Of a DNA stretch of 64,000 nt, positions 1 through 64,000 are shown one piece after another. The notes under the pieces were generated by a model. It saw only the letters and a list, made by a program, of their open reading frames with translations, searched no databases and was not told the DNA's origin. This DNA comes from Candidatus Fermentithermobacillus carboniphilus (GTDB taxonomy: Bacteria; Bacillota; Sulfobacillia; Fermentithermobacillales; Fermentithermobacillaceae). Position 1 is the first letter of the stretch, and the number at the start of each line of letters is the position of its first letter. The stretch is taken from NCBI GenBank assembly GCA_018208355.1, contig CP062796.1:1520494-1584493 (forward strand), in the 5' to 3' direction. The position numbers and the translations under genes were made by a program.

Positions 1-378
1 GGTAGTCTTCACGGAAAAACAACCCGCGCAAAAGAGGGGCATATATGATAACCGCCGCAAAGCACAGCGTCAAAGCCCACCTTAAGTAAGTTGAAAACTT
101 TGAATCGCTCGTACGCAAACTTACACCCCCACCTGAGGATAATTCGCTCATTCAACGCTACTCTCCTCTACAATCGGGCAAATTGGACGCGGTATCGACT
201 GAACAACAATACGGAGGTTGCAGATTAACGGGCGTCGAATGTGTACTCAAACCCGTGCCCACAAATCGGGTGGGGTGCGGGGCCCAGGACCACAGGCTCA
301 CGCGGATTCGTCTCTAAGAGACACGTATTGGCGTAATTTAGATTGACGGGGTAAGCTGTTAAGAAAGGGGGGTACGCA
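1..378. other. Gene-free left edge
   Basis: No supported gene lies here. A short open frame at 2-85 on the plus strand could be the last 27 codons of a gene cut by the window edge, but it has no recognisable motif. Base composition is more AT-rich than most of the window and resembles the following two genes, which look acquired. A weak 7-bp inverted repeat lies near 88-124. Confidence 0.5.
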
Positions 379-1551
379 GTGACTGAGGGTAGAGTGATGC
401 GCAGCGGCGTAGCCCAGGTACAAATAAGTCCGTCTGTCCTCAACTGGGCATTGGCCCGCTCGGGAAGGGATAAGGTAATAAGGCGAAAACTGCCTAAGCT
501 ATCCGAATGGCTGGCGGGCAAGAGCAACCCAACTTTGCGCGATCTTGAGAAACTGGCAAAAATCACTTCTACCCCTCTTGGTTACCTATTTCTTCCCGCT
601 CCCCCAAAAGAGGAACTCCCCATCCCGTATTTGCGGACTTTTGATTACGAACCTAGGCATCAGTTAAGCCCTGAGCTCATTGAAACTGTCTACATGATGA
701 AACGACGCCAAGAGTGGATGCGTCAATACCTCATCGAAGAAGGACATGAGCCACTGCCGTTCGTACATTCGGCCGATATCACCGACAAGCCTGGTGAAGT
801 TGCTCAAGCAATTAAGCGTACGCTACGACTCGGTGATGAATGGGCGGCAAAGCAACCCACTTGGACTGCTGCATTAAGTGAGCTACGAGACAAGATCGAA
901 GGTGCTGGGATTCTGGTTGTTGTAAATAGCGTTGTGGGAAACAACAATTACCGCAAGCTTGATCCGAATGAATTCCGAGGACTTGTCTTGGTAGACCCCT
1001 ATGCACCGCTCGTGTTTGTGAACGGAGCTGACGGGAAAGCGGCTCAGATGTTCACGTTGGCTCATGAGCTGGCTCATGTGTGGCTTGGCGCTAGTGCTGC
1101 ATTTGATCTGCGAGAACTTCAGCCGGCTAGCGGCAGGATCGAACTGGCTTGCGATCGCATAGCTGCAGAATTCTTGGTACCCAAAAGTGAGCTACAGAAA
1201 GTTTGGCCCTCCGCCTCTCGTGAGCCAGAACCTTTTGCAGCAATAGCACGCCATTTCAAGGTAAGTGAGCTGGTTGCCGCGCGTAGAGCCTTGGACTTAG
1301 GCCTTGTCACGAAGAGAGAATTCATCGACTTTTACACAGAGTACCAGGCAAGGGAGCGCCCTTCGCAAGACGAGGGTGGCGGTAACTTCTATGTCATACA
1401 ACGACTTCGCGTAGGGCGCCGTTTTGCAGAAGCTGTTATACGTGCCGTTAGGGAAGGCCGGCTTCTTTATCGGGATGCCTACGAACTTACGGGACTCTAT
1501 GGAAAGGCTTTTGACAAATACGCGCAGTCCTTGGGCTTGGGAGGAGAGTAA
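379..1551 (+). CDS. ImmA/IrrE-family metallopeptidase with N-terminal HTH-like region
   Basis: The 390-residue protein has an N-terminal region resembling an Xre-type helix-turn-helix, with the L-S-E-W-L-A-G-K-S-N-P-T run typical of such regulators. A COG2856/DUF955 zinc-peptidase domain follows, with HELAH at about 229-233 and a downstream segment containing ACDRIAAEFLVP. Family members act as cleaving antirepressors or as antitoxin-type partners of PIN-like toxins. The GTG start at 379 was chosen because a G-rich ribosome-binding site (367-372) lies six bases upstream; ATG at 397 is the alternative. The stop overlaps the next start (TAATG), so the two genes were built as a translationally coupled pair. 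Codon use looks less GC-rich than in the housekeeping genes to the right, which suggests acquisition. The family call is secure; the regulatory target is unknown. Confidence 0.88.
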   Translation: MTEGRVMRSGVAQVQISPSVLNWALARSGRDKVIRRKLPKLSEWLAGKSNPTLRDLEKLAKITSTPLGYLFLPAPPKEELPIPYLRTFDYEPRHQLSPELIETVYMMKRRQEWMRQYLIEEGHEPLPFVHSADITDKPGEVAQAIKRTLRLGDEWAAKQPTWTAALSELRDKIEGAGILVVVNSVVGNNNYRKLDPNEFRGLVLVDPYAPLVFVNGADGKAAQMFTLAHELAHVWLGASAAFDLRELQPASGRIELACDRIAAEFLVPKSELQKVWPSASREPEPFAAIARHFKVSELVAARRALDLGLVTKREFIDFYTEYQARERPSQDEGGGNFYVIQRLRVGRRFAEAVIRAVREGRLLYRDAYELTGLYGKAFDKYAQSLGLGGE

Positions 1552-2054
1552 TGTCAGCTGGCCCCGTTTACGTGCTGGATGCTAACGTTTTCATAGAAGC
1601 GGCGCGCCGTTATTACGCCTTTGACATCGTGCCAGTATACTGGGATACTCTCGTAGACCGTGCCAAAGCCGGGCGTGTATTAAGTATTGATCGCGTAAAA
1701 AAAGAAATAGAACGTGGCAAAGATGACCTTGCTAAGTGGGTAAAGACTGTCTTTTATTCTTGGTTTGATTCCACCAACCAGCCTGATGTGATTGCAGATT
1801 ACCAAGCAATCATAAAGTGGGTCGTGATCCAAACACAGTTCTAAAGCCATGCCAAAGCACAATTTGCCAGCGGAGCAGATGGCTGGTTGGTTGCGTACGC
1901 GATGGCTAAAGGATGTACTGTTGTTACGCACGAAAAATTTTCTCTTGATGCACAAAATAAAGTTCCTATGCCCAATGTGTGTAAGGCGTTTAATGTTCCA
2001 TACGTTGACACATTCGCAATGCTGCGCAACCTGGGTGTGAAATTTTCACGATAA
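1551..2054 (+). pseudogene. DUF4411 PIN-like toxin interrupted by an in-frame TAA
   Basis: The first 97 codons encode a PIN-like N-terminus (VLDANVFIEA, acidic residue D10) and end at TAA 1842-1844. Reading on in the same frame gives a second half ending at TAA 2052-2054, with ADGWLVAYA, CTVVTHE, MPNVCKAF and YVDTFAMLRNLGVKF. These are the usual C-terminal landmarks of DUF4411 proteins. The total of about 167 positions matches the family length. The stop falls in a segment that reads QTQF-stop-SHAKAQF, where relatives, as I recall them, have an aromatic residue, so one base change from TAC or TAT would explain it. The downstream ATG at 1849 is out of this frame. The gene is probably inactivated, leaving the upstream partner orphaned. 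Confidence 0.85.
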
Positions 2055-2167
2055 GGTGCGATTATTGCCTGCTCGGTCACCGGTGGTTTCCTCAAAAGTA
2101 ATGCTTTGTGTGGAGCAAAAGTTACCTACTTACTTACTCTTGACACGGACTGCACAACAGGGAAAGG

Positions 2168-2196
2168 TTGCCTGTAAGCTCCTTGCGAGATAATAT
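2168..2196 (+). promoter_or_regulatory. Candidate sigma-A promoter of kal-kce
   Basis: TTGCCT (2168-2173) is followed after 17 bases by TAATAT (2191-2196). It lies in the 274-base gap before kal and would give a leader of about 125 bases. A perfect TTGACA at 2140 has no partner -10 box at a sensible distance. Confidence 0.4.
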
Positions 2197-2328
2197 GTTC
2201 TTAGATGAGGCGGCCGTGCCGAAGAGAATTCTGGGGGATTCTGGAAACGGTCCTGATTGCTGCCTGCCATTGACGAAACATACCTGCAGATTTCTTCCTG
2301 AAAGCTATCGTTTTCCGGAGGTGATACA

Positions 2329-2739
2329 GTGGCTGAAAACACCCTAGATACGGCAGGATATCCGGAAGCCTTTCTCCGGGTCAGAGTGAGCTACGCGGAT
2401 GCTCATTACGGAGGAGGGCTTGTGGCCGGGGCAAAGATAATGGAATACTTTGGAGATGTGGCTACCGAACTCTGCATAAAGCACGACGGCGACGAAGGGC
2501 TCTTCGCCTCTTATGACATGGTCGAGTTCAAAAAGCCCGTTTTCGCCGGTGATTTCCTAGAAATACGAGGTCGTATCACGAAGGTGGGAAACAGGTCCCG
2601 TAAGGTAGAGCTGGAGGCATATAAGGTCATCCAGAGTGAGTACGACAAAGGGCCGTCAAAAGCGAGCGTCCTCCCTGAGCCAGTGCTGGTGGCGAGGGCT
2701 GCTGGAACCGTCGTGGTTCCCAAAGGACGCGAAAGTTGA
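2329..2739 (+). CDS. kal: 3-aminobutyryl-CoA ammonia-lyase
   Basis: The 136-residue protein has a single hotdog fold and matches the Kal enzyme of anaerobic lysine fermentation in length and in landmarks: VRVSYADAHYGGGLVAGAK near residues 22-40 and a central FKKPVFAGDFLEIRG strand. Kal removes ammonia from L-3-aminobutyryl-CoA to give crotonyl-CoA in the cytoplasm. The GTG start at 2329 follows a GGAGGTGAT ribosome-binding site. The kce gene, for the preceding pathway step, lies immediately downstream, which strongly supports the call. The other lysine-fermentation genes (aminomutases, kdd, butyrate steps) are not in the window, so the pair may serve a wider beta-amino acid route. Confidence 0.88.
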   Translation: MAENTLDTAGYPEAFLRVRVSYADAHYGGGLVAGAKIMEYFGDVATELCIKHDGDEGLFASYDMVEFKKPVFAGDFLEIRGRITKVGNRSRKVELEAYKVIQSEYDKGPSKASVLPEPVLVARAAGTVVVPKGRES

Positions 2740-2820
2740 CCGTTGAAGACCGTCAGGGCACTTGGCTTGAAGGTCATGAGGTCGCCAAGTCGCTCACAAA
2801 GTGGGGAGGACAAAAGCACA

Positions 2821-3633
2821 ATGGACCCCCTCATCATCACGGTGGCTCCGGTGGGGGCCGAGGTAACCCGGGCACAGAACCCCAACGTTCCCATTACCCC
2901 AGAAGAGATAGCCGAGGAATGTTACCGGGCGTGGAACGAAGGAGCCTCTCTCGCGCACATCCATGCAAGAGATAGAGACGGCAACCCCACGCAAGACCCC
3001 GAAGCATACAGGGAGATCATCGAAAGGGTCCGGGCCAAGACCGACATGATCATCCAAGTATCTACAGGCGGCGCCGTAGGGATGACAATCGAAGAAAGAG
3101 TTAGGCCCGTATTCCTCAAGCCTGAAATGGCTACACTTACCTGTGGGACGGTCAACTTCGGAGATGGGATCTTCACCAACTCCCAGAGGGACATGGAATA
3201 CATCGCCGGCGTCATAAAGGAACAAGGCGTAAAGCCCGAAATGGAGATATTTGACGCGGGCATGATAGAGAACGCGAAAAAGCTTGCGCTTAAAAAACTA
3301 ATCAGCCTACCGGGGCATTTCGATTTCGTAATGGGAGTGCCGGGAGGGATATCTGGAGACCCCAGGAATCTCATGCACCTTATCTCTCTGCTTCCCGAAG
3401 GATGTACGTGGACGGTGGCGGGCATCGGACGGCACGAACTTTCCCTCGGAGCCATAGCCGTGATTTTGGGCGGGCATGTTCGCGTGGGATTCGAGGATAA
3501 TATATACTACACGAGGGGAGTTTTGGCCAAATCCAACGCGGAACTTGTGGCCCGCGTTGCCAGGCTGGCAAAAGAGCTCGGAAGGCCTGTGGCCAACCCA
3601 TCTGAAGCCCGGAAGATCTTGAGGCTTTCGTGA
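2821..3633 (+). CDS. kce: 3-keto-5-aminohexanoate cleavage enzyme (BKACE family)
   Basis: Kce condenses 3-keto-5-aminohexanoate with acetyl-CoA to give acetoacetate and 3-aminobutyryl-CoA, the substrate of Kal. With the start at ATG 2821 the protein has 270 residues, and E14, H46 and H48 (AHIHARD) fall at the positions described for the characterised enzyme's catalytic Glu and zinc ligands; E225 in VGFEDN is the likely third ligand. The open frame extends upstream to 2743, but those 26 codons have no family counterpart, and GGGGAGGA at 2803-2810 is well spaced for 2821. The BKACE family contains several substrate classes. The adjacent kal favours the lysine pathway, but a different beta-keto acid cannot be excluded. 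Confidence 0.87.
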   Translation: MDPLIITVAPVGAEVTRAQNPNVPITPEEIAEECYRAWNEGASLAHIHARDRDGNPTQDPEAYREIIERVRAKTDMIIQVSTGGAVGMTIEERVRPVFLKPEMATLTCGTVNFGDGIFTNSQRDMEYIAGVIKEQGVKPEMEIFDAGMIENAKKLALKKLISLPGHFDFVMGVPGGISGDPRNLMHLISLLPEGCTWTVAGIGRHELSLGAIAVILGGHVRVGFEDNIYYTRGVLAKSNAELVARVARLAKELGRPVANPSEARKILRLS

Positions 3634-3702
3634 TTGTCGCCTGGATTCTGCCGAAAACCGTATACCTCCGTTTTGACTTTACATGTTGGGTTTCTTTCTG
3701 AA

Positions 3703-3736
3703 AGTTACAGAGTCAGGGAGTTAGAGAGTTACAGAG
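3703..3736. repeat. Short direct repeat before transaldolase
   Basis: AGTTACAGAG occurs at 3703-3712 and again at 3727-3736, 24 bases apart, within a purine-rich run of GAG and TAGAG motifs that continues to about 3752. It lies just upstream of the transaldolase ribosome-binding site and resembles the tandem repeat after that gene in flavour, not in exact sequence. Confidence 0.6.
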
Positions 3737-3771
3737 CGATAGAGTGATAGGGAAATGAAAGGGGTACATAA

Positions 3772-4434
3772 ATGCAGCTGTTCTTGGATACCGCAAACAT
3801 TGAAGAGATCAAGGAAGCCGTAAGCTGGGGTGTCATCTCGGGAGTCACCACAAACCCGACTCTTGTTGCCAAAGAGAGGCGGGACTTCAAGTCCCTGGTC
3901 AAAGAGATCTGCGATATAGTCTCTGGACCGGTCTCGGCGGAAGTGTTGAGCCTGACGGCCGAGGAAATGGTACCCGAGGCCAGGGAACTTTCGCGGATCG
4001 CTCCCAACGTCGTGGTCAAAATCCCCATGACCAGAGAAGGGCTTAAGGCGGTCAAAGTCCTCTCGAAGGAAGGGATAAAGACCAATGTCACCCTGGTGTT
4101 TTCTGCCAATCAGGGGTTGCTCGCGGCTCTTGCGGGAGCTACTTATGTGAGTCCCTTCATCGGCAGGATGGATGACATCAGCAACGAAGGCATGGATGTG
4201 GTGGAGGATCTTGTGACCATAATTGAGAACTATGGACTTCCGACCAGGGTGATCGCGGCTTCCGTAAGGCATCCGATGCACGTCCTGGAAGCAGCCAGAG
4301 TTTCCGCTCACATCGCGACCGTCCCGTTCAAGGTGCTCGAAGCCATGGTCAACCATCCCCTGACTGACGCGGGGATTAAGCGATTTCTGGACGACTGGTC
4401 CAAAGTGGCCAGGGAATTGGGGAAAGATGCTTAG
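3772..4434 (+). CDS. tal: Transaldolase (TalC/MipB type)
   Basis: The 220-residue protein is a short-type transaldolase of the class I aldolase TIM-barrel fold. It opens with [10 protein letters not shown], then GVTTNPTL near residues 25-31, and VVKIPMT with the Schiff-base lysine at K83, followed by NVTLVFS and the SPFIGRMDD loop. It transfers a dihydroxyacetone unit between sedoheptulose-7-phosphate and glyceraldehyde-3-phosphate in the non-oxidative pentose phosphate pathway, alongside RpiB and the split transketolase elsewhere in the window. The fructose-6-phosphate aldolase subgroup is close in sequence and cannot be ruled out by eye. Start ATG 3772 follows AAAGGGG at 3758-3764. Confidence 0.92.
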
Positions 4435-4470
4435 AGGTGTTTAGAGGTGCTCAGAGGTGCTTAGAGGTAT
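4431..4470. repeat. Four-copy 10-bp tandem repeat over the tal stop codon
   Basis: Four consecutive 10-base units read TTAGAGGTGT, TTAGAGGTGC, TCAGAGGTGC and TTAGAGGTAT. The first unit contains the TAG stop of the transaldolase gene (4432-4434). There is no inverted symmetry, so this is not a terminator. Each unit carries a ribosome-binding-site-like AGAGGTG. Confidence 0.85.
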
Positions 4471-4681
4471 TCCAAAACTGGTTCCCTAATGTATCTTGAT
4501 TTGGATTCCCACGTATGATAGTGTCAGATAGGAACCGAAAAAGCCTTTAAGTCTTCACAGGTGTTGCCCTCTACGTTAACAACTGAATTCGACGATTCAC
4601 GACTTTACGCCGTCCTCTCACCCGCAGGATACTGTCCAAGTGCGTGAGGGTATGGTCAGACTTCAACTATGAGGTAAGAAG

Positions 4682-7042
4682 GTGTCAGATATGTCAGATA
4701 ATGGGCGAAAAGATTCCACAGACAAGGATACGGCAACTACTTATGAGAGAGCAGGGCTCGGAAGCCCGGAGGAAATGCCACAGGACGTTTACCCACCCGA
4801 GACTCAATCTGAGCCTCAAGAAGTGAGAGCGGACGGAACCCCGGTTGACGAACCGAAGCCGAGGACCAGAAGGAGAGGCTCAAGGGCCAAAACGGCTCAA
4901 GAACAGCCAGTTTCCGATTCCCGGGCAGAACCTGAAACCGAGGCAGCCGAAAAGCCCAGGCGCCGGACCAGGCGGACGAGGAAGACAGACGCTGCTGGAG
5001 AGTTGCCGGAGGGTTCTGGACCAATCCAGGACACCAGGGAGGCCCCGGAGGGTCAGGAGGTCGCCGATGGTCATCCTCCCCAGGAAGAAGTAAAGACAGC
5101 CGGGACAGACCGAGAGAATGCAGCCGGTTTGCCCCAGGAGCCTCCTTCCCTGCAGCCTGTGGAAGCGGCCCAACCTCAAGAGACCCCTGCGCCTAAGAGA
5201 AGAGCGAGACGAACCAGAAAAGCCGCCGAAGAGCCTTTATCCGCGGCCGAAAAGGCTGAGGCAGAAACCGCACAAAAGGTTTCAGTGATAGGACAGGATG
5301 CGGCAAAACTCCCCCAGGCGGCAGAACTTCCTGAACTCCCTCTTCAGGTGCCTCTCGAAGAACCTTCAGCGGAAAGACGAGAAGAGCTCGCAGAAACCAG
5401 GACTACGCAGGAAACTTTGACCCTGCACGAGACCGGGGCCAAAACAGCCACCGTGCCAGCTGAACCGCGTGTCCCGGAGATTCCCGCCTCTGAAAGAATA
5501 GCCTCGGAAGAAACTCGGGAATCCGAGCCTGTGGCGCCGGCCCCCGCAGTCGAGGACAAAGTGGCTCCCGCCGAGACCGTGCCCGCGATTTATGAAGGTG
5601 AAAGGAGTGAGGCGGTGGAAACTGCAGAAAAAAAGGCGGAGATAGAACCTCCTTCGAGACTCCCCGAGACTGAGCCTGAGGCCTATCGCGAGGCTATTGC
5701 CAGACCTGATCAGGTTGCCGAGATTCCCGGCGTCGTGCGCCAGCCTAGGCCTACGGTGGTGCGCCCGAAACCAGGGCCGGGTCCTTCGATGCGGGAACTT
5801 GAGAACATGACGCTGGTAGAGCTCCAGAAGATGGCCCGCGAACTTGGCATCCAGGGATACTCTACGTTGAGGAAGAAAGAGCTCGTGTTTGAGATACTCA
5901 AGGCCCGAACCCAGGCGGGAGGGTTGATTTTCGCTGAAGGTCTCCTCGAAATCCTGGATGAAGGTTACGGATTCCTGCGGCCCGCGTTCTATTTCCCGAG
6001 CAAAGACGATATATATATATCTCCGTCCCAGATCCGCAAATTCGACCTCAGGACTGGCGACCTGGTATCCGGGCAGGTGAGGCCGCCCAAAGATACCGAG
6101 CGGTATTACGGACTCTTGAGGATTGAGGCGATAAACGGGGAGGATCCGGAGACCGCCCGTGAACGCCCCAACTTTGAGGGTCTCACGCCGATATTCCCCA
6201 ACGAGAGGTTTCGGCTTGAGACCACGAGGACCGAGATCTCAGGCCGGCTCCTCGACCTCGTGGCCCCGGTGGGCAAAGGCCAGAGAGGACTCATCGTCTC
6301 TCCGCCTAAAGCGGGCAAGACAGTCCTTCTGAAGAAAATCGCCAATGCCATCACCCAGAACCATCCCGAGGTCTACCTCATGGTCCTCCTCATCGACGAG
6401 CGTCCCGAGGAAGTGACCGACATGCAGAGATCCGTCAAGGGCGAAGTGATAGCGTCCACCTTCGATGAGCCGCCGGAAAACCACGCTCGAGTGTCGGAAA
6501 TGGCCCTCGAGAGGGCAAAGCGTCTTGTAGAGAACGGGCGCGACGTGGTCATACTGCTCGACAGCATAACCAGGATGACCAGGGCCTACAACCTCATCGA
6601 GCCTACATCGGGAAGGACGCTGACGGGAGGTATGGACCCAGCGGCATTCCACAAGCCTAAGCGGTTCTTCGGCGCTGCCCGGAACATAGAAGAGGGCGGA
6701 AGCCTGACTATCCTTGCCACCTGCCTGATCGATACCGGAAGCAGGATGGACGACGTGATCTACGAAGAGTTCAAGGGTACAGGCAACATGGAAGTGCACC
6801 TTGACCGGAAACTCTCCGAGCGGAGGATTTTCCCGGCCATAGACATAAAGCGGTCAGGTACGCGAAAAGAAGAACTCCTCCAGTCCAAAGAGGAACTGGA
6901 AGCGATGTGGCTCTTCCGGAAGATGACCAACGACCTTGAGCCCGATAAAGTACTCGAAGGTCTAATTGAACTTCTCAACCAGACCAGGAACAACCGCGAA
7001 GCCCTGCCCCTCATCAAGAGAAGGCTGGCATTGATGAGGTAA
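4682..7042 (+). CDS. rho: Transcription termination factor Rho with long N-terminal extension
   Basis: The last 416 residues are a standard hexameric Rho helicase: RHO_N helices from about residue 370, the RNA-binding cold-shock fold ([14 protein letters not shown], then [10 protein letters not shown]), the Walker A region SPPKAGKT with K546, Walker [11 protein letters not shown], and the Q and R loops. The first 369 residues are an acidic, Pro/Glu/Ala-rich, low-complexity arm absent from typical 420-residue Rho proteins. It holds three arginine-rich patches at about 59-70, 91-101 and 171-180 ([28 protein letters not shown]), probably RNA-binding. Starts GTG 4682 and ATG 4691 are both possible; AAGAAGG at 4676-4682 fits the ATG. 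No clear promoter is visible in the 247-base gap upstream. Confidence 0.95.
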
Positions 7043-7094
7043 CGCGGCTAGCCGGAAAGCCGGGAAAAAAGTCCAAGGAGAGAACGAAGTCGCT

Positions 7095-7898
7095 ATGTAC
7101 TCAGACATGCACGTCCATTCTTCGGCCTCGTGCGATTCAGACGCGAGCATCTGGGATATATGCGAGACAGCCATAGAGCGCGGTATTGAGGCGGTGGCCC
7201 TCACGGAACACGTCGAACTCCACCCGAACGATCTGTGCTACGGGAAGTTCAACTACGACGCGGCAAGGAGGACGTTCGAGAAGGCCAAAGAAAAGTATGA
7301 TGGCAGGCTGATTCTGCTTTTCGGCGCGGAGGTGACCTACCGGTCCGAGATAGAAAGCTTGATCGGGCGGTTCTTAGAGAGCCACCGGTTCGATGTCGTC
7401 ATAGGATCGGTCCATGATGCTCCGCCCATAAACTTCTGGGACCCTGCCAATTCAGCGCTGGTCCGCTCAAACCCCGCCCTTGCAAAAGGTGCCCTGAAGG
7501 TTTATTACCGCGAGGTCAAGTCCATGGCTGCGACAGGCCTTTTCAATATAGTGGGCCACCTCGGGGTTTACCAACGGTACATGCCCAACGTCTGGCCTGA
7601 TGTTGTCGGGGACGATGAGCTTTCAGATATCCTCCACGAAGCGCTGGAAGAAGTGTGCGCCAATTCCCGTCTTGAACTCAACTCGAACGTGATGGATAGG
7701 CCGGGACACCTCCCTTCTCCATCGGTGGAAGTCCTCAAGATATACAGAGAGATGGGAGGAAAACCGCCCACCTTCGGTTCGGACGCACATTCCGCCGAAG
7801 CTGTCGGCAAGAACTATTCCAGCGCGGAAAAAGTCCTTAAGGCAGCCGGGTTCTCGGGGTTTGCAAGTTGGAAGGACGTGGCCAGGGTCTCATATTAG
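7095..7898 (+). CDS. PHP-domain histidinol-phosphatase family protein
   Basis: The 267-residue protein has the metal-binding motifs of the polymerase-and-histidinol-phosphatase fold in order: MHVHSS at 5-10, TEHVE near 37-41, GAEVTY, IGSVHD, GHLG and the terminal GSDAH. This set matches the HisJ/HisK type that hydrolyses histidinol phosphate in histidine biosynthesis. No other his gene is nearby, so the substrate is inferred; a different phosphoester is possible. Start ATG 7095 follows AAGGAG at 7074-7080 at a rather long distance. The gene lies 52 bases after rho in the same direction, and a stem-loop follows its stop. Confidence 0.82.
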   Translation: MYSDMHVHSSASCDSDASIWDICETAIERGIEAVALTEHVELHPNDLCYGKFNYDAARRTFEKAKEKYDGRLILLFGAEVTYRSEIESLIGRFLESHRFDVVIGSVHDAPPINFWDPANSALVRSNPALAKGALKVYYREVKSMAATGLFNIVGHLGVYQRYMPNVWPDVVGDDELSDILHEALEEVCANSRLELNSNVMDRPGHLPSPSVEVLKIYREMGGKPPTFGSDAHSAEAVGKNYSSAEKVLKAAGFSGFASWKDVARVSY

Positions 7899-7903
7899 AG
7901 TCC

Positions 7904-7924
7904 TGCCCCGGGGATACCGGGGCA
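7904..7924 (+). terminator. Stem-loop after the PHP gene
   Basis: TGCCCCGG (7904-7911) pairs perfectly with CCGGGGCA (7917-7924) around a GGATA loop, six bases after the stop codon. No T-run follows, so it is not a classic intrinsic terminator. It may be an mRNA 3' end or a pause site. Confidence 0.45.
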
Positions 7925-7953
7925 CCGGAGCTCCAAGGTCCGGAGCCAAGGCA

Positions 7954-7977
7954 GTGTAAAGTTTCAGCAGGTGAAGG
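7954..7977. repeat. 24-bp intergenic repeat, copy 1
   Basis: These 24 bases, beginning GTGTAAAGTTTC and ending CAGGTGAAGG, are identical to 11517-11540. Both copies are intergenic, in the same orientation, and each lies upstream of a candidate promoter (for rpmE here, for the ywlC-ywlE fusion there). Confidence 0.85.
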
Positions 7978-8018
7978 TGCGAGGGAAGGCGAGCCAAGGT
8001 CAGGCGCGCCAAGGCAGG

Positions 8019-8047
8019 TTGCTCTACTTACTTTGACATGCTATACT
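8019..8047 (+). promoter_or_regulatory. Candidate extended -10 promoter of rpmE
   Basis: TATACT (8042-8047) is preceded by TGC, forming an extended -10, and by TTGCTC at 8019-8024 with a 17-base spacer. A TTGACA at 8033-8038 is only three bases from the -10 and cannot act as its -35. Confidence 0.5.
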
Positions 8048-8104
8048 TTTTCTGCCCGGCAAGGTTCTTACAGGTTATGTTCGACTCAACTGAGGTGATT
8101 TTTC

Positions 8105-8371
8105 GTGAAGCCCAATATTCATCCTGAATATTATAAGACGACTATAACGTGCGCTTGTGGGGCGGTATATCACGTGGGTTCTACCAAGAAGAACATCCGC
8201 GTTGAGATATGCTCGAAGTGCCACCCGTTTTTCACGGGCGTCCAGAAGATAGTTGATACAGGTGGGCGCGTCGAGAAGTTCCGCCAGAAGTACGGGTATA
8301 TAGAAGGCGAAAAAGCGCCCGGAGGAGCCAAGGAGGCAAAGAACGACGCCAAAGAAGCGGGCCGTCGTTAG
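8105..8371 (+). CDS. rpmE: Ribosomal protein bL31, zinc-binding type
   Basis: The protein is 88 residues long. Residues 1-66 match the C+ form of bL31: the zinc ligands C16, C18, C36 and C39 are all present (TCACGAVYH and EICSKCHPF), and the conserved [18 protein letters not shown] segment follows. A lysine/alanine-rich tail of about 20 residues is longer than in many homologues. bL31 bridges the two ribosomal subunits and can be exchanged for a zinc-free paralogue under zinc limitation. GTG 8105 follows GAGGTGAT at 8091-8098. The gene has its own candidate promoter and a strong terminator, so it may be transcribed alone. Confidence 0.97.
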
Positions 8372-8385
8372 CGTATTGTGCTCGG

Positions 8386-8430
8386 AAGGCAGACCGTCCC
8401 TTTTCAAAAGAGCGTCTGCCTTTTTATTTT
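8386..8430 (+). terminator. Intrinsic terminator after rpmE
   Basis: AAGGCAGAC (8386-8394) pairs with GTCTGCCTT (8414-8422) around a 19-base loop. The 3' arm runs into TTTTTATTTT (8421-8430). Confidence 0.85.
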
Positions 8431-8466
8431 GGGAAATCTCCCGGGTAAGGAATACCTTGAAATCAG

Positions 8467-9486
8467 GTGAGGGCCGTGGGAAGACACCGGGTGGAGGACA
8501 CGAGGTACGGGGGTCAGGCCGTCATTGAGGGTGTGATGATGCGGGGGGTATCGCACGTGGCGCTTTCGGTGAGAGCCCCCGGCGGGGACATCCTCTCCTT
8601 AATAAAAAAGGCTCCCGGACTTAAGGACAAGAGCTGGTTTGTGCGGCTCCCGGTTATCCGCGGGGCCTTTGCTCTTTGGGATTCGCTTTCCCTCGGTATC
8701 GAGATGCTGGTGAAGTCGGCTGAAATCGCTTCTCCAGAAGAAGCCAAGCCGACCGAAGGGGCAAATTTCCTGAGCGTGGCCTTTGCGGTTGTAGTTGCGG
8801 TGGGGCTCTTCGTGCTTCTCCCGACGTTTCTGACCCCGTACCTCCTGGGTCTTGTGGGCCTGGGCGGGCCGGTGTATGTGAGTCTTTTCGAGACGGTCTT
8901 GCGACTTTTGATTCTCGTGCTGTATATACTGGCGATCTCGAGGATGAAAGAAATCCAGAGGGTCCTCGCCTACCATGGTGCCGAGCACAAAGTCGTGTGG
9001 GCCTGGGAAAAGAACCGGGCAGCCGGGCAGGCCCTTTTAGAAGACGTATATCAAAGTGGAACTCACCTCTCGCTGGGGTATTCCCCTGTCGGAGAGGGCC
9101 TGTTGGAGACCATGTCTCCCGGGCTTTCCGGCATAAAAGACTTTCTGTGCCGGAAGGCTGCGGGGGAATCACGGCTGCACCCCAGGTGCGGGACGAGTTT
9201 TCTCTTCCTGGCGGTTATGTGCACCTGGGTGGTGTTCCTGTTCGTAAATCCCGAAGGGATCGTCACGAGGGCCGTTGTCAGGCTGGCCCTGCTGCCTCTG
9301 GTGGCGGGACTGGCGTACGAGGTACTGAGGGCCTCTGCAGGCAAGGAGGGCATCTTCTGGAGCGCGATAAAAGCTCCGGGAATGGCTCTCCAGTCTCTGA
9401 CCACCAGGGAACCTGATTCGGCCATGTTGGAGGTAGCGGCTACCAGTCTTGCGCTTTTGCTCATGAAAGAAAGGGGTGAAAGCTGA
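8467..9486 (+). CDS. DUF1385 family membrane protein
   Basis: The 339-residue protein begins with the DUF1385 signature [14 protein letters not shown]. It has several hydrophobic segments (about 98-130, 138-160 and 250-290), the conserved AYHGAEHK motif near 175 and an HPRCGTSF motif near 240. The His and Cys residues suggest metal binding, and some databases describe the family as predicted metal-dependent enzymes, but no function is established. In many Clostridia this gene sits between rpmE and prfA, as here. Its TGA overlaps the prfA ATG. The start is uncertain: GTG 8467 keeps the standard N-terminus but has only a distant AAGGA, while GTG 8476 lies too close to AGGTGAGG. Confidence 0.88.
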
Positions 9487-10583
9487 TGGCCGGTACGAAT
9501 TCCGAACGAAACGAGCTTTTAGCTAAGCTCGATCTCATAGTGAAACGGTATGAGGATATAAACTCGGCTATGGAAGAACCTGAGGTGTTCTCGGACCCAA
9601 AAAGGTACCGGGAACTTGCGAGAGAGAAATCCAGGCTCGAGGGAACCGTAGAAAAGTACAGACGTTATTGTAAGGTTTTACAGGAGATCCGGGAAAGCAA
9701 AGAAGTCATCAAGACTGAAACCGACGAAGAGATGAGGGAACTCTTCGCCGAGGACCTGCGTTCCCTAGAGGCCGAGAAAGAGAAACTGGAAGATGAACTC
9801 AGGCGTGCGCTGATCCCCCGAGATCCCAATGACGACAAGAACGTCATCGTTGAGATACGCGCAGGTGCAGGCGGCGAGGAAGCGGCGCTTTTCGCGGGGG
9901 ACCTTTTCAGGATGTACGGCCGCTACGCGGAAGAGAAGGGCTGGAAAGTCGAGGTTCTTTCCTCAAACCCCACGGACCTGGGAGGATTTAAGGAGGTTAT
10001 CTTCGCGGTAGAAGGTGAGGGGGCCTACAGCAAGCTCAAGTACGAAGGTGGAGTCCACAGAGTGCAGCGGATCCCCGCTACCGAGTCTTCAGGGAGAATC
10101 CACACTTCTACGGCGACGGTTGCGGTTCTCCCGGAAGCTGAGGAAGTGGATGTGGTCATAGACCCGAAAGACATCCGCGTGGATACGTTCTGTTCTTCGG
10201 GTCATGGAGGACAGGGAGTGAACACGACCTATTCGGCAGTGAGGATAACTCATATCCCCACGGGGATCGTCGTGAGCTGCCAGGACGAGAGATCGCAGAT
10301 CCAGAACAGGGAGCGGGCCATGAGGGTTCTCCGTTCGCGGCTTAAGGCCCTTATGGAAGAGGAAAAGAACCAGGAACTCACGAAGGCCCGCCGTTCCCAG
10401 GTAGGTTCCGCGGAGAGGGCTGAGAAGATACGCACGTATAACTTCCCGCAGAACAGGGTCACAGATCACAGGATAGGTTACACCAGCCACCGGCTGGCCG
10501 AGGTACTTGATGGGGAAATCGACGAGTTCATCGAACTTTTGGCCCTCGACGAGGAAAAAAAGAAGCTTGAAAAGCTCGTGTGA
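9486..10583 (+). CDS. prfA: Peptide chain release factor 1
   Basis: RF1 (365 residues) releases the peptide at UAG and UAA codons. The sequence has the RF1 recognition tripeptide PAT in [18 protein letters not shown] and the catalytic GGQ in [10 protein letters not shown], the glutamine methylated by PrmC, whose gene follows. The coiled-coil N-terminal domain (about 1-110) is intact. ATG 9486 shares one base with the upstream stop (TGATG), indicating translational coupling with the DUF1385 gene. Confidence 0.98.
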
Positions 10584-10599
10584 AAGGGACGTCCATTCT

Positions 10600-11472
10600 G
10601 TGCGCGCCGACGAAGCGCTATCTTTAGGACGAGATCTCTTGCAGGGTAAGGTCGAACACCCTGCAAGAGACGCGGCGCTTTTACTTGGTCACGTGTTGGG
10701 AAAACCCAGCGAATATCCGTATCTCCATCCGGAACATGTCTTAACTGACGACCAGCTTTCCCGGTACCTTCTCCTCTTAAGACGCCGCCAATCCAAAGAG
10801 CCCATCGCTTATCTCAGGGGGTACCAGGAATTCATGGGGTTCCGCTTCAAAGTCGACAAGCGCGTCCTCATTCCCAGGCCTGAAACGGAAATACTGGTGG
10901 AGACGGCTCTTAGACTCCTTGATGGAGGAACAGGGACACAAATTGCCGACGTCTGTTCCGGGTCAGGCGCCATAGGCTTGTCGGTCCTCAAACTTCTGCC
11001 TCTCTCCAGGGCCGTCCTGACAGATATCTCAGAAGATGCCCTTGCCGTTGCAAGGGAAAATGCGGCGGACCTTGGGGTGTCCGACAGGGCTGTTTTCCGG
11101 CAGGGAGACGCTCTTAATCCGCTTTTCGAAGTTATGCCCGCCGGAGGCTTTCACGCCATCCTCTCCAATCCCCCTTACATCCCCCGGGAAGACATCCCGG
11201 ATCTTGACGCCGAGGTCAGGTGTTTTGAGCCCCGCCTGGCCCTTGACGGCGGCCCGGGAGGGCTAGAAGTAATCAGGCGAATTATCCAAGGCGCGCCTCG
11301 GCTTCTCCGGCACGCCGGCTATCTTATCCTCGAGATCGGGCACGACCAGGCTGACTCGTGCAGGCGCCTTTTTCAGGCGGACCCCTCGTCGTGGGATGAG
11401 TTCTGGACCGTGAAGGATTATGCGGGAATTGACAGAGTTTTTGTGGCTAGGAAGAGGGCTCTGGCAGACTGA
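10600..11472 (+). CDS. prmC: Release factor glutamine methyltransferase
   Basis: PrmC (290 residues from this start) methylates the GGQ glutamine of RF1 and RF2 using S-adenosylmethionine. It has the helical N-terminal domain, the SAM-binding IADVCSGSGAIGLSVL segment and the hallmark NPPY motif (AILSNPPYIPRED). The open frame continues upstream into prfA, but GTG 10600 is the first sensible start: AAAGGGA at 10584-10589 is suitably spaced and the product then matches the family length. It follows prfA by 16 bases, the usual operon order. Confidence 0.95.
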   Translation: MRADEALSLGRDLLQGKVEHPARDAALLLGHVLGKPSEYPYLHPEHVLTDDQLSRYLLLLRRRQSKEPIAYLRGYQEFMGFRFKVDKRVLIPRPETEILVETALRLLDGGTGTQIADVCSGSGAIGLSVLKLLPLSRAVLTDISEDALAVARENAADLGVSDRAVFRQGDALNPLFEVMPAGGFHAILSNPPYIPREDIPDLDAEVRCFEPRLALDGGPGGLEVIRRIIQGAPRLLRHAGYLILEIGHDQADSCRRLFQADPSSWDEFWTVKDYAGIDRVFVARKRALAD

Positions 11473-11516
11473 AAATGGTGCGGGAATCGGGCCGGTTCTT
11501 TGCGGGGAGAGGGGCG

Positions 11517-11540
11517 GTGTAAAGTTTCAGCAGGTGAAGG
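11517..11540. repeat. 24-bp intergenic repeat, copy 2
   Basis: Identical over 24 bases to 7954-7977 and in the same orientation. It lies 45 bases after prmC and about 30 bases before a candidate promoter. Confidence 0.85.
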
Positions 11541-11567
11541 GGCCAGGCGCAAGATAGCCGCAGTTTT

Positions 11568-11596
11568 TTGCTAATGTAGTGTTAAGATAATAATAG
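11568..11596 (+). promoter_or_regulatory. Candidate promoter of the ywlC-ywlE fusion
   Basis: TTGCTA (11568-11573), a 17-base spacer, then TAATAG (11591-11596). The region around the -10 is AT-rich. Moderate match only. Confidence 0.35.
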
Positions 11597-11608
11597 ACGC
11601 CTCCGGGG

Positions 11609-13207
11609 GTGGCTTTGTTGGAGACCAAATTGTTTCGCGTGGATCCTCTTAACCCGGACGAAGAAGTGATAAACTTTGCGGCCGGGATTCTGAGGGAAGG
11701 CGGCCTTGTGGCTTTTCCCACCGAGACTGTGTACGGCCTGGGGGCCAACGCACTGGATCCGGAGGCGGTCGAGAAAATATTCCGGGCAAAAGGAAGACCT
11801 CAGGATAATCCCGTGATCGTCCACGTTTCCCGGCCCGAAGGGATCAAGCCCCTGGTCACGGGCGTTCCGCCCCTTGCTCAAAAGCTCATGGATATGTTCT
11901 GGCCCGGACCTCTTACGCTTCTGTTTCCGAGATCTTCCCTGGTACCCTCCGTCGTCACCGCCGGATTACCCCTTGTCGCCATAAGGATGCCGGACCATCC
12001 TGTGGCGCAGCGGCTCATAGATGTGGCCGGCGTACCGGTGGCCGCCCCGTCGGCCAACACTTCCGGGCGGCCGAGTCCGACTTCTGCGGATGAAGTGTAC
12101 TCCGACCTCAACGGAAAGGTCGACATCATCATCGACGCTGGACCCACCAACATAGGGGTGGAATCGACTGTCCTGGATGTTTCCGGGGCTATACCCCGCA
12201 TACTGAGACCAGGAGGAGTCTCAAGGGAAGAACTCGTCGAAGCCCTGGGCCGGGTCGAGGTAGCGGAAGAATTCAAAGATGGAGTTCCTCCCTCTCCGGG
12301 TATGAAATATAGGCATTACGCGCCTTGCGTCGAAATGTACCTTGCACGGGGCGATTCTCAACTCCAGAGAAAAACGATCCTGGCGGAAAGCGTCCGCCAG
12401 ATCTCGCGGGGAAAGAACGTGGCAGTCCTCGCCTCTTCGGAAAATCTCCCTCATTATGCCTCATTTCAGCGGGCATTTCCGGGGAAATTCCTGGTCATAG
12501 AGCTGGGGTCAAGACAAGACCTTTCTCCTGTCGCAGCGCGCTTGTTTTCGAGCCTTCGCCTGTGCGAAAAAGTGGGGGCCGACATTATTCTGTCGGAGAC
12601 CTTTCCTGTTACAGGGCTGGGCCTTGCCATAGCAAACAGGCTGGAGCGGGCCAGCGGAGGCAGGGAAATCGAAGATCCCTCCAGGCGCCCGCTGAGGGTC
12701 CTCATGGTTTGTTCAGGCAACACCTGCCGGAGCCCCATGGCGGAAGGACTCATGAAAAAGGTGTGGGCCGACATGGGTCAGCCATTTCCCCTGGAGGTGA
12801 TCTCCAGGGGGACGGGAGCGGTCCCGGGTCTTCCCGCTTCTCAAGAGGCCATACAGGTGATGAAAAAGCGCGGCGTTGACCTTGGAACCCACGTGTCACG
12901 GCCCGTTACCGTGGAGGATGTCGAAAAAGCGGACCTCGTCATAGCCATGACGGGAGCCCACAAATCCGCCCTGCTATCTCGTTTCCCTCAATATGCGGAC
13001 AAGATTCACACGCTGGCGGAAATGGTGCCTGACAAGGTCAAAGGTGATGTGAGCGACCCAATCGGGCTGGGAGAGAAGTTCTACGAGAAGACAGCGGCGC
13101 TCTTGGAAGAAGGATTGAAATCGCTGGCCGCCAGGATGGCTGCAGGTGAGGTCCCTCTGGTGAAAAGGGAAAACGGGGAGGAAGGAGCCCCGGAAGGACC
13201 ATGTTGA
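11609..13207 (+). CDS. Fusion of L-threonylcarbamoyladenylate synthase (YwlC/Sua5) and YwlE-type phosphatase
   Basis: Residues 1-200 are a Sua5/YwlC domain (FPTETVYGLG, KGRPQDNPVIVH, APSANTSGRPSPT), which makes threonylcarbamoyl-AMP for the t6A tRNA modification. Residues about 210-345 are the Sua5-type C-terminal domain, with SPGMKYRHYAP at the linker. Residues 362-510 are a low-molecular-weight phosphatase: the P-loop VCSGNTCRSP places the nucleophile at C368, with R374, and the general acid is D483 in VSDP. The threonine at 372 is the residue that gives B. subtilis YwlE its preference for phosphoarginine, so protein-arginine phosphatase activity is likely. The two are usually separate, near-neighbouring genes; here one 532-codon frame covers both. 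GTG 11609 is listed; TTG 11615 or 11618 fits the GGGGGTGG at 11605-11612 better. Confidence 0.92.
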   Translation: MALLETKLFRVDPLNPDEEVINFAAGILREGGLVAFPTETVYGLGANALDPEAVEKIFRAKGRPQDNPVIVHVSRPEGIKPLVTGVPPLAQKLMDMFWPGPLTLLFPRSSLVPSVVTAGLPLVAIRMPDHPVAQRLIDVAGVPVAAPSANTSGRPSPTSADEVYSDLNGKVDIIIDAGPTNIGVESTVLDVSGAIPRILRPGGVSREELVEALGRVEVAEEFKDGVPPSPGMKYRHYAPCVEMYLARGDSQLQRKTILAESVRQISRGKNVAVLASSENLPHYASFQRAFPGKFLVIELGSRQDLSPVAARLFSSLRLCEKVGADIILSETFPVTGLGLAIANRLERASGGREIEDPSRRPLRVLMVCSGNTCRSPMAEGLMKKVWADMGQPFPLEVISRGTGAVPGLPASQEAIQVMKKRGVDLGTHVSRPVTVEDVEKADLVIAMTGAHKSALLSRFPQYADKIHTLAEMVPDKVKGDVSDPIGLGEKFYEKTAALLEEGLKSLAARMAAGEVPLVKRENGEEGAPEGPC

Positions 13208-13331
13208 GATTTGAGATCAGGTGCCGAAGAATCTCTGGCGGCTTATCTGAAGGTGACCAGCGTACTGCAGGATGCTTGATGACTGGCTGTTATTCCAAGG
13301 CAGAGTCCAGATTTTGGGGGGCGTCTACCAT

Positions 13332-14552
13332 ATGAGGAAGATCTCTGAAAGAGAAATGCTCGCTGCGCTCTGGGGAGGAGCGGTTTTGGGAGGCGGTGGC
13401 GGGGGCGACCCAAAAGCTGGGTACAGGTTGGGAAAAGCTGCCCTCGAAAGAGGTGATGTGCTGCTCGCGTCGGTCGACGAGATCGACCCCGAGGGTGTTG
13501 TGGTTACGGCGGGACTTGTGGGTTCACCAAAAGCTGGCGGGCTGGGACCGGACCCCGAATCATACGTAGACGCATTTTTGATTCTGGAAAAAGTAGCCTC
13601 GCTGAAAATAGCCGCCGTCAACTCCAATGAATCGGGTGGCGTTGCCACCGTAAATGGCTGGTTGCAAGCTTCGGGACTTGGGGTCCCGGTGGTAGATGCC
13701 CCGTGCAACGGGCGGGCACATCCCACGGCCTTGATGGGAGGCCTCGGGCTTCACAGGGATCCATCTTACATATCCAGACAAGCTGCCTGCGGGAGGAAAA
13801 GCCGCCTTTATGTTGAAGGGAGCATAGAGGATACCTCCGCCCTGGTGAGGGCCCTGGCGGCCAGGGAGGGGCTTGTTGCTGTCGCCAGAAACCCGGTAAC
13901 GGCGGCTTACCTCAGAAAGCACGGTGCCAAAGGAGCTATATCGATGGCGATAGAGTTGGGTAAGGCAATGGCGGATGTCATCCAAGGGAGGTTTAACCTG
14001 GACCCCCTTAAACCAGAGTTCGTCGGAGGTATCCCGGCGGATGTTGGATCGACTTCGAGGGCGAGCCCGGCCTCTGGATCGGTCGTGATGCAGACGTGCG
14101 AAAGCGCACCGGCAGTTCTCGACAGATGGCCCGGATATGTCGCCGCAAAGACCTCTGCGGGTTTTCTGGGAGGAGAGCTGGTCTCTGCGGGAGAGGTGAC
14201 GGAGGTACGTATAGAAACCAAAGGCGGATTCGACATAGGGAAGGTCCTGATCCGTGAGTTTCCGGGGAACGCGGAGACTTATGAGATCGCTTTCATGAAC
14301 GAGTACCTCACCCTGGAGATTGACAGAAAGCCCCTATTCAGTTTCCCTGACCTGATCACAGTGTTTGACCTGAGCGCGGCCTGGCCGGTTTCTTCGGCTG
14401 AGATCCGGGAAGGCCAGAAGGTGGCCGTGCTGGGGGTTCCGGGAGAACGCCTTTCTCTGGGCAGCGGCATGTACGACAAGTCATTGTATGCTCCCCTAGA
14501 AGAGGCAACGGGGAAAACCTTCAGGGTGCCGGAGCGCGGTACAAAGAGATGA
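13332..14552 (+). CDS. DUF917 family protein
   Basis: The 406-residue product has the features of DUF917 proteins: a glycine-rich N-terminus (VLGGGGGGDPKAGYRL), ESGGVATVNGW, and a PCNGRAHPTALMGG segment. The C-terminal part has many beta strands. Some relatives are annotated as S-methyl thiohydantoin desulfurase domain proteins and occur near hydantoinase-type enzymes, but no such neighbour is present, so the substrate is unknown. The open frame extends back to 13272, but ATG 13332 gives the usual family start (MRKISERE) and follows a run of G at 13315-13321. The gene stands alone between the fusion gene and rpiB. Confidence 0.8.
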   Translation: MRKISEREMLAALWGGAVLGGGGGGDPKAGYRLGKAALERGDVLLASVDEIDPEGVVVTAGLVGSPKAGGLGPDPESYVDAFLILEKVASLKIAAVNSNESGGVATVNGWLQASGLGVPVVDAPCNGRAHPTALMGGLGLHRDPSYISRQAACGRKSRLYVEGSIEDTSALVRALAAREGLVAVARNPVTAAYLRKHGAKGAISMAIELGKAMADVIQGRFNLDPLKPEFVGGIPADVGSTSRASPASGSVVMQTCESAPAVLDRWPGYVAAKTSAGFLGGELVSAGEVTEVRIETKGGFDIGKVLIREFPGNAETYEIAFMNEYLTLEIDRKPLFSFPDLITVFDLSAAWPVSSAEIREGQKVAVLGVPGERLSLGSGMYDKSLYAPLEEATGKTFRVPERGTKR

Positions 14553-14630
14553 ACCTGGGTGACAAGGCTGTGCGGTGACGACCGGATGATGAGACCTAAT
14601 GGAAAAGCCCGGAGGGAGCCTGGATGGTCA

Positions 14631-14646
14631 GCCGGATCGGTCCGGC
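14631..14646. other. Small perfect hairpin in the DUF917-rpiB gap
   Basis: GCCGGA (14631-14636) and TCCGGC (14641-14646) form a 6-bp stem with a TCGG loop. It is followed by mixed sequence without a T-run. The rest of this 172-base gap shows no gene. Confidence 0.4.
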
Positions 14647-14724
14647 ATCGCCTTCATGGGGCGTCATCAGAAACGGTTGGTGGGATGGTGCGAAGGCCAT
14701 TAAGGACGTGAGAAGGAGTTGTAC

Positions 14725-15189
14725 ATGAGGATGAAATTAGCCATTGGCAGCGACCATGCGGGGTACAGGTTAAAAACGGAAATCCTTGAGTTTTTGAAAG
14801 AGATGGGCCACGAGGTGCTGGACTTCGGTACACACAGTGAAGACTCGGTGGATTACCCGGATTTTGCGCTGAAAGTCGCCGAGTCGGTCCGTGACGGAGA
14901 GTCGGAACTCGGCGTTCTCGTATGCGGAACGGGACTGGGGATGGCTATTGCAGCCAATAAGGTACCCGGGATAAGAGCTGTTACGTGTACCGATACCTTT
15001 TCCGCCCACATGGCGCGGGAACACAACGATGCTAACGTGCTGTGCCTCGGCGCCCGGGTAACCGGGGGAGGTCTCGCCAGGGACATTGTCAAGGCCTGGC
15101 TGGAGGCCAGGTTTCAAGGGGGACGGCACGAACGGCGGCTTGCCAAGATCACGGATATAGAAAGAATGTATCTGAAGGACAGGAGGTAG
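14725..15189 (+). CDS. rpiB: Ribose-5-phosphate isomerase B
   Basis: RpiB (154 residues) interconverts ribose-5-phosphate and ribulose-5-phosphate. Diagnostic motifs are SDHAGYRLK near the N-terminus, DYPDFA, the catalytic-loop VCGTGLGMAIAANK, and the substrate-binding histidines in MAREHNDANVLCLGAR. ATG 14725 was chosen because AGAAGGAG at 14711-14718 is six bases upstream; a TTG at 14719 is open but too close. It is followed after five bases by ywlG, a frequent arrangement in Bacillota. Confidence 0.95.
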   Translation: MRMKLAIGSDHAGYRLKTEILEFLKEMGHEVLDFGTHSEDSVDYPDFALKVAESVRDGESELGVLVCGTGLGMAIAANKVPGIRAVTCTDTFSAHMAREHNDANVLCLGARVTGGGLARDIVKAWLEARFQGGRHERRLAKITDIERMYLKDRR

Positions 15190-15194
15190 GGGAT

Positions 15195-15818
15195 ATGGCC
15201 GGTTCCGTCTCGGAGAAACCGGAGACTGGAGAGATCAGCCTCGATGAGATAAGGTCTCAGGTTGAAGAAGCGGTGAAAGGGCTTCTGGAAGTTGCGCGGC
15301 TGAAGCCAGGTCAAATACTGGTTCTCGGATGCTCGACCAGCGAAGTCCAGGGCAAGAGAATAGGGTCATTCGGGAATGTCCACGTGGCTGAGGCCATCCT
15401 CGAAGGGGTTGAAGCCGCCCTTTCGGGGACGGGAGTATACCTTGCCGTCCAATGCTGTGAACACCTGAACCGGGCCCTTGTTGTTGAGCGGGAGACCTGC
15501 GAAAAATACAACTTGACTGAGGTCACGGTCCTTCCTGTTCCAAACGCTGGCGGAGCAACCGCGGCAACTGCTGTTCGCAGGTTCAAGGACCCTGTGGTCG
15601 TCGAGAGTATTCAGGCACACGCGGGCATCGATATCGGCGACACCTTTATCGGCATGCACCTAAGACCTGTGGCGGTTCCTGTCCGGCTTCCCATCAAGGC
15701 CATAGGATACGCCCACCTGACCATGGCGCGGACAAGACCCAAGCTTATCGGCGGAAAAAGAGCGGTTTACAGTTGGGACGAGGTTGAAGAAAGATTCGGC
15801 AAGGGCGTAACCAGGTAA
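15195..15818 (+). CDS. ywlG: YwlG/UPF0340 family protein (TIGR01440)
   Basis: The 207-residue protein matches the UPF0340 family: LGCSTSEVQGKRIG near residue 50, QCCEHLNRALVVE, and VVESIQAHAGIDIGDTFIGMH. The family is restricted mainly to Bacillota and has no demonstrated function, although the gene commonly lies next to rpiB and glyA. The C-terminal IGGKRAVY segment is also typical. ATG 15195 follows AGGAGG overlapping the end of rpiB. The longer open frame back to 15042 overlaps rpiB and is not used. Confidence 0.9.
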   Translation: MAGSVSEKPETGEISLDEIRSQVEEAVKGLLEVARLKPGQILVLGCSTSEVQGKRIGSFGNVHVAEAILEGVEAALSGTGVYLAVQCCEHLNRALVVERETCEKYNLTEVTVLPVPNAGGATAATAVRRFKDPVVVESIQAHAGIDIGDTFIGMHLRPVAVPVRLPIKAIGYAHLTMARTRPKLIGGKRAVYSWDEVEERFGKGVTR

Positions 15819-15887
15819 CGTCAAGTCGCGGCAGGGCGTGCGTCAGCGGGCGCTTGGCCACGGCCCTTGTAACGGGGTGCATAGATA

Positions 15888-16367
15888 ATGAGTCAACCGT
15901 CTCAGGGACACAAACGTCCGGGTTGGGACGAATACTTTATGCAGGTTGCCGAAGTCGTGGCGCGACGGTCTACATGCTTGAGACGGAATATCGGAGCCGT
16001 GATCGTGAAGGACAAGAGGATCCTCGCTACGGGGTACAACGGGGCTCCTACGGGGCTCGCCCACTGTACTGAGGTGGGGTGTTTGAGGGAAAAGCTGGGG
16101 ATACCCTCGGGAGAGAGACACGAGATCTGTCGCGGATTGCACGCTGAGCAAAATGCCCTGATACAGGCGGCGAAGTATGGGATAGCGGTTGAGGGTTCGA
16201 CGATCTATTCGACGACGGAACCGTGCAGTCTTTGTGCCAAAATGCTGATTAACGCAGGGATCAATCGGATTGTCTACCGTGACCCGTACCCGGACGACCT
16301 CTCCCGGTTGCTCCTGTCGGAGGCGGGGGTTACCGTGGAGCGATTTACCCGGGACGCTTCGGATTGA
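15888..16367 (+). CDS. dCMP deaminase (ComEB family)
   Basis: The 159-residue protein is a zinc-dependent deoxycytidylate deaminase that converts dCMP to dUMP for thymidylate synthesis. Zinc ligands and the proton shuttle are visible as LHAEQNAL and TEPCSLCAK; the extra zinc-site region [11 protein letters not shown] near residues 60-70 is typical of the ComEB group. ATG 15888 follows GGGGTG at 15875-15880. A promoter for the next gene overlaps its stop codon. Confidence 0.94.
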
Positions 16368-16393
16368 CTTGTCCGAATACACTTAGATAGAAT
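16364..16393 (+). promoter_or_regulatory. Candidate sigma-A promoter of the tagO-like gene
   Basis: TTGACT (16364-16369), an 18-base spacer, and TAGAAT (16388-16393), each one mismatch from consensus. Transcription would begin near 16400, which favours the downstream start of the next gene. Confidence 0.6.
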
Positions 16394-16442
16394 ATCTCCG
16401 GTTGATCACGCTCTGGTGAATGGCCGAAAGGGGCACGTACCT

Positions 16443-17504
16443 TTGCAGACGGCTCTTTCGTTTATCATAGCGTTTATCCTGGCGCTTGCTCTGACCCCGG
16501 TCATGAGAGGGTTGGCTCGTCGGGTCGGTGCCGTGGTTTATCCCAACCAAAGGAGCGTCCACAAGGTACCCATACCTCATCTGGGAGGAGCCGCCATATA
16601 TCTCGCTTCTGTAACTGCGATACTTCTGACGCGTCCTCACGATAAAGTGACGGAATACGGCATCATTTTCGGAGGACTGGTTATATTTCTCGTAGGGCTC
16701 ATCGATGATTTCCTCACTTTGAAGCCGTGGCAGAAGGTCCTGGGCCAGATATTCTCGGCTGCCACCGTCGTGTACCTTGGAGTCAGCATCACTTTCGTTA
16801 AAGATCCTTTGTCGGGGACTATCCGGTTTCTGGGTCCTCTCGCGATACCTCTTACCTTATTTTGGGTTGTTTCCTTCGAGAATCTCATAAATCTTTCGGA
16901 CGGTCTGGATGGTCTTGCTGCCGGAATAGTGGGCATTACCGCCCTTGTGACAGTGTTTGCTTCCGCTAAGGTCGGTGTGCCCTCGGTGTGCCCGCTTGCG
17001 GCTGCGGTAGCCGGAAGTGTCATAGGTTTTCTGCCCTACAATTTCCACCCTGCGTCTATTTTCATGGGAGATGCGGGCGCCATGTATCTCGGGCTCGCCC
17101 TTTCGGTTTTGTCTGTCCAGGGATTGGTCAAGTCGACGGTTGCCATGGCCGTGCTGGCACCTTTGTTGGCGCTTCTGGTTCCCATCTCTGACGCAGCTTT
17201 CGCCATCGTGCGGAGGCGTTCTTCAGGTGTGCCCGTATCTTTAGCCGACCGCGACCACATCCACCACAGACTCCTTGAACTCGGTATGGGGCAACGGCAG
17301 GCTGTGATGGCCATTTACGTTGTCAGCCTAGTTTTCGGTGCCCTGGGACTTTTCTCTACATTCCTGCCGGTTTCTGAAAGCGGTCCTATTACGGGCCTTG
17401 CTGTCTTGGGACTGTTTCTGTTTGCCTATAAGATGGGTCTTTTCACCGTGAACCACACAAGGGCGGGACAGAAAGAGGTTCAGAAGAAATCTCAAAGATT
17501 CTGA
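16443..17504 (+). CDS. tagO: UDP-GlcNAc:undecaprenyl-phosphate GlcNAc-1-phosphate transferase (TagO/WecA-like)
   Basis: The protein is a MraY/WecA-family membrane enzyme of about 353 residues with some ten hydrophobic helices. Diagnostic cytoplasmic motifs are VHKVPIPHLGG, the metal-binding LIDDFLTLKPWQK, NLSDGLDGLA, FMGDAGAM, and the HIHH histidine motif in DRDHIHHRL, which separates TagO/WecA from MraY. It starts assembly of wall polymers by loading GlcNAc-phosphate on the lipid carrier. TTG 16443 was chosen because GAAAGGGG at 16426-16433 fits it and a promoter starts RNA near 16400; GTG 16416 is an alternative. The wecB gene follows directly. Confidence 0.9.
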   Translation: MQTALSFIIAFILALALTPVMRGLARRVGAVVYPNQRSVHKVPIPHLGGAAIYLASVTAILLTRPHDKVTEYGIIFGGLVIFLVGLIDDFLTLKPWQKVLGQIFSAATVVYLGVSITFVKDPLSGTIRFLGPLAIPLTLFWVVSFENLINLSDGLDGLAAGIVGITALVTVFASAKVGVPSVCPLAAAVAGSVIGFLPYNFHPASIFMGDAGAMYLGLALSVLSVQGLVKSTVAMAVLAPLLALLVPISDAAFAIVRRRSSGVPVSLADRDHIHHRLLELGMGQRQAVMAIYVVSLVFGALGLFSTFLPVSESGPITGLAVLGLFLFAYKMGLFTVNHTRAGQKEVQKKSQRF

Positions 17505-17546
17505 CGGTTTTCGACAACGCAAGAGGTATTAAAGAGGTGCTGGTTT

Positions 17547-18710
17547 TTGTTGTCTCGCGGGAAGATAAAGGTTCTATCGGTGTTCGGAACGCGTCCTGAA
17601 GCCACCAAAATGGCTCCCCTTGTCAAGGAGCTTGCAAGACATTCCGACCTAATCGATTCAAAGGTGCTGGTGACCGCGCAGCACCGGGATATGCTCGACC
17701 AGGTTCTCCGGGATTTTGATATCAAGAGCGATTACGACCTTGACGTCATGAGAGAGAATCAGACTCTCGCACATACTACCCAGAGCGTGCTTGAACGAAT
17801 GACGCCGGTCTTGGAATCCGAGCGACCCGATATCGTGCTTGTCCACGGAGATACGGTCACCACCGCGTCGGCGGCTCTTGCCGCTTATTACCTGCGGATC
17901 CCCTGCGGGCATGTAGAGGCGGGCCTCCGCACGGGTGACAAGTATGCGCCATTTCCCGAGGAAATCATGCGCAAAATCGCCGATGCCATCTCGGACATAC
18001 ACTTTGCGCCCACGCAGTGGGCCAAGGAAAACCTCTTGAAAGAAGGGATCCCGGAAGAATCTATATTCGTGACGGGAAACACGGCTGTAGACACGCTGCT
18101 TCTTACGGCCAAAGACGATTACGTTTTCAAGGATGAGACGCTCAACAGGATAGACTTTCAATCCCGGAAGAACATCGTCGTCGAAGTCCACCGCAGGGAG
18201 AACTTCGGGCAGGGCATGGAAAATGTCGCCGAGGCCCTTTTCGCCATAGCAGAAAAACGCCACGACGTCCAACTCCTCGTATCGGTCCACAGAAATCCCA
18301 ACGCGCGAGAGCCCATCATGCGCCATCTGTCGAATGCGCCCAGGACGGTGTTATTCGACCCCCTGGATTACCCGGACTACGTAAACCTGGTCAAAAGGTC
18401 CTACCTGGTCATTTCCGATTCCGGCGGGATCCAGGAAGAAGCACCTTCATTGGGTGTCCCGGTAGTTTTGTGCCGTGATAAGACCGAGAGGCCCGAAGCC
18501 GTGAGCGCCGGTACTGTGGCAATTGTTGGTACCAATAAGGATTTGATTGTGGACACTGTCTTAGATTTATTAGAGAATAGTGAGAGATATGAAAAGATGT
18601 CGAAAGCCAGAAACCCGTTTGGCGATGGACGGGCATCTCTGAGAATCGTCCAGGCGTTGATGTACTGGTTCGGATTGACTTGCGAGAAGCCTTGTGAATT
18701 TCAGGGTTAG
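17547..18710 (+). CDS. wecB: UDP-N-acetylglucosamine 2-epimerase (non-hydrolysing)
   Basis: The 387-residue enzyme converts UDP-GlcNAc to UDP-ManNAc, the precursor of N-acetylmannosamine in teichoic-type polymers. Motifs are VFGTRPEATKMAP at the N-terminus, VHGDTVTT, HVEAGLRTGD, NTAVDTLL, VEVHRRENFG and the UDP-binding ISDSGGIQEEAPSLGVPV. TagA encoded at 57.6 kb would use the product. Two adjacent TTG codons (17547, 17550) follow AAAGAGGTG; either can start. It is 42 bases after tagO and probably co-transcribed. Confidence 0.94.
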   Translation: MLSRGKIKVLSVFGTRPEATKMAPLVKELARHSDLIDSKVLVTAQHRDMLDQVLRDFDIKSDYDLDVMRENQTLAHTTQSVLERMTPVLESERPDIVLVHGDTVTTASAALAAYYLRIPCGHVEAGLRTGDKYAPFPEEIMRKIADAISDIHFAPTQWAKENLLKEGIPEESIFVTGNTAVDTLLLTAKDDYVFKDETLNRIDFQSRKNIVVEVHRRENFGQGMENVAEALFAIAEKRHDVQLLVSVHRNPNAREPIMRHLSNAPRTVLFDPLDYPDYVNLVKRSYLVISDSGGIQEEAPSLGVPVVLCRDKTERPEAVSAGTVAIVGTNKDLIVDTVLDLLENSERYEKMSKARNPFGDGRASLRIVQALMYWFGLTCEKPCEFQG

Positions 18711-18805
18711 TCCGTGGCTGGTATTCGGACTGAAGTTCTGGTTCCGCAAAAGACTTAAATAAGGGAGGGAGACTGCGCTGGCTTTATAGTCCGCGCGGCG
18801 GTCTT

Positions 18806-19123
18806 TTGGCTAGGAAAGAACTTGATGCCATTTTGAACGCCGAAAAACGGGCGCAGGAAGAGATCGAGCGCTCCAGGCAAACCGCAAAAGAGATACTTTC
18901 TCGGGCAGAGAGCGATGCCGAAAGGCTCAAAGCGGAAGCCCTCGAAAGAGCCCGGGCGAAAGCCCAAGAGATTATAGACAATGCCAGAAAAGATGCAGTT
19001 GCCATCGAAGAAGAGGCACGCCGCAAAGCGGACGCGGAAATCGAGGCTCTGAACAAGTCCGCTTTGCCCAAAATCGAAGATGCGATAGCGCTTGTAATTG
19101 ACCGGATGAAGAAAGTGGTGTGA
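18806..19123 (+). CDS. V/A-type ATPase subunit G/H (peripheral stalk)
   Basis: The 105-residue protein is almost entirely charged coiled coil, with repeated KA-E-I-RA-D heptads, as expected for the AhaH/NtpF-type stalk subunit that pairs with subunit E. It is first in the ATPase operon, where this subunit is normally found. The TTG start at 18806 has only a weak upstream GGCGGT; the frame stays open for a few codons further upstream without a better start. Assignment rests on position and composition, because such proteins have few conserved residues. Confidence 0.8.
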   Translation: MARKELDAILNAEKRAQEEIERSRQTAKEILSRAESDAERLKAEALERARAKAQEIIDNARKDAVAIEEEARRKADAEIEALNKSALPKIEDAIALVIDRMKKVV

Positions 19124-19177
19124 AGGGGGGAAGCCGCAAGACCCGGCTATCGGTTTTCCCGGTATTGTGGCGAGGCG

Positions 19178-21157
19178 ATGGCTGTTGCGAAGATGCGGAA
19201 GGTCACGATTTTTGCGTCTAGGGAGTTAGAAAATGATCTTTTCGAGCGGCTTCGTGACCTCGGAATAATGCAGGTGACAGACTCGTCGGTGGTTGAAAAA
19301 GAGCCATCGGAATCGTCGATTACATCATTTAATGACGTCTATCAGGACAGACTATCTAAACTCGGCTTCATCAGATCTTACTTCGAGCGATACAACGTCA
19401 TAAAAAAAGGTTTCATAGACATGTTCACCGGCAAAAAGCCGGAGATGTCCAGGGAGGAGTTCGAAGAGACAGTCAGGCGCTTTGATATAGATGGAGTATT
19501 TGAACGGGTAAGAGGACACGACGAGCGTTTGAAGGAAATAGCGAAAGAAAGTCTTGCGCTCAGCGCAAGGAGTGAAGCGCTGTCTCCCTGGAAGGATCTT
19601 GACATCCCCCTGGAGGCTATCGGGAAGACATGGGCCACCGAGAACATCCTGGCGGTCTTTCCCGCGGCGGACTGGCCCAAGCTCCAGGAAGAGTTTCTCG
19701 CGAAAGGTATTCACAGCGAGGTGATCTGGAGGAGCCGGTCGGACTTGGGTGTCTGGCTTCTCGCGTTTTCTGAAGGGGACGGTTCTCTCGCGTCCCTCGT
19801 TTCTTCTAGCGGAGGCACCCTCGTGAATCTTTCGAAAACTGGTGGCGGCGATCCGGAACGGGGTCTGGTTAAAGATATCCTCGAGGGTATTGAGAGAAGA
19901 AGCCGGGAACTATCTCTGGAAAGAGACGCTATCCAGAAGGAAGACGCCGACATGGCCGAGAACCTTGTCCAGGTTCTGGCCCTCACCGACTACTACCTCG
20001 ATAAGCTGAATCTATCTCAGACCCGGCAACATGCTGCAACGACAGATTTCACGCTTATCGTCGAAGGTTACGTGCGGGAGCGGGATGTGGATAAGCTTGT
20101 TAAGGGCTTATCGGAGTTCAAGGAAATTGAAATCGTCTCAGAGGAGCCTGAAAACCCCGACGAGGTCCCGGTATACCTGGAGAACGGTCCAATCATCAGG
20201 CCCTTTGAAGTGATCACTAATATCTTTGGCTATCCGAAATATAACGAAATCGATCCGACTCCGATTCTTGCGCCCTTCTTCTGGATATTCTTCGGTATCT
20301 GCCTGGCAGATGCGGTATACGGGATCGCTCTTACCGTTGGAAGCTGGTACTTTTTGAGGACTCACAAGCTTTCCGATGGTGGTCAAAAGTTCGTGAGGCT
20401 CCTCATGTACTCGGGAGTCTCTGCGGCGATAGCGGGCGCTCTCATGGGCAGCTGGATGGGAGACCTGGTCTCTGTGTTTTTCCCGGGGACTGCCGTTGAG
20501 AGGTTCGTTTTGAGCATGACGCTGCTCAATCCCATAGAGGACCCGCTCACGTTGCTGGTAATCTCTTTGGGGTTCGGGATTTTCCAGGTCTGGGTCGGCA
20601 TCATCGTGAAAATGTACAGCCTCATACGCTCGGGGCAGGTATACGAAGGGATTATCTCCCAGGGGTCATGGGTGCTGTTTCTCCCTGGGCTAATAGGGAC
20701 AGCTCTTGCCAGGGCCGGGTACATTAACAGCAACTTCCCGTTCTATGTTATGCTGGTCGGGGCGTTCATGGTCATGTATTCGGCTTCCAGAGGACAGAGA
20801 AATATCCTGCTCAAGCCTTTTGCGGGAGTGTACGGACTATATTCAACAATCGGGTATTTCTCGGATACCATGTCCTACGCGAGGCTACTGGCTTTGGGGC
20901 TTGCCAGCGCCATTATAGGCGTGGTTATCAACAAAATATCTCAGCTGGCGGTAACAATGATTCCCACGGTCGGATGGGTGTTCGTTCCGATAATCTTGAT
21001 CGTCGGCCACGTGTTCAACCTCGTAATTAACGTGCTCGGGAGTTTCATCCATTCCGGCCGTCTGCAGTTCGTAGAGTTCTTCACCAAGTTCTTTGAAGGG
21101 GGTGGAAAACCGTTTAAGCCGCTGACAAGGGTTAGCGAGTATACATCGGTGAGTTGA
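19178..21157 (+). CDS. V/A-type ATPase subunit I (membrane stator)
   Basis: The 659-residue protein has a cytoplasmic N-terminal half of about 350 residues with coiled-coil stretches and a C-terminal half of seven or eight membrane helices starting near FWIFFGICLADAVYGI. Subunit I (subunit a) forms the half-channels that pass ions to and from the K ring. The C-terminal segment FSDTMSYARLLALGLASAIIG contains the essential arginine (in YARLLALG). ATG 19178 is preceded by a modest GCGAGG. The order G-I-K is standard. Confidence 0.93.
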   Translation: MAVAKMRKVTIFASRELENDLFERLRDLGIMQVTDSSVVEKEPSESSITSFNDVYQDRLSKLGFIRSYFERYNVIKKGFIDMFTGKKPEMSREEFEETVRRFDIDGVFERVRGHDERLKEIAKESLALSARSEALSPWKDLDIPLEAIGKTWATENILAVFPAADWPKLQEEFLAKGIHSEVIWRSRSDLGVWLLAFSEGDGSLASLVSSSGGTLVNLSKTGGGDPERGLVKDILEGIERRSRELSLERDAIQKEDADMAENLVQVLALTDYYLDKLNLSQTRQHAATTDFTLIVEGYVRERDVDKLVKGLSEFKEIEIVSEEPENPDEVPVYLENGPIIRPFEVITNIFGYPKYNEIDPTPILAPFFWIFFGICLADAVYGIALTVGSWYFLRTHKLSDGGQKFVRLLMYSGVSAAIAGALMGSWMGDLVSVFFPGTAVERFVLSMTLLNPIEDPLTLLVISLGFGIFQVWVGIIVKMYSLIRSGQVYEGIISQGSWVLFLPGLIGTALARAGYINSNFPFYVMLVGAFMVMYSASRGQRNILLKPFAGVYGLYSTIGYFSDTMSYARLLALGLASAIIGVVINKISQLAVTMIPTVGWVFVPIILIVGHVFNLVINVLGSFIHSGRLQFVEFFTKFFEGGGKPFKPLTRVSEYTSVS

Positions 21158-21228
21158 ACTTGGGTGTGATTTGAGGCAATTCAACTGTGACAGGATAAGG
21201 TCAAAAAACAGGCAGGAGGGATGTTCCT

Positions 21229-21789
21229 TTGTTTGGTGGTCTTACTGGCATGTTGGTCTTATTTGGACTGTTAGTATCCTTTTTGGCTCTTGGAACTGCG
21301 GCTTTCTTTGGTGAGGTTCTGGGAGGGAATGGAATAGCCCTTATCGGTGCGGGCCTAGCCGTATTTTTGTCTGGTATGGGTTCAACTATCGGTGTCGGTA
21401 TTGCAGGTGAAAAGGCGGCAGGTATTACCGCGGAAGATCCGGAGAAGTTCGGCCGGCTCTTGCTCCTGCAGGCATTGCCGGGTACTCAGGGTATCTACGG
21501 TTTCCTGGTGGGTTTCCTGGCCATGTTTAGAATGGGCGCATTTTCTGGGGGGATGAACCTTACCATCGACCAAGGTTGGCAGTTCTTATTTGCCTGCTTA
21601 CCTGTGGCAATTACCTGCCTTGTTTCCGGCTTGTATCAGGCTCGTGTATCCATTGCTGGTATGGATATCGTGGCCAAACATCCTGAAGAATCCGGTAAAG
21701 CACTGATTCTGCCAGCTATGGTCGAGACCTATGCGGTTTTGGGCCTCCTGGCTTCAGTATTGCTCCTTATGTTCGCAGTCAAGGTCTAG
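21229..21789 (+). CDS. V/A-type ATPase subunit K (membrane rotor, sodium-type)
   Basis: Subunit K is the proteolipid whose ring rotates as ions pass. The 186-residue protein has two helical hairpins. The five side chains that bind sodium in Enterococcus hirae NtpK (L61, T64, Q65, Q110, E139) have counterparts here: L83, T86 and Q87 in ALPGTQGIYG, Q137 in GLYQARV, and E166 in MVETYAVLG. Sodium coupling is therefore predicted. Compared with NtpK (156 residues) there is an extra hydrophobic segment at about 7-28, either an additional helix or a signal-like leader. The TTG start at 21229 follows GGAGGG at 21215-21220. Confidence 0.95.
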   Translation: MFGGLTGMLVLFGLLVSFLALGTAAFFGEVLGGNGIALIGAGLAVFLSGMGSTIGVGIAGEKAAGITAEDPEKFGRLLLLQALPGTQGIYGFLVGFLAMFRMGAFSGGMNLTIDQGWQFLFACLPVAITCLVSGLYQARVSIAGMDIVAKHPEESGKALILPAMVETYAVLGLLASVLLLMFAVKV

Positions 21790-21800
21790 GGGGAATACTG

Positions 21801-22412
21801 ATGCCCTTAGAGAACATCGTGAGCAGGATAGAGGAGAAGGCTCGAAACTTAAGCGATGAGATCCTTTCGTCTGCGAAAAGCCGGTATGACAAAAAGATAA
21901 GCGATGCCCGGGAAGAAGCATCCCGGCTTTCAGATAGCATCATCGAGGAGGCACGCGCAGAAGCTTCCAAGATCAGATCCATCGCCAGTTCGAGGGCTGA
22001 GAGTGAAAGAAAGCAGATGATCCTGGCGGCGAAACAGAAACTTTTACGGTCTGTATTCGACCAGGCTCTTGAAAGGCTCTCAACGATGCCCAGAGACGAG
22101 TACCGGAGCATGCTGCTGGACATGATCGCCAACTTCGCAGAGGGTACAGAGGAAATAGTGCTGGGGAAAGACGACGAAGCAAGGCTCGGGAACGAATTTG
22201 CGGCTGCTGCTAACGCTGTCCTGACAAAGCTGGGCAAGAAAGGCCAGCTCAGAGTCAGTTTTGCTTCCACGCCTTTTGGCGGAGGACTAATCTTGAAAAG
22301 CGGCGGCGTATCATTGAACCTTACATTCAAGGCCCTTCTCGATATGATGAGGGACCAACTTGAGCTGGAAGTAGCCAAGCTACTCTTCGATACCGGCCGG
22401 GAAGGTGGGTAG
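21801..22412 (+). CDS. V/A-type ATPase subunit E (peripheral stalk)
   Basis: The 203-residue protein has an N-terminal charged coiled coil (about 1-100) and a C-terminal globular part with FGGGLILKSGGVSLNLTFKALLDMMR, the conserved region of subunit E near its end. Together with the G/H subunit it forms the stalk that holds the catalytic head. ATG 21801 lies 11 bases after the K stop and follows GGGGGA. Confidence 0.9.
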   Translation: MPLENIVSRIEEKARNLSDEILSSAKSRYDKKISDAREEASRLSDSIIEEARAEASKIRSIASSRAESERKQMILAAKQKLLRSVFDQALERLSTMPRDEYRSMLLDMIANFAEGTEEIVLGKDDEARLGNEFAAAANAVLTKLGKKGQLRVSFASTPFGGGLILKSGGVSLNLTFKALLDMMRDQLELEVAKLLFDTGREGG

Positions 22413-22415
22413 ACC

Positions 22416-23504
22416 TTGGATGAGTTTGCGTGGGCTAGCGCTGTAGGTCGCATCAGGGTACTCGAAAAGGGACTCTTATCAAAGCAAGAACTCAACAGGC
22501 TTGCGGAGTCCAGGAACTTGGAGGCTGCAATCGGGTCATTGAGAGACTCGGTGTATGGTCCTTACTTTGCGAGACTCGAGAACGTAGAAGACTTCGATGT
22601 GGCCCTAGAACGCTTCCTGGCCGATTCATACGCATACATCGGGAGCATGGCTCCCGAGCCTCTCGTGATTACGGCATACAGGGCCAGGTACGATTTCCAC
22701 AACCTGAAAGTGTTTTCCAAGTCGAGGCTTCTGGGTATCCCGCGAGAAGACAAAGCCCTGTCTTTGCTCGGTAACATTCGGCCTGAGGATTTCATCGGGT
22801 TTCTCGATACCATTGACAGGGACCGTGACGCCGGCGTAGCACGAGATACCAGCCTGGAAGATGAGAAGTCTGAGCGTCCTGATCTTGTTGAACTCAAGTC
22901 GGTCCTGGCCAGGACATATGAAACTCTGAAATCTCGTGTGGTAAATGACGCAAATAATACGTTGGGCTTGTCTCCTCTAGAGTTAGATAGCCTGGTTGAC
23001 CGCGCTTTTTACGGTTGGGCGCAGGGGGTTTTTCGTCGTTTCGGTTATGATGGGGTCAGTGATTTCTTGAGTTCAGAGATGGACATACTGAATCTTAAGA
23101 TGGCGCTCCGGGCCAAACGTCTGGGATTGCCGTGTTCCCTATTTTCCAATCTGGCGCTGCCTGAGGGAAACGTGCCGTCGGAGGTCCTGGTGGATGCCTA
23201 CGGTAAAGATGGTGAGAAGATTAAACTAGCCTATAAAGGCACTCCCTGGGAACGACTGGCTAGTGAGGGCGTGGCTCTCCTAGAACGTGGAGAAAGGCTT
23301 ACCGCGTGGGAAAAAAGCTGCGACGATGCGCTTTTCCGCCTCATAAAGAAGGCAAGGATCCTTCCTCTGGGTCCCGAACCTGTCATAGGTTATATAGCCG
23401 CCAGGGAAGCCGAGGTAAAAAATATCCGGATCATCCTGGCCGGAAAGCAATCCGAGCTGAGCGCGGGGGAGATTGCAGAGAGGTTGCGTGAGAGCTATGT
23501 CTAA
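22416..23504 (+). CDS. V/A-type ATPase subunit C (d-like rotor collar)
   Basis: The 362-residue, largely helical protein matches V-ATPase subunit C/AC39: RIRVLEKGLLSKQELNRLAE near the N-terminus, the repeated YDFHNLKVFSKSR-type helices, and the C-terminal IGYIAAREAEVKNIRIIL segment. It couples the central stalk to the K ring. The TTG start at 22416 lies three bases after the E stop. Its last codons overlap the start of subunit F. Confidence 0.92.
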   Translation: MDEFAWASAVGRIRVLEKGLLSKQELNRLAESRNLEAAIGSLRDSVYGPYFARLENVEDFDVALERFLADSYAYIGSMAPEPLVITAYRARYDFHNLKVFSKSRLLGIPREDKALSLLGNIRPEDFIGFLDTIDRDRDAGVARDTSLEDEKSERPDLVELKSVLARTYETLKSRVVNDANNTLGLSPLELDSLVDRAFYGWAQGVFRRFGYDGVSDFLSSEMDILNLKMALRAKRLGLPCSLFSNLALPEGNVPSEVLVDAYGKDGEKIKLAYKGTPWERLASEGVALLERGERLTAWEKSCDDALFRLIKKARILPLGPEPVIGYIAAREAEVKNIRIILAGKQSELSAGEIAERLRESYV

Positions 23505-23820
23505 GGTTGCGGTTCTGGGGCAAAGAGATGCGGTACTGGGTTTTAAGGCTTCAGGGGCGGTTTGCTTCCCGGCCGACGACGCCGAAGAAGCCAGGGCGGC
23601 GTTGGCCAAAATTCTGGAGGGAGACTATGCCATACTCCTGGTTACCGAAGAGATCGCCGAAGCGCTGCGAAAGGAACTGAGTCCCCTCTACGAAAAGCCA
23701 AGACCCATTGTGACCATACTACCGGATGCCCGGAAGCCCAAAGGCATCGGTATGGAGCTATTGCGTAAGCGGGTTGAACGAGCGGTAGGAGCGAACATTT
23801 TGTTCAAGGGAGAGGAATGA
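23497..23820 (+). CDS. V/A-type ATPase subunit F (central stalk)
   Basis: The 107-residue protein has the small alpha/beta fold of subunit F: VAVLGQRDAVLGFKASG at the N-terminus, DYAILLVTEEIAE, and PIVTILPDARKPKGIG. It binds subunit D in the rotating shaft. The start ATG 23497 overlaps the subunit C reading frame by eight bases; codons upstream of it in the open frame lie inside subunit C. Confidence 0.93.
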   Translation: MSKVAVLGQRDAVLGFKASGAVCFPADDAEEARAALAKILEGDYAILLVTEEIAEALRKELSPLYEKPRPIVTILPDARKPKGIGMELLRKRVERAVGANILFKGEE

Positions 23821-23826
23821 TGCGGC

Positions 23827-25599
23827 ATGGCACATAGCCAGATTGCGGGACGGATCGTCAAAGTATCCGGACCATTGGTGGTAGCCTCGGGAATGGCTGG
23901 CTGCCGCATGTTCGACGTTGTGAGGGTCGGAGAAAAGAAGCTCATCGGCGAGATCATCGAGCTTAAAGGCGATACTGCTTCCATACAGGTTTACGAGGAA
24001 ACCTCCGGGGTCGGTCCCGGAGAACCTGTCGTGTCCACCGGGGTTCCTCTCAGCGTCGAACTGGGGCCCGGCCTTATCGGATCGATTTTCGACGGAATTC
24101 AGAGGCCTCTCAACGTCATTGAGCAAATGGCCGGAGCCTTCATAGCACGCGGCCTCGAGGCGCCTGGCCTTGATAGGGAGAAAAGGTGGCATTTCGTCCC
24201 ATTGGTAAAAGCGGGCGATGAGGTGGTGGCCGGCGATATCTTGGGCACGGTGCAAGAGACTCCTCTGGTAGCGCACCGGGTGATGGTCCCTCCGGATGTC
24301 GAGTCTGCCAGGGTGAGGGATATAGCCGAGGGCGATTACACGGTTACCGATACCGTGGCTCGACTCGAGACCAGCGCTGGCGTACGTGAAATAACTATGC
24401 TTCAGCGCTGGCCGGTCCGCGTTTCACGTCCGGTGAAAGAAAAACTGCCTCCTACAGAACAGTTAGTGACAGGGCAGAGGGTTATTGACGCGTTTTTCCC
24501 CATCGCCAAGGGAGGAACCGCCTGCGTACCCGGACCTTTCGGCAGCGGCAAAACGGTCATACAGCACCAGCTGGCCAAGTGGGCCAACGCCGACATCATC
24601 GTGTTCATAGGGTGCGGAGAGCGTGGGAACGAGATGACCGACGTGCTTTTGGAGTTCCCGGAATTGACCGATCCGCGCAGCGGGAGGCCTTTGATGGAGC
24701 GCACCATCCTTGTGGCCAACACCTCCAACATGCCGGTGGCTGCCAGGGAAGCTTCGATTTACACCGGAATTACCCTGGCGGAATACTACCGGGACATGGG
24801 CTATGACGTCGCTTTGATGGCTGACTCCACGTCAAGGTGGGCGGAAGCCCTTCGGGAGATATCCGGACGACTGGAAGAGATGCCGGGTGAAGAAGGATAC
24901 CCGGCTTACCTGGGTTCCCGTTTGGCCGAGTTCTACGAGCGTGCGGGCAAGGCCAGGCTTCTGGGGAAGGACGAAAGGGTCGGCGCACTCAGCGTCATAG
25001 GCGCGGTATCGCCTCCGGGCGGAGACCTGTCAGAGCCCGTGACTCAGGCGACCCTTAGGATAGTGAAAGTTTTCTGGGGACTCGACGACAGGCTGGCGGC
25101 GCGGAAACATTTCCCGGCGATCAACTGGCTGACGAGCTATTCTCTGTACACTGAAAGACTTGATAACTATTTCAGAGAAGCTGTGGGCAAAGACTTTCCT
25201 GAGATGCGGGACGAGGCCATGTCCATCCTGCAGGAAGAACAGGAGCTTTCGGAAATAGTGCGCCTCGTAGGCCTCGACGCCCTTTCGCCCAGGCAGAGAT
25301 TGATCTTGGAGACCGCCAAGTCACTCAGGGAAGACTTTCTGTACCAGAGCGCCTTCCATGACATCGATACTTATTGCTCTCAGCGGAAGCAGTACGGGAT
25401 CCTCAAGGTCATACTTGAATTCCACCACAATGCCCTTGCGCTCCTCGACAAGGGTGAAAAGCTCGAGAAGATACTGGGTCTCAAGGTGAGGGAGAGGATA
25501 GCGCGGGCCCGGGTCACGCCGGAAAACGAATGGCCCGGTGAGTTCGAGGGGATCCTGGCGGAGATCAGAAAAGGACTTGCTGACGAAGCAGCGACCTAG
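23827..25599 (+). CDS. V/A-type ATPase catalytic subunit A
   Basis: The 590-residue catalytic subunit hydrolyses or makes ATP at its interface with B. It has the N-terminal barrel, the family-specific bulge region (about 115-190), the Walker A motif GPFGSGKT at about 236-243, the catalytic glutamate region [13 protein letters not shown], Walker B near [17 protein letters not shown], and the C-terminal helical bundle. All expected catalytic residues are present. ATG 23827 follows the F stop by six bases. Confidence 0.98.
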
Positions 25600-25667
25600 G
25601 AACCAAGATGGAAAAGCGAGCTGGAAATACCGGGCGACCGTGAAACCTTTTTCATGGGGGAATTGGT

Positions 25668-27065
25668 ATGCCGTTGGAATATACGACCATAACACAGGTA
25701 TCGGGACCGCTTATCGTGGTGGAGCAGGTACGCGAGGTTCACTTCGACGAGCTGGTCGAGGTCGAGACAGGGACCGGCGAGATCCGGAGAGGCCGGGTCC
25801 TGGAGGCTTCTGAGGGCAAGGCCCTCGTCCAGCTGTTCGAGGGGACAAGGGGGCTAGATGTGACCTCGTCAAAGGTAAGGTTTCTGGGGCGTGTCCTGGA
25901 AATCCCGGTTTCGCCGGACATCCTCGGCCGGATCTTCGATGGCGCCGGAAATCCCATAGACGGCGGTCCCAGGATCATACCGGAAAAGCGCCTTGACATC
26001 AGCGGAAGCCCCATTAACCCGTTTGCCAGGGCTTACCCGTCGGAGTTCATTCAGACAGGCATTTCGGCAATAGATTGCATGAACCCTCTCGTTCGCGGGC
26101 AGAAGCTTCCTATCTTTTCGGGAGCGGGCCTGCCTCACGCTCAGATAGCGGCCCAGATCGCAAGACAGGCCACAGTGCTCTCTTCGACTGAACCTTTTGC
26201 TGTAGTTTTCGGTGCGATGGGCATCACTTTTGAAGAAGCCGATTACTTCATTTCAGATTTCAGGAGGACAGGGGCTCTGGACCGGGCGGTTCTCTTCATC
26301 AACCTGGCCAACGACCCGGTTATCGAAAGGATAGCGACCCCCAGGATGGCCCTGACAGTAGCCGAGTATCTGGCCTTCGAGCGCGACATGCATGTACTGG
26401 TAATCCTTACCGACATGACCAACTACGCGGAAGCGTTGCGGGAAGTATCGGCGGCACGCAAAGAGGTCCCCGGAAGGCGAGGGTACCCGGGTTACATGTA
26501 CACCGACCTCGCGTCCATGTACGAGCGAGCGGGGAGGATCCGGGGAAAGAAAGGATCTATCACCCAGATCCCCATTCTCACTATGCCCGAAGACGACAAA
26601 ACCCACCCCATCCCGGATCTTACTGGGTACATCACCGAAGGCCAGATCATCCTGTCGAGAGACCTTCACAAGAAGGGGATCTATCCGCCCATCAACGTGT
26701 CTATTTCTCTGTCGCGACTGAAAGACAAGGGTATCGGTAAGGGAAAAACCCGGGAAGACCATGCCGATGTGCTGAACCAGCTTTCTGACGCCTACGACAG
26801 AGGCAAAGAGGCCAGAGAGTTGGCGGTGGTTTTAGGCGAGGCGGCCCTCACGGAAACCGATAAGGCGTTCTTGAAGTTTGCCGACGAATTTGAGGCAAAA
26901 TTTGTAAAGCAAGGGCCCAACGAGAATAGGCCCATCGAGTACACGCTCGATCTGGGGTGGAAGCTTATGACCTTGCTGCCTAGAAGCGAGCTCAAGCGTG
27001 TGTCTCAAAAGAATATGGAGAAATACATGCCCGGGGTAGCAAAGTTTGAAAAGGCGAGCGATTAG
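25668..27065 (+). CDS. V/A-type ATPase regulatory subunit B
   Basis: The 465-residue non-catalytic subunit alternates with A in the head. It is homologous to A but has [11 protein letters not shown] in place of a P-loop, as is normal for [18 protein letters not shown] and [21 protein letters not shown] are the conserved nucleotide-interface segments. ATG 25668 follows GGGGGAATT. The 68-base gap to A contains no visible element. Confidence 0.98.
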
Positions 27066-27080
27066 GGAGGTGGGTAGGCG

Positions 27081-27737
27081 GTGGAAATCAGGGTGAACGC
27101 GACTCGTCAGGAGCTCACCCGGTTGAAAGCAAGGGTCCGGATGGCCAAGCGCGGGCACAAGCTTCTGAAAGACAAAAGAGACCAGCTCATGAAGGAGTTT
27201 TTGGCCATCGTCCACGAAAGCCAAAGGCTCAGGCAGGAGCTTGAGAAGAAGCTTTCTCTCGCGTACAAGAGCTTTTCCCTGGCGAGAGCCGTCCTATCGC
27301 CTCCCGCCCTTGAAGAGGCTCTTATGGTCGCGGGGGGACCGGAGGAAGTATCGATCTCGTACAGGCACATCATGAACGTGGTGGTGCCGGAAATGTATAT
27401 AACTGGCAGGAGCCCTGCTCAAGGAAGCCAGCCGGAGGAAGGGCGTGTTATGCTTCCTACTTACGGTCTAGCCTCAACCTCGTCTGACCTGGACGACGCT
27501 CTGGCGCAATTTCGCGGGATCATGCCCCTCCTTGTGAGGCTATCTTGCATAGAACGAACTATCCAACTTTTGGCAGACGAAATCGAAAAAACCAGGAGAC
27601 GGGTAAATGCTCTGGAATACGTATTAATTCCCGAACTAGAACAAGCCGTCAAAGATGTCGAGATGCGACTCGAGGAAATGGATAGGGCAAATGCGTCGCG
27701 TCTTATGAAAATTAAAGACATAGTGAGAGCGCACTGA
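27081..27737 (+). CDS. V/A-type ATPase subunit D (central shaft)
   Basis: The 218-residue protein folds as a long antiparallel coiled coil. NATRQELTRLKARVRMAKRGHKLLKDKRDQL at the N-terminus and RRRVNALEYVLIPEL near residue 178 are the standard D-subunit signatures. It is the rotor axle inside the A3B3 head. GTG 27081 follows GGGAGGTGGG. It is the last gene of the ATPase cluster. Confidence 0.95.
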   Translation: MEIRVNATRQELTRLKARVRMAKRGHKLLKDKRDQLMKEFLAIVHESQRLRQELEKKLSLAYKSFSLARAVLSPPALEEALMVAGGPEEVSISYRHIMNVVVPEMYITGRSPAQGSQPEEGRVMLPTYGLASTSSDLDDALAQFRGIMPLLVRLSCIERTIQLLADEIEKTRRRVNALEYVLIPELEQAVKDVEMRLEEMDRANASRLMKIKDIVRAH

Positions 27738-27762
27738 TGCCTTAGGACAAGAAGACGCGTTT

Positions 27763-27781
27763 CCTCTGAAGAGGCTTTTTT
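27763..27781 (+). terminator. Possible weak terminator after the V-ATPase operon
   Basis: CCTC (27763-27766) and GAGG (27771-27774) form a short stem with a TGAA loop, followed by CTTTTTT. The stem is only four to six pairs, so termination may be partial. An overlapping alternative pairs GAGGC with GCCTC across the T-run. Confidence 0.35.
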
Positions 27782-27864
27782 GCCTCAAAGATACCGCCAT
27801 TTCCGGGGATATTGCTCCTCTTTGGACGGACACTAATCGCAGAAAAGATGTGAGGAGCAAGATC

Positions 27865-29154
27865 ATGAGAACCGTTGTCATATGGGGTGGAAGGCCACTA
27901 CAGGGTAAAGTCAAATGTGATGGAGCGAAAAATGCTGCTCTACCCATTATGGTGGGAGCGATTCTCGCGCAGGATGTCTCCAAGATCTCAAACATTCCCC
28001 GCCTCGCAGACGTGGACACCATGGTAGCCTTGTTGCGAGCCGTCGGAGCCAAAGTCAGGCTTGACGGCGACGAGGTTGAGATAGAGCCGGCTGAAAGACT
28101 TTCCAAAGAAGCGCCCTACGATCTTGTGCGCAGAATGCGAGCATCTTTCCTGATAATGGGACCTTTGCTTGTTCGCTGTCGCGAAGCTTCTGTCCCTCTT
28201 CCGGGTGGGTGCGCGATCGGCCAGCGTCCGGTGGACCTCCACCTCAAAGGCTTTCAAGCCATGGGAGCCGAAATCTCGATAGACCGCGGGTATGTTCACG
28301 CCAGGGCCAGGAAACTCAAAGGAGCGGGCATCTACCTGGATGTTCCCTCAGTCGGTGCTACCGAGAACATTATGATGGCTGCAACTTTGGCTGATGGAGA
28401 AACCATCATAGAAAACGCGGCCCAGGAACCCGAAGTGGTTGACCTTGCCAATTTCCTGAATTCAATGGGTGCGGAAGTCCGAGGTGCCGGGACGTCCAGG
28501 ATACGGATAAGCGGGGTCAAAGAGCTTAGAGGCACGAAGTATGCCATAATCCCCGATAGGATCGAGGCCGCGACTTACCTTGTTGCGGGTGCCATTACCC
28601 GTGGAAAGGTGCTGGTAGAAAACGTAATACCCACCCACCTCAAATCGGTTATCGCAAAACTTCAGGAGTGCGGCTGTAATGTCCTCGAGGGCGCCAAGAG
28701 CATCGAAATACAACTCGGTACAAGACCTGCCCCGGCCAACGTCAAAACACTGCCTTATCCGGGCTTCCCCACCGATGTTCAGGCTCCATTCATGAGCCTT
28801 TGCTCCATTTCGACCGGAACCAGCATCATATCCGAAACCGTTTTCGAAAACCGCTTTGGCCATGCTGAGGAACTGAGACGGATGGGAGCCAAGATCCGGA
28901 TCGAAGGTCCCAACGCGGTGGTAGAAGGAGTCCCGCAGCTCACCGGAGCCAGGGTCCAGGCCTCGGACCTCCGCGCTGGTGCCGCGCTTTGTCTTGCGGG
29001 GCTCTCGGCCGAAGGGGTCACAGAAGTAACGGGCATGGAGCACGTGGAGCGCGGTTATGCCAGTTTTCTGACAAAATTGCGTGGTCTCGGAGCGAGCATT
29101 TCGGTCATAGATCCCGGAATCAACCGGGCAAGCGGGTTTTTGAATACTACGTGA
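27865..29154 (+). CDS. murA: UDP-N-acetylglucosamine 1-carboxyvinyltransferase
   Basis: MurA adds enolpyruvate from PEP to UDP-GlcNAc, the first committed step of peptidoglycan synthesis. The roughly 429-residue protein has the inside-out barrel repeats, the N-terminal GGRPLQGKVKCDGAKNAALP, and the catalytic loop PGGCAIGQRP with C116, equivalent to the fosfomycin-sensitive Cys115 of E. coli. ATG 27865 was chosen over GTG 27850 because GAGGAG at 27852-27857 is correctly spaced for it. Position before spoIID matches the murAA/murAB neighbourhood of Bacillota. Confidence 0.96.
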   Translation: MRTVVIWGGRPLQGKVKCDGAKNAALPIMVGAILAQDVSKISNIPRLADVDTMVALLRAVGAKVRLDGDEVEIEPAERLSKEAPYDLVRRMRASFLIMGPLLVRCREASVPLPGGCAIGQRPVDLHLKGFQAMGAEISIDRGYVHARARKLKGAGIYLDVPSVGATENIMMAATLADGETIIENAAQEPEVVDLANFLNSMGAEVRGAGTSRIRISGVKELRGTKYAIIPDRIEAATYLVAGAITRGKVLVENVIPTHLKSVIAKLQECGCNVLEGAKSIEIQLGTRPAPANVKTLPYPGFPTDVQAPFMSLCSISTGTSIISETVFENRFGHAEELRRMGAKIRIEGPNAVVEGVPQLTGARVQASDLRAGAALCLAGLSAEGVTEVTGMEHVERGYASFLTKLRGLGASISVIDPGINRASGFLNTT

Positions 29155-29179
29155 GAGTCGCACGAGCTTCAAGGCACAG

Positions 29180-29208
29180 TCATAAAGGGAAATCTGCTCC
29201 CATATAGA
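29180..29208 (+). promoter_or_regulatory. Candidate sigma-E promoter of spoIID
   Basis: TCATAAA (29180-29186) fits the sigma-E -35 pattern fully. After 14 bases comes CATATAGA (29201-29208), which fits the first six positions of the -10 pattern CATAYAHT. SpoIID is a known mother-cell sigma-E gene in Bacillus. Confidence 0.5.
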
Positions 29209-29235
29209 TCCTTATGTACATTTCTGCTGACCCAT

Positions 29236-30237
29236 ATGGGGGCTTATCTCTTGAGACGAATTTTCTTTGTCGGACTCTTTGTTCTCGGAATTATCGCGGG
29301 TATTCTCGGGACCGTCCCCGAATCATCCGACCGTTACCAGGGAACCGTTCCCCCGAAGAATTCTTCCAATCCCATCCTCCGCATCGATGTTTTTTACGTG
29401 CCGGATGGGAAGGTTATTGGCCTTGACCTGGAGGAATACGTTAAGGGCGTTGTTGCTTCGGAGATGCCTGCCTCGTTTCACTTGGAGGCGCTAAAAGCCC
29501 AGGCGATCCTCGCCCGGACTTATGCCGTGCGGAAAATGCGCATCTTTGGAGGGACTCCGTCAAGACCGGATGCGGACCTGACCTCCGATCCTAAGCAAGA
29601 CCAGGCCTGGAACCCCGAGTCAGTCCTCAAGCAGCGCTGGGGTATAGTCGGATGGTGGCTCAATTGGCCAAAAATCGTAAGAGCAGTCGAAGAAACTCAA
29701 GGCTTGATACTTACATATAACGGAGTCCCTGCCGAGGCGGTGTACCATTCAACTTGCGCAGGCCGGACCGAAGCGGCCAAGGATGTCTGGGGAAAAGACA
29801 TCCCGTATCTCCAGAGTGTTCCATGCGATTTCTGCCAGCATTCACCTTACTACCGCCCGCAGCAGGTGACGTTGTCCTCTACAGAAGTGGCGTCAGCTCT
29901 TGGACATCTCGGTCTCGCGGTACCAGCCAGCAAGATATCGGAGGGCGCCGCGTTCTCACTTTCGGCGGTTTCTCCCACCGGGCGCGTCAAAGAACTCTTG
30001 GTCCAGGGAAACAGGGTAAGAGGGCTCGAGTTCAGGATGGCCTTGAATCTCCGGTCAACGGCCTTCACCTGGTCCGTCCGGGGCGATAAAGTTATTTTCA
30101 ACGTCAGAGGATACGGCCATGGCGCCGGGATGTGCCAGTACGGCGCCGATGGCATGGCAAGGCAGGGAAAGACTTACCTGGATATACTCTCCTACTATTA
30201 CCCGGGGACGTCAGTAAGCTACATCTTCCAGGAGTAG
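29236..30237 (+). CDS. spoIID: Stage II sporulation protein D (SpoIID)
   Basis: SpoIID is a mother-cell lytic transglycosylase that cuts denuded glycan strands during septal thinning and engulfment. The 333-residue protein has an N-terminal membrane anchor (about 7-26) and the SpoIID domain: KGVVASEMPASFHLEALKAQA with the catalytic glutamate in SEMP, ILARTYAV, the STCAGRTE region and CDFC with cysteines that bind zinc in clostridial relatives, and the final RGYGHGAGMCQYGADGMA. The start is uncertain: ATG 29236 has no clear ribosome-binding site, while TTG 29251 follows a run of five G residues. Confidence 0.95.
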   Translation: MGAYLLRRIFFVGLFVLGIIAGILGTVPESSDRYQGTVPPKNSSNPILRIDVFYVPDGKVIGLDLEEYVKGVVASEMPASFHLEALKAQAILARTYAVRKMRIFGGTPSRPDADLTSDPKQDQAWNPESVLKQRWGIVGWWLNWPKIVRAVEETQGLILTYNGVPAEAVYHSTCAGRTEAAKDVWGKDIPYLQSVPCDFCQHSPYYRPQQVTLSSTEVASALGHLGLAVPASKISEGAAFSLSAVSPTGRVKELLVQGNRVRGLEFRMALNLRSTAFTWSVRGDKVIFNVRGYGHGAGMCQYGADGMARQGKTYLDILSYYYPGTSVSYIFQE

Positions 30238-30257
30238 GTAAACCAACCATCTATTCT

Positions 30258-30287
30258 GTATGCCTCCGGCAGATTATGGTAATACTA
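30258..30287 (+). promoter_or_regulatory. Candidate sigma-F promoter of spoIIQ
   Basis: GTATG (30258-30262), a 15-base spacer, then GGTAATACTA (30278-30287), which fits every position of the forespore -10 pattern GGNRANANTW. It ends 21 bases before the spoIIQ ATG. In Bacillus, spoIIQ is a sigma-F gene. Confidence 0.7.
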
Positions 30288-30307
30288 CCTGTCCGGAGGT
30301 GTTTTCT

Positions 30308-31162
30308 ATGGAAGAGAGCCAGAACAGGCTTCCCAGCCGCAAAGACCGCAGGGCTGTCTTGCGTGCAATGCTTTTATCGAAGACTTTCTCGCAGAGGCTT
30401 TCTGCTCTGGTTTCTTCGAGAAGAGGGACGTTTGCGTTCAAGGCTGCGTTATTGGCCTCAATATGTATTTTCTCATTCCTCTCCGGGATTTACTTAGGCG
30501 TGAGATCTATGAGGGCAGTTAAGGCGCCTTGGCCGGAGCCTGACAACGCAGGAACCGGGGTTTTTGCCAATTTGGGCACTGCGGAAAATGAAAACAAGGA
30601 AAGCCTGCCATCCGGAAACAGCACCCCGTCTCGTGAAGATACTTCCGCTTTCAATCCAGGAGAGAAAGATGAGAAAGTCACCGTAAAATCCGAAGGGAAT
30701 TCTTCTCCCAGTTCAACCACTTCAGCGGGACCCTCCGGAGACAGGGCGAGCCAAGGTCCGAGTGAAACGGAAACTGTGTCTCTTACAAAGCTAACCTGGC
30801 CCGTACAGGGGAAGATCATCAGAGAACCCGGGTGGTACTTCTCCGAGGATACCCGGGAATGGCGGTACTTTCCCGGAGTCGATATCGAGACAAAACAGGG
30901 CGACCAAGTCAAGGCTGCCCTGCCGGGGGTCGTAAAGACCATCTTTAAGGATGCTCTTCTGGGCGATGTCGTGGTAATTAGCCACGGACCCGACCTGGAG
31001 ACGCGGTACGCAGGCTTGGCAAATCTATCGGTGAGAGCCGGGGACCACGTCCGTCAGGGTGAAGTGGTCGGTCAGAGTGGCAACGGCAAAGTTCATTTTG
31101 AGGTCATCCAGGACGGTAACCCTCTCAACCCGCGCGAGCTGGTCAAGACCCCGGGGAATTAA
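30308..31162 (+). CDS. spoIIQ: SpoIIQ-like protein with degenerate LytM/M23 domain
   Basis: The 284-residue protein has a cytoplasmic N-terminus, one membrane helix (about 41-62), a long Ser/Glu/Pro-rich linker, and a C-terminal LytM fold (about 165-280). In active M23 enzymes the metal ligands are H and D in HxxxD and both H in HxH. Here the first motif reads FPGVDIE, lacking the His, and the second reads KVHFEV, keeping only the last His. It is therefore probably non-enzymatic, as in B. subtilis SpoIIQ, which anchors the forespore side of the SpoIIQ-SpoIIIAH channel. ATG 30308 follows GGAGGT at 30295-30300; the frame open back to 30260 overlaps the sigma-F promoter. Confidence 0.88.
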   Translation: MEESQNRLPSRKDRRAVLRAMLLSKTFSQRLSALVSSRRGTFAFKAALLASICIFSFLSGIYLGVRSMRAVKAPWPEPDNAGTGVFANLGTAENENKESLPSGNSTPSREDTSAFNPGEKDEKVTVKSEGNSSPSSTTSAGPSGDRASQGPSETETVSLTKLTWPVQGKIIREPGWYFSEDTREWRYFPGVDIETKQGDQVKAALPGVVKTIFKDALLGDVVVISHGPDLETRYAGLANLSVRAGDHVRQGEVVGQSGNGKVHFEVIQDGNPLNPRELVKTPGN

Positions 31163-31182
31163 TGGAAAACCCGTCTTTCATC

Positions 31183-31210
31183 GAATGATTTTCGCACTTC
31201 CGCATATATA
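31183..31210 (+). promoter_or_regulatory. Candidate sigma-E promoter of spoIIID
   Basis: GAATGAT (31183-31189) matches six of seven sigma-E -35 positions. After 13 bases CATATATA (31203-31210) matches seven of eight -10 positions. spoIIID is sigma-E dependent in Bacillus. Confidence 0.5.
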
Positions 31211-31243
31211 TTAGCGTAACATCCCACTAAGGGGGAAACTCGA

Positions 31244-31495
31244 ATGAATGATGTGATATGGAAGCGCGCCATCGATGTCGGAGAGTACATAAGAGAGACT
31301 CACTCCACGGTACGCGAAGCCGCACGCGTTTTTGGAGTTTCCAAGAGCACCGTTCACAAGGATGTTACGGATAGGCTGCCGAGGATCCGCCCCCAGCTCG
31401 CAAAACTCGTCCGCGAAATTTTGGACCTTAATAAGGCTGAAAGACATATAAGGGGAGGCGAAGCGACCAGGCGCAAGTACCAGAAACCCAATTGA
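31244..31495 (+). CDS. spoIIID: Sporulation transcription regulator SpoIIID
   Basis: The 83-residue DNA-binding protein is very close to the family: REAARVFGVSKSTVHKDVTDRL forms the helix-turn-helix, followed by the basic C-terminal helix ATRRKYQKP that also contacts DNA. It switches mother-cell transcription from sigma-E to sigma-K programmes. ATG 31244 follows AAGGGGG. The position between spoIIQ and mreB/mbl is the conserved Bacillota order. Confidence 0.97.
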   Translation: MNDVIWKRAIDVGEYIRETHSTVREAARVFGVSKSTVHKDVTDRLPRIRPQLAKLVREILDLNKAERHIRGGEATRRKYQKPN

Positions 31496-31517
31496 TCCAG
31501 ACGCAAAACTCCTTGCC

Positions 31518-31560
31518 GTAACCCGTGAGCTTCTTGGTTCGACTCCGGGTTACACGTTTT
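31518..31560 (+). terminator. Possible terminator after spoIIID
   Basis: GTAACCCG (31518-31525) pairs perfectly with CGGGTTAC (31546-31553) around a 20-base loop, followed by ACGTTTT. The long loop and short T-run make it a moderate terminator candidate. The loop contains a sequence resembling a tRNA T-arm, but no tRNA fits. Confidence 0.45.
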
Positions 31561-31624
31561 CAGGAGGACATTTCCGATTGCCGTAGAATTTTCCTCGAAA
31601 GGCTCCGCAGCGGGGTGGTCCTCC

Positions 31625-32632
31625 ATGCTGGGTAAGGATGTAGGAATTGACCTTGGAACCTGTTCCGTTCTCGTGTTCGTGTCCGGCAAAGGGATCGTCA
31701 CTCGGGAACCTTCGGTTATCGCCCGGCATGTCGGCACCAAAGAGGTTCTGGCTGTGGGGGAAGAGGCCCGGCGCATGGTGGGAAGGACGCCGGGGGACAT
31801 AGTTACCGTGCGGCCCTTGCGTCAGGGCGTGATCGTCGACATTGAACTCACGGAAATCATGATAAAGCATTTTCTCCACAAGAGCCTGGGACGCCCGTTC
31901 ATTTTCAAGCCGAGGCTTCTTTTGTGTGTACCGGCGGCTGTGACTTCCGTAGAAAGACGGGCGGTTCTACAGGCGGGACTCGCTGCGGGTGGAGGAAAAG
32001 TGTACCTGATCGAAGAACCGCTTGCTGCCGCGCTGGGAGCCGGGCTTGACATAACGGGTCCCGCGGGCCACATGGTGGTGGACATCGGCGGGGGTACAAC
32101 CGATATCGCGGTTCTATCTCTCAACGGGATCGTGAGAGAGATATCCACGCGTATAGGGGGAAACGCCCTGGACGAAGCCATTATCAAGTACGTACGCAAA
32201 GTGTACAAGCTCCACATCGGTGAAACGACGGCGGAAGAAGCCAAGATAAAGGCCGGCTCGGCTTACCCGGGAGAGGACCGGGAGATCGAGTTACGGGGAA
32301 GAGACGCCGTCACCGGCCTACCCCGCAGCGTAGTCGTCACTTCAAAGGATCTTCGAGAGGCCATGAGAGAGCCTCTTGACGCCATATCCATGGCCATAAA
32401 ATCCGTCCTCGACCAGACTCCTCCGGAACTTCTCGGGGATATCGTCGACCGTGGCATAATCCTTACCGGCGGGGGCGCTCTTCTTTCGGGTATAGACGTA
32501 TTCATAAGGGCTGAAACGGGTCTTCCGGTTTACGTAGCCGACGATCCGATTTCCTGCGTGGCCCGGGGAACCAAGGTTGCCCTGGAAAACTTCGAGCTCT
32601 ACGAGCAGCACATGAAAAGCCTGTCCGCATGA
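31625..32632 (+). CDS. mreB: MreB/Mbl-family actin-like cell-shape protein
   Basis: The 335-residue protein is a bacterial actin homologue that guides lateral wall synthesis. It has phosphate-1 VGIDLGTCSVLVFV, IEEPLAAALGAG, phosphate-2 MVVDIGGGTTDIAVLS, IGGNALDEAIIKY, and adenosine-motif IILTGGGALLSGID. Position directly after spoIIID and before two rod-type flagellar genes corresponds to mbl in B. subtilis, so it is more likely the Mbl paralogue than the one in the mreBCD operon. ATG 31625 follows a weak GGGGTGG. Confidence 0.95.
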   Translation: MLGKDVGIDLGTCSVLVFVSGKGIVTREPSVIARHVGTKEVLAVGEEARRMVGRTPGDIVTVRPLRQGVIVDIELTEIMIKHFLHKSLGRPFIFKPRLLLCVPAAVTSVERRAVLQAGLAAGGGKVYLIEEPLAAALGAGLDITGPAGHMVVDIGGGTTDIAVLSLNGIVREISTRIGGNALDEAIIKYVRKVYKLHIGETTAEEAKIKAGSAYPGEDREIELRGRDAVTGLPRSVVVTSKDLREAMREPLDAISMAIKSVLDQTPPELLGDIVDRGIILTGGGALLSGIDVFIRAETGLPVYVADDPISCVARGTKVALENFELYEQHMKSLSA

Positions 32633-32746
32633 ATCCGGCTTCCATTGTGTGATCACATTCCGAGCCATCCCTCATACCCCTTAAAGGCTTTCGGGAGCTT
32701 AAACCCCACATAATGCCGGTCGATAGAACATAAGGGGGGGATTTCC

Positions 32747-33490
32747 GTGATTCGGGGGATCATTTCGGCGACTACCGCCATGCGGGCGCAAGTCCTTAAC
32801 CAGGAAGTCATCGCCAATAACCTTGCCAACGTTGCAACCCCAGCCTATGAACAAGATAGGGCTGTTTTCGGGACTTTCCACGATGTCTTGATATACAGGT
32901 TTGAACCTTTTGTCGAGACTGCCATAGGTGGCTATACGGGCGGATCCGTCATCCAGGATGTTAAGACAATCCACGCGAAAGGGCCGGCTGAGACTACCGG
33001 AAACCCGCTCGACATCTACCTGCCAGACGGCACTTACCTGGGGGTGGAAACACCTTCCGGGACCCGTTACACCCGCAGAGGGGACCTTGAGGTTTCACCT
33101 GACGGATACCTGATGGTTGGCGGTTACAGGGTGCTCGGGGCTTCGGGGCCGGTTCGGTTAGAAGGGGGTAAAAACTACTCCATCTCCGAAGATGGCCTTG
33201 TTTTGGCAGGAGGAGAAGAGGTAGGAGCTTTGAACTTTTACACGTTTTCCGAAGGTGCCAACCTGGTCAAAGAAGGGAACTCCCTTTTCCGGCTGGAGTC
33301 TGGGACAGCCATCACTCTCGCTTCGGCCAGGGTGATCCCGGGAGCCCTGGAAAAATCCTCGGTGGACCCGGTCAGTGAAATGGTGAGGCTGATTTCAGCC
33401 ATGAGGACCTACGAAGCTGCCCAAAGGGTCCTCCATTCTCACGATGAGACCCTGGAGCAGGCCATCAACCGTGTCGGCAGAGTCTCATAG
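32747..33490 (+). CDS. flhO: Flagellar hook-basal body protein FlhO/FlgF-like
   Basis: The 247-residue rod-class protein has the N-terminal rod motif (VIANNLANVATPAY near residues 24-37) and the matching C-terminal coiled-coil motif SEMVRLISAMRTYEAAQRVL. These termini form the export-competent D0/D1 domain of FlgF/FlgG/FlgE proteins. With the next gene it corresponds to the flhO-flhP pair that follows mbl in B. subtilis. GTG 32747 follows AAGGGGGG. Confidence 0.92.
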   Translation: MIRGIISATTAMRAQVLNQEVIANNLANVATPAYEQDRAVFGTFHDVLIYRFEPFVETAIGGYTGGSVIQDVKTIHAKGPAETTGNPLDIYLPDGTYLGVETPSGTRYTRRGDLEVSPDGYLMVGGYRVLGASGPVRLEGGKNYSISEDGLVLAGGEEVGALNFYTFSEGANLVKEGNSLFRLESGTAITLASARVIPGALEKSSVDPVSEMVRLISAMRTYEAAQRVLHSHDETLEQAINRVGRVS

Positions 33491-33507
33491 AAAGGAGAGA
33501 CGTACGC

Positions 33508-34269
33508 ATGCTGAGAGCACTGTGGTCGGGTGCTACAGGTATGAACGCGCAGCAGATGATGATCGACACGATATCTAACAACCTCGCCAACGTCAATACC
33601 ACCGGTTTCAAGCGGCAGAGGGTTCAGTTCCAGGACCTTTATTACCAAACCCTCAACCTGGGGAGGGCGCAGCCCATCTCGGTCGGGAACGGTGTCCGGG
33701 TCGGCGGGACCCAGAGGAACTTTTGCCAGGGGAACCTCGAAAGGACCGACGATCCTCTGAATGTGGCTATCGAGGGAGAAGGTTTCTTCGCGGTGGAGAC
33801 GGGCGATGGGGAGATCCGGTACACACGCGACGGTTCGTTCAGGCTAGATGGTGAAGGTCGTCTGGTGACGTCGTCGGGCTATCCGGTGGTCCTGGAGGGA
33901 GGCGATACGATTCCTCCAAATGCAGAGGAACTGGGCATAGATGAAAAAGGTGTTATCTATGGGAAAGTCGATGGCGCTTTGAGGGAATTCGGCCGTATCG
34001 TGCTGACCATGTTCGCCAACCCGGCCGGGCTCGAATCGGTTGGCGGTAATCTTTACAGGAAAACTCCGCAGTCTGGCGAAGAAAACCAGGTGTTGCCCGG
34101 AGAAGAAGGCGCCGGGCGTATACGCGGCGGGTACCTTGAAACTTCCAACGTCGAGATCGTGACAGAAATGGTCAATCTGATAATCGCCCAGAGGGCTTTT
34201 GAACTCAACTCCAAGACCGTTGAAACGGCAGACCAGATGTGGGGTATAGCTAACAATATCAAACGGTAG
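33508..34269 (+). CDS. flgG: Flagellar distal rod protein FlgG (FlhP)
   Basis: The 253-residue protein matches FlgG closely: LWSGATGMNAQQMMIDTISNN at the N-terminus, LANVNTTGFKRQRVQFQDL, and the C-terminal SNVEIVTEMVNLIIAQRAFE. FlgG polymerises into the drive shaft through the outer part of the basal body. ATG 33508 follows AAAGGAGAG. It is 17 bases after flhO. Confidence 0.95.
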   Translation: MLRALWSGATGMNAQQMMIDTISNNLANVNTTGFKRQRVQFQDLYYQTLNLGRAQPISVGNGVRVGGTQRNFCQGNLERTDDPLNVAIEGEGFFAVETGDGEIRYTRDGSFRLDGEGRLVTSSGYPVVLEGGDTIPPNAEELGIDEKGVIYGKVDGALREFGRIVLTMFANPAGLESVGGNLYRKTPQSGEENQVLPGEEGAGRIRGGYLETSNVEIVTEMVNLIIAQRAFELNSKTVETADQMWGIANNIKR

Positions 34270-34330
34270 TAGATCGTAATAGATCTTGTGAGCCTCCGGT
34301 GAATGAGGTTACTCGCGGTGGTGGAGTTCA

Positions 34331-34678
34331 GTGACTTTCAGTCAGAAAGTTAACTCAGCCGGTGCCAGGGCCGTTGCGTCGAGGCGGCCTTCCGGGCCCG
34401 GTGCGGATAAGGGAGGAAAACAAAAGGAGCTCCTGAAAGCGTGTCAGGATTTCGAAGCGATGTTCCTCTCGCTTATATGGAAAAACATGGCGAAATCTAC
34501 CGGCATAGACTTAGGCGGCTGGAGCATCCTTGCTGAGGAAGCTATGGGAAAAAAGTGGGCTTGGAGCGGTGGCATCGGTCTTGCGGAGGTCCTTTACCGG
34601 TCTATGTCGAAATCATCTCCAGAAAATTCACCAGGAGATGACGGAAGTGGACGCACGCGAGACCACTCAGGAACTTAA
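34331..34678 (+). CDS. flgJ: Rod-binding protein, FlgJ N-terminal type
   Basis: The 115-residue protein has the rod-binding helix pair ACQDFEAMFLSLIWKNMAKS and a conserved EEAMGKKWA segment found in the N-terminal half of FlgJ, without a muramidase domain. This short form is usual in Bacillota and acts as a rod cap. The last 25 residues are polar and disordered. GTG 34331 follows GGTGGTGGAG. The 3' end overlaps fabZ by 32 bases. Confidence 0.85.
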   Translation: MTFSQKVNSAGARAVASRRPSGPGADKGGKQKELLKACQDFEAMFLSLIWKNMAKSTGIDLGGWSILAEEAMGKKWAWSGGIGLAEVLYRSMSKSSPENSPGDDGSGRTRDHSGT

Positions 34679-35090
34679 TGAGATACAGAAGATCCTGCCC
34701 CATAGACCGCCGTTTTTGTTTGTCTCGAGGATAATCTCCATAGACACCGGCAGATCTGCAGTGGCCGAATACGATGTTCCTTTAGACCTGCCCCTATTTG
34801 AAGGGCATTTCCCCCAAGAAAAGATCCTTCCCGGAGTTATAATCATAGAAATGATGGCGCAGACCGGTGCACTGGCTATTCTGTCTCACAAGGACTTTCG
34901 CGGGAAGATAGCCTATCTGGCAGGTATCGAGTCTGCGAGGTTCAAGAGGCCGGTCCGTCCCGGTGAGACCATGCGGGCCGAGACGGTCATAGGTCCCATC
35001 CGGCGGCGGATCGGACGCGCGCAGGGGAACGTTTTCGTCGGTGGCGAAGAGGTGGCGCGAGCGGTGGTGCTATTTGCGGTGCCAAATTGA
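34647..35090 (+). CDS. fabZ: 3-hydroxyacyl-[acyl-carrier-protein] dehydratase FabZ
   Basis: FabZ dehydrates beta-hydroxyacyl-ACP in the fatty-acid elongation cycle. The 147-residue hotdog protein has LNEIQKILPHRPPFLFVSRI, the catalytic histidine in FEGHFP and the glutamate in IIIEMMAQTGA. The open frame begins upstream inside flgJ; GTG 34647 was chosen because AGGAG at 34633-34637 fits it and the product then matches family length, with ATG 34638 as the alternative. In Bacillus the same gene lies close to the mbl-flhO-flhP region. Confidence 0.95.
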   Translation: MDARETTQELNEIQKILPHRPPFLFVSRIISIDTGRSAVAEYDVPLDLPLFEGHFPQEKILPGVIIIEMMAQTGALAILSHKDFRGKIAYLAGIESARFKRPVRPGETMRAETVIGPIRRRIGRAQGNVFVGGEEVARAVVLFAVPN

Positions 35091-35160
35091 CAGTGATTGG
35101 CACGGATGTTAAGATGAATCCCGATTTAAGGTGCGTTTTTGGTTTCCGGGCACTTTTTAC

Positions 35161-35176
35161 CTCTCCTGAAGGAGGG
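35161..35176 (+). promoter_or_regulatory. Hairpin covering the metK ribosome-binding site
   Basis: CTCTCC (35161-35166) pairs with GGAGGG (35171-35176) around a TGAA loop, with one T-G wobble. The 3' arm is the metK Shine-Dalgarno sequence. No SAM riboswitch fits in the 92-base gap. Confidence 0.5.
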
Positions 35177-35182
35177 CTGTAA

Positions 35183-36370
35183 ATGCCTACCATAGCCGGT
35201 GGAAGAAGACTCTTCACTTCCGAGTCCGTCACCGAGGGTCATCCGGATAAGGTCGCCGACCAGATCGTAGATGCCATTCTCGACGCAATACTTGAAAAAG
35301 ACAAGATGGCTAGGGTTGCGTGCGAGTGTATCGTCAAGACGGGGTTCGTACTCGTCGCCGGGGAGATATCCACCGAGTGTTACGTGGATATGCCGTTCAT
35401 CGTGAGAGACACCCTCAGGAAGATAGGTTATACTCGAGCCAAGTTTGGCTTCGACGCGGATACCTGCGCGGTTCTCACCGCCATCGAGGAACAGTCTCCG
35501 GATATAGCCCTGGGAGTAGACCATTCACTTGAGGCCAAAGAAGGGGAGATGCCCGACACCCTCGGCGCCGGTGACCAGGGCCTCATGTTCGGATATGCCT
35601 GTGACGAGACCGATGTCCTCATGCCCATGCCCATCTATCTTGCTCACCGACTGGCCAAGCGGCTTTCGGAAGTCCGTCACCAGAAGATTCTGCCTTATCT
35701 CAGGCCGGACGGGAAAACCCAGGTTACCCTGGAATATGTCGATGGAAGACCTGTGAGAGTTCATACGGTGGTCGTTTCCGCTCAACACGCCAGTGATGTC
35801 AGCCTGGAGACCATAAGGCAAGACATAATCTCGAAAGTCATCAAAGAAGTAATCCCTCGGGACATGATGGACGATAAGACTCGCATCCTGATCAATGCTA
35901 CCGGGAGGTTTGTGATTGGGGGACCCCAGGGAGACAGCGGCCTCTCGGGAAGGAAAATAATTGTGGATACGTACGGCGGGTATGCGCGGCACGGAGGCGG
36001 CAGTTTCTCCGGCAAAGACCCGACTAAGGTTGACAGATCGGCGAGTTACGCTGCACGGTACGTAGCCAAGAACATCGTCGCCGCGGGACTGGCAAAAGAA
36101 TGCGAGGTACAAGTCGCATACGTCATAGGCGTTGCCCGCCCTGTCTCAATTGCCATCGATACTAAGGGAACTGGCAAAATACCGGATGACGCTCTTCTGG
36201 CTGCGGTCGAAAAATCCTTCGACTTCAGACCTGGCGCGATCATTGAGCGCTTTGACCTGAGAAGGCCCATATACTCTCAGGTATCGGTCTACGGACATTT
36301 TGGCAGAGATGACCTCGACCTGCCGTGGGAACATCTCGACCTTAAAGACGACCTTCTGAGATTTGTCTAG
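35183..36370 (+). CDS. metK: S-adenosylmethionine synthetase
   Basis: MetK joins methionine and ATP to make S-adenosylmethionine. The 395-residue protein has [13 protein letters not shown] at the N-terminus, the [12 protein letters not shown] motif, the P-loop-like [38 protein letters not shown], and the conserved C-terminal region. ATG 35183 follows AAGGAGGG, which is the 3' arm of a hairpin. Confidence 0.98.
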
Positions 36371-36389
36371 GTACGCTGCAAAAGCCCGG

Positions 36390-36424
36390 CTCTCTCCCGG
36401 GGCATATAATGCTCCGGGAGGGAG
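36390..36424 (+). promoter_or_regulatory. Strong 16-bp hairpin containing the next gene's ribosome-binding site
   Basis: Bases 36390-36405 pair with 36409-36424 over 16 consecutive positions (two G-T wobbles) around a three-base loop. The 3' arm contains GGGAGGGAG (36416-36424), the ribosome-binding site of the following small gene. TATAAT at 36405-36410 spans the loop. No T-run follows, so a terminator role for metK is less likely. Confidence 0.7.
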
Positions 36425-36429
36425 TCATC

Positions 36430-36798
36430 TTGTTGAGTCAGCAAAAATTGCTGTTGATGTTTGTCTCCGTCTGGTGTATCCTGGAAATAGACAAAGGCCT
36501 TATTTTCAGTGCAAGGATACCTCCTAAACCCATACGGATTCTGCTGTGTGTCGGTGATACTTCCTTCCATTTGGAAGGGATAATCCGATACCTATGGTGG
36601 GAAATACAGTTTCTGGACAGACTATACCCCGAGATCGCGGTTAGGATCGAACCACACGAAGATGACGGCGCAATCGAAGAGGTAGCCGAGCTTCTGAGGA
36701 TAAGGCAGTATTTGGAGAGAGATGGACTCTTATTGCCTGAATACGAAATGCAGGAGCCGGATGTTATCTTTTGCGATTGCCAGCGGAGAGCTTCTTGA
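36430..36798 (+). CDS. Small hypothetical protein before the GGDEF gene
   Basis: I do not recognise this 122-residue protein. It has a hydrophobic stretch at about 5-19 (LLLMFVSVWCILEI), then RILLCVGDTSFHLEGIIRYLWWEIQFL and an acidic helix-rich region ending with a CDC motif. The N-terminal segment could be a membrane anchor. TTG 36430 or 36433 was preferred over ATG 36409 because GGGAGGGAG at 36416-36424 is correctly placed for them. The site is buried in a long hairpin, so translation is probably controlled. The gene lies 31 bases upstream of a diguanylate cyclase gene and may be co-expressed with it. Confidence 0.6.
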   Translation: MLSQQKLLLMFVSVWCILEIDKGLIFSARIPPKPIRILLCVGDTSFHLEGIIRYLWWEIQFLDRLYPEIAVRIEPHEDDGAIEEVAELLRIRQYLERDGLLLPEYEMQEPDVIFCDCQRRAS

Positions 36799-36829
36799 TG
36801 GATTTCTTGAATCTGGGGTGATTCGAGCG

Positions 36830-38503
36830 ATGCCAGGCTCAGCCAGGATCTATTCGTGGGCAGTGGGACTTGTCGGTGGAGCGGTACTTGGTTTGCGGGT
36901 CATTTTAGAAGCAAGGAAATTCCTCGAATTGGCCACAATGCCTTTCCTGGTATTTGTGAGCATGTTCGTCATCCTGGAGTTCAACCACCTTCCGGTGCGC
37001 GCAGGTCTTTCGGTAAGCCTGAGTTTTTCGTCTATACTGGCTGCTTATATGACTTACGGCGAGACCGGTGCTGTAGGCATGAGTCTCGGACTGACTATCG
37101 TTGGACTCTTGAAGAAAAAATCTCTCAGGGTGATACTGTTCAACACGAGTTCAGTCTTGTTTTCGGCGATGGTAGCTTCCTGGGCAGCCCGCCTTGTGCA
37201 AAATGGTTCTCAGACCTCGGCAGAGCCTTTTACTCTGTTGTCTCCCGCACTCCCGACTTTTGTAGTAGCTTTCATGACCGTCAACGCTTCTCTGGTGCTT
37301 CTGTATGGCTTCCTCAACAGCCCTTCGCATAAGTTCTCGGACTTCGGCTACAACATCTTCCTTTATGCGGTGCACATGATTGTGGGGACGGGTCTTGCTC
37401 TTTTCATGCTTGCAATGCGTAACTCCTGGGGAGATTCTAGTTTCTATCTGTCATGTCTCACGATAGCAGCCATGGTGGGGCTTGGCACCATGGCTGGAAA
37501 ATATGCCCTTAACAGAGAAGGCCTTGTAAACCTTTACCGCGCAGCCTCTTCAATAAATGAGGCCCTGACCTTGAAAGAGGTCTTCGAAAGGGCTTACAGT
37601 TCGGCAAATGCGATTCTCGATATCGACTTTGCTTGGCTCGGTCTTCCTTCCGACGACGAAAACCTTATAACGGTCGAGTATACGTGGGCAAAGCCCGGCA
37701 TCGACGTATCCCGGGGTGTTTGTCAGGTTCTGGGGCTGCCTCAAAGACAGCGGGCTTTTTCGAAGAAACTGAGGCTTTACTGGAACCGGGAAAAGGACAA
37801 GCCCCGGGACGGGTATTTTGGCACCGTTCTGGCGATGCCTCTGTGGTGCGGCAACGAGCTCGTGGCCGAGTTTGGCGTTGCTAGGATGTCTACCCAGGAA
37901 GTCCAGCGGGACACGCTTCAGATATTTGCAGTTCTCTCATCCCACGTGGCCTTGGCTGTGCATAACGCCATAAAATTTGAGAAAGCAACTATGCTGGCGG
38001 CAACCGACTCTCTTACAGGTCTCTATAACCGTCGGGCCTTTCAGAACCTCCTGGCTGAAGCCTTAGACAAGGCGAGAAAAGAAAAGACCCAGGTATCTCT
38101 GATTTACATAGATCTGGACTATTTCCGGCAGGTCAACAACAAGTACGGACACCAAGCAGGTGACGAAGTGCTGCAGGAAATATCCAGGATTATCAGGGCA
38201 TCGTGCCGTGAATCCGATCTGGTCTCGCGCCCCGGTGGAGACGAGTTCACGGTGATTCTTCCGGGTGTCTCAAAGCAGGATGCCAGGAGCATCGCTTTAA
38301 GGATAAAGGAAAACCTCCAAAAAGCCCGTTTCGACGTAGGGCTGCCTGAACCCCTTGAATCGTTGATAGGTGCCAGCGTCGGCGTGGCCACATTTCCGGA
38401 GGACGGTTCCGACGTTGCTACTCTGGTGAGGCACGCGGATATGGACATGTATGCAGGCAAGATGCTGAGCGGCGAATTTCCAGTGAAACCCGAGGAAAGG
38501 TGA
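36830..38503 (+). CDS. Membrane-bound diguanylate cyclase with GAF-like and GGDEF domains
   Basis: From ATG 36830 the protein has 557 residues. The N-terminal 210 or so residues form about six membrane helices. A GAF-like sensor region (about 240-390) follows, then a GGDEF domain with TDSLTGLYNRRAF, the active-site GGDEF at 469-473 and an RESD inhibitory site at 460-463, five residues upstream. Both motifs are intact, so it should make cyclic di-GMP with product inhibition. The open frame starts at 36722, but GGGGTG at 36815-36820 favours 36830. It directly precedes comFC and the flagellar block. Confidence 0.9.
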   Translation: MPGSARIYSWAVGLVGGAVLGLRVILEARKFLELATMPFLVFVSMFVILEFNHLPVRAGLSVSLSFSSILAAYMTYGETGAVGMSLGLTIVGLLKKKSLRVILFNTSSVLFSAMVASWAARLVQNGSQTSAEPFTLLSPALPTFVVAFMTVNASLVLLYGFLNSPSHKFSDFGYNIFLYAVHMIVGTGLALFMLAMRNSWGDSSFYLSCLTIAAMVGLGTMAGKYALNREGLVNLYRAASSINEALTLKEVFERAYSSANAILDIDFAWLGLPSDDENLITVEYTWAKPGIDVSRGVCQVLGLPQRQRAFSKKLRLYWNREKDKPRDGYFGTVLAMPLWCGNELVAEFGVARMSTQEVQRDTLQIFAVLSSHVALAVHNAIKFEKATMLAATDSLTGLYNRRAFQNLLAEALDKARKEKTQVSLIYIDLDYFRQVNNKYGHQAGDEVLQEISRIIRASCRESDLVSRPGGDEFTVILPGVSKQDARSIALRIKENLQKARFDVGLPEPLESLIGASVGVATFPEDGSDVATLVRHADMDMYAGKMLSGEFPVKPEER

Positions 38504-39298
38504 ATGCGAAGGTCTTTGCATCTCATCGATAGATTTACCTGGTTTGTGTTCGGAACTCCATCGGCCTGCGCTTTGTGTGGAAGTCCGCTTGGATCTGATT
38601 TCGCCTCCCAGACGGTCGACTACGACGGGGAAAGGGGCTGGCCTGGCTTCCAAGGAAGAGCATCGGCATCTTGGAGTTCTGGTATTTGCCCAACCTGTTT
38701 GCAGGACCTCCGCTTGCAGATGCAATGGGTTTGCCAGGTCTGCGGGATGCCTCTCAGGCGTCCTTTGACCCTTTGTCCGGACTGTAGGAAAAACCTGTAC
38801 TACTTCGATGCCCAGAGGTCCTGCGGAGCTTACGATGGGAACCTGAGACATGCAATCGTGAGGATGAAATACTACGGTGAAAGGTGGCTTTCCAGGCCAC
38901 TGGGAGGACTTTTGGCCGAGACTGCGCTGGTGTTTCTCCCGGTAGATCTGGTTGTGCCCGTGCCGCTGGGGCCAGAAAGCGGGCTCGAGAGAGGTTTCAA
39001 CCAGGCCCTGGATCTTGCCGTAGAGGTATCAGGTAAAATCGGGGTCCCGGTATACGATATTCTTAAGAGAGAGCGGGGAAGGGAGCATCAGGCTGCACTC
39101 GGGAGGCACCTGAGATGGTCGAATCTCCAGGGTACGATGGTTCCGAAAAGGCCCGAACGGCTTTCCGGAAAAACGGTCTTGTTGATAGATGATGTGACCA
39201 CTACAGGAGCCACTCTCGATGAGGCGGCGAGGGTGCTCAAGTACCTTGGGGCCGCAAAGGTTTACTGTGTTACGCTGGCTAGAACCGTCCGGCGTTGA
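38504..39298 (+). CDS. comFC: ComFC-type phosphoribosyltransferase-like protein
   Basis: The 264-residue protein has an N-terminal double zinc finger (CALC, CPTC, CQVC, CPDC pairs at about 22-100) and a C-terminal phosphoribosyltransferase fold with RGFNQALDLA and the PRPP loop VLLIDDVTTTGATLDE. ComFC is needed for DNA uptake and recombination in naturally competent bacteria, although its substrate is not settled. No comFA is adjacent. ATG 38504 abuts the GGDEF stop codon, suggesting co-translation. In Bacillus comF likewise sits immediately upstream of yvyF and flgM. Confidence 0.92.
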   Translation: MRRSLHLIDRFTWFVFGTPSACALCGSPLGSDFASQTVDYDGERGWPGFQGRASASWSSGICPTCLQDLRLQMQWVCQVCGMPLRRPLTLCPDCRKNLYYFDAQRSCGAYDGNLRHAIVRMKYYGERWLSRPLGGLLAETALVFLPVDLVVPVPLGPESGLERGFNQALDLAVEVSGKIGVPVYDILKRERGREHQAALGRHLRWSNLQGTMVPKRPERLSGKTVLLIDDVTTTGATLDEAARVLKYLGAAKVYCVTLARTVRR

Positions 39299-39337
39299 GG
39301 CCGGGCGATGACGTCAATATAAAGAGGTTGATGCCCG

Positions 39338-39814
39338 GTGAGAGGGAAAGATATTGGGGTCAGCGAGGTCAGGAACTGTAAGAGATGCGGGAAGGTCTTT
39401 ATTTCTAGGGGGTCCTACATCTGCCCGGAGTGTTTGCAGAAGGAAGAAGAACAGTTTGAGATCGTCAAGAAGTACCTGGCGGAGAACCCCAGGGCTACGG
39501 TGAAGGAGACCAGCGAAAACACGAAAGTTCCTGTGGAGGTTATCACCGAATTTATGCGAAAGGGTCTCCTTATCAGTGTGTTACCTGGTGAGGGAAATGC
39601 CGGTCTTTCCTGCGCAATATGTAAAAGACCCATTCAGTCAGGTAAGATATGCCCTGAATGTGAAAGAGCTTTGTTCGCGAAAGGACTTTCCGGTGGAAAG
39701 GGTAAAAATGATACGATAAGTGAAGAAAGCGTGGCGGTGGTTTCCGAACAACGACGCGCTGGGCAGCCTGAAAGAATGTATACGTTTGACCTAATACGGA
39801 GGAAAAGAACGTGA
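39338..39814 (+). CDS. yvyF: Flagellar operon protein YvyF (TIGR03826)
   Basis: The 158-residue protein has two zinc-finger-like CxxC pairs at the N-terminus (CKRCGKVF and CPECLQKEEEQFE), a central region resembling a helix-turn-helix (ATVKETSENTKVPVEVITEFMRKGLL), and another CAIC/CPEC pair. This is the TIGR03826 flagellar family, which is found upstream of flgM; its molecular role is unknown. GTG 39338 follows AGAGGT. Confidence 0.88.
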   Translation: MRGKDIGVSEVRNCKRCGKVFISRGSYICPECLQKEEEQFEIVKKYLAENPRATVKETSENTKVPVEVITEFMRKGLLISVLPGEGNAGLSCAICKRPIQSGKICPECERALFAKGLSGGKGKNDTISEESVAVVSEQRRAGQPERMYTFDLIRRKRT

Positions 39815-39830
39815 TGCCAACATCCGTAGC

Positions 39831-39858
39831 TAAACGCCGTGATGATCTCAATCGATGA
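39831..39858 (+). promoter_or_regulatory. Weak candidate sigma-28 promoter of flgM
   Basis: TAAA (39831-39834), 16 bases, then ATCGATGA (39851-39858), which matches five of eight positions of the flagellar sigma -10 box. Late flagellar genes often carry such promoters, but this match is marginal. Confidence 0.25.
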
Positions 39859-39903
39859 GTATCATGGACGGTGGCGAAAGCGCGAAAAGAGGGCGATGTC
39901 AAG

Positions 39904-40203
39904 GTGATGATATCGAGGACCCAGGTGAATCAGGTGCTCAAGGTCTACAGAACCCGGAGCGTTTCCCGAACTGTCGGCAAGGGTCAGGAAAACGTCCCTG
40001 AAGCCGCAAAAGACGACATTAATCTGTCTTTTGATAAGAAAGACCTTGAACGGGTGAGGGAACTGGTTCAGAGACTACCTGACATCCGCTATGACAAGGT
40101 GGAACCGATAGCCCGGAAGGTCGAACTGGGGACTTATTCGGTTGATCCTCGAGAAGTAGCTGAAAAGATGCTCAGTCGCCTATTCGCAGACAGGATACGG
40201 TGA
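39904..40203 (+). CDS. flgM: Anti-sigma-28 factor FlgM
   Basis: FlgM holds the flagellar sigma factor inactive until it is exported through the finished hook. The 99-residue protein has the expected disordered N-terminal half and the C-terminal binding helices (VRELVQRLPDIR, then VEPIARKVELGTYSVDPREVAEKML). GTG 39904 or ATG 39907 follow AAGAGGG at 39887-39893; the GTG at 39871 has no ribosome-binding site. Order flgM-flgN-flgK-flgL is canonical. Confidence 0.92.
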   Translation: MMISRTQVNQVLKVYRTRSVSRTVGKGQENVPEAAKDDINLSFDKKDLERVRELVQRLPDIRYDKVEPIARKVELGTYSVDPREVAEKMLSRLFADRIR

Positions 40204-40245
40204 TAATACCCCAGATCGCTACCGTCCCGAAAGGGGCGGCTTAAT

Positions 40246-40671
40246 TTGTCGGAATCCTCAAGGAGCCTTTCAGAGATCCTCGAAGATATGGTGTCGGTCC
40301 TTGACCAGCTATTGGCGTTTTCAAGGGAGAAGCAAGACGCGGTCGTGCGAGGGGATGTTGCTTCGCTCGAAGACGTCGTCAGACGGGAAGAAGATGCTCT
40401 CCGTCTCATAGAGTCCTTAGAAAAAGAGCGAAAGATGCTTATTGGGGATGGGCCGGGGCAGGCTCCTCTCCAAAAGGCTAAAGACGTTACCTGCCTTGAG
40501 AAAGCTGTCCGTGACAAGATTTTGCTTTTGAAGACCATTAACGAGCAGAACCAGAGGCTCATAGCGAAGAGCCTCGACATGGTCAGGTACGAACTGGGTC
40601 TTCTTCTACCGAAAAACGGGTATGGACCGGCGATCAAGATGCAGGCCCTTAGGTTCGATCAAAAAACCTGA
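40246..40671 (+). CDS. flgN: FlgN-family export chaperone
   Basis: The 141-residue, mostly helical protein matches FlgN chaperones by length, heptad pattern and location between flgM and flgK. The C-terminal amphipathic helix (LKTINEQNQRLIAKSLDMVRYEL) is the usual binding surface for FlgK and FlgL. Primary sequence conservation in this family is low, so position carries much of the weight. TTG 40246 follows AAAGGGGCGG. Confidence 0.85.
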   Translation: MSESSRSLSEILEDMVSVLDQLLAFSREKQDAVVRGDVASLEDVVRREEDALRLIESLEKERKMLIGDGPGQAPLQKAKDVTCLEKAVRDKILLLKTINEQNQRLIAKSLDMVRYELGLLLPKNGYGPAIKMQALRFDQKT

Positions 40672-40686
40672 ACGGGAGGTGCTCCT

Positions 40687-42069
40687 TTGCCTTCGACCTT
40701 CACTGCGTTGGAAATAGGGAAATCAGCACTTATGGCGGCCCGGCGCGCAATGGAAGTCACCGGTCACAACGTGGCTAACGCGGCGACCCCTGGTTACTCC
40801 CGGCAGGAAGTCGTACTGGAGCCTCTCATCCAGAGGATTCCGCTGTCTTCGGGTGTATCAGGGGTTGGAGTGAAGGTAGCGGACGTTACCAGGATACGAG
40901 ATCGGTTCATCGACGCGGTCCTGAGAAATGAGATGGGGAAGAAGGAATCCTTTGCGGTTCAGAAAGAGGTCCTGGACCACCTTCAGGTCGTGTTTGCCGA
41001 GCCATCCGACTCCAGTCTCAGGCAGGCGATAGACGATTTCTGGGCCGCCTGGCACGATCTTTCTTCGAATCCGTTGTCCGAGGCGGCCAGGTCCCAGGTA
41101 ATGGAGAGGGGCCGCACACTGACGGATTTATTCCGTCACCTTGGCAGCCAATTAGATTCTCTTACAGCAGATATCGATGCTAACATACAGGCCACCGTGA
41201 ACAAGATAAACCTCACCAGCGAGAAGATCGCCGTTCTCAACGTTGAGATTTCGAGGGCTCTTGCCAGGAAAGAACCTGTGGCGGACCTCATGGATAGGCG
41301 AGATCTCCTTCTAGACGAGCTAGCCAGTCTTTCAGGGGCAACGGTGACTCACCTTGACGAAGGAAGCTCAGTCAGAGTATTGCTGGGTGGGCTGCCCATA
41401 GTGGACCACCAAAAGGTTTACAAGATCGAGATCGGTCCTTCCGCGGAGATCAGGGTATCGCTGGGAAACGGACAGTATGCGGTGGTCGATGCTGTCGGAG
41501 GCCGGCTGGGAGGATTAAAGACTGCGAGAAATGATATAGTAGGCGAGTTCAAACAAGAGCTCGAGTCTATGCTCTTCAAACTTGTAACCGGCGTGAACGG
41601 TATCCACGACGATGGAATATCACCTTCGGGAACGTCGGGTCCTTTCTTCGAGGGGGTCGCCGGAGACTACCTCGGAACGGTGAGAGTCGTTCAGGCAATA
41701 CAGGAAGACCCGAACGCCATATGCGCCTCGAAGACCGATCCGCTAGATGGGCAAATAGCAAGGGATATAGCAAACTATCTTGACGGCACCTCGGATCCTT
41801 CCGGGACCAGTTTCAGCGACCTATGGATGGGAATCGTGGGTAGGCTCGGAGCTGTTGGGCAAAAAGTCGAAGGTGGGTTCGATACTCAGGAACTCCTCGT
41901 CAAAGAGCTTCAAAACCGCAGGGATTCCGTGAGCGGCGTTTCAATCGATGAAGAAGTTGCCAACCTGATAAGGGAGCAACATGCTTTTAATGCGGCAAGC
42001 CGGGTAATAAGCATAGCCGATGAAATGTTGGACACCATAATCAACCGCATGGGAATGGCGGGGAGGTGA
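40687..42069 (+). CDS. flgK: Flagellar hook-associated protein 1 FlgK
   Basis: The 460-residue junction protein begins with the rod-type helix ALMAARRAMEVTGHNVANAATPGYSRQ and ends with the complementary FlgK signature GVSIDEEVANLIREQHAFNAASRVISIADEM. It joins the hook to the filament. The central region is compact compared with enteric FlgK (about 550 residues). TTG 40687 follows GGGAGGTG. Confidence 0.95.
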   Translation: MPSTFTALEIGKSALMAARRAMEVTGHNVANAATPGYSRQEVVLEPLIQRIPLSSGVSGVGVKVADVTRIRDRFIDAVLRNEMGKKESFAVQKEVLDHLQVVFAEPSDSSLRQAIDDFWAAWHDLSSNPLSEAARSQVMERGRTLTDLFRHLGSQLDSLTADIDANIQATVNKINLTSEKIAVLNVEISRALARKEPVADLMDRRDLLLDELASLSGATVTHLDEGSSVRVLLGGLPIVDHQKVYKIEIGPSAEIRVSLGNGQYAVVDAVGGRLGGLKTARNDIVGEFKQELESMLFKLVTGVNGIHDDGISPSGTSGPFFEGVAGDYLGTVRVVQAIQEDPNAICASKTDPLDGQIARDIANYLDGTSDPSGTSFSDLWMGIVGRLGAVGQKVEGGFDTQELLVKELQNRRDSVSGVSIDEEVANLIREQHAFNAASRVISIADEMLDTIINRMGMAGR

Positions 42070-42075
42070 TAGGCG

Positions 42076-42885
42076 TTGAGAGTGACGGACCTCACGATGG
42101 AGCGAAATTTTCTGTACAACATCTTCAACTGTGACGCCAGGTTACAGAAACTTCAGGATCAGGCTTCATCCGGTAAAAGGATTACTAGGCCACAAGACGA
42201 CCCACTGGGAACCGAGCGCTCGATAGGATTGCGGCACCACCTGAGTAAAAGCAACCAATACCTCAGGAATCTCGACAATGCGAGGACCTGGATGGAAGAG
42301 ACAGAGCAGGCGCTTTCAGAATTAACGACCGTTCTGTCCAGGGCCCAGGAACTGGCACTTTACGGAGGGACTGGCACAACTCCCCCCGCGGCGAGGGAGG
42401 CGATAGCCAGCGAACTTGAACAGCTAGCCGAGGAAGTTCACAATATCGCCGGGACGACAATCGAAGGAAGAAAACTCCTGACAGGAACGATGCCCCAATG
42501 GAAGCTCAGCGACGATGTAACGATGACTGTGCCGGACCTTACCGCTCTCTTGAGCGATGCGGAAAAGTTCATTTCGCAGCTGGCTGTTGGGTTACGGACT
42601 TCTTCGGAATCGGACATAGAGGCGGCTACCGCCGGCATTAACTCGTCTCTTGACGGCGTTTTGGCCGCGAGAGCGGAAAACGGTGCCAAGATTCGCCGGC
42701 TGGATATCCTCGAGGAAAAGACCAAGGCGCTGGATATAGAATACCAGCGTCTTCTCTCTAACGTCGAGGACGCGGATCTTACGGAGGTAATCGTTCGGTT
42801 GAAATCACAGGAGGCGGCGTATCAGGCTGCGCTGGCTGTTGGGGCGAGACTCATACAGCCGAGCCTGCTGGACCACCTGAGATAA
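42076..42885 (+). CDS. flgL: Flagellar hook-associated protein 3 FlgL
   Basis: The 269-residue flagellin-like protein starts with VTDLTMERNFLYNI and QDQASSGKRITRPQDDPLGTERSI, the FlgL N-terminal helix, and ends with EVIVRLKSQEAAYQAALAVGARLIQPSLLDHL. It forms the second junction ring above FlgK. TTG 42076 follows GGGAGGTGA overlapping the flgK stop. Confidence 0.94.
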   Translation: MRVTDLTMERNFLYNIFNCDARLQKLQDQASSGKRITRPQDDPLGTERSIGLRHHLSKSNQYLRNLDNARTWMEETEQALSELTTVLSRAQELALYGGTGTTPPAAREAIASELEQLAEEVHNIAGTTIEGRKLLTGTMPQWKLSDDVTMTVPDLTALLSDAEKFISQLAVGLRTSSESDIEAATAGINSSLDGVLAARAENGAKIRRLDILEEKTKALDIEYQRLLSNVEDADLTEVIVRLKSQEAAYQAALAVGARLIQPSLLDHLR

Positions 42886-42942
42886 GGTGAGATGACGGCG
42901 TTGCAGGATGGAGAATGATTGAATCCCTCAGGGGGTATGCAA

Positions 42943-43398
42943 ATGCAGCTGGTGACCAAAAGATTAGGAGTTCTCGAAGTAGAGGATAATCAGATACTCA
43001 CATTCCCGGAGGGACTTTTGGGCTTCTATGACTATAAAAGGTTCGTGGTGGTCCAGCTGGAGAAGGGGAATGACGTAATAAGGTGGCTTCAATCGATAGA
43101 TGACCCGTCTTTGGGTTTTCTGATCCTCGACCCTCGTGCGGTTTTCCCTGATTATGACCCTGAATTTTCCGCGGAGGACCTTGATTCGCTGGATATCAAG
43201 ACCCCTGACGATTTGGTGATGGTGTGTGTGGTCACGGTACCGAGAAACGTGCGTAAGATGACCGCCAACCTCCAGGCTCCTCTCTTGATCAATCCCGAAA
43301 AGCGGCTTGGCAAGCAGGTTATTACTATATCCCCGGAGTATTCCACAAAGCACGAGATATTTCCGGCGCTTGAGAATCTTCTGAAAAGGACGGGCTGA
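42943..43398 (+). CDS. fliW: Flagellar assembly factor FliW
   Basis: FliW binds flagellin and also CsrA, freeing flagellin translation when flagellin is low. The 151-residue protein has LTFPEGLLGFYDYKRFVV near the N-terminus and DLVMVCVVTVP in the middle, both typical of the family. ATG 42943 was chosen since GGGGG at 42931-42935 is seven bases upstream; TTG 42919 and ATG 42937 are also open. csrA follows after two bases, the standard partner arrangement. Confidence 0.95.
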   Translation: MQLVTKRLGVLEVEDNQILTFPEGLLGFYDYKRFVVVQLEKGNDVIRWLQSIDDPSLGFLILDPRAVFPDYDPEFSAEDLDSLDIKTPDDLVMVCVVTVPRNVRKMTANLQAPLLINPEKRLGKQVITISPEYSTKHEIFPALENLLKRTG

Positions 43399-43400
43399 AC

Positions 43401-43649
43401 ATGCTTGTTCTTGCGAGGAAGGTAGGCCAAGCCATAAAGATCGGAGACAACATCACGGTACGGGTAACCGAAGTCAGGGGAAGGAGCCAAAATGCTCTCG
43501 TGAAACTAGGGATCGAGGCTCCGTCTGGTACCAGGATTCTCAGGGAAGAGGTTGAGGCGGAGATCGCGGAAGAAATGCTTCTCGCAAAAGACCCGGCCTT
43601 CGATATCAACTCTCTGAGAAACAAGATAAGACAAGGCAAGAAGCCTTAA
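43401..43649 (+). CDS. csrA: Carbon storage regulator CsrA
   Basis: CsrA dimers bind GGA motifs in mRNA leaders; in Bacillota they repress flagellin translation and are antagonised by FliW. The 82-residue protein starts MLVLARKVGQAIKIGDNITV and has VKLGIEAPSGTRILREE, the beta-strands and helix that bind RNA. The C-terminal tail is about 20 residues longer than in the shortest homologues. In many genomes the flagellin gene follows; here fliD follows instead. Confidence 0.97.
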   Translation: MLVLARKVGQAIKIGDNITVRVTEVRGRSQNALVKLGIEAPSGTRILREEVEAEIAEEMLLAKDPAFDINSLRNKIRQGKKP

Positions 43650-43792
43650 AGATTTGGCACAGTTCTTCCGATTAAAATAACAGACTGTCCCCAAGGTGTG
43701 ACGTTCTACGAGGATGCGATCCGTTAAGGGTGTTTTCCGAGCGATCGCGGTAGTCAAGCGGAGCTGGAAGAACGTTGCCAGAGGTGAACTTT

Positions 43793-45637
43793 ATGGCATC
43801 TCAGTTGACTATGAATGTGACGGGCATCGACACTGAGACCATCATTCAGGAACTGATGAAGATCGAGAGACGCCCGTTAACTGCACTGGAAGCTCGCCAG
43901 CAGGCAATAGCCGACAAAAAGGCAGCCTGGGCGGCAATCAAGGACAAGCTCGATTCTCTTTCTTCAAAGATTACGGCTCTTCTGGAACGAACCCTTTTTG
44001 ACAAAAAGGCGGTATCGGTACAAGAGCCGTCAGTTGTCACGGTTCAGGCTTCTACTACAGCGATTCCGGGTTCTTACGACCTCAGCGTGACGTCTTTAGC
44101 GGTAGCTCAGGTGGTTCAATCCAAAGGTTTCCAATCGTCCGACCAAAGTCTCGGCTTTTCGGGGACGCTTATCCTCAACGGGAAATCCATCAGCGTGACT
44201 ACCACCGATAGCCTGACTGCAATCGCCCAGAAGATCAACGCCACGACAGGCGTTGGGGTCACCGCCTCTGTAATGCAGGTATCTTCTTCCGATTACAGGC
44301 TCATATTGACGTCTCAGTCTACGGGTACCGCCAACGAGATGACGTTTGGGGGAGACACGACACTGTTGAAGGATAGTCTCGGCATAATCGTGACTGTCAA
44401 CGGAGTGGACCAGCCCAACGAAATAAGAGCAGCACAGGATGCAGTTTTTTCGGTGAACGGGGTCCAGTTTATCCGTTCTTCCAACCAGGTATCTGACGTC
44501 ATTCCTGGCTTGACGCTTACTCTCTTGGAAGCGAGAGATCCAGTTACCGGTCAAGGTGGGAAAACCAGTTTCACCGTCAAGTACGATGACGATGCGGTGG
44601 TGTCTTGCGTCAAGTCTTTTGTAGACGAGTACAACAGCTTCCTTGATCTGGTGACCAAGTACAACTCGTGGGACCCTGAAGCTAAAAAGGGGGGTCTTCT
44701 GTTCGGGGACCCTCTCCTGTTAAGGCTGCTCAATGAAATCCGGCGGGTCATCTTCGGCGAGATCAAAGGCGCAGTACCCAACTATAATTTCGTCGGGAGC
44801 GTTGGACTGAGCACCGGAAGCGGCAGCACCTTTTCACGTGACGGTAAGATCACGCTTGATGAAGCCAAATTACGGGAAGCTCTCGGCAAGAACCGAGACG
44901 CCGTGGCGATCCTCTTCGGGGCTAAAGCGATGAATGTGGCCCTCTCGTCAAACGGTGCAACTGCCCAGGCTTCAAGTTATTATTCTGCGGAATTTGCTCC
45001 CGATGGAGCCATAAACGGAGTTTCAACCTCGGCTCTCTGGGGTTCTGCCGGGGGCGGGTGGCATGATGGGACCCAGGCTGACTTCACGAATGACTGGCTG
45101 CAGATCAATTTCGGAACTCTCAGGACTATAGACACGATAAATGTATACACGCTTGACTCTGCTACTTATCCCGCATCGGCCTACGGGATCCGGGACTTTT
45201 CCATTGAGTATTATGATGGGTCTTCTTGGAAGCAACTGGCATCGTATACCGGCAACACGCAAGGGATGGTTTCCGCTTCTTTTGAACCGGTGACCACCGA
45301 TAGCATCCGGATTGTGGTCACGAATTCCAACGACGGGCAGTTTTCCAGAATAACGGAAGTCGAGGCATTTAACAAGAGCGACGGCGTATTTAACATCCTC
45401 AGGGACACCATCCAGAAGTATACCGCTTACGACGGTTTTCTCGATCTCCGCCAGGCGCAGCTGGATTCACAAGACAAAAGTATCGCCACGCAAATCGAGA
45501 ACCTCCAGAGAAGGCTGGATATGCGTCTTGCCTCATTGAGGCGCCAGTTTACCGCCCTCGAGACCATGCTCATGAAGATGAACTCCCAGGGTTTATGGCT
45601 TGCCCAGCAGATCCAGGGATTCTCCACCAGCACGTGA
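43793..45637 (+). CDS. fliD: Flagellar cap protein FliD with an inserted discoidin-like (F5/8 type C) domain
   Basis: FliD caps the growing filament. The 614-residue protein has the FliD_N helix and strands (MNVTGIDTETIIQELMKIERRPL) and the FliD_C start (VKYDDDAVVSCVKSFVDEYNSFLDLV), then ITLDEAKLREALGKNRDAVAILFG. At about residue 381 it switches to a domain that runs to about 526 and reads like an F5/8 type C or CBM32 beta-sandwich: SSYYSAEFAPDGAINGV, WLQINFGTLRTIDTINVY, FSIEYYDGSSWKQLA and SIRIVVTNSNDGQFSRITEVEAF. The C-terminal coiled coil resumes at GVFNILRDTI. The reading frame is intact. The insertion would sit on the cap, where it could bind glycans or surfaces. ATG 43793 follows GAGGTGA. 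Confidence 0.93.
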   Translation: MASQLTMNVTGIDTETIIQELMKIERRPLTALEARQQAIADKKAAWAAIKDKLDSLSSKITALLERTLFDKKAVSVQEPSVVTVQASTTAIPGSYDLSVTSLAVAQVVQSKGFQSSDQSLGFSGTLILNGKSISVTTTDSLTAIAQKINATTGVGVTASVMQVSSSDYRLILTSQSTGTANEMTFGGDTTLLKDSLGIIVTVNGVDQPNEIRAAQDAVFSVNGVQFIRSSNQVSDVIPGLTLTLLEARDPVTGQGGKTSFTVKYDDDAVVSCVKSFVDEYNSFLDLVTKYNSWDPEAKKGGLLFGDPLLLRLLNEIRRVIFGEIKGAVPNYNFVGSVGLSTGSGSTFSRDGKITLDEAKLREALGKNRDAVAILFGAKAMNVALSSNGATAQASSYYSAEFAPDGAINGVSTSALWGSAGGGWHDGTQADFTNDWLQINFGTLRTIDTINVYTLDSATYPASAYGIRDFSIEYYDGSSWKQLASYTGNTQGMVSASFEPVTTDSIRIVVTNSNDGQFSRITEVEAFNKSDGVFNILRDTIQKYTAYDGFLDLRQAQLDSQDKSIATQIENLQRRLDMRLASLRRQFTALETMLMKMNSQGLWLAQQIQGFSTST

Positions 45638-45650
45638 AGAAGGAGATGAA

Positions 45651-46058
45651 TTGCCAGAAATGCTAAATCCAGGGTACAGCGCACAGGGGCGCGATAAGGT
45701 TCTTCAGGCATACCGTCAATCAAGGGTCGAAACCGCATCGCCGGGTGAGCTGGTGCTGATGCTATATAATGCGTGTCTCAGGAACATGAAAGAGGCCATA
45801 GCCTGCATCAGCCGGGAGGATGTACCTACAGCTAACAGTCATCTGTTGAAGGCCCAGGACATCGTAGACGAGCTCCGGGGGTCTTTAAACCATGAAACCG
45901 GGGAAATCGCCAGGAGGCTTGATTCGCTGTACGATTACGTGTACGACTGCCTCCTTAGGGCCAATCTGAGGAAGGACGCCCGGCTCGTGGAAGATGCGTT
46001 GAAGGTTATGACCCAGATCAGGGATGCCTGGCAAGAAGTCGTAGTGAGCCATGATTGA
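45651..46058 (+). CDS. fliS: Flagellin chaperone FliS
   Basis: The 135-residue helical protein binds the C-terminal helix of flagellin before export. YRQSRVETASPGELVLMLYNACLRNMKEA is the family signature. TTG 45651 was chosen because AAGGAG at 45640-45645 fits; ATG 45660 would give a three-residue shorter protein. The 3' end overlaps the next gene by eight bases. Confidence 0.94.
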   Translation: MPEMLNPGYSAQGRDKVLQAYRQSRVETASPGELVLMLYNACLRNMKEAIACISREDVPTANSHLLKAQDIVDELRGSLNHETGEIARRLDSLYDYVYDCLLRANLRKDARLVEDALKVMTQIRDAWQEVVVSHD

Positions 46059-46392
46059 AGACCTCAAGGAGATTCTCTCGATAACCGCAAAAGCAAAAGA
46101 CTTGGCTCGCCAAAAAGATTTTTCCGGACTTGCAGCTCTTTTGGAGAGGCGAGAGGAGCTTATGGCTCATGCCGGTGGCTCTGGATGCGGCGAGCTTTCT
46201 GAAACGCAAAAGCTGCTTATTCAGGAGTTGCTTCTCTGCATCAGGGAACTCGACCAAGAAATCACGGCTCTCATCAAGGACGAAATGGCTGAAAAGTTGC
46301 GTGAAATAACTGAGATTGCCACTCAATCCAAAGTGCTTTCGGCTTACGGTAAGAGCCTTGTGAAACTAAGGAAGTTCGATAGAGTCAAATAG
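46051..46392 (+). CDS. FliT-like flagellar chaperone
   Basis: The 113-residue protein is nearly all helix (two long charged amphipathic stretches) and contains a LLERREELMAHAG motif like that of FliT/YvyC-region chaperones, which guard FliD. Position immediately after fliS, overlapping it by eight bases, supports a FliT role. Sequence conservation in this group is weak, so the name is an inference from context and fold type. Confidence 0.7.
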   Translation: MIEDLKEILSITAKAKDLARQKDFSGLAALLERREELMAHAGGSGCGELSETQKLLIQELLLCIRELDQEITALIKDEMAEKLREITEIATQSKVLSAYGKSLVKLRKFDRVK

Positions 46393-46433
46393 CGCACCAT
46401 ATATTCGACAGGCTGACGACAGATGTAGAAATC

Positions 46434-46458
46434 AAAAAAGCCCCGGTATAACCGGGGC
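46434..46458 (-). terminator. Intrinsic terminator of the cold-shock gene
   Basis: On the minus strand GCCCCGG and CCGGGGC form a 7-bp stem with a five-base loop, followed by six T residues (46439 down to 46434). There is no T-run on the plus side, so it acts for the minus-strand gene. Confidence 0.85.
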
Positions 46459-46471
46459 ATGTTGGTTGCGC

Positions 46472-46675
46472 TCACGCGGAAATCTTGGTTACATTTGCTG
46501 CCTGAAGTCCTTTGGGACCCTCGACTATGTCAAACTCGACCAGATCTCCTTCGGTGAGAGTGCGGAACCCTTCGCTCTTGATCGCAGAATAATGGACAAA
46601 AACGTCTGGGCCGTCGTCTCGCTGGATAAAACCATAGCCTTTTTGAGCATTGAACCACTTTACTTTACCTTGCAT
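46472..46675 (-). CDS. Cold-shock protein
   Basis: The 67-residue CSD protein has both RNA-binding motifs, KGYGFI and VFVHYSAI, in a five-stranded beta barrel. Such proteins keep mRNA unstructured in the cold or during growth transitions. It has its own strong promoter and terminator, and is transcribed against the flagellar genes. The ribosome-binding site AGGAGG (46688-46693) is about 12 bases before the ATG, slightly far. Confidence 0.97.
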
Positions 46676-46751
46676 TTCGGGACATTCCTCCTAATTTCCC
46701 GACGACGGGTCCCGGCCACGTCGTCTTTTGGAGCTTAATGCTCGTGTCCGG

Positions 46752-46780
46752 ACTATAGCATGCCCAGGAAAGAGAGTCAA
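46752..46780 (-). promoter_or_regulatory. Sigma-A promoter of the cold-shock gene
   Basis: On the minus strand TTGACT (46780-46775), exactly 17 bases, then TATAGT (46757-46752) with an extended TG just before it. The transcript would have a leader of about 70 bases, a length often seen for cold-shock mRNAs. Confidence 0.8.
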
Positions 46781-46801
46781 CAGACATTTCAGTCACTCTC
46801 T

Positions 46802-46875
46802 TGTGGATAATGTGGGTAACTCTGTTGATAACCAGTTAAAAGGGGCATTCGGGTTGGGGATATCGTTGTGGATTG
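46802..46875 (+). other. Cluster of DnaA-box-like sites
   Basis: TGTGGATAA (46802-46810) is the exact complement of the DnaA box TTATCCACA. TGTGGGTAA (46811-46819) and TGTTGATAA (46823-46831) each differ by one base, and TGTGGATTG (46867-46875) by two. All four point the same way in the gap between the cold-shock gene and hpf. Together with the cold-shock promoter and the hpf leader they account for most of the gene-free stretch 46676-47018. Confidence 0.65.
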
Positions 46876-46938
46876 TCGAGGGGTATCATTTCCGAGGATG
46901 AGTTTTGTTGTATCCTGTCGAATAAACATATTTAAGGG

Positions 46939-46979
46939 CCCTCGCGGGTACCCTGGAAGGGTTTGGCCAAGCGAGAGGG
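46939..46979 (+). other. Structured leader upstream of hpf
   Basis: An outer stem of seven pairs (46939-46945 with 46971-46978, one bulged A) encloses an inner stem ACCCT/AGGGT (46950-46954 with 46958-46962, loop GGA). There is no T-run. It may be a regulatory leader of hpf or an mRNA stabiliser. Confidence 0.4.
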
Positions 46980-47018
46980 AATAATATAGCCTAAACGGTT
47001 TGGTGGGAGGTATACTCC

Positions 47019-47537
47019 ATGGAGATCAACGTTAGAGGCAAGAACATCGACGTGAACCCCGCCCTCCGGCAGTACGCGGAGAAGAGACTCTCAAAAATAG
47101 ACAAGTATATCAAACTAGAGAACCTAAACTGTCAGGTTACTTTTTCGATCGAGCGGGGCAAATACGTGGTGGAGGTCACAATACCTCTCAATGGTCTTCT
47201 GTTAAGGGCGGAAGAATCGGCGCAGGACGCCTTCTCGTCGGTAGACCTTGTGCTGGAAAAGCTCGAGCGGCAAATAGAAAAGTACAAGACACGGCTCTTG
47301 AAAAGAGACAATAAGACGGAAGTCAAGTTGAACGAGCCTAAAGACGAACCTGAAGTAGGCAGGATCGTGAAGGTGAAACGCTTTGCCATAAAGCCCATGC
47401 TCCCGGAAGAAGCTGCAATGCAGATGGAACTTTTGGGCCACGATTTCTTCGTTTTTGCCAATGGCGAGACGGGCAGCGTCAATGTCATTTACCGCAGGAA
47501 GGACGGGAACTACGGTCTCATCGAACCCGAAGACTAA
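47019..47537 (+). CDS. hpf: Long-form ribosome hibernation promoting factor
   Basis: The 172-residue protein is the long HPF that joins two ribosomes into inactive 100S dimers in stationary phase. The N-terminal domain (about 1-95) starts MEINVRGKNIDVNPALRQYAEKRL. The C-terminal dimerisation domain contains VKRFAIKPMLPEEAAMQMELLGHDFFVF and GSVNVIYRRKDGNYGLIEP. ATG 47019 follows GGGAGGT. The gene usually lies upstream of secA and prfB in Bacillota; here four genes separate them. Confidence 0.97.
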   Translation: MEINVRGKNIDVNPALRQYAEKRLSKIDKYIKLENLNCQVTFSIERGKYVVEVTIPLNGLLLRAEESAQDAFSSVDLVLEKLERQIEKYKTRLLKRDNKTEVKLNEPKDEPEVGRIVKVKRFAIKPMLPEEAAMQMELLGHDFFVFANGETGSVNVIYRRKDGNYGLIEPED

Positions 47538-47583
47538 TCTTCTGAAAAGAGCGGGCTGCTTCGCTTGAAAAGAGGGATGGGGC

Positions 47584-48735
47584 TTGGAACAGCCTAAAGT
47601 TACGGCAGTTGTCTTCGAAGGGGGACAAGCCAGGACGCCGCTGGATGAGATCATTGCAGCTATCAGAAAGGAAGTCGTGCTTGACACCATCGAAAAGCTC
47701 CTTGGAGTGCCGGAGATAGATAGGGTGCTGCTTGCCACCAACATCGAAGATCTGGCCAAAAGCGCCAGCCGAATGGGTGCTGTGGTGGATTTCGAATCTT
47801 CGGGTGGGAGGTTTCACTTCGGAAGGCGTCTAAGGGAGATAATAGTCCGCTATGGTATAGAAAATGTGATATACATGGGGGGCGCAGCCGCCCCCCTACT
47901 GACAGAAGCGGAGTTTTCCCAGATCGCCACGACACTAAAGAGAGAGAGAAATCTTGCTATTATGAACAACGTTCAGAGCGCCGATCTTGTGGCTTTTGCT
48001 CCGGCTCGCGCCATCGATGAGATAGAACTCCCCGATAAAGACAATCCCCTCGGAAACCTGCTGAAAGACATAGGCATGAGGAAAGTCCTGATTCCCAATT
48101 CGGGGCGCGCAAACTTCGACCTGGATACGCCGACTGATATCTTGATCCTGGGGTTTCACCCTTTGTGCGGAAGACGGGCCAAATTGGCAATAGACGGCCT
48201 TGACTGGCCAAGGGACAAGATCCGGTTGGCTCTTGAAGTGTTAAGGGATACTTCTCGGGAAATCGCGGTCATTGGCAGGGTGGGTCCGCCGGTAATCCAG
48301 TACATCAATTCCAACATGGTTCACAGGGTCCGGGTTTTTTCCGAAGAAAGAGGTATGAAAGCACTTGGCCGCGAAGAACGAGGCGAAGTGATTTCTCTAT
48401 TGGGATTCATGGTTGAGGAATTAGGTGTTCGCAGGTTCTTCGATTACCTTTCCAGAATATGCGATGTGGCATTTATAGATACAAGGGTTTTGTTCGCACA
48501 CATGAAAAAGCATCTGTCTGACTGGGACCGCTTCCAGTCGGATCTGGGAAGGTACGACCTCATAGAAGATGAATGGGTCAGAGAGTTCACGAAATGCGCC
48601 GTGGAGGCGCCTATTCCGGTGGTGCTGGGTGGGCATAGCCTTGTGGCCGGTGGACTTTGGATTCTCGCTGAGATGGTTACGAAGGAGAGAGAAGACTCAG
48701 GCTACCGGCACAACACGTTTATCCTTTCGAGATGA
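47584..48735 (+). CDS. Unrecognised protein with a nucleotidyltransferase-like (GT-A) N-terminal half
   Basis: I do not recognise the full 383-residue protein. Its first 200 residues read like a MobA/CofC-type fold: VTAVVFEGG at the start (a degenerate form of the LAGG nucleotide-binding loop), IDRVLLATN, VIYMGGAAAPLLT, NNVQSADLVAF, and FDLDTPTDILIL, which resembles the DIDTPEDL segment of these transferases. The second half contains a VIGRVGPPVIQY stretch and a terminal GGHSLVAGGLWILAEM segment. The glycine-rich loop lacks the usual arginine/lysine-rich catalytic part, so activity is uncertain. TTG 47584 follows GAGGGATGGGG. A second unrecognised gene follows closely, and the two may form a unit with hpf. 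Confidence 0.65.
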   Translation: MEQPKVTAVVFEGGQARTPLDEIIAAIRKEVVLDTIEKLLGVPEIDRVLLATNIEDLAKSASRMGAVVDFESSGGRFHFGRRLREIIVRYGIENVIYMGGAAAPLLTEAEFSQIATTLKRERNLAIMNNVQSADLVAFAPARAIDEIELPDKDNPLGNLLKDIGMRKVLIPNSGRANFDLDTPTDILILGFHPLCGRRAKLAIDGLDWPRDKIRLALEVLRDTSREIAVIGRVGPPVIQYINSNMVHRVRVFSEERGMKALGREERGEVISLLGFMVEELGVRRFFDYLSRICDVAFIDTRVLFAHMKKHLSDWDRFQSDLGRYDLIEDEWVREFTKCAVEAPIPVVLGGHSLVAGGLWILAEMVTKEREDSGYRHNTFILSR

Positions 48736-48801
48736 CGTCGAAAGGTGGGCAACGTCGAGCGCGTCAAGAAATACCGCTCAGCTAAGAAGGTGAGAGATGG
48801 A

Positions 48802-49452
48802 ATGTCGGTGGATAAACTCTGTTACAGCGCCAAGGATTACGAAGATACCATCAAAAAGATAAAAGACGTCCTTGCCGCGCGAGTTGTCCTTCTGGATAAC
48901 GGGGAAATCGACGAAATCCACGTTCTCGCGGGTCCGGGACGACTGCCCAAGCACATAGTGCGTGACGTTGAATCGGCCATCATGGCTGCTTTCGGTGTTC
49001 AGATAGATCGCAGGAAAATCTCCATCGCTCAAGTAAACGCCGATGAAAGCCCGGAGGACCGTAGGAGGGTCAGGCTCGCCAAGGTCGCCATCGTTGCCGG
49101 GGCCGATTTGGCTGAGGTCGAAGTACACCTCTCACTTGGCGATGCCAAGGTTGTCGGGACCGCATCCGGTGTACCGACCCCGACCGGCTGGCTAAGGCTG
49201 GCTGCGGATGCCACAGTCATGGCTCTGTCCCAGCTTCTTTCTCCAAGATATGCTCTTTCGGTCAATCATGTGGCCGTTACCGATTCCAAACGTGTTAGAA
49301 TAGCGATTGTATCTGTGTCGTTGGTAGGGGAGTCAAGCGAGCAGATTCTGAGCGGCTCTTGCCCCGTTTCTTACGACGAGAGGGAAGCTGTGGTGAAGGC
49401 GACTCTCGACGCGGTTAACAGAAGATTCTCGTTTCTCCTAAACCATAGTTGA
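48802..49452 (+). CDS. Conserved hypothetical protein
   Basis: The 216-residue protein has no motif that gives a function. Its N-terminal half (IDEIHVLAGPGRLPKHIVRDVESAIMAAFG, then RRKISIAQV) and C-terminal half (VEVHLSLGDAKVVGTASGV, SCPVSYDEREAVVKATLDAVNR) read as compact alpha/beta domains typical of a conserved cytosolic protein. ATG 48802 was chosen because AGGTGA at 48788-48793 fits it; GTG 48745 is open but lacks a site. It follows the nucleotidyltransferase-like gene by about 66 bases. Confidence 0.7.
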   Translation: MSVDKLCYSAKDYEDTIKKIKDVLAARVVLLDNGEIDEIHVLAGPGRLPKHIVRDVESAIMAAFGVQIDRRKISIAQVNADESPEDRRRVRLAKVAIVAGADLAEVEVHLSLGDAKVVGTASGVPTPTGWLRLAADATVMALSQLLSPRYALSVNHVAVTDSKRVRIAIVSVSLVGESSEQILSGSCPVSYDEREAVVKATLDAVNRRFSFLLNHS

Positions 49453-49598
49453 TATGCCCTGCTGAGCGAGAAGAGGAGAGTGACGGAGAGACGTAGAATG
49501 TAACCTTATGAGCCGGCGGTATACAAATAGTTCCAGCGGAGCGTAACCGATCTGAACTAGCGGCTCGGATAAGCTTAGGTGTCCTGGGGGTTCTGTTG

Positions 49599-49676
49599 GT
49601 GAATAAGGTTCTTAAGGTCGTCCTTGCTATCCTTGCGCTCCTTCTGGCAGGAGCTGCAACCTTTCAGCTAGGCTAA
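49599..49676 (+). CDS. Putative 25-residue membrane peptide
   Basis: A short frame encodes a basic start (MNKVLK) followed by one hydrophobic helix (VVLAILALLLAGAATF) and a stop. TTG 49596 or GTG 49599 follow GGGGG at 49586-49590 with suitable spacing. It is in the gap upstream of the HD-GYP gene, in the same direction. Single-helix peptides of this kind can modulate membrane sensors. The pattern is convincing, but such a short frame can arise by chance. Confidence 0.45.
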   Translation: MNKVLKVVLAILALLLAGAATFQLG

Positions 49677-49717
49677 CTTATTCCTCTCCGCCGGCTCCCT
49701 CAAATGAGGTGCAGACC

Positions 49718-50968
49718 GTGACGCGAAAGTCGAAACTTACGGACCTATACATATGGGCTGTTGCCCTTACAGGACTATTGGTTCTGTTTACCAACATACC
49801 GGACTTCCAGAACCCGAGAAAAACCCTTGATATGGTAGTTTTGGCTTTTCTGGTGGCCCTCGGCGAGATGGCCTCGGTGCCTTTCGTGAGAGGAAGAGGG
49901 ACCGTGTCTGTCTCGACCCCGGTGATTTATACTGCCGGCGTTCTTTACGGGCCAGCCGCAGGCATATGGATATCCTCCTTGGCGACTCTGCGGAAAAAGG
50001 ATCTCCAGCTGAAAGTGCCTCTGCCTATCGTGCTATTCAACCGCGGAATGTTGGCCATCTGCATGGAGCTCTTTGCTATGACTTACAGGCTTATGGGCGG
50101 GCAGTTCGGGGGCCTGTCGTTTCCGGAAGGAGTCGTACCCTTTTTAGTGGCGGCATCTGTGTATACTCTGGCCAACGCAGTTCTAACGTCCGTCGCTGTT
50201 TCCCTTCAGTTGCAGATCTCACTGGCAAGCGTTTGGAAATCCAACGTCATTTGGCTCTTACCCAACCTTTTTGCGTTATTCCCTCTTGGTGCCCTCATGG
50301 TCCTGGTGGCCCAGCAGGCAGGTCCTCTTGTGCTGCTCCTTTTCTACATGCCGTTGCTCGTGACCAAGTACTCCCTGGAGAAGTACATAGAACTCAGGGA
50401 CGTCTACAACGAGATGGCTGCTGCGTTGAGTACCGCTATTGACGCAAGAGATTCCTATACCCACGGTCATTCGGAACGTGTTGCCGAGTACGCTGCGCTT
50501 CTGGCTAAGGAACTCAAGTTGCCTGACGAACAAGTAGAGATGATCAGGTACGTGGCGCTCCTGCATGATGTCGGAAAAGTCGGCATCAGGGACAGCATCC
50601 TGAAGAAACAGGGGTCTTTTACTTATGACGAGTATGAAGAAATGAAAAAGCACGCTGAAATCGGCGCCGATATTCTGAAAGTCATGAAGTCTTTGGCCAA
50701 GGGACAAGATTGGGTCAGATATCATCACGAGCGCTGGGATGGCACCGGTTTTCCCAAAAAGCTGCGCGGAGAAGAAATCCCGCTGGGAGCCAGGATTATC
50801 GCGTGTGCCGATTCATTCGATGCCATGACTACCGATAGGCCTTACAAGGAGAAGATGTCCTTCGAGGAGGCGAAAAAGGAACTTCTACGCTGTAGCGGTA
50901 GCCAGTTTGACCCAAAAGTAGTTGAGGCCATGATAAGAGTTATCGATAAGCACATTTTGAGGAAGTGA
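49718..50968 (+). CDS. Membrane HD-GYP domain phosphodiesterase
   Basis: The protein has 416 residues: about six or seven membrane helices (10-230), then an HD-GYP domain with RDSYTHGHSERVAEYAA, the metal-binding HDVGK (H283, D284), HAEIGADIL, and HHERWDGTGFP from H336. The GYP tripeptide reads GFP, a common variant. It probably degrades cyclic di-GMP and opposes the GGDEF protein at 36.8 kb. GTG 49718 was chosen because GAGGTG at 49706-49711 fits it; GTG 49709 overlaps that site. Confidence 0.93.
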   Translation: MTRKSKLTDLYIWAVALTGLLVLFTNIPDFQNPRKTLDMVVLAFLVALGEMASVPFVRGRGTVSVSTPVIYTAGVLYGPAAGIWISSLATLRKKDLQLKVPLPIVLFNRGMLAICMELFAMTYRLMGGQFGGLSFPEGVVPFLVAASVYTLANAVLTSVAVSLQLQISLASVWKSNVIWLLPNLFALFPLGALMVLVAQQAGPLVLLLFYMPLLVTKYSLEKYIELRDVYNEMAAALSTAIDARDSYTHGHSERVAEYAALLAKELKLPDEQVEMIRYVALLHDVGKVGIRDSILKKQGSFTYDEYEEMKKHAEIGADILKVMKSLAKGQDWVRYHHERWDGTGFPKKLRGEEIPLGARIIACADSFDAMTTDRPYKEKMSFEEAKKELLRCSGSQFDPKVVEAMIRVIDKHILRK

Positions 50969-50972
50969 TCGG

Positions 50973-51542
50973 TTGTTCAGAACGGTGGTCCTTTTTTCGC
51001 TGGCGATAGGCCTTTTGCTCGGTGGAAAACTTAGCCGGCTCGGTGAAGTCCGGGTTAAGAGGCTGCCTTGGATACTGGCTTCATTCGTATTAAAGTTCGT
51101 GGCGGTGTTCCTGGCGGGCCGGGTATCACCGGAGCCGGTGCTCTGCACAGCCTTGAGCGTTGTGACTTACGGTTTGTTGTTGTATGGCCTCTACCCCAAT
51201 TTGAACCTCACCGGTTTCCCTCTTGTTTTTGCGGGCATTGTCCTGAATTTCCTGGTTATTGTCGCAAATCAAGGACGGATGCCGGTTGATGTCAGCATTT
51301 TGGATCCTGTGACATCCGCCGGACAAATCCAGGCACTTCCTCTCAGCCTCATCCATCAGGTCATGCCGCAGGACGTGCGTCTGGGGTTCCTGGCCGACAT
51401 ATTCAAGTGGAGGTTCTTTTCAAAAGTTCCAACTACGTTCAGCGTAGGTGACGTGCTTATGGCGGTTGGGATTTCATGGTTCATTCTCCACGGCATGCTC
51501 CGCGGTTTTTCCTGTGCTCCTGAAGATGCTAGAATAAACTAA
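50973..51542 (+). CDS. DUF5317 family membrane protein
   Basis: The 189-residue protein has about five membrane helices and the GRMPVDVSIL segment typical of DUF5317, which has no known function. It starts (TTG 50973) four bases after the HD-GYP stop, so the two are probably co-transcribed. Conserved polar residues in ANQGRMPV may face a ligand or partner. A stem-loop follows its stop codon. Confidence 0.8.
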   Translation: MFRTVVLFSLAIGLLLGGKLSRLGEVRVKRLPWILASFVLKFVAVFLAGRVSPEPVLCTALSVVTYGLLLYGLYPNLNLTGFPLVFAGIVLNFLVIVANQGRMPVDVSILDPVTSAGQIQALPLSLIHQVMPQDVRLGFLADIFKWRFFSKVPTTFSVGDVLMAVGISWFILHGMLRGFSCAPEDARIN

Positions 51543-51553
51543 ACAGACGAGAC

Positions 51554-51573
51554 CGCCGGGGTGTCTTCCGGCG
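51554..51573 (+). terminator. Stem-loop after the DUF5317 gene
   Basis: CGCCGG (51554-51559) and CCGGCG (51568-51573) form a GC-rich stem with an eight-base loop, 11 bases after the stop. No T-run follows directly, so termination is uncertain. Confidence 0.4.
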
Positions 51574-51686
51574 CATGATTATGGTTTGTCCAATCTTTTT
51601 GTATTTTTGAAGGCACTTGTCGTTTGCCGTTGTTCTGCCTGTACGAGCAGGGAAAAGATTAATCTTTGGCCGAGAAGGGGATACTG

Positions 51687-54428
51687 GTGTCTATACTCAA
51701 AGGGCTTTTAGACTCCAATGAAAGAGAACTGAGACGCCTGCGCCCAATAGTGCAGGCTGTATCGAGTTTTGAACCTCATCTGAAAAAGCTCAGCGACAGC
51801 GAACTTGCAGCAAAGACGCAAGAGTTCAAAGAAAGGATTGCCCGGGGAGAACCCGTGGACCGCCTGTTGCCGGAGGCCTTTGCGACCGTCCGAGAGGTCT
51901 CCTCACGGGTCCTCGACATGCGACATTTTGACGTTCAGATAATGGGAGGAATAGTGCTCCACCAGGGCCGTATCGCAGAGATGCAGACCGGAGAGGGGAA
52001 AACTCTGGTTGCGACCCTTCCGGCATATCTGAACGCGGTGGCGGGACGAACGGTGCACGTGGTCACGGTAAACGACTACCTCGCCAAAAGAGACCGGGAA
52101 TGGATGGGTCAAATCTATCGGTTCCTGGGGTTAGACGTGGGGCTGGTGATTCCCGGGATGGACACAGCCTCAAAGAAAAAAGCGTATTCGTGCCCGATCA
52201 TCTATGGAACCAACACAGAATTTGGCTTCGACTACTTGCGAGACAATATGGCCTGGCGCAAAGAGGATCTGGTCCAGAGCGAGCTGGACTACGCCATAAT
52301 CGACGAGGTCGACTCGATCCTCATAGACGAGGCCAGGACCCCTCTCATCATCTCGGGTCAGGGAGAAGGTTCTACCGATATCTATTACCGGTTTAGAGAC
52401 CTCGCCTCTGCATTGAAAAAAGATAAACATTACACCGTGGACGAGAAAGCCCGCGTTGTGGCTCTCACAGAAGAAGGGGTCAGGAAAGCCGAAGAGTGGC
52501 TCGGTATCGAGAATCTCTATTCCCAGGAAACCATGGATCTTTCCCACTACCTCATCCAGGCTTTGCGAGCCAAGGAGCTCATGCGTCGCGATGTGGATTA
52601 CGTAGTGAAAGACGGGGAGGTTCTCATAGTCGACGAATTTACCGGGAGGATACTCGTCGGTAGAAGGTTCTCTGATGGCCTTCACCAGGCTATCGAAGCT
52701 AAAGAAGGCGTGAAGGTCAGAGAAGAAACGGATACGCTGGCCACTATTACGGTGCAGAACTTTTTCAGGATGTACAAGAAACTTGCGGGAATGACCGGTA
52801 CCGCTGCAACCGAAGAATCGGAGTTCATGGAAATATATGGCCTGGACGTGGTGACGATACCGACTAACGCGCCCCTCATACGGACCAGCCTGCCCGATTC
52901 TATCTGGAAAACCGAAAAGGCGAAATTCCGGGCCGTGGTTGAGGAGATATCCGAGATGCACCAAGCGGGACGTCCCGTGCTGGTAGGCACAAGGTCCGTC
53001 GAGAAATCCGAGATGCTCTCGGAGATGCTGAAAAAGCGCGGTATCCCCCATGAAGTGCTCAACGCCAAATATCACGAGCGAGAGGCGGAGATAGTCGCGC
53101 AGGCCGGGCGTAAAGGGGCAGTCACCATTGCGACCAATATGGCTGGGCGGGGTACGGATATCCTGCTTGGCGGGAACCCTGCGTTTATGGCCAGGAGGGC
53201 TTTGAGACAGGAAGGGTTCGATCCCGAGGTTATCGCCATCGCTTCTGAAAAAGTCCTTCCGGCTGAAATGTCCAGGAAGATAGAGCAAGGCGAGATAGAT
53301 GATTTCCTGCAAAAAGTCCTCGCTGCCAGGGAACGGTACCGTGCACTGTACGACGAATTCAAAAAGATCACAGACCGTGAGCACGACGAAGTCGTGAGAC
53401 TCGGCGGGCTTCACGTCATCGGTACCGAGCGTCACGAAGCCCGAAGGATCGATAACCAGCTGCGAGGTCGTGCAGGGAGACAGGGAGACCCCGGTTCCTC
53501 CCGGTTCTACCTCTCGCTTGAAGATGAGCTCATGAGGCTTTTCGGCGGCGATCTCATCGCCAGCGTCATGGAAAAGGTAGGTTTTCCAGAAGATGAGGCC
53601 ATCGAACATCCGCTTATAACTAAATCGGTGGAAACTGCTCAGAAACGGATCGAGGCACACAACTTTGCTATCAGGAAGAATGTTCTGGAATACGACAATG
53701 TCCTCAATAAACAGAGGGAAATCATATACGGCGAGAGGCGGCGTATCCTCGATTGTGAAGACCCGTCAGAGATAGTCAGGGGGATGATGGATAGAGTTAT
53801 AGACAGGACCCTTAATCTCTACTGGCCGAAAGGAGCCAAAAAGCAAGAGGTTGACCTCGGTGGATTGAAAGCGTATTTCGCCGACCTCATACCCGGTTTC
53901 TTACTGGATGTGGATAGTGATGCTGTTTCTACACGCGAGGATCTCATGTCCCGTTTGAAGACCGGATTTGAGGCCCGGTACCGGGAGAAAGCCGCTGAAC
54001 TTGGAGATGACATGAAAGATCTGGAACGTATCATCCTCTTGAGGGTTGTAGACCAGAAATGGATAGACCACCTGAGGGCTATGGAGGGTCTGCGCGAGGG
54101 GATAGGCCTCCGTGCTTACGGCCAGAGAGATCCTCTACTTGAGTACCAGAGAGAAGGATTTGAGCTGTTCCAGAGTATGGTGCAAAATATCGAAGAGGAT
54201 ACCGTTCGTTATCTGTTCCGGGTGACGGTCAAGAAACCTGAAAGATCCGAATCAGATGCCGGAGGAAATATATCTCGTTCGAGACCCCGGGGTAGGGTAG
54301 TTTCACCGGAAGGTCCGGCTCAAAGATCCCTGGCTCGGAAAACCGAACGAAAAGTAGGCCGGAACGATCCCTGCCCCTGTGGCAGTGGCAAGAAGTACAA
54401 GAACTGTTGCGGCAAGCTGGCTGACTGA
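51687..54428 (+). CDS. secA: Preprotein translocase ATPase SecA
   Basis: SecA drives proteins through the SecYEG channel. The 913-residue protein has Walker A TGEGKT with K105, the DEAD-type [18 protein letters not shown], the preprotein-binding region, [14 protein letters not shown], the [15 protein letters not shown] helicase motif and the C-terminal zinc segment [16 protein letters not shown] 51687 ([16 protein letters not shown]) follows AAGGGG at 51675-51680; the open frame from 51666 adds seven residues without a ribosome-binding site. Confidence 0.98.
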
Positions 54429-54435
54429 GGCCGGC

Positions 54436-54452
54436 AGGAGGCTCGGCCTCCT
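54436..54452 (+). terminator. Hairpin between secA and prfB
   Basis: AGGAGGC (54436-54442) pairs perfectly with GCCTCCT (54446-54452) around TCG, eight bases after the secA stop. The following TCCTT is a poor T-tract, so read-through into prfB is likely. Confidence 0.45.
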
Positions 54453-54562
54453 TCCTTAAGTCAACCGGGTATCCGGGAGGGACTGCCCAGGGAGCGCATA
54501 TATATGTAAGCGAAGGATATCTTGCGAGTTTATCGCGGAGATGATCCCGAGGAGGATAATCT

Positions 54563-55676
54563 ATGTACGAAGACATCATCCGAGAATTGGAAAGCCTCAA
54601 GGAAAGACTATGCAATATCGGGAGGTCTCTTTGACTTAGAGGGTCTTAAGAAAGAGGCAGCTTCCCTCAAGGCAGAGATGGAAGATCCGTCTATATGGCA
54701 GAACCCGTCAAGGGCTCAGGAACTCGGGAAACGGATCAGGCGGATCGAGGATAAGCTCAACAACTATAGCGAGATTGAAAAAGCGCTGGACGACAGCCTC
54801 GAGATCGCTTCTTTGGCGGAAGAAGAGGGGGACCTTTCGCTCATTTCAGACCTCACTGAAACGGTCAGGGCGCTCGGAGAAAAAGTGCGGGAGCTTGAAC
54901 TCCGCACGCTTCTATCGGGTCCTTATGATGCCCGCGATGCAATAGTTACCCTGCATGCAGGTGCCGGCGGTACTGAAGCCATGGACTGGGTCGAGATGCT
55001 CTACAGGATGTACTGCCGGTGGGCTGAAAGAAGGGGATTCAAGGTTGAAACCCTGGACATGCTCCCCGGAGAAGAGGCGGGACTGAAGAGCGTCAGTTTT
55101 TCGGTCAGAGGGGATTATGCTTACGGGTTCTTGCGGCCTGAAAAAGGCGTGCATCGGCTGGTCAGGATCTCGCCGTTTGACGCGAACCAGAGGCGACATA
55201 CCTCTTTCGCGTCGGTGGACGTTCTTCCTGAGCTTGAGGAGGACACCGAAATCGAGATTAACCCCAATGACCTCCGCATCGATACTTTTAGGTCTTCCGG
55301 CGCTGGAGGGCAGCACGTCAATAAGACCGACTCGGCGGTGCGGATAACTCACATCCCGACGGGAATTGTGGTTACGTGCCAGAACGAACGATCGCAGCAT
55401 TCTAACAGGCTGGTGGCAATGCGCCTCCTCAAAGCCAAGCTTTTGGCCTTGAAAGAAGAGGAGCGCATGAGGGAGATAGAGAATCTCAGGGGCCCACACA
55501 AAGAAATCGCTTGGGGCAACCAGATACGCTCCTACGTGTTCCAGCCTTACACCCTCGTGAAAGATCACCGAACGGGGGTCGAAATCGGCAGTGTGGAAAG
55601 AGTCATGGACGGTGACATAGACGAGTTCATCTACGCAAAACTGAGGCAAGACGCGCTGGCGAATCATCAGTCTTAA
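54563..55676 (+). CDS. prfB: Peptide chain release factor 2, with programmed +1 frameshift
   Basis: RF2 releases peptides at UGA and UAA. Translation starts at ATG 54563 (GAGGAGGA at 54549-54556) and reads 23 codons to TGA at 54632-54634. A +1 shift at CTT-TGA-C moves to the second frame (GAC 54633), giving about 370 residues. The internal site has GGGAGG upstream of the slippery CTT, as in the classic autoregulated prfB. The main frame has the RF2 recognition tripeptide SPF (RISPFDANQRRHTSFASV) and GGQ in SSGAGGQHVN. The second frame alone extends upstream to 54522, but that N-terminus is not real. Confidence 0.96.
54629..54635 (+). promoter_or_regulatory. prfB +1 recoding site
   Basis: CTT TGA C, preceded by GGGAGG (54619-54624) that pairs with the ribosome to promote slippage. 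When RF2 is scarce, UGA is read slowly and the ribosome shifts by one base, raising RF2 production. Confidence 0.93.
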
Positions 55677-55765
55677 CTCGCGTCCGGGTGGGACTCCAGG
55701 GCCGAGGTTTCCTGTCGTCCTGCCCCTCGGGGGGCAAATCAAGTATCCGGAAAGGAGGCGAAAAC

Positions 55766-56260
55766 CTGGTCCGGGAACCGGCTTGGCTGGAGATGAAAAC
55801 AGTCAAGTTTCTTAAACCAGGGACGCCTGAGATGGAAACGTCGAGATACAGAAGGAAAGTCCTTTTTCAGTTCTGGTTTTTCCTGGTTTTAGGGTTGTTT
55901 CTTGGATGGTTCGGGAGAAGCCTTGCTTCTCCAGATACCCCTCTTCCCGGAAGCCAGGAAGATCCGCTGGTGTCAAAGTCCTACGTCGACATGCAAGTCA
56001 AGATGAACGTGGTGGAACTTCCCCAGGGAAAGATTCTCCTTGGTTCGTCGGGAACCGAGATAGTCCTCCGTTCGGGAAAGGCCAGAGTCATCGACTCTCA
56101 GCTCGGCGGGCTGTCCGACGTGACCGCTGCCAGAGACCTGAGGCGTGGCGAAGCTGTCCCCGCCAATCACTTACTGATAGTTCCCAGGGACGATGGGCGT
56201 GGCGTAGAAGCCCTGTCGCCGGTGATTCTCCTGGTCCGGGGTAGCTATACAGTCAAATGA
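55766..56260 (+). CDS. Conserved membrane-anchored protein of unknown function
   Basis: The protein has one membrane helix at about 37-57 (FQFWFFLVLGLFLGWF in the longer reading) and a soluble extracytoplasmic part with DPLVSKSYVD, ILLGSSGTEIVLRSGKARVID, GGLSDVTAARDLRRGEAVPANHLLIVPR and DGRGV. I know this pattern as a Clostridia-type protein without an assigned role. The start is unclear: AAAGGAGG (55751-55758) points to CTG 55766, a rare start codon, while ATG 55793 and ATG 55832 lack good sites. The gene runs toward csaB on the other strand. Confidence 0.7.
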   Translation: MVREPAWLEMKTVKFLKPGTPEMETSRYRRKVLFQFWFFLVLGLFLGWFGRSLASPDTPLPGSQEDPLVSKSYVDMQVKMNVVELPQGKILLGSSGTEIVLRSGKARVIDSQLGGLSDVTAARDLRRGEAVPANHLLIVPRDDGRGVEALSPVILLVRGSYTVK

Positions 56261-56285
56261 CGCTCGATAAGGATAGCGCGAAGCC

Positions 56286-57413
56286 CTACGAGGCCAGATC
56301 CCTTGAAGAGTTTGCGCTCGTGCATTGGTTGAGAACTGAGAGGATCATATCGATGTTCTTCTTCGCCAGGGCCTGGAATTCGCAAAGGTTCCTTTTAAGG
56401 GTCGCCGCGAAGGCATCCCTGTTTTTCGCAAGATGCTGGCAAGCCGCAATTAGGTCAAAGTTACGGGAGTCTTTGGGAGCAGGTAGGACCGGGCATCCTG
56501 CAGCGCGGCAGAAGGCGCCGATTTTAGGGTCGATTTCCAGGCCGATGAAAGGAACTTCCGCCCTTGCGGCGAGGATCAGCGTGTGGAGGCGCATGCCCAC
56601 GCAGAAATCGCTCTTCGCCAGAACCCCGAGGGCGTCTTCCGGTGAAAGGTCACCGACGACAGGGAGAGGTTCTTGTCCGCGCCTTTTAATTTCGCCGTTC
56701 AACTGTTCTGCGATCTCTCTATCCCTGTCCTGCATGAGCAAGAAAGCGGGAAAAAACCCGTTGCCTCTGAGATACTGGGCAGCTGAAATGATCTCTGGGT
56801 AGAACCAGGACGGAGCGTCTATCGCTCGGATGGCTATGAAGACGATGCCGGGTTTCTCCGGGACATTAGCTGCTCGCAGGACTTCTTCGACCTTTTCGGG
56901 GGAGGCGGGAGATAGCAGGAAAGCGGGGTCGGCGGTGACGTCCACCTCGTTCTTGATCCCCAGCCTAATCAGCTCATCCCTGGATTCCCGGTCCCTCACG
57001 GTAATCTTCCTTGCAGTGGAAAGGGCTTTTTTCGCAAGGAACCTACCTATCTTCGACCTGATAGGTCCTATGCCGTTTGCGTAGACTACAAGAGGTTTTC
57101 CCAGAAGCCTGGCCGCGTATATTATCGCGATGTAATATAAAAGCGACCTGAAGGATGTCGAATCCTGCAACAGGCTTCCCCCGCCGAACACCACAAGGTC
57201 AGCTTTATTCATGGCGCGAGAGACTTCTATCGGGGACATTCTCTGGAAGCACTCTACCTCGTAGGAGAGTGAGGTATCTTTCGGGTTTCTCGAAAGCACC
57301 ATTATCTTCAAGCCGGGATCGGCTTCCCTCAACGCCTTCACGGTGGAAGCCAGGATAGCTTCATCGCCAGTGTTCCCGAAACCGTAATAACCGGAAAGGA
57401 GGACGCTCCTCAC
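56286..57413 (-). CDS. csaB: Polysaccharide pyruvyl transferase CsaB
   Basis: CsaB adds ketal pyruvate to a secondary cell-wall polymer so that SLH-domain surface proteins can bind. The 375-residue protein has LLSGYYGFGNTGDEAIL, VVFGGGSLLQD, the IGPIRSKIGR segment, TVRDRESRDEL, and the C-terminal SDFCVGMRLHTLILAARAEVPFIGLEIDPKI. The GTG at 57413 was chosen because AAGAGGTG upstream fits; the frame stays open a further 27 codons. It is one of only two minus-strand genes and diverges from tagA. Confidence 0.94.
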   Translation of the reverse strand: MRSVLLSGYYGFGNTGDEAILASTVKALREADPGLKIMVLSRNPKDTSLSYEVECFQRMSPIEVSRAMNKADLVVFGGGSLLQDSTSFRSLLYYIAIIYAARLLGKPLVVYANGIGPIRSKIGRFLAKKALSTARKITVRDRESRDELIRLGIKNEVDVTADPAFLLSPASPEKVEEVLRAANVPEKPGIVFIAIRAIDAPSWFYPEIISAAQYLRGNGFFPAFLLMQDRDREIAEQLNGEIKRRGQEPLPVVGDLSPEDALGVLAKSDFCVGMRLHTLILAARAEVPFIGLEIDPKIGAFCRAAGCPVLPAPKDSRNFDLIAACQHLAKNRDAFAATLKRNLCEFQALAKKNIDMILSVLNQCTSANSSRDLAS

Positions 57414-57437
57414 ATTCCGCACCTCTTTTTCCGAAAA

Positions 57438-57466
57438 ATAACAGATCCTGACGGTAAACGTAACAA
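57438..57466 (-). promoter_or_regulatory. Candidate promoter of csaB
   Basis: On the minus strand TTGTTA (57466-57461), 17 bases, TGTTAT (57443-57438). Each box matches four of six consensus bases. It lies about 25 bases upstream of the chosen start. Confidence 0.35.
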
Positions 57467-57647
57467 AACTAAAACACCGACCCGGCGCAGGCAAATCACC
57501 CTTTCCTTAAGGGATCATAACAGAAAAGGGGGTCGACGGTAATAAGCGCGAACATGGCGAAAATGAGAGGATGGGGTGACCTGCTTGTAGAAACCTGACG
57601 TATGGCGTACCTTTAATATGACTTACACCGAAAGGACGGGTGATTTT

Positions 57648-58415
57648 GTGGTTTCCCTGAATATTCTGGGTGTAGAATTTTACCCGATAACTCTGAGCGG
57701 TGCACTACATACTATCGACTGGATGCTGTCGCGGACCGACGGTTGTACGAGGCTCGTGGTCACGGCGAACCCGGTGATGGTCATGATCGCTCAGAGGGAC
57801 CCGGAATTCATGGAAATCCTCAAAAAAGCCCATTTGATAGTCCCGGACGGTGTCGGAATTTTGTGGGCTGCCCGAAAACGCGGCCTAAAACTCCCCGAAC
57901 GAGTGACCGGAGTTGACCTCGCCACAAGCCTATTGAAGTTGCGGCCATCCCCCAGGTTCTTTTTCCTTGGAGGTCAACCCGGCATAGCCGAGAGCGCCAG
58001 GAGAAATGTAGAAAGAGACAACCCGGGCGTGCAAATCTGCGGAACTCACCACGGGTATTTCAGCGGTGAGGAGGAGGAGAAAGTTGTCGGGATCATAAGG
58101 GAGGCGCGTCCGGACGTCTTATTTGTAGCCATGGGCTCGCCGAGGCAGGAGAAATTCGTATGGAGGAACCGAAAATCTCTAGGGGCTCGGGTCGCCCTGG
58201 GTCTTGGCGGCGTCTTGGATGTTCTTGCAGGGAAAACCAAAAGGGCTCCCGAGTTCTTCCAAAAAGCGGGCCTCGAGTGGCTGTACAGGCTGGTCCGTGA
58301 ACCGAGGAGGATCAAGAATGACATCCTTCTCTTTGAATTTGCCCTGAGGGTTTACGCAGAGTCACTTGGAAGAGGGAAACGGCAGAAAGAAGGAGATGAA
58401 GCCAGTGCTGAGTGA
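57648..58415 (+). CDS. tagA: N-acetylmannosaminyltransferase of the WecG/TagA/CpsF family
   Basis: TagA transfers ManNAc from UDP-ManNAc (product of WecB) to lipid-linked GlcNAc. The 255-residue protein has NILGVEFYPITLSGAL, the TANPVMV motif, PDGVGILWAARKRGLKLPERVTGVDL with the catalytic aspartate, FFLGGQPG, and MGSPRQEKFV. GTG 57648 follows a GGGTGAT site; ATG 57618 would add ten residues. The gene overlaps the transketolase start. Confidence 0.92.
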   Translation: MVSLNILGVEFYPITLSGALHTIDWMLSRTDGCTRLVVTANPVMVMIAQRDPEFMEILKKAHLIVPDGVGILWAARKRGLKLPERVTGVDLATSLLKLRPSPRFFFLGGQPGIAESARRNVERDNPGVQICGTHHGYFSGEEEEKVVGIIREARPDVLFVAMGSPRQEKFVWRNRKSLGARVALGLGGVLDVLAGKTKRAPEFFQKAGLEWLYRLVREPRRIKNDILLFEFALRVYAESLGRGKRQKEGDEASAE

Positions 58416-59259
58416 ACCTCAAAAAGACGAAGCCCTGATCTGTGAAATAGAGACTAGAGCGCGTGCGCTACGGCGGCACATAATCGAGATGGTCGGAAAA
58501 GCCGGTTCGGGACATCCCGGCGGTTCCTTGTCGAGTTCCGACATCCTTGCGACACTCTATTTCGGCGGTTTTCTCAGGCTAAAACCAGAAGACCCTCTGT
58601 GGCCTGAAAGAGATAGGTTCATCCTTTCGAAAGGTCACGCCGCCCCTGCCCTCTACGCTGCCCTTGCCGAGAGAGGGTTCTTTGGAAAAGACGTCCTTTT
58701 AACTCTGAGAGAGTTCGGGTCCATCCTCCAGGGACACCCAGATTGTCGGAAGACTCCCGGCGTGGAAGTTTCCACCGGTTCTTTAGGGCAGGGACTTTCT
58801 ATGGGCGTGGGGATGGCTCTTGCTGGAAAACTTGACGGGAAAGGCTACCGCGTGTGGGTATTGCTCGGGGACGGCGAATGCCAGGAGGGCCAGGTATGGG
58901 AGGCTGCCATGGCTGCCAGCCATTACAGGCTGGATAACCTGACGGCCATCGTCGATCACAATCACCTCCAGATCGATAGCAGGATCGAAGAAGTTATGTC
59001 ACCCGAGCCCATCGCCCAGAAGTTCTCCGCTTTCGGCTGGGAAGTCTTTGAGGCCAACGGACACGACATCCAAAACCTCGTGAATGTTTTCAGAAAAGCG
59101 GCAACCGTCCGGGGGAAGCCCTCCGCCGTGATTGCCGACACCGTCAAAGGCCGCGGCGTAAGTTTCATGGAAAACCAGAAAGAATGGCACGGAAAAGCTC
59201 CTAAGGGCGAAGAGCTGGAAAGAGCGCTGAAAGAGCTTTCCGGGGACCATTTGCGCTAG
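58405..59259 (+). CDS. Transketolase, N-terminal (thiamine-binding) subunit
   Basis: The 284-residue subunit holds the thiamine diphosphate and metal site: HIIEMVGKAGSGHPGGSLSS, FILSKGHAAPALYA, TGSLGQGLSMGVGMA and GDGECQEGQVWEAAMAASHYRL ending in NLTAIVDHN. It pairs with the next gene to form the split transketolase of Clostridia and archaea. GTG 58405 was preferred over ATG 58396 because AAGGAG at 58390-58395 abuts that ATG. The gene overlaps tagA by 11 bases. Confidence 0.95.
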   Translation: MLSEPQKDEALICEIETRARALRRHIIEMVGKAGSGHPGGSLSSSDILATLYFGGFLRLKPEDPLWPERDRFILSKGHAAPALYAALAERGFFGKDVLLTLREFGSILQGHPDCRKTPGVEVSTGSLGQGLSMGVGMALAGKLDGKGYRVWVLLGDGECQEGQVWEAAMAASHYRLDNLTAIVDHNHLQIDSRIEEVMSPEPIAQKFSAFGWEVFEANGHDIQNLVNVFRKAATVRGKPSAVIADTVKGRGVSFMENQKEWHGKAPKGEELERALKELSGDHLR

Positions 59260-59271
59260 GGAGTGGTAGCC

Positions 59272-60264
59272 ATGATAGCGACGAGAGACGCTTACGGTGA
59301 AATCCTTGTCGAACTAGGTCGAGAGAATCCCAACATCGTGGTGCTTGACGCGGACCTTTCGTCTTCTACGAAGACGGAAAAGTTTGCCAAGGCGTTCCCG
59401 GAAAGATTCTTCAACGTAGGGATAGCAGAAGCTAACATGATGGGGATCGCCGCGGGGCTTGCGCGTTCAGGCAAGATCCCGTTCGTGTCGACTTTTGCCG
59501 TGTTTGCCACGGGGAGAGCGTATGACCAGATACGTCAGTCCATCGCTTATCCCCGGTTCAACGTCAAGATAGTCGCGTCCCACGGTGGCTTGTCTGTCGG
59601 GCCCGACGGGGCGTCCCACCAGGCGCTGGAAGATGTCGCCCTGATGCGGGCAATTCCCGGAATGGTCGTCATCGTCCCCTGCGATGCCCACGAGACGAAA
59701 GAGGCGATTAAGGCTGCCTTGAGGCACGACGGGCCTGTCTACGTGAGGCTCGGGAGGGAGAAGGTGCCCTCTGTGCTACCTGACGACGCGACGTTTGAAA
59801 TAGGAAAAGGGCTAATCCTGTGGCCGGATAAAAGACGCGAAGACCTTATATCCTCCGTATCTCGCGGAGAACCAAAAGAGTCCGCGCATCTTTTCGACGT
59901 CGCTTTCGTCGCTTCGGGGATAATGGTGAAGCCGGCTCTGGATGCCGCGAGGATCCTTGGACAGGAGGGAAAAACCTGTCTTGTGGCTGATTTTGCCAGT
60001 ATAAAGCCCCTTGACGAAGAACTTCTGGTGGCGATAGCGAAAAACAGCCGACTCGTCGTGACTTGCGAAGAGCACAGCATAATCGGGGGGCTGGGCAGCG
60101 CAGTGTGCGAGACTCTGGCGGAAAACTATCCCCGGCCGGTGTTAAGGGTCGGTGTCAGGGATGAATTCGGACAATCGGGTTCGGCCCAGGAACTCCTCGA
60201 TGCTTATGGTCTCACCGCTGAAGGAATTGTCGAAACCGCGAGAAAGGGCCTTTCGAAAGTGTGA
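59272..60264 (+). CDS. Transketolase, C-terminal subunit
   Basis: The 330-residue subunit contains the pyrimidine-binding domain (FFNVGIAEANMMGIAAGLA with the conserved glutamate, FVSTFAVFATGRAYDQIRQS) and the C-terminal transketolase domain (VTCEEHSIIGGLGSAV). It completes the active site with the upstream subunit. A polar stretch at about 190-212 looks inserted compared with shorter homologues. ATG 59272 follows GGGAG at 59259-59263. A terminator follows. Confidence 0.95.
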   Translation: MIATRDAYGEILVELGRENPNIVVLDADLSSSTKTEKFAKAFPERFFNVGIAEANMMGIAAGLARSGKIPFVSTFAVFATGRAYDQIRQSIAYPRFNVKIVASHGGLSVGPDGASHQALEDVALMRAIPGMVVIVPCDAHETKEAIKAALRHDGPVYVRLGREKVPSVLPDDATFEIGKGLILWPDKRREDLISSVSRGEPKESAHLFDVAFVASGIMVKPALDAARILGQEGKTCLVADFASIKPLDEELLVAIAKNSRLVVTCEEHSIIGGLGSAVCETLAENYPRPVLRVGVRDEFGQSGSAQELLDAYGLTAEGIVETARKGLSKV

Positions 60265-60269
60265 GGGTA

Positions 60270-60294
60270 TATCCCCATTGCTGGGGGTATTTTT
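60270..60294 (+). terminator. Intrinsic terminator after transketolase
   Basis: TATCCCC (60270-60276) pairs with GGGGGTA (60283-60289, one T-G wobble) around ATTGCT, followed by five T residues (60290-60294). Confidence 0.75.
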
Positions 60295-60413
60295 GCAGGC
60301 GTGTGTTGACCTTGCCATTTTTTTCTGGAACAGGATCGGGTCAAATTGTGTCGAATATATGACGGTGCAGGTCAGGTTCTGGCCCTGCTTGGGCAGCTGG
60401 CAGGTGATGACGG

Positions 60414-61094
60414 TTGATATCCCTTAGAGACGTGTCGAAGACCTATTCCGAGAACGTAAGGGCGCTCTTCCGCGTAAACCTCGAGATCAGGAAGGGCGAA
60501 TTCGTTTTCATAGTCGGTCCAAGCGGAGCGGGGAAGTCTACTCTCATAAAGCTTCTCTATAGAGAAGAGACACCTACAACGGGTCAGGTCATCGTGTTCG
60601 GAAAAGACCTTCAGAAGATGCGGCGGCGAGAGATCCCGTACTTGAGGCGGAGAATCGGCGTGGTGTTTCAAGACTTCCGTCTTCTCGAAGACAGGACCGT
60701 TGAAGAGAACGTGGCTTTTGCCCTGGAGGTTACCGGAACACCCTGGAGAGACGTGAAGAAACGAGTGGCCCAGGTTATTTCGATGGTAGGGCTTAAAGAC
60801 AGAAAAGACGCATACCCCAGGGAACTTTCAGGTGGCGAGCAGCAAAGAGTCGCCATAGCCAGAGCTCTTGTCCGGAATCCCGATATCTTGCTTGCGGACG
60901 AGCCTTCCGGTAATCTCGACCCTCATACATCCATCGAGATATTCGAGCTCCTTGAACGAGCCAACATGTACGGGACTACGGTCGTAGTGGCCACTCACGC
61001 TCAAAACATAGTGGATGCGCTGAGGAAGAGGGTGGTCGAGCTCCGAGACGGTGTCATCGTGAGAGATGTGAGAAGAGGGGCGTATGGTTCTTGA
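60414..61094 (+). CDS. ftsE: Cell division ATP-binding protein FtsE
   Basis: FtsE is the ABC ATPase that, with FtsX, activates wall hydrolases during division or, in Bacillus, elongation and sporulation. The 226-residue protein has Walker A GPSGAGKST, Q-loop VFQDFRLLEDRTV, the signature LSGGEQQRVAIARAL, and Walker B ILLADEPSGNLDP. TTG 60414 follows AGGTGATG. The stop overlaps the ftsX start by four bases. A 120-base stretch after the terminator upstream shows no clear promoter. Confidence 0.97.
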   Translation: MISLRDVSKTYSENVRALFRVNLEIRKGEFVFIVGPSGAGKSTLIKLLYREETPTTGQVIVFGKDLQKMRRREIPYLRRRIGVVFQDFRLLEDRTVEENVAFALEVTGTPWRDVKKRVAQVISMVGLKDRKDAYPRELSGGEQQRVAIARALVRNPDILLADEPSGNLDPHTSIEIFELLERANMYGTTVVVATHAQNIVDALRKRVVELRDGVIVRDVRRGAYGS

Positions 61095-61978
61095 AATCCT
61101 GGAGCGGATATCTCTTTTCCGAGACGTGGAAAAGTATATGGAGGAATAAAGCGTCGTCATTGCTTTCGGCGTTCACCACCGGGTTTGCTCTTTTTCTTCT
61201 GGGAATGAGCTTTCTCGTCAGCGTCAACCTGCGTTTCATTTTCAGCACAGTGGAGCAGCAGATGGAAATCCAGGCGTATCTCAAGAAAGACATCAGCGAG
61301 TCTGAAACGTCTAAAATCCTTGAAATTGTCAAAAACACCGGTGGTGTCAGGGAAGTCAACTACGTGAGTAAGGAAAAGGCTTTAGAGGAACTCAAGGCCA
61401 TGTTCAGAGATAAAGCCTCGGTCCTCGATACCCTGGGTGACGAAAACCCGTTACCGGCCAGTATAAGGGTGAGAACTGAGAAAGTCGAAGATATACCCCG
61501 GGTCGTCGGGGAACTGAAGAAAATCCCGGGTGTGGTCGATGTTATTTACCAGGAGGAAGTTTCGAGGCGTCTTGCCTCCGTGGGCCGGGCGATCCAGATC
61601 GTCTCCTTCGGGGGAGTAGTGATCGTGGGATTCGTAGCGGTCATGGTCATCGGAAACTCCATCAGGCTCACGATATATTCGAGGCGGCACGAGATAAGCA
61701 TCATGAAACTCGTGGGTGCGACCGACGGATTTATCCTAGGTCCGTTCTTGCTAGAAGGGATAGTGTTGGGGGTCCTCGGGAGTCTCGTTGGCTCCGGTTT
61801 TGCCGCGGGACTCTACGTCTGGATAGTCCAACGGGTAGGCTCGGTCCTGCCGTTCATACCGATGCTCAGACTCGATTTTGACGTCCTGTGTGACATGCTC
61901 GGCATCGTCCTCGTGACCGGGGTAATGGTGGGGATGGCCGGGTCCGTCTTTTCCTTAAGACGTCATCTGAGGATCTGA
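61091..61978 (+). CDS. ftsX: Cell division permease-like protein FtsX
   Basis: The 295-residue protein has four membrane helices and a large extracellular loop (about 50-170, QAYLKKDISESE to VVDVIYQEE) that binds the hydrolase partner. The C-terminal RLTIYSRRHEISIMKLVGAT is the coupling-helix signature. TTG 61091 overlaps the ftsE stop, giving translational coupling. The next gene encodes a coiled-coil M23 peptidase, the usual effector. Confidence 0.95.
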   Translation: MKSWSGYLFSETWKSIWRNKASSLLSAFTTGFALFLLGMSFLVSVNLRFIFSTVEQQMEIQAYLKKDISESETSKILEIVKNTGGVREVNYVSKEKALEELKAMFRDKASVLDTLGDENPLPASIRVRTEKVEDIPRVVGELKKIPGVVDVIYQEEVSRRLASVGRAIQIVSFGGVVIVGFVAVMVIGNSIRLTIYSRRHEISIMKLVGATDGFILGPFLLEGIVLGVLGSLVGSGFAAGLYVWIVQRVGSVLPFIPMLRLDFDVLCDMLGIVLVTGVMVGMAGSVFSLRRHLRI

Positions 61979-62028
61979 TTCAGATAGAGCATGTAAATCG
62001 GTGAGACGAGTGACTGGAGGTATCGGAA

Positions 62029-63186
62029 GTGAGGATGAAGCGCTTTTACTTTTCATTCCTGCTCTTCATCGCGGGTCTTTTCCTGTGGGCGATAATCAGT
62101 TCAAGCCTGTCCTCTCCGTGCGAGGCCGGCGTGCTGGACGACAAGCTCAAAGAACTTGAACAGATGCAGAAAGATATCGATAACTACAGGAATCAGATAG
62201 AGTCAAAAAAGAGAACTGAACAATCCATAACCAAAGAACTCGAGAAACTCGAAATGCAGCTTACGTTGTCTGAAAAGGAGCTTTCGTACATAAGGGCGAG
62301 GATACAATATCTCACTGACAGGGTACAGGAGACCAAAACTGAAATTGCGGCAATTGAAGCGAAACTCGAAAGTCAAAAGAAAGCATTCAACGAACGCCTG
62401 GTAGCAATGTACAAAGCGGGAAGCATATCTTACCTCGAGGTTCTCCTTGACTCCAAGAGCCTATCCGACTTCATGGCGAGGCTGTACTACTTGCGCGAGA
62501 TCGCCCAGCAAGATGCGCGCCTCATAGAGGAATACAACGCTGCCCATAAAGATCTTCTGGATAAGAAGGCCGCCCTCGAAAAAGACCTTCAGGACCTCTC
62601 GGCTTCCAAGCGGGAGGAAGAACAAAAGCGCGCGGTGTTAGCTTCCAGGAGCCAGGACCGGGAAAGATACCTTGCCCAGGTACAGGCCGATCGGAAAAAG
62701 CTGGAGCAAGCCCTCGATGAGATGGAGCGGGAGTCCAAAGCTCTGGAAAAGATCATCCAGGAACTCCAAGCACAGGGTCACAGGCCTGAAAAGGCATCCC
62801 TTTCGATGATCCGTCCCGTTAGCGGCGGTTGGATAAGTTCTTACTACGGCAACAGACTTCACCCGATTCTCAACTACTACAGGTGGCACTCGGGCATCGA
62901 CATCGCCGTCGATGCAGGGACACCCATCAAAGCGGCTGAAGACGGCACGGTGATCTTTGCAGGGATGAACGGAGGGTACGGAAACTGCGTGATCCTCGAC
63001 CACGGGGGCGGGATCTCGACTCTGTACGCACATGCTTCCCGTATACTGGTCACCAAGGGGCAGGAAGTATCCAAAGGACAGACGATCGCCCTGGTTGGAA
63101 GCACAGGCCTTTCTACCGGACCACACCTCCATTTTGAAGTAAGAGTAAACGGCCAAACCCAGGATCCCCTGAAATGGATTCCTTAA
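62029..63186 (+). CDS. Coiled-coil M23 peptidase, EnvC-like
   Basis: The 385-residue protein has a signal peptide (MRMKRFYFSFLLFIAGLFLW, cleavage probably near residue 33), a long coiled coil (about 40-255) and a C-terminal LytM/M23 domain. The metal ligands are complete: HSGIDIAVDAG carries the HxxxD and HLHFEV the HxH. It is therefore probably an active endopeptidase or an activator regulated by FtsEX. GTG 62029 follows GGAGGTATC. A ctp-type protease gene follows, the same order as in many Bacillota. Confidence 0.93.
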   Translation: MRMKRFYFSFLLFIAGLFLWAIISSSLSSPCEAGVLDDKLKELEQMQKDIDNYRNQIESKKRTEQSITKELEKLEMQLTLSEKELSYIRARIQYLTDRVQETKTEIAAIEAKLESQKKAFNERLVAMYKAGSISYLEVLLDSKSLSDFMARLYYLREIAQQDARLIEEYNAAHKDLLDKKAALEKDLQDLSASKREEEQKRAVLASRSQDRERYLAQVQADRKKLEQALDEMERESKALEKIIQELQAQGHRPEKASLSMIRPVSGGWISSYYGNRLHPILNYYRWHSGIDIAVDAGTPIKAAEDGTVIFAGMNGGYGNCVILDHGGGISTLYAHASRILVTKGQEVSKGQTIALVGSTGLSTGPHLHFEVRVNGQTQDPLKWIP

Positions 63187-63398
63187 ACCAGAGACCGCGC
63201 TGGCCAGCCATCAACCTAAGCCGTTGAAAACCTGCCGGATGTGCTGCTGCCGGCTTGAGTGGAAGAACATCATTCAGATATGTTAGACTCAATATAAGGT
63301 AATGGACTTTTGTATTATTGAGAACGCGACCTCCCACTTTGAGTGAGCGGCAGGTTGTGTAAATTTCACCTTATACTCCAAGAGAGAGCGGTGACTCC

Positions 63399-64000
63399 AT
63401 GGAACCGACTATGCCGAGGTCAAAAGCGATTCGCCTGTGCCTTGTATCGGCCCTCCTTGCGGCGATGTTGACCGCCGGTCTCGGGGGGTATTTGTTATAC
63501 AGTTTCGGGGCGATTGGAAAAATCTACGGCATCGTCAATCTACTCGAAAAGACCTTCTACAAAGATGTTGACAGGGCAAAGCTACTTGAAGGAGCCGCAA
63601 GAGGAGTGGTTGCCGGCCTCGGAGACCCCTATTCAGTCTACATGACTAAACAAGAGTGGGAAGAATTCCTCATAAGGACTTCTGGCGAATACTCGGGAAT
63701 TGGCGTAAACATAGGGGTCAAAGACGGCAGAGTGCAAATCATTTCGCCCATTAAAGGCACGCCTGCGGAAAAAGCGGGCCTCAAAGCCAACGACGTCATA
63801 CTGAAGGTGGATGGGAAACCTGTATCTACCAGCGATGAGGCGGCATCACTCATAAGGGGTCCGGCGGGTACCGAGGTTACTTTGACCATTTTCCGAGATG
63901 GAGAATCTTTCGACGTCAGCATAGTGAGACAGGAAATATCTATCCCTGCAGTGGATTACTCCATGAAAGAGCCGGGGATCGGGTATATAGAGCTTTCCAG
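63399..64000 (+). CDS. C-terminal processing protease (S41 family), cut by window end
   Basis: Only the first 200 residues are present. They contain an N-terminal membrane anchor (about 14-37), the pre-PDZ region FYKDVDRAKLLEGAARGVVAGLGDPYSVYM, and the PDZ domain with EYSGIGVNIG and GTPAEKAGLKANDVILKVDG. The catalytic serine and lysine lie beyond the window. CtpA/CtpB proteases act outside the membrane; CtpB helps activate sigma-K in spores. ATG 63399 is the first clear start, though its ribosome-binding region (AGAGAGAGCGGTG) is imperfect. No stop is reached before 64000. Confidence 0.93.
   Translation, partial: MEPTMPRSKAIRLCLVSALLAAMLTAGLGGYLLYSFGAIGKIYGIVNLLEKTFYKDVDRAKLLEGAARGVVAGLGDPYSVYMTKQEWEEFLIRTSGEYSGIGVNIGVKDGRVQIISPIKGTPAEKAGLKANDVILKVDGKPVSTSDEAASLIRGPAGTEVTLTIFRDGESFDVSIVRQEISIPAVDYSMKEPGIGYIELS

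What the first reader, a model, noticed from the sequence alone, without database searches (positions are those of the whole stretch)
44933..45370. A discoidin-like domain is built into the flagellar cap protein FliD
Residues about 381-526 of the 614-residue FliD read as an F5/8 type C/CBM32 beta-sandwich, inserted between the end of the main FliD domain and the C-terminal coiled coil. The frame is continuous. FliD sits at the filament tip, so the insertion would present a possible glycan- or surface-binding module there, a route to adhesion without a separate adhesin.
Basis: partly seen in the sequence, partly recalled or inferred. Interest (0 to 1): 0.8.

Follow-up and report, generated by a model that had tools for sequence, protein, structure and literature searches.

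The report
Sugar-binding-type domain in flagellar cap
The protein predicted to cap the tip of this bacterium's flagellum carries, in one unbroken reading frame, an extra domain of a family known for binding sugars and other surface molecules, and this would likely let the flagellum grip sugar-coated surfaces or polymers.

Summary

It is not a one-off. In its order (17 genomes) 5 FliDs have it, 11 lack it and 1 is cut off. In a phylum sample it was found in 5 of 398 genomes, 317 of which have FliD. The 31 FliD copies compared form one branch against 39 domains from other proteins. The FliD tree fits one old gain and about seven losses. Selection on the module is purifying, as on the rest of FliD.

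The ligand is not shown. Best reading: about five sugar-binding modules ring the cap and help attachment. Rivals: a structural collar, or binding of the cell's own flagellar glycans.

The parts
43793..45637 (+). fliD, flagellar cap protein with discoidin insert, 614 aa
   Evidence: ORF; FliD_N and FliD_C over cutoff; ATG and upstream sequence; 97% identical P0001 has the same start
43780..43787 (+). likely ribosome-binding site AGAGGTGA upstream of the ATG at 43793
   Evidence: sequence printed
43820..44110 (+). FliD_N (PF02465)
   Evidence: residues 16-112 of the 620-aa ORF numbering
44432..44980 (+). best stretch of FliD_C (PF07195), profile 1-176 of 236
   Evidence: two stretches of FliD_C match, coordinates shown for this one only; it runs about 19 residues into the module, an edge overlap
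44861..44917 (+). D1 helix before the slot (residues 357-375)
   Evidence: AlphaFold2 model
44924..45382 (+). discoidin / F5/8 type C (CBM32-type) module, residues 378-530
45383..45424 (+). D1 helix after the slot (residues 531-544)
45437..45631 (+). C-terminal long helix (residues 549-613)
   Evidence: this region matches the Salmonella FliD C-terminus
39871..43649 (+). upstream flagellar gene run: flgM, flgN, flgK, flgL, fliW, csrA
   Evidence: Pfam
45600..46392 (+). fliS and a fliT-like gene directly downstream
   Evidence: PF02561 135 bits; PF05400 29.6 bits, cutoff 29.5

Best explanation
FliD of this bacterium carries an in-frame F5/8 type C (CBM32-type) domain, predicted to sit between two D1 helices and to hang as a ring of about five modules on the flank of the flagellar cap, which would likely bind glycans so that the flagellum tip could hold on to sugar polymers or coated surfaces. 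Shown: the domain, its frame, its place in the sequence, and that its copies in FliDs form one branch; in the pair that could be measured it is under purifying selection. Predicted: the fold and the place within D1. Inferred: five copies (from the pentameric Salmonella and C. jejuni caps), the position under the plate (from C. jejuni D4 in the same slot), glycan binding (from the family) and adhesion. The module would leave filament growth alone, because C. jejuni D4 is described as distant from the cap cavity. GlcNAc polymers are my first guess for the ligand, and only a guess.
For: Domain over Pfam cutoffs; model mean pLDDT 89.3, about 94 over the module. The best non-FliD structural matches are chitosan-binding CBM32 domains, followed by galactose-, fucose- and Tn-antigen-binding ones. 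Same slot as C. jejuni D4: 9gsx flanks end near 422 (aligned to P0081) and begin at 557 (aligned to the window), leaving about 130 residues, against 13 in Salmonella 9gnz. D4 is described as distant from the cap cavity (PMC12221982, passages). 31 FliD copies form one branch against 39 other domains, 100/100. dN/dS 0.11 for the module and 0.12 for the rest of FliD in the least saturated of six pairs, G010/G012. W423, N488, R519 and E522 are near-invariant in FliD and non-FliD copies. The organism's paper reports very few glycoside hydrolases, with GH18, GH3 and a phosphotransferase system for GlcNAc and its oligosaccharides as the exception (PMC10215811 section 3.6).
Against: No ligand or binding site was shown. 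Distal loops are no more conserved than proximal loops or strands (0.63, 0.62, 0.62). The two calcium-site side chains given for a CBM32 (D and T, PMC5651945 passages) read N408 and S413 here, by eye. The module seems to have been lost about seven times, so it is dispensable. In G006 it is shorter and lacks the otherwise near-invariant WG-GG stretch. F5/8 C domains can also bind proteins or lipids (recalled).
Confidence: 0.55

Rival explanations
1. The module is a structural collar: it packs between neighbouring FliD subunits and the filament or FlgL and sets the angle or stability of the cap, without binding a ligand.
For: C. jejuni D4 in the same slot sits between D3 and FlgL, and the authors say this could explain the wider cap angles (PMC12221982). 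Distal loops show no extra conservation. Of 117 FliDs measured, 57 have over 100 residues of something else in the slot, so bulk there may matter by itself; the one modelled (P0081) is a mostly beta domain.
Against: One foreign fold of a largely sugar-binding family was kept with near-invariant residues in or beside loops (W423, N488, R519). Close relatives without it do with a slot of 1-15 residues.
Confidence: 0.25
2. The module reads the cell's own flagellar glycans: it binds sugars on the flagellin or junction proteins, holding the cap or bundling filaments.
For: An 851-aa glycosyltransferase-2 plus TPR protein lies next to the 269-aa flagellin gene. A homologue occurs in 5 of 5 genomes with the module and 4 of 11 without it; G013, with a cut-off FliD, also has one and is not counted. 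One-sided Fisher 0.029, not corrected for kinship.
Against: In G006, which has the module, the homologue is weak, partial and not near flagellin; none of the ORFs listed around its flagellin gene matches it, and mutS lies downstream. G014-G016 have the enzyme beside flagellin but no module. No PF01973 (Maf-type) match in the own genome. Flagellin glycosylation itself is not shown.
Confidence: 0.15
3. Assembly chimera or annotation artefact.
For: None found; considered because the genome is a metagenome assembly.
Against: P0001 (97% identical; its cluster has 4 member sequences on 4 contigs, which may include the window's own) and FliDs of several other families have the same architecture at the same slot.
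Confidence: 0.01

Closest known systems
Campylobacter jejuni FliD D4 domain (6SIH, 9GSX; PMC7316729, PMC12221982)
   Same: A globular insert of about 130 residues in the same slot between the last two D1 helices; the authors postulated a link to heparin binding.
   Different: The D4 fold was not compared with this module directly. Here it is a recognisable CBM32-type discoidin whose FliD copies form one branch.
Helicobacter pylori FliD D4 and D5 (PMC8306008, passages)
   Same: Extra FliD domains, suggested there to relate to a role as virulence factor.
   Different: They sit in the head region with folds similar to D2 and D3, not in the D1 slot and not discoidin.
Flagellinolysin and other flagellin hypervariable-region inserts (PMC5595980, passages)
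   Same: Foreign functional domain inserted into a surface part of a flagellar protein; 61 domains reported.
   Different: That survey concerned flagellin along the filament; FliD occurs 0 times in the held text. Here about five copies at the tip are inferred.
Pseudomonas aeruginosa FliD as mucin adhesin (PMC8306008 passages, citing Arora 1998)
   Same: FliD acting as a mucin- or Lewis x-binding adhesin.
   Different: No separate lectin domain is described in the passages seen.
Chitosan-binding CBM32 modules of Paenibacillus sp. IK-5 chitosanase (4zxe, 4zy9, 4zz5)
   Different: 21-23% identity; enzyme-attached; ligand residues not compared.
PilY1-like pilus-tip proteins with a discoidin domain (P0136, P0137)
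   Same: Related discoidin domain (39-41% identity) in proteins that also match PF05567; P0136 is named PilY1 by its source.
   Different: Type IV pilus, not flagellum; in the tree they lie with the non-FliD domains.

Membership tests
FliD (flagellar filament cap) | FliD_N and FliD_C domains over Pfam cutoff | tested here: met
   83.6 and 151.6 bits against cutoffs 24.8 and 25.4
FliD (flagellar filament cap) | D0-D3 architecture of solved FliDs | tested here: met
FliD (flagellar filament cap) | Flagellar gene context | tested here: met
   flgM-flgN-flgK-flgL-fliW-csrA-fliD-fliS-fliT
FliD (flagellar filament cap) | Pentameric cap at the filament tip | not testable with these tools
   monomer model only
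F5/8 type C (discoidin), PF00754 | Sequence profile over curated cutoff | tested here: met
   50.1 bits (54.1 for the excised segment), cutoff 28.2
F5/8 type C (discoidin), PF00754 | Discoidin beta-sandwich fold | tested here: met
CBM32 | Binds a carbohydrate | not testable with these tools
   no binding data; the matched solved members are complexes with galactose, fucose, Tn antigen or are chitosan-binding modules
CBM32 | Structural calcium site (side chains D209 and T214 in AlyQ, PMC5651945 passages) | tested here: inconclusive
   N408 and S413 occupy these places by eye; other FliD copies have D, N or S at the first place
C. jejuni D4-type slot insert | Globular insert between the last two D1 helices | tested here: met
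   the window's own pre-slot segment alone did not list 9gsx at E 0.1, so that flank was placed through P0081
C. jejuni D4-type slot insert | Same fold as C. jejuni D4 | tested here: inconclusive
   9gsx chains match as whole FliDs; the D4 part was not aligned separately

The most novel reading that the evidence does not exclude
The D1 loop of FliD is a general socket in which bacteria mount and drop surface-binding cassettes, and in one Bacillota lineage it holds a true lectin: a pentavalent sugar-binding ring that turns the flagellar cap into a tip adhesin. C. jejuni D4 would be another cassette in the same socket.
Probability: 0.35. Interest if true: 0.8.

Novelty: new variant of a known kind. 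Interest (0 to 1): 0.57.

Why it matters
Flagellar caps are reported as adhesins in several bacteria (PMC8306008, passages), yet the passages read here describe no FliD with a recognisable sugar-binding domain. A CBM32-type domain in FliD, with close relatives that lack it, gives a clean natural comparison, shows that the D1 slot accepts quite different folds, and offers a reading for the unexplained C. jejuni D4. If it binds sugar, the organism gains tip adhesion without a separate adhesin.

Tried and rejected

Literature, only in the held PMC library: FliD with discoidin, 0 papers; FliD with 'F5 8 type C', 0. Wider searches showed nothing whose title or abstract start describes such a FliD, but I saw only the listed part: 20 of 220 papers, 10 of 10, 5 of 5, 12 of 55, 10 of 22, 7 of 7. 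Papers opened: PMC7316729 (outline with abstract, sections 6 and 7, passages); PMC10215811 (passages, section 3.6 part 1 of 2); PMC12221982, PMC5651945, PMC8306008, PMC5595980 (passages). All others: search listing only.

Full report
What is there. The window lies in a 2,316,832-base single-contig genome. [quoted passage not shown] the nearest named contigs are also Candidatus Fermentithermobacillaceae. fliD is at 43793-45637 in the order flgM, flgN, flgK, flgL, fliW, csrA, fliD, fliS, fliT-like. The protein matches FliD_N, FliD_C and, over the curated cutoff, F5_F8_type_C and F5_F8_type_C_2. FliD_N and PF00754 each have one match in the genome, both in this gene.

The slot. In Salmonella FliD (9gnz) 13 residues lie between the aligned flanks (373 to 387). 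In C. jejuni FliD (9gsx) about 130 do (422 to 557). The C. jejuni pre-slot flank was placed through the relative P0081, because the window's own 120-residue pre-slot segment did not list 9gsx at E 0.1. So the C. [quoted passage not shown] D4 is described as distant from the cap cavity (PMC12221982, passages). I measured the slot in 120 FliD-type proteins: 119 of the 120 listed (P0072, not a FliD, left out) plus P0129. Both flanks were found in 117. The slot is at most 25 residues in 35, 41-100 in 3 and over 100 in 79; 22 of those 79 are discoidin, and the other 57 have no PF00754 in the listing. This set is biased towards relatives of the query (7,994 candidates scored, 280 hits, 120 listed), so these are not frequencies in nature. 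One other slot domain, P0081, is predicted to be mostly beta, and its listed structural matches are not discoidin.

Distribution. Family: 14 genomes; module in 5 (G000, G006, G010-G012), absent in 8, one FliD (G013) cut by a contig end. Order: 17 genomes; three more without it, so 5 with, 11 without, 1 undetermined. Phylum sample: 30 of 398 genomes match the module profile (37 matches). Of 30 fetched loci, 5 are FliDs with both flanks and the module (L128-L132: G000, G233, G146, G247, G079); the other seven matches had no locus and were not examined. FliD_C is found in 317 of 398, over its cutoff in 315. So the architecture is rare, but occurs in five families (f1, f19, f65, f111, f113). A FliD with a discoidin too far from my profile would have been missed.

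History. In the first FliD-core tree (59 rows, slot removed) presence changes 7 times, at least 6 forced by well-supported branches. In a wider tree (70 rows: 7 of the earlier rows dropped, 4 module FliDs and 14 hand-picked others added) it changes 8 times, at least 7 forced, and all 29 module-bearing rows fall on one side of a 96/87 branch together with 25 without. That tree is rooted at its midpoint, so gain and loss are an inference: one gain and seven losses fits best. Several rows are long and their places unsure. The 31 FliD modules (a few near-copies among them; the partial protein P0031 left out) form one branch (100/100) against 39 domains of 19 non-FliD proteins; two of the 31 are long branches. 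P0016 and P0019 (without) are sisters with cores 81% identical, and P0019 has 15 residues in the slot, probably a remnant of a recent loss.

Selection and residues. For G012 against G010, the least saturated of six pairs, dN/dS is 0.081/0.76 for the module and 0.096/0.782 for the rest; two further pairs with dS of 1.4-1.8 also give values of about 0.07-0.12 for both, and three pairs are saturated. W423 and R506 are invariant, and N488, R519 and E522 near-invariant, in both FliD and other copies; N513 and D514 mark the FliD copies (28 FliD and 39 other rows). Conservation is not concentrated in the loops away from FliD, which counts against a simple binding-site reading. Loop ends were assigned from strand order in the model, without coordinates.

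Interpretation. The module belongs by sequence and predicted fold to F5/8 type C, and the protein belongs to FliD. Sugar binding and adhesion are inferred. The chitosan-binding neighbours and the GlcNAc-centred sugar use proposed in the organism's paper make GlcNAc polymers a first guess, no more. The own-glycan rival rests on a glycosyltransferase-2/TPR gene beside flagellin, found by homology in 5 of 5 genomes with the module (one weak and not adjacent) and 4 of 11 without.

Novelty. Inserts in this slot are known (C. jejuni D4), as are foreign domains in flagellin (PMC5595980). I found no paper on a discoidin domain in FliD in the library searched (and the wider searches, whose listings were partly capped). 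Precomputed Pfam annotation of relatives already shows the combination, so the architecture is recorded though, as far as I found, not discussed. I class it as a new variant of a known kind.

Noticed in passing
L160 8805-11357 (-) and 7833-8639 (+); own genome C1:187832-191356: An 851-aa glycosyltransferase-2 plus TPR protein lies next to the 269-aa flagellin gene, a likely flagellin glycosyltransferase; its homologues are patchy in the order.
   Followed up: partly
P0033-P0119: 57 of 117 measured FliDs have over 100 residues of something other than discoidin in the same D1 slot; the one modelled (P0081) is mostly beta and partly resembles phage tail-sheath domains.
   Followed up: partly
P0136, P0137: Proteins with the PF05567 (PilY1-type) domain also carry a related discoidin domain, a possible parallel at the tip of another appendage.
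   Followed up: no
L089 (G006 FliD): This module is shorter and lacks the otherwise near-invariant WG-GG stretch while staying in frame, perhaps decay before loss.
   Followed up: no
L209-L211 (G007-G009): These relatives without the module have flagellins in open frames of 391-426 aa whose match to the 269-aa flagellin is split by a central insert; G004 has two flagellin genes in tandem.
   Followed up: no
window 46472-46675 (-): A 67-aa protein that reads like a cold-shock protein (recalled, not searched) lies just behind the fliT-like gene in a presumed thermophile.
   Followed up: no
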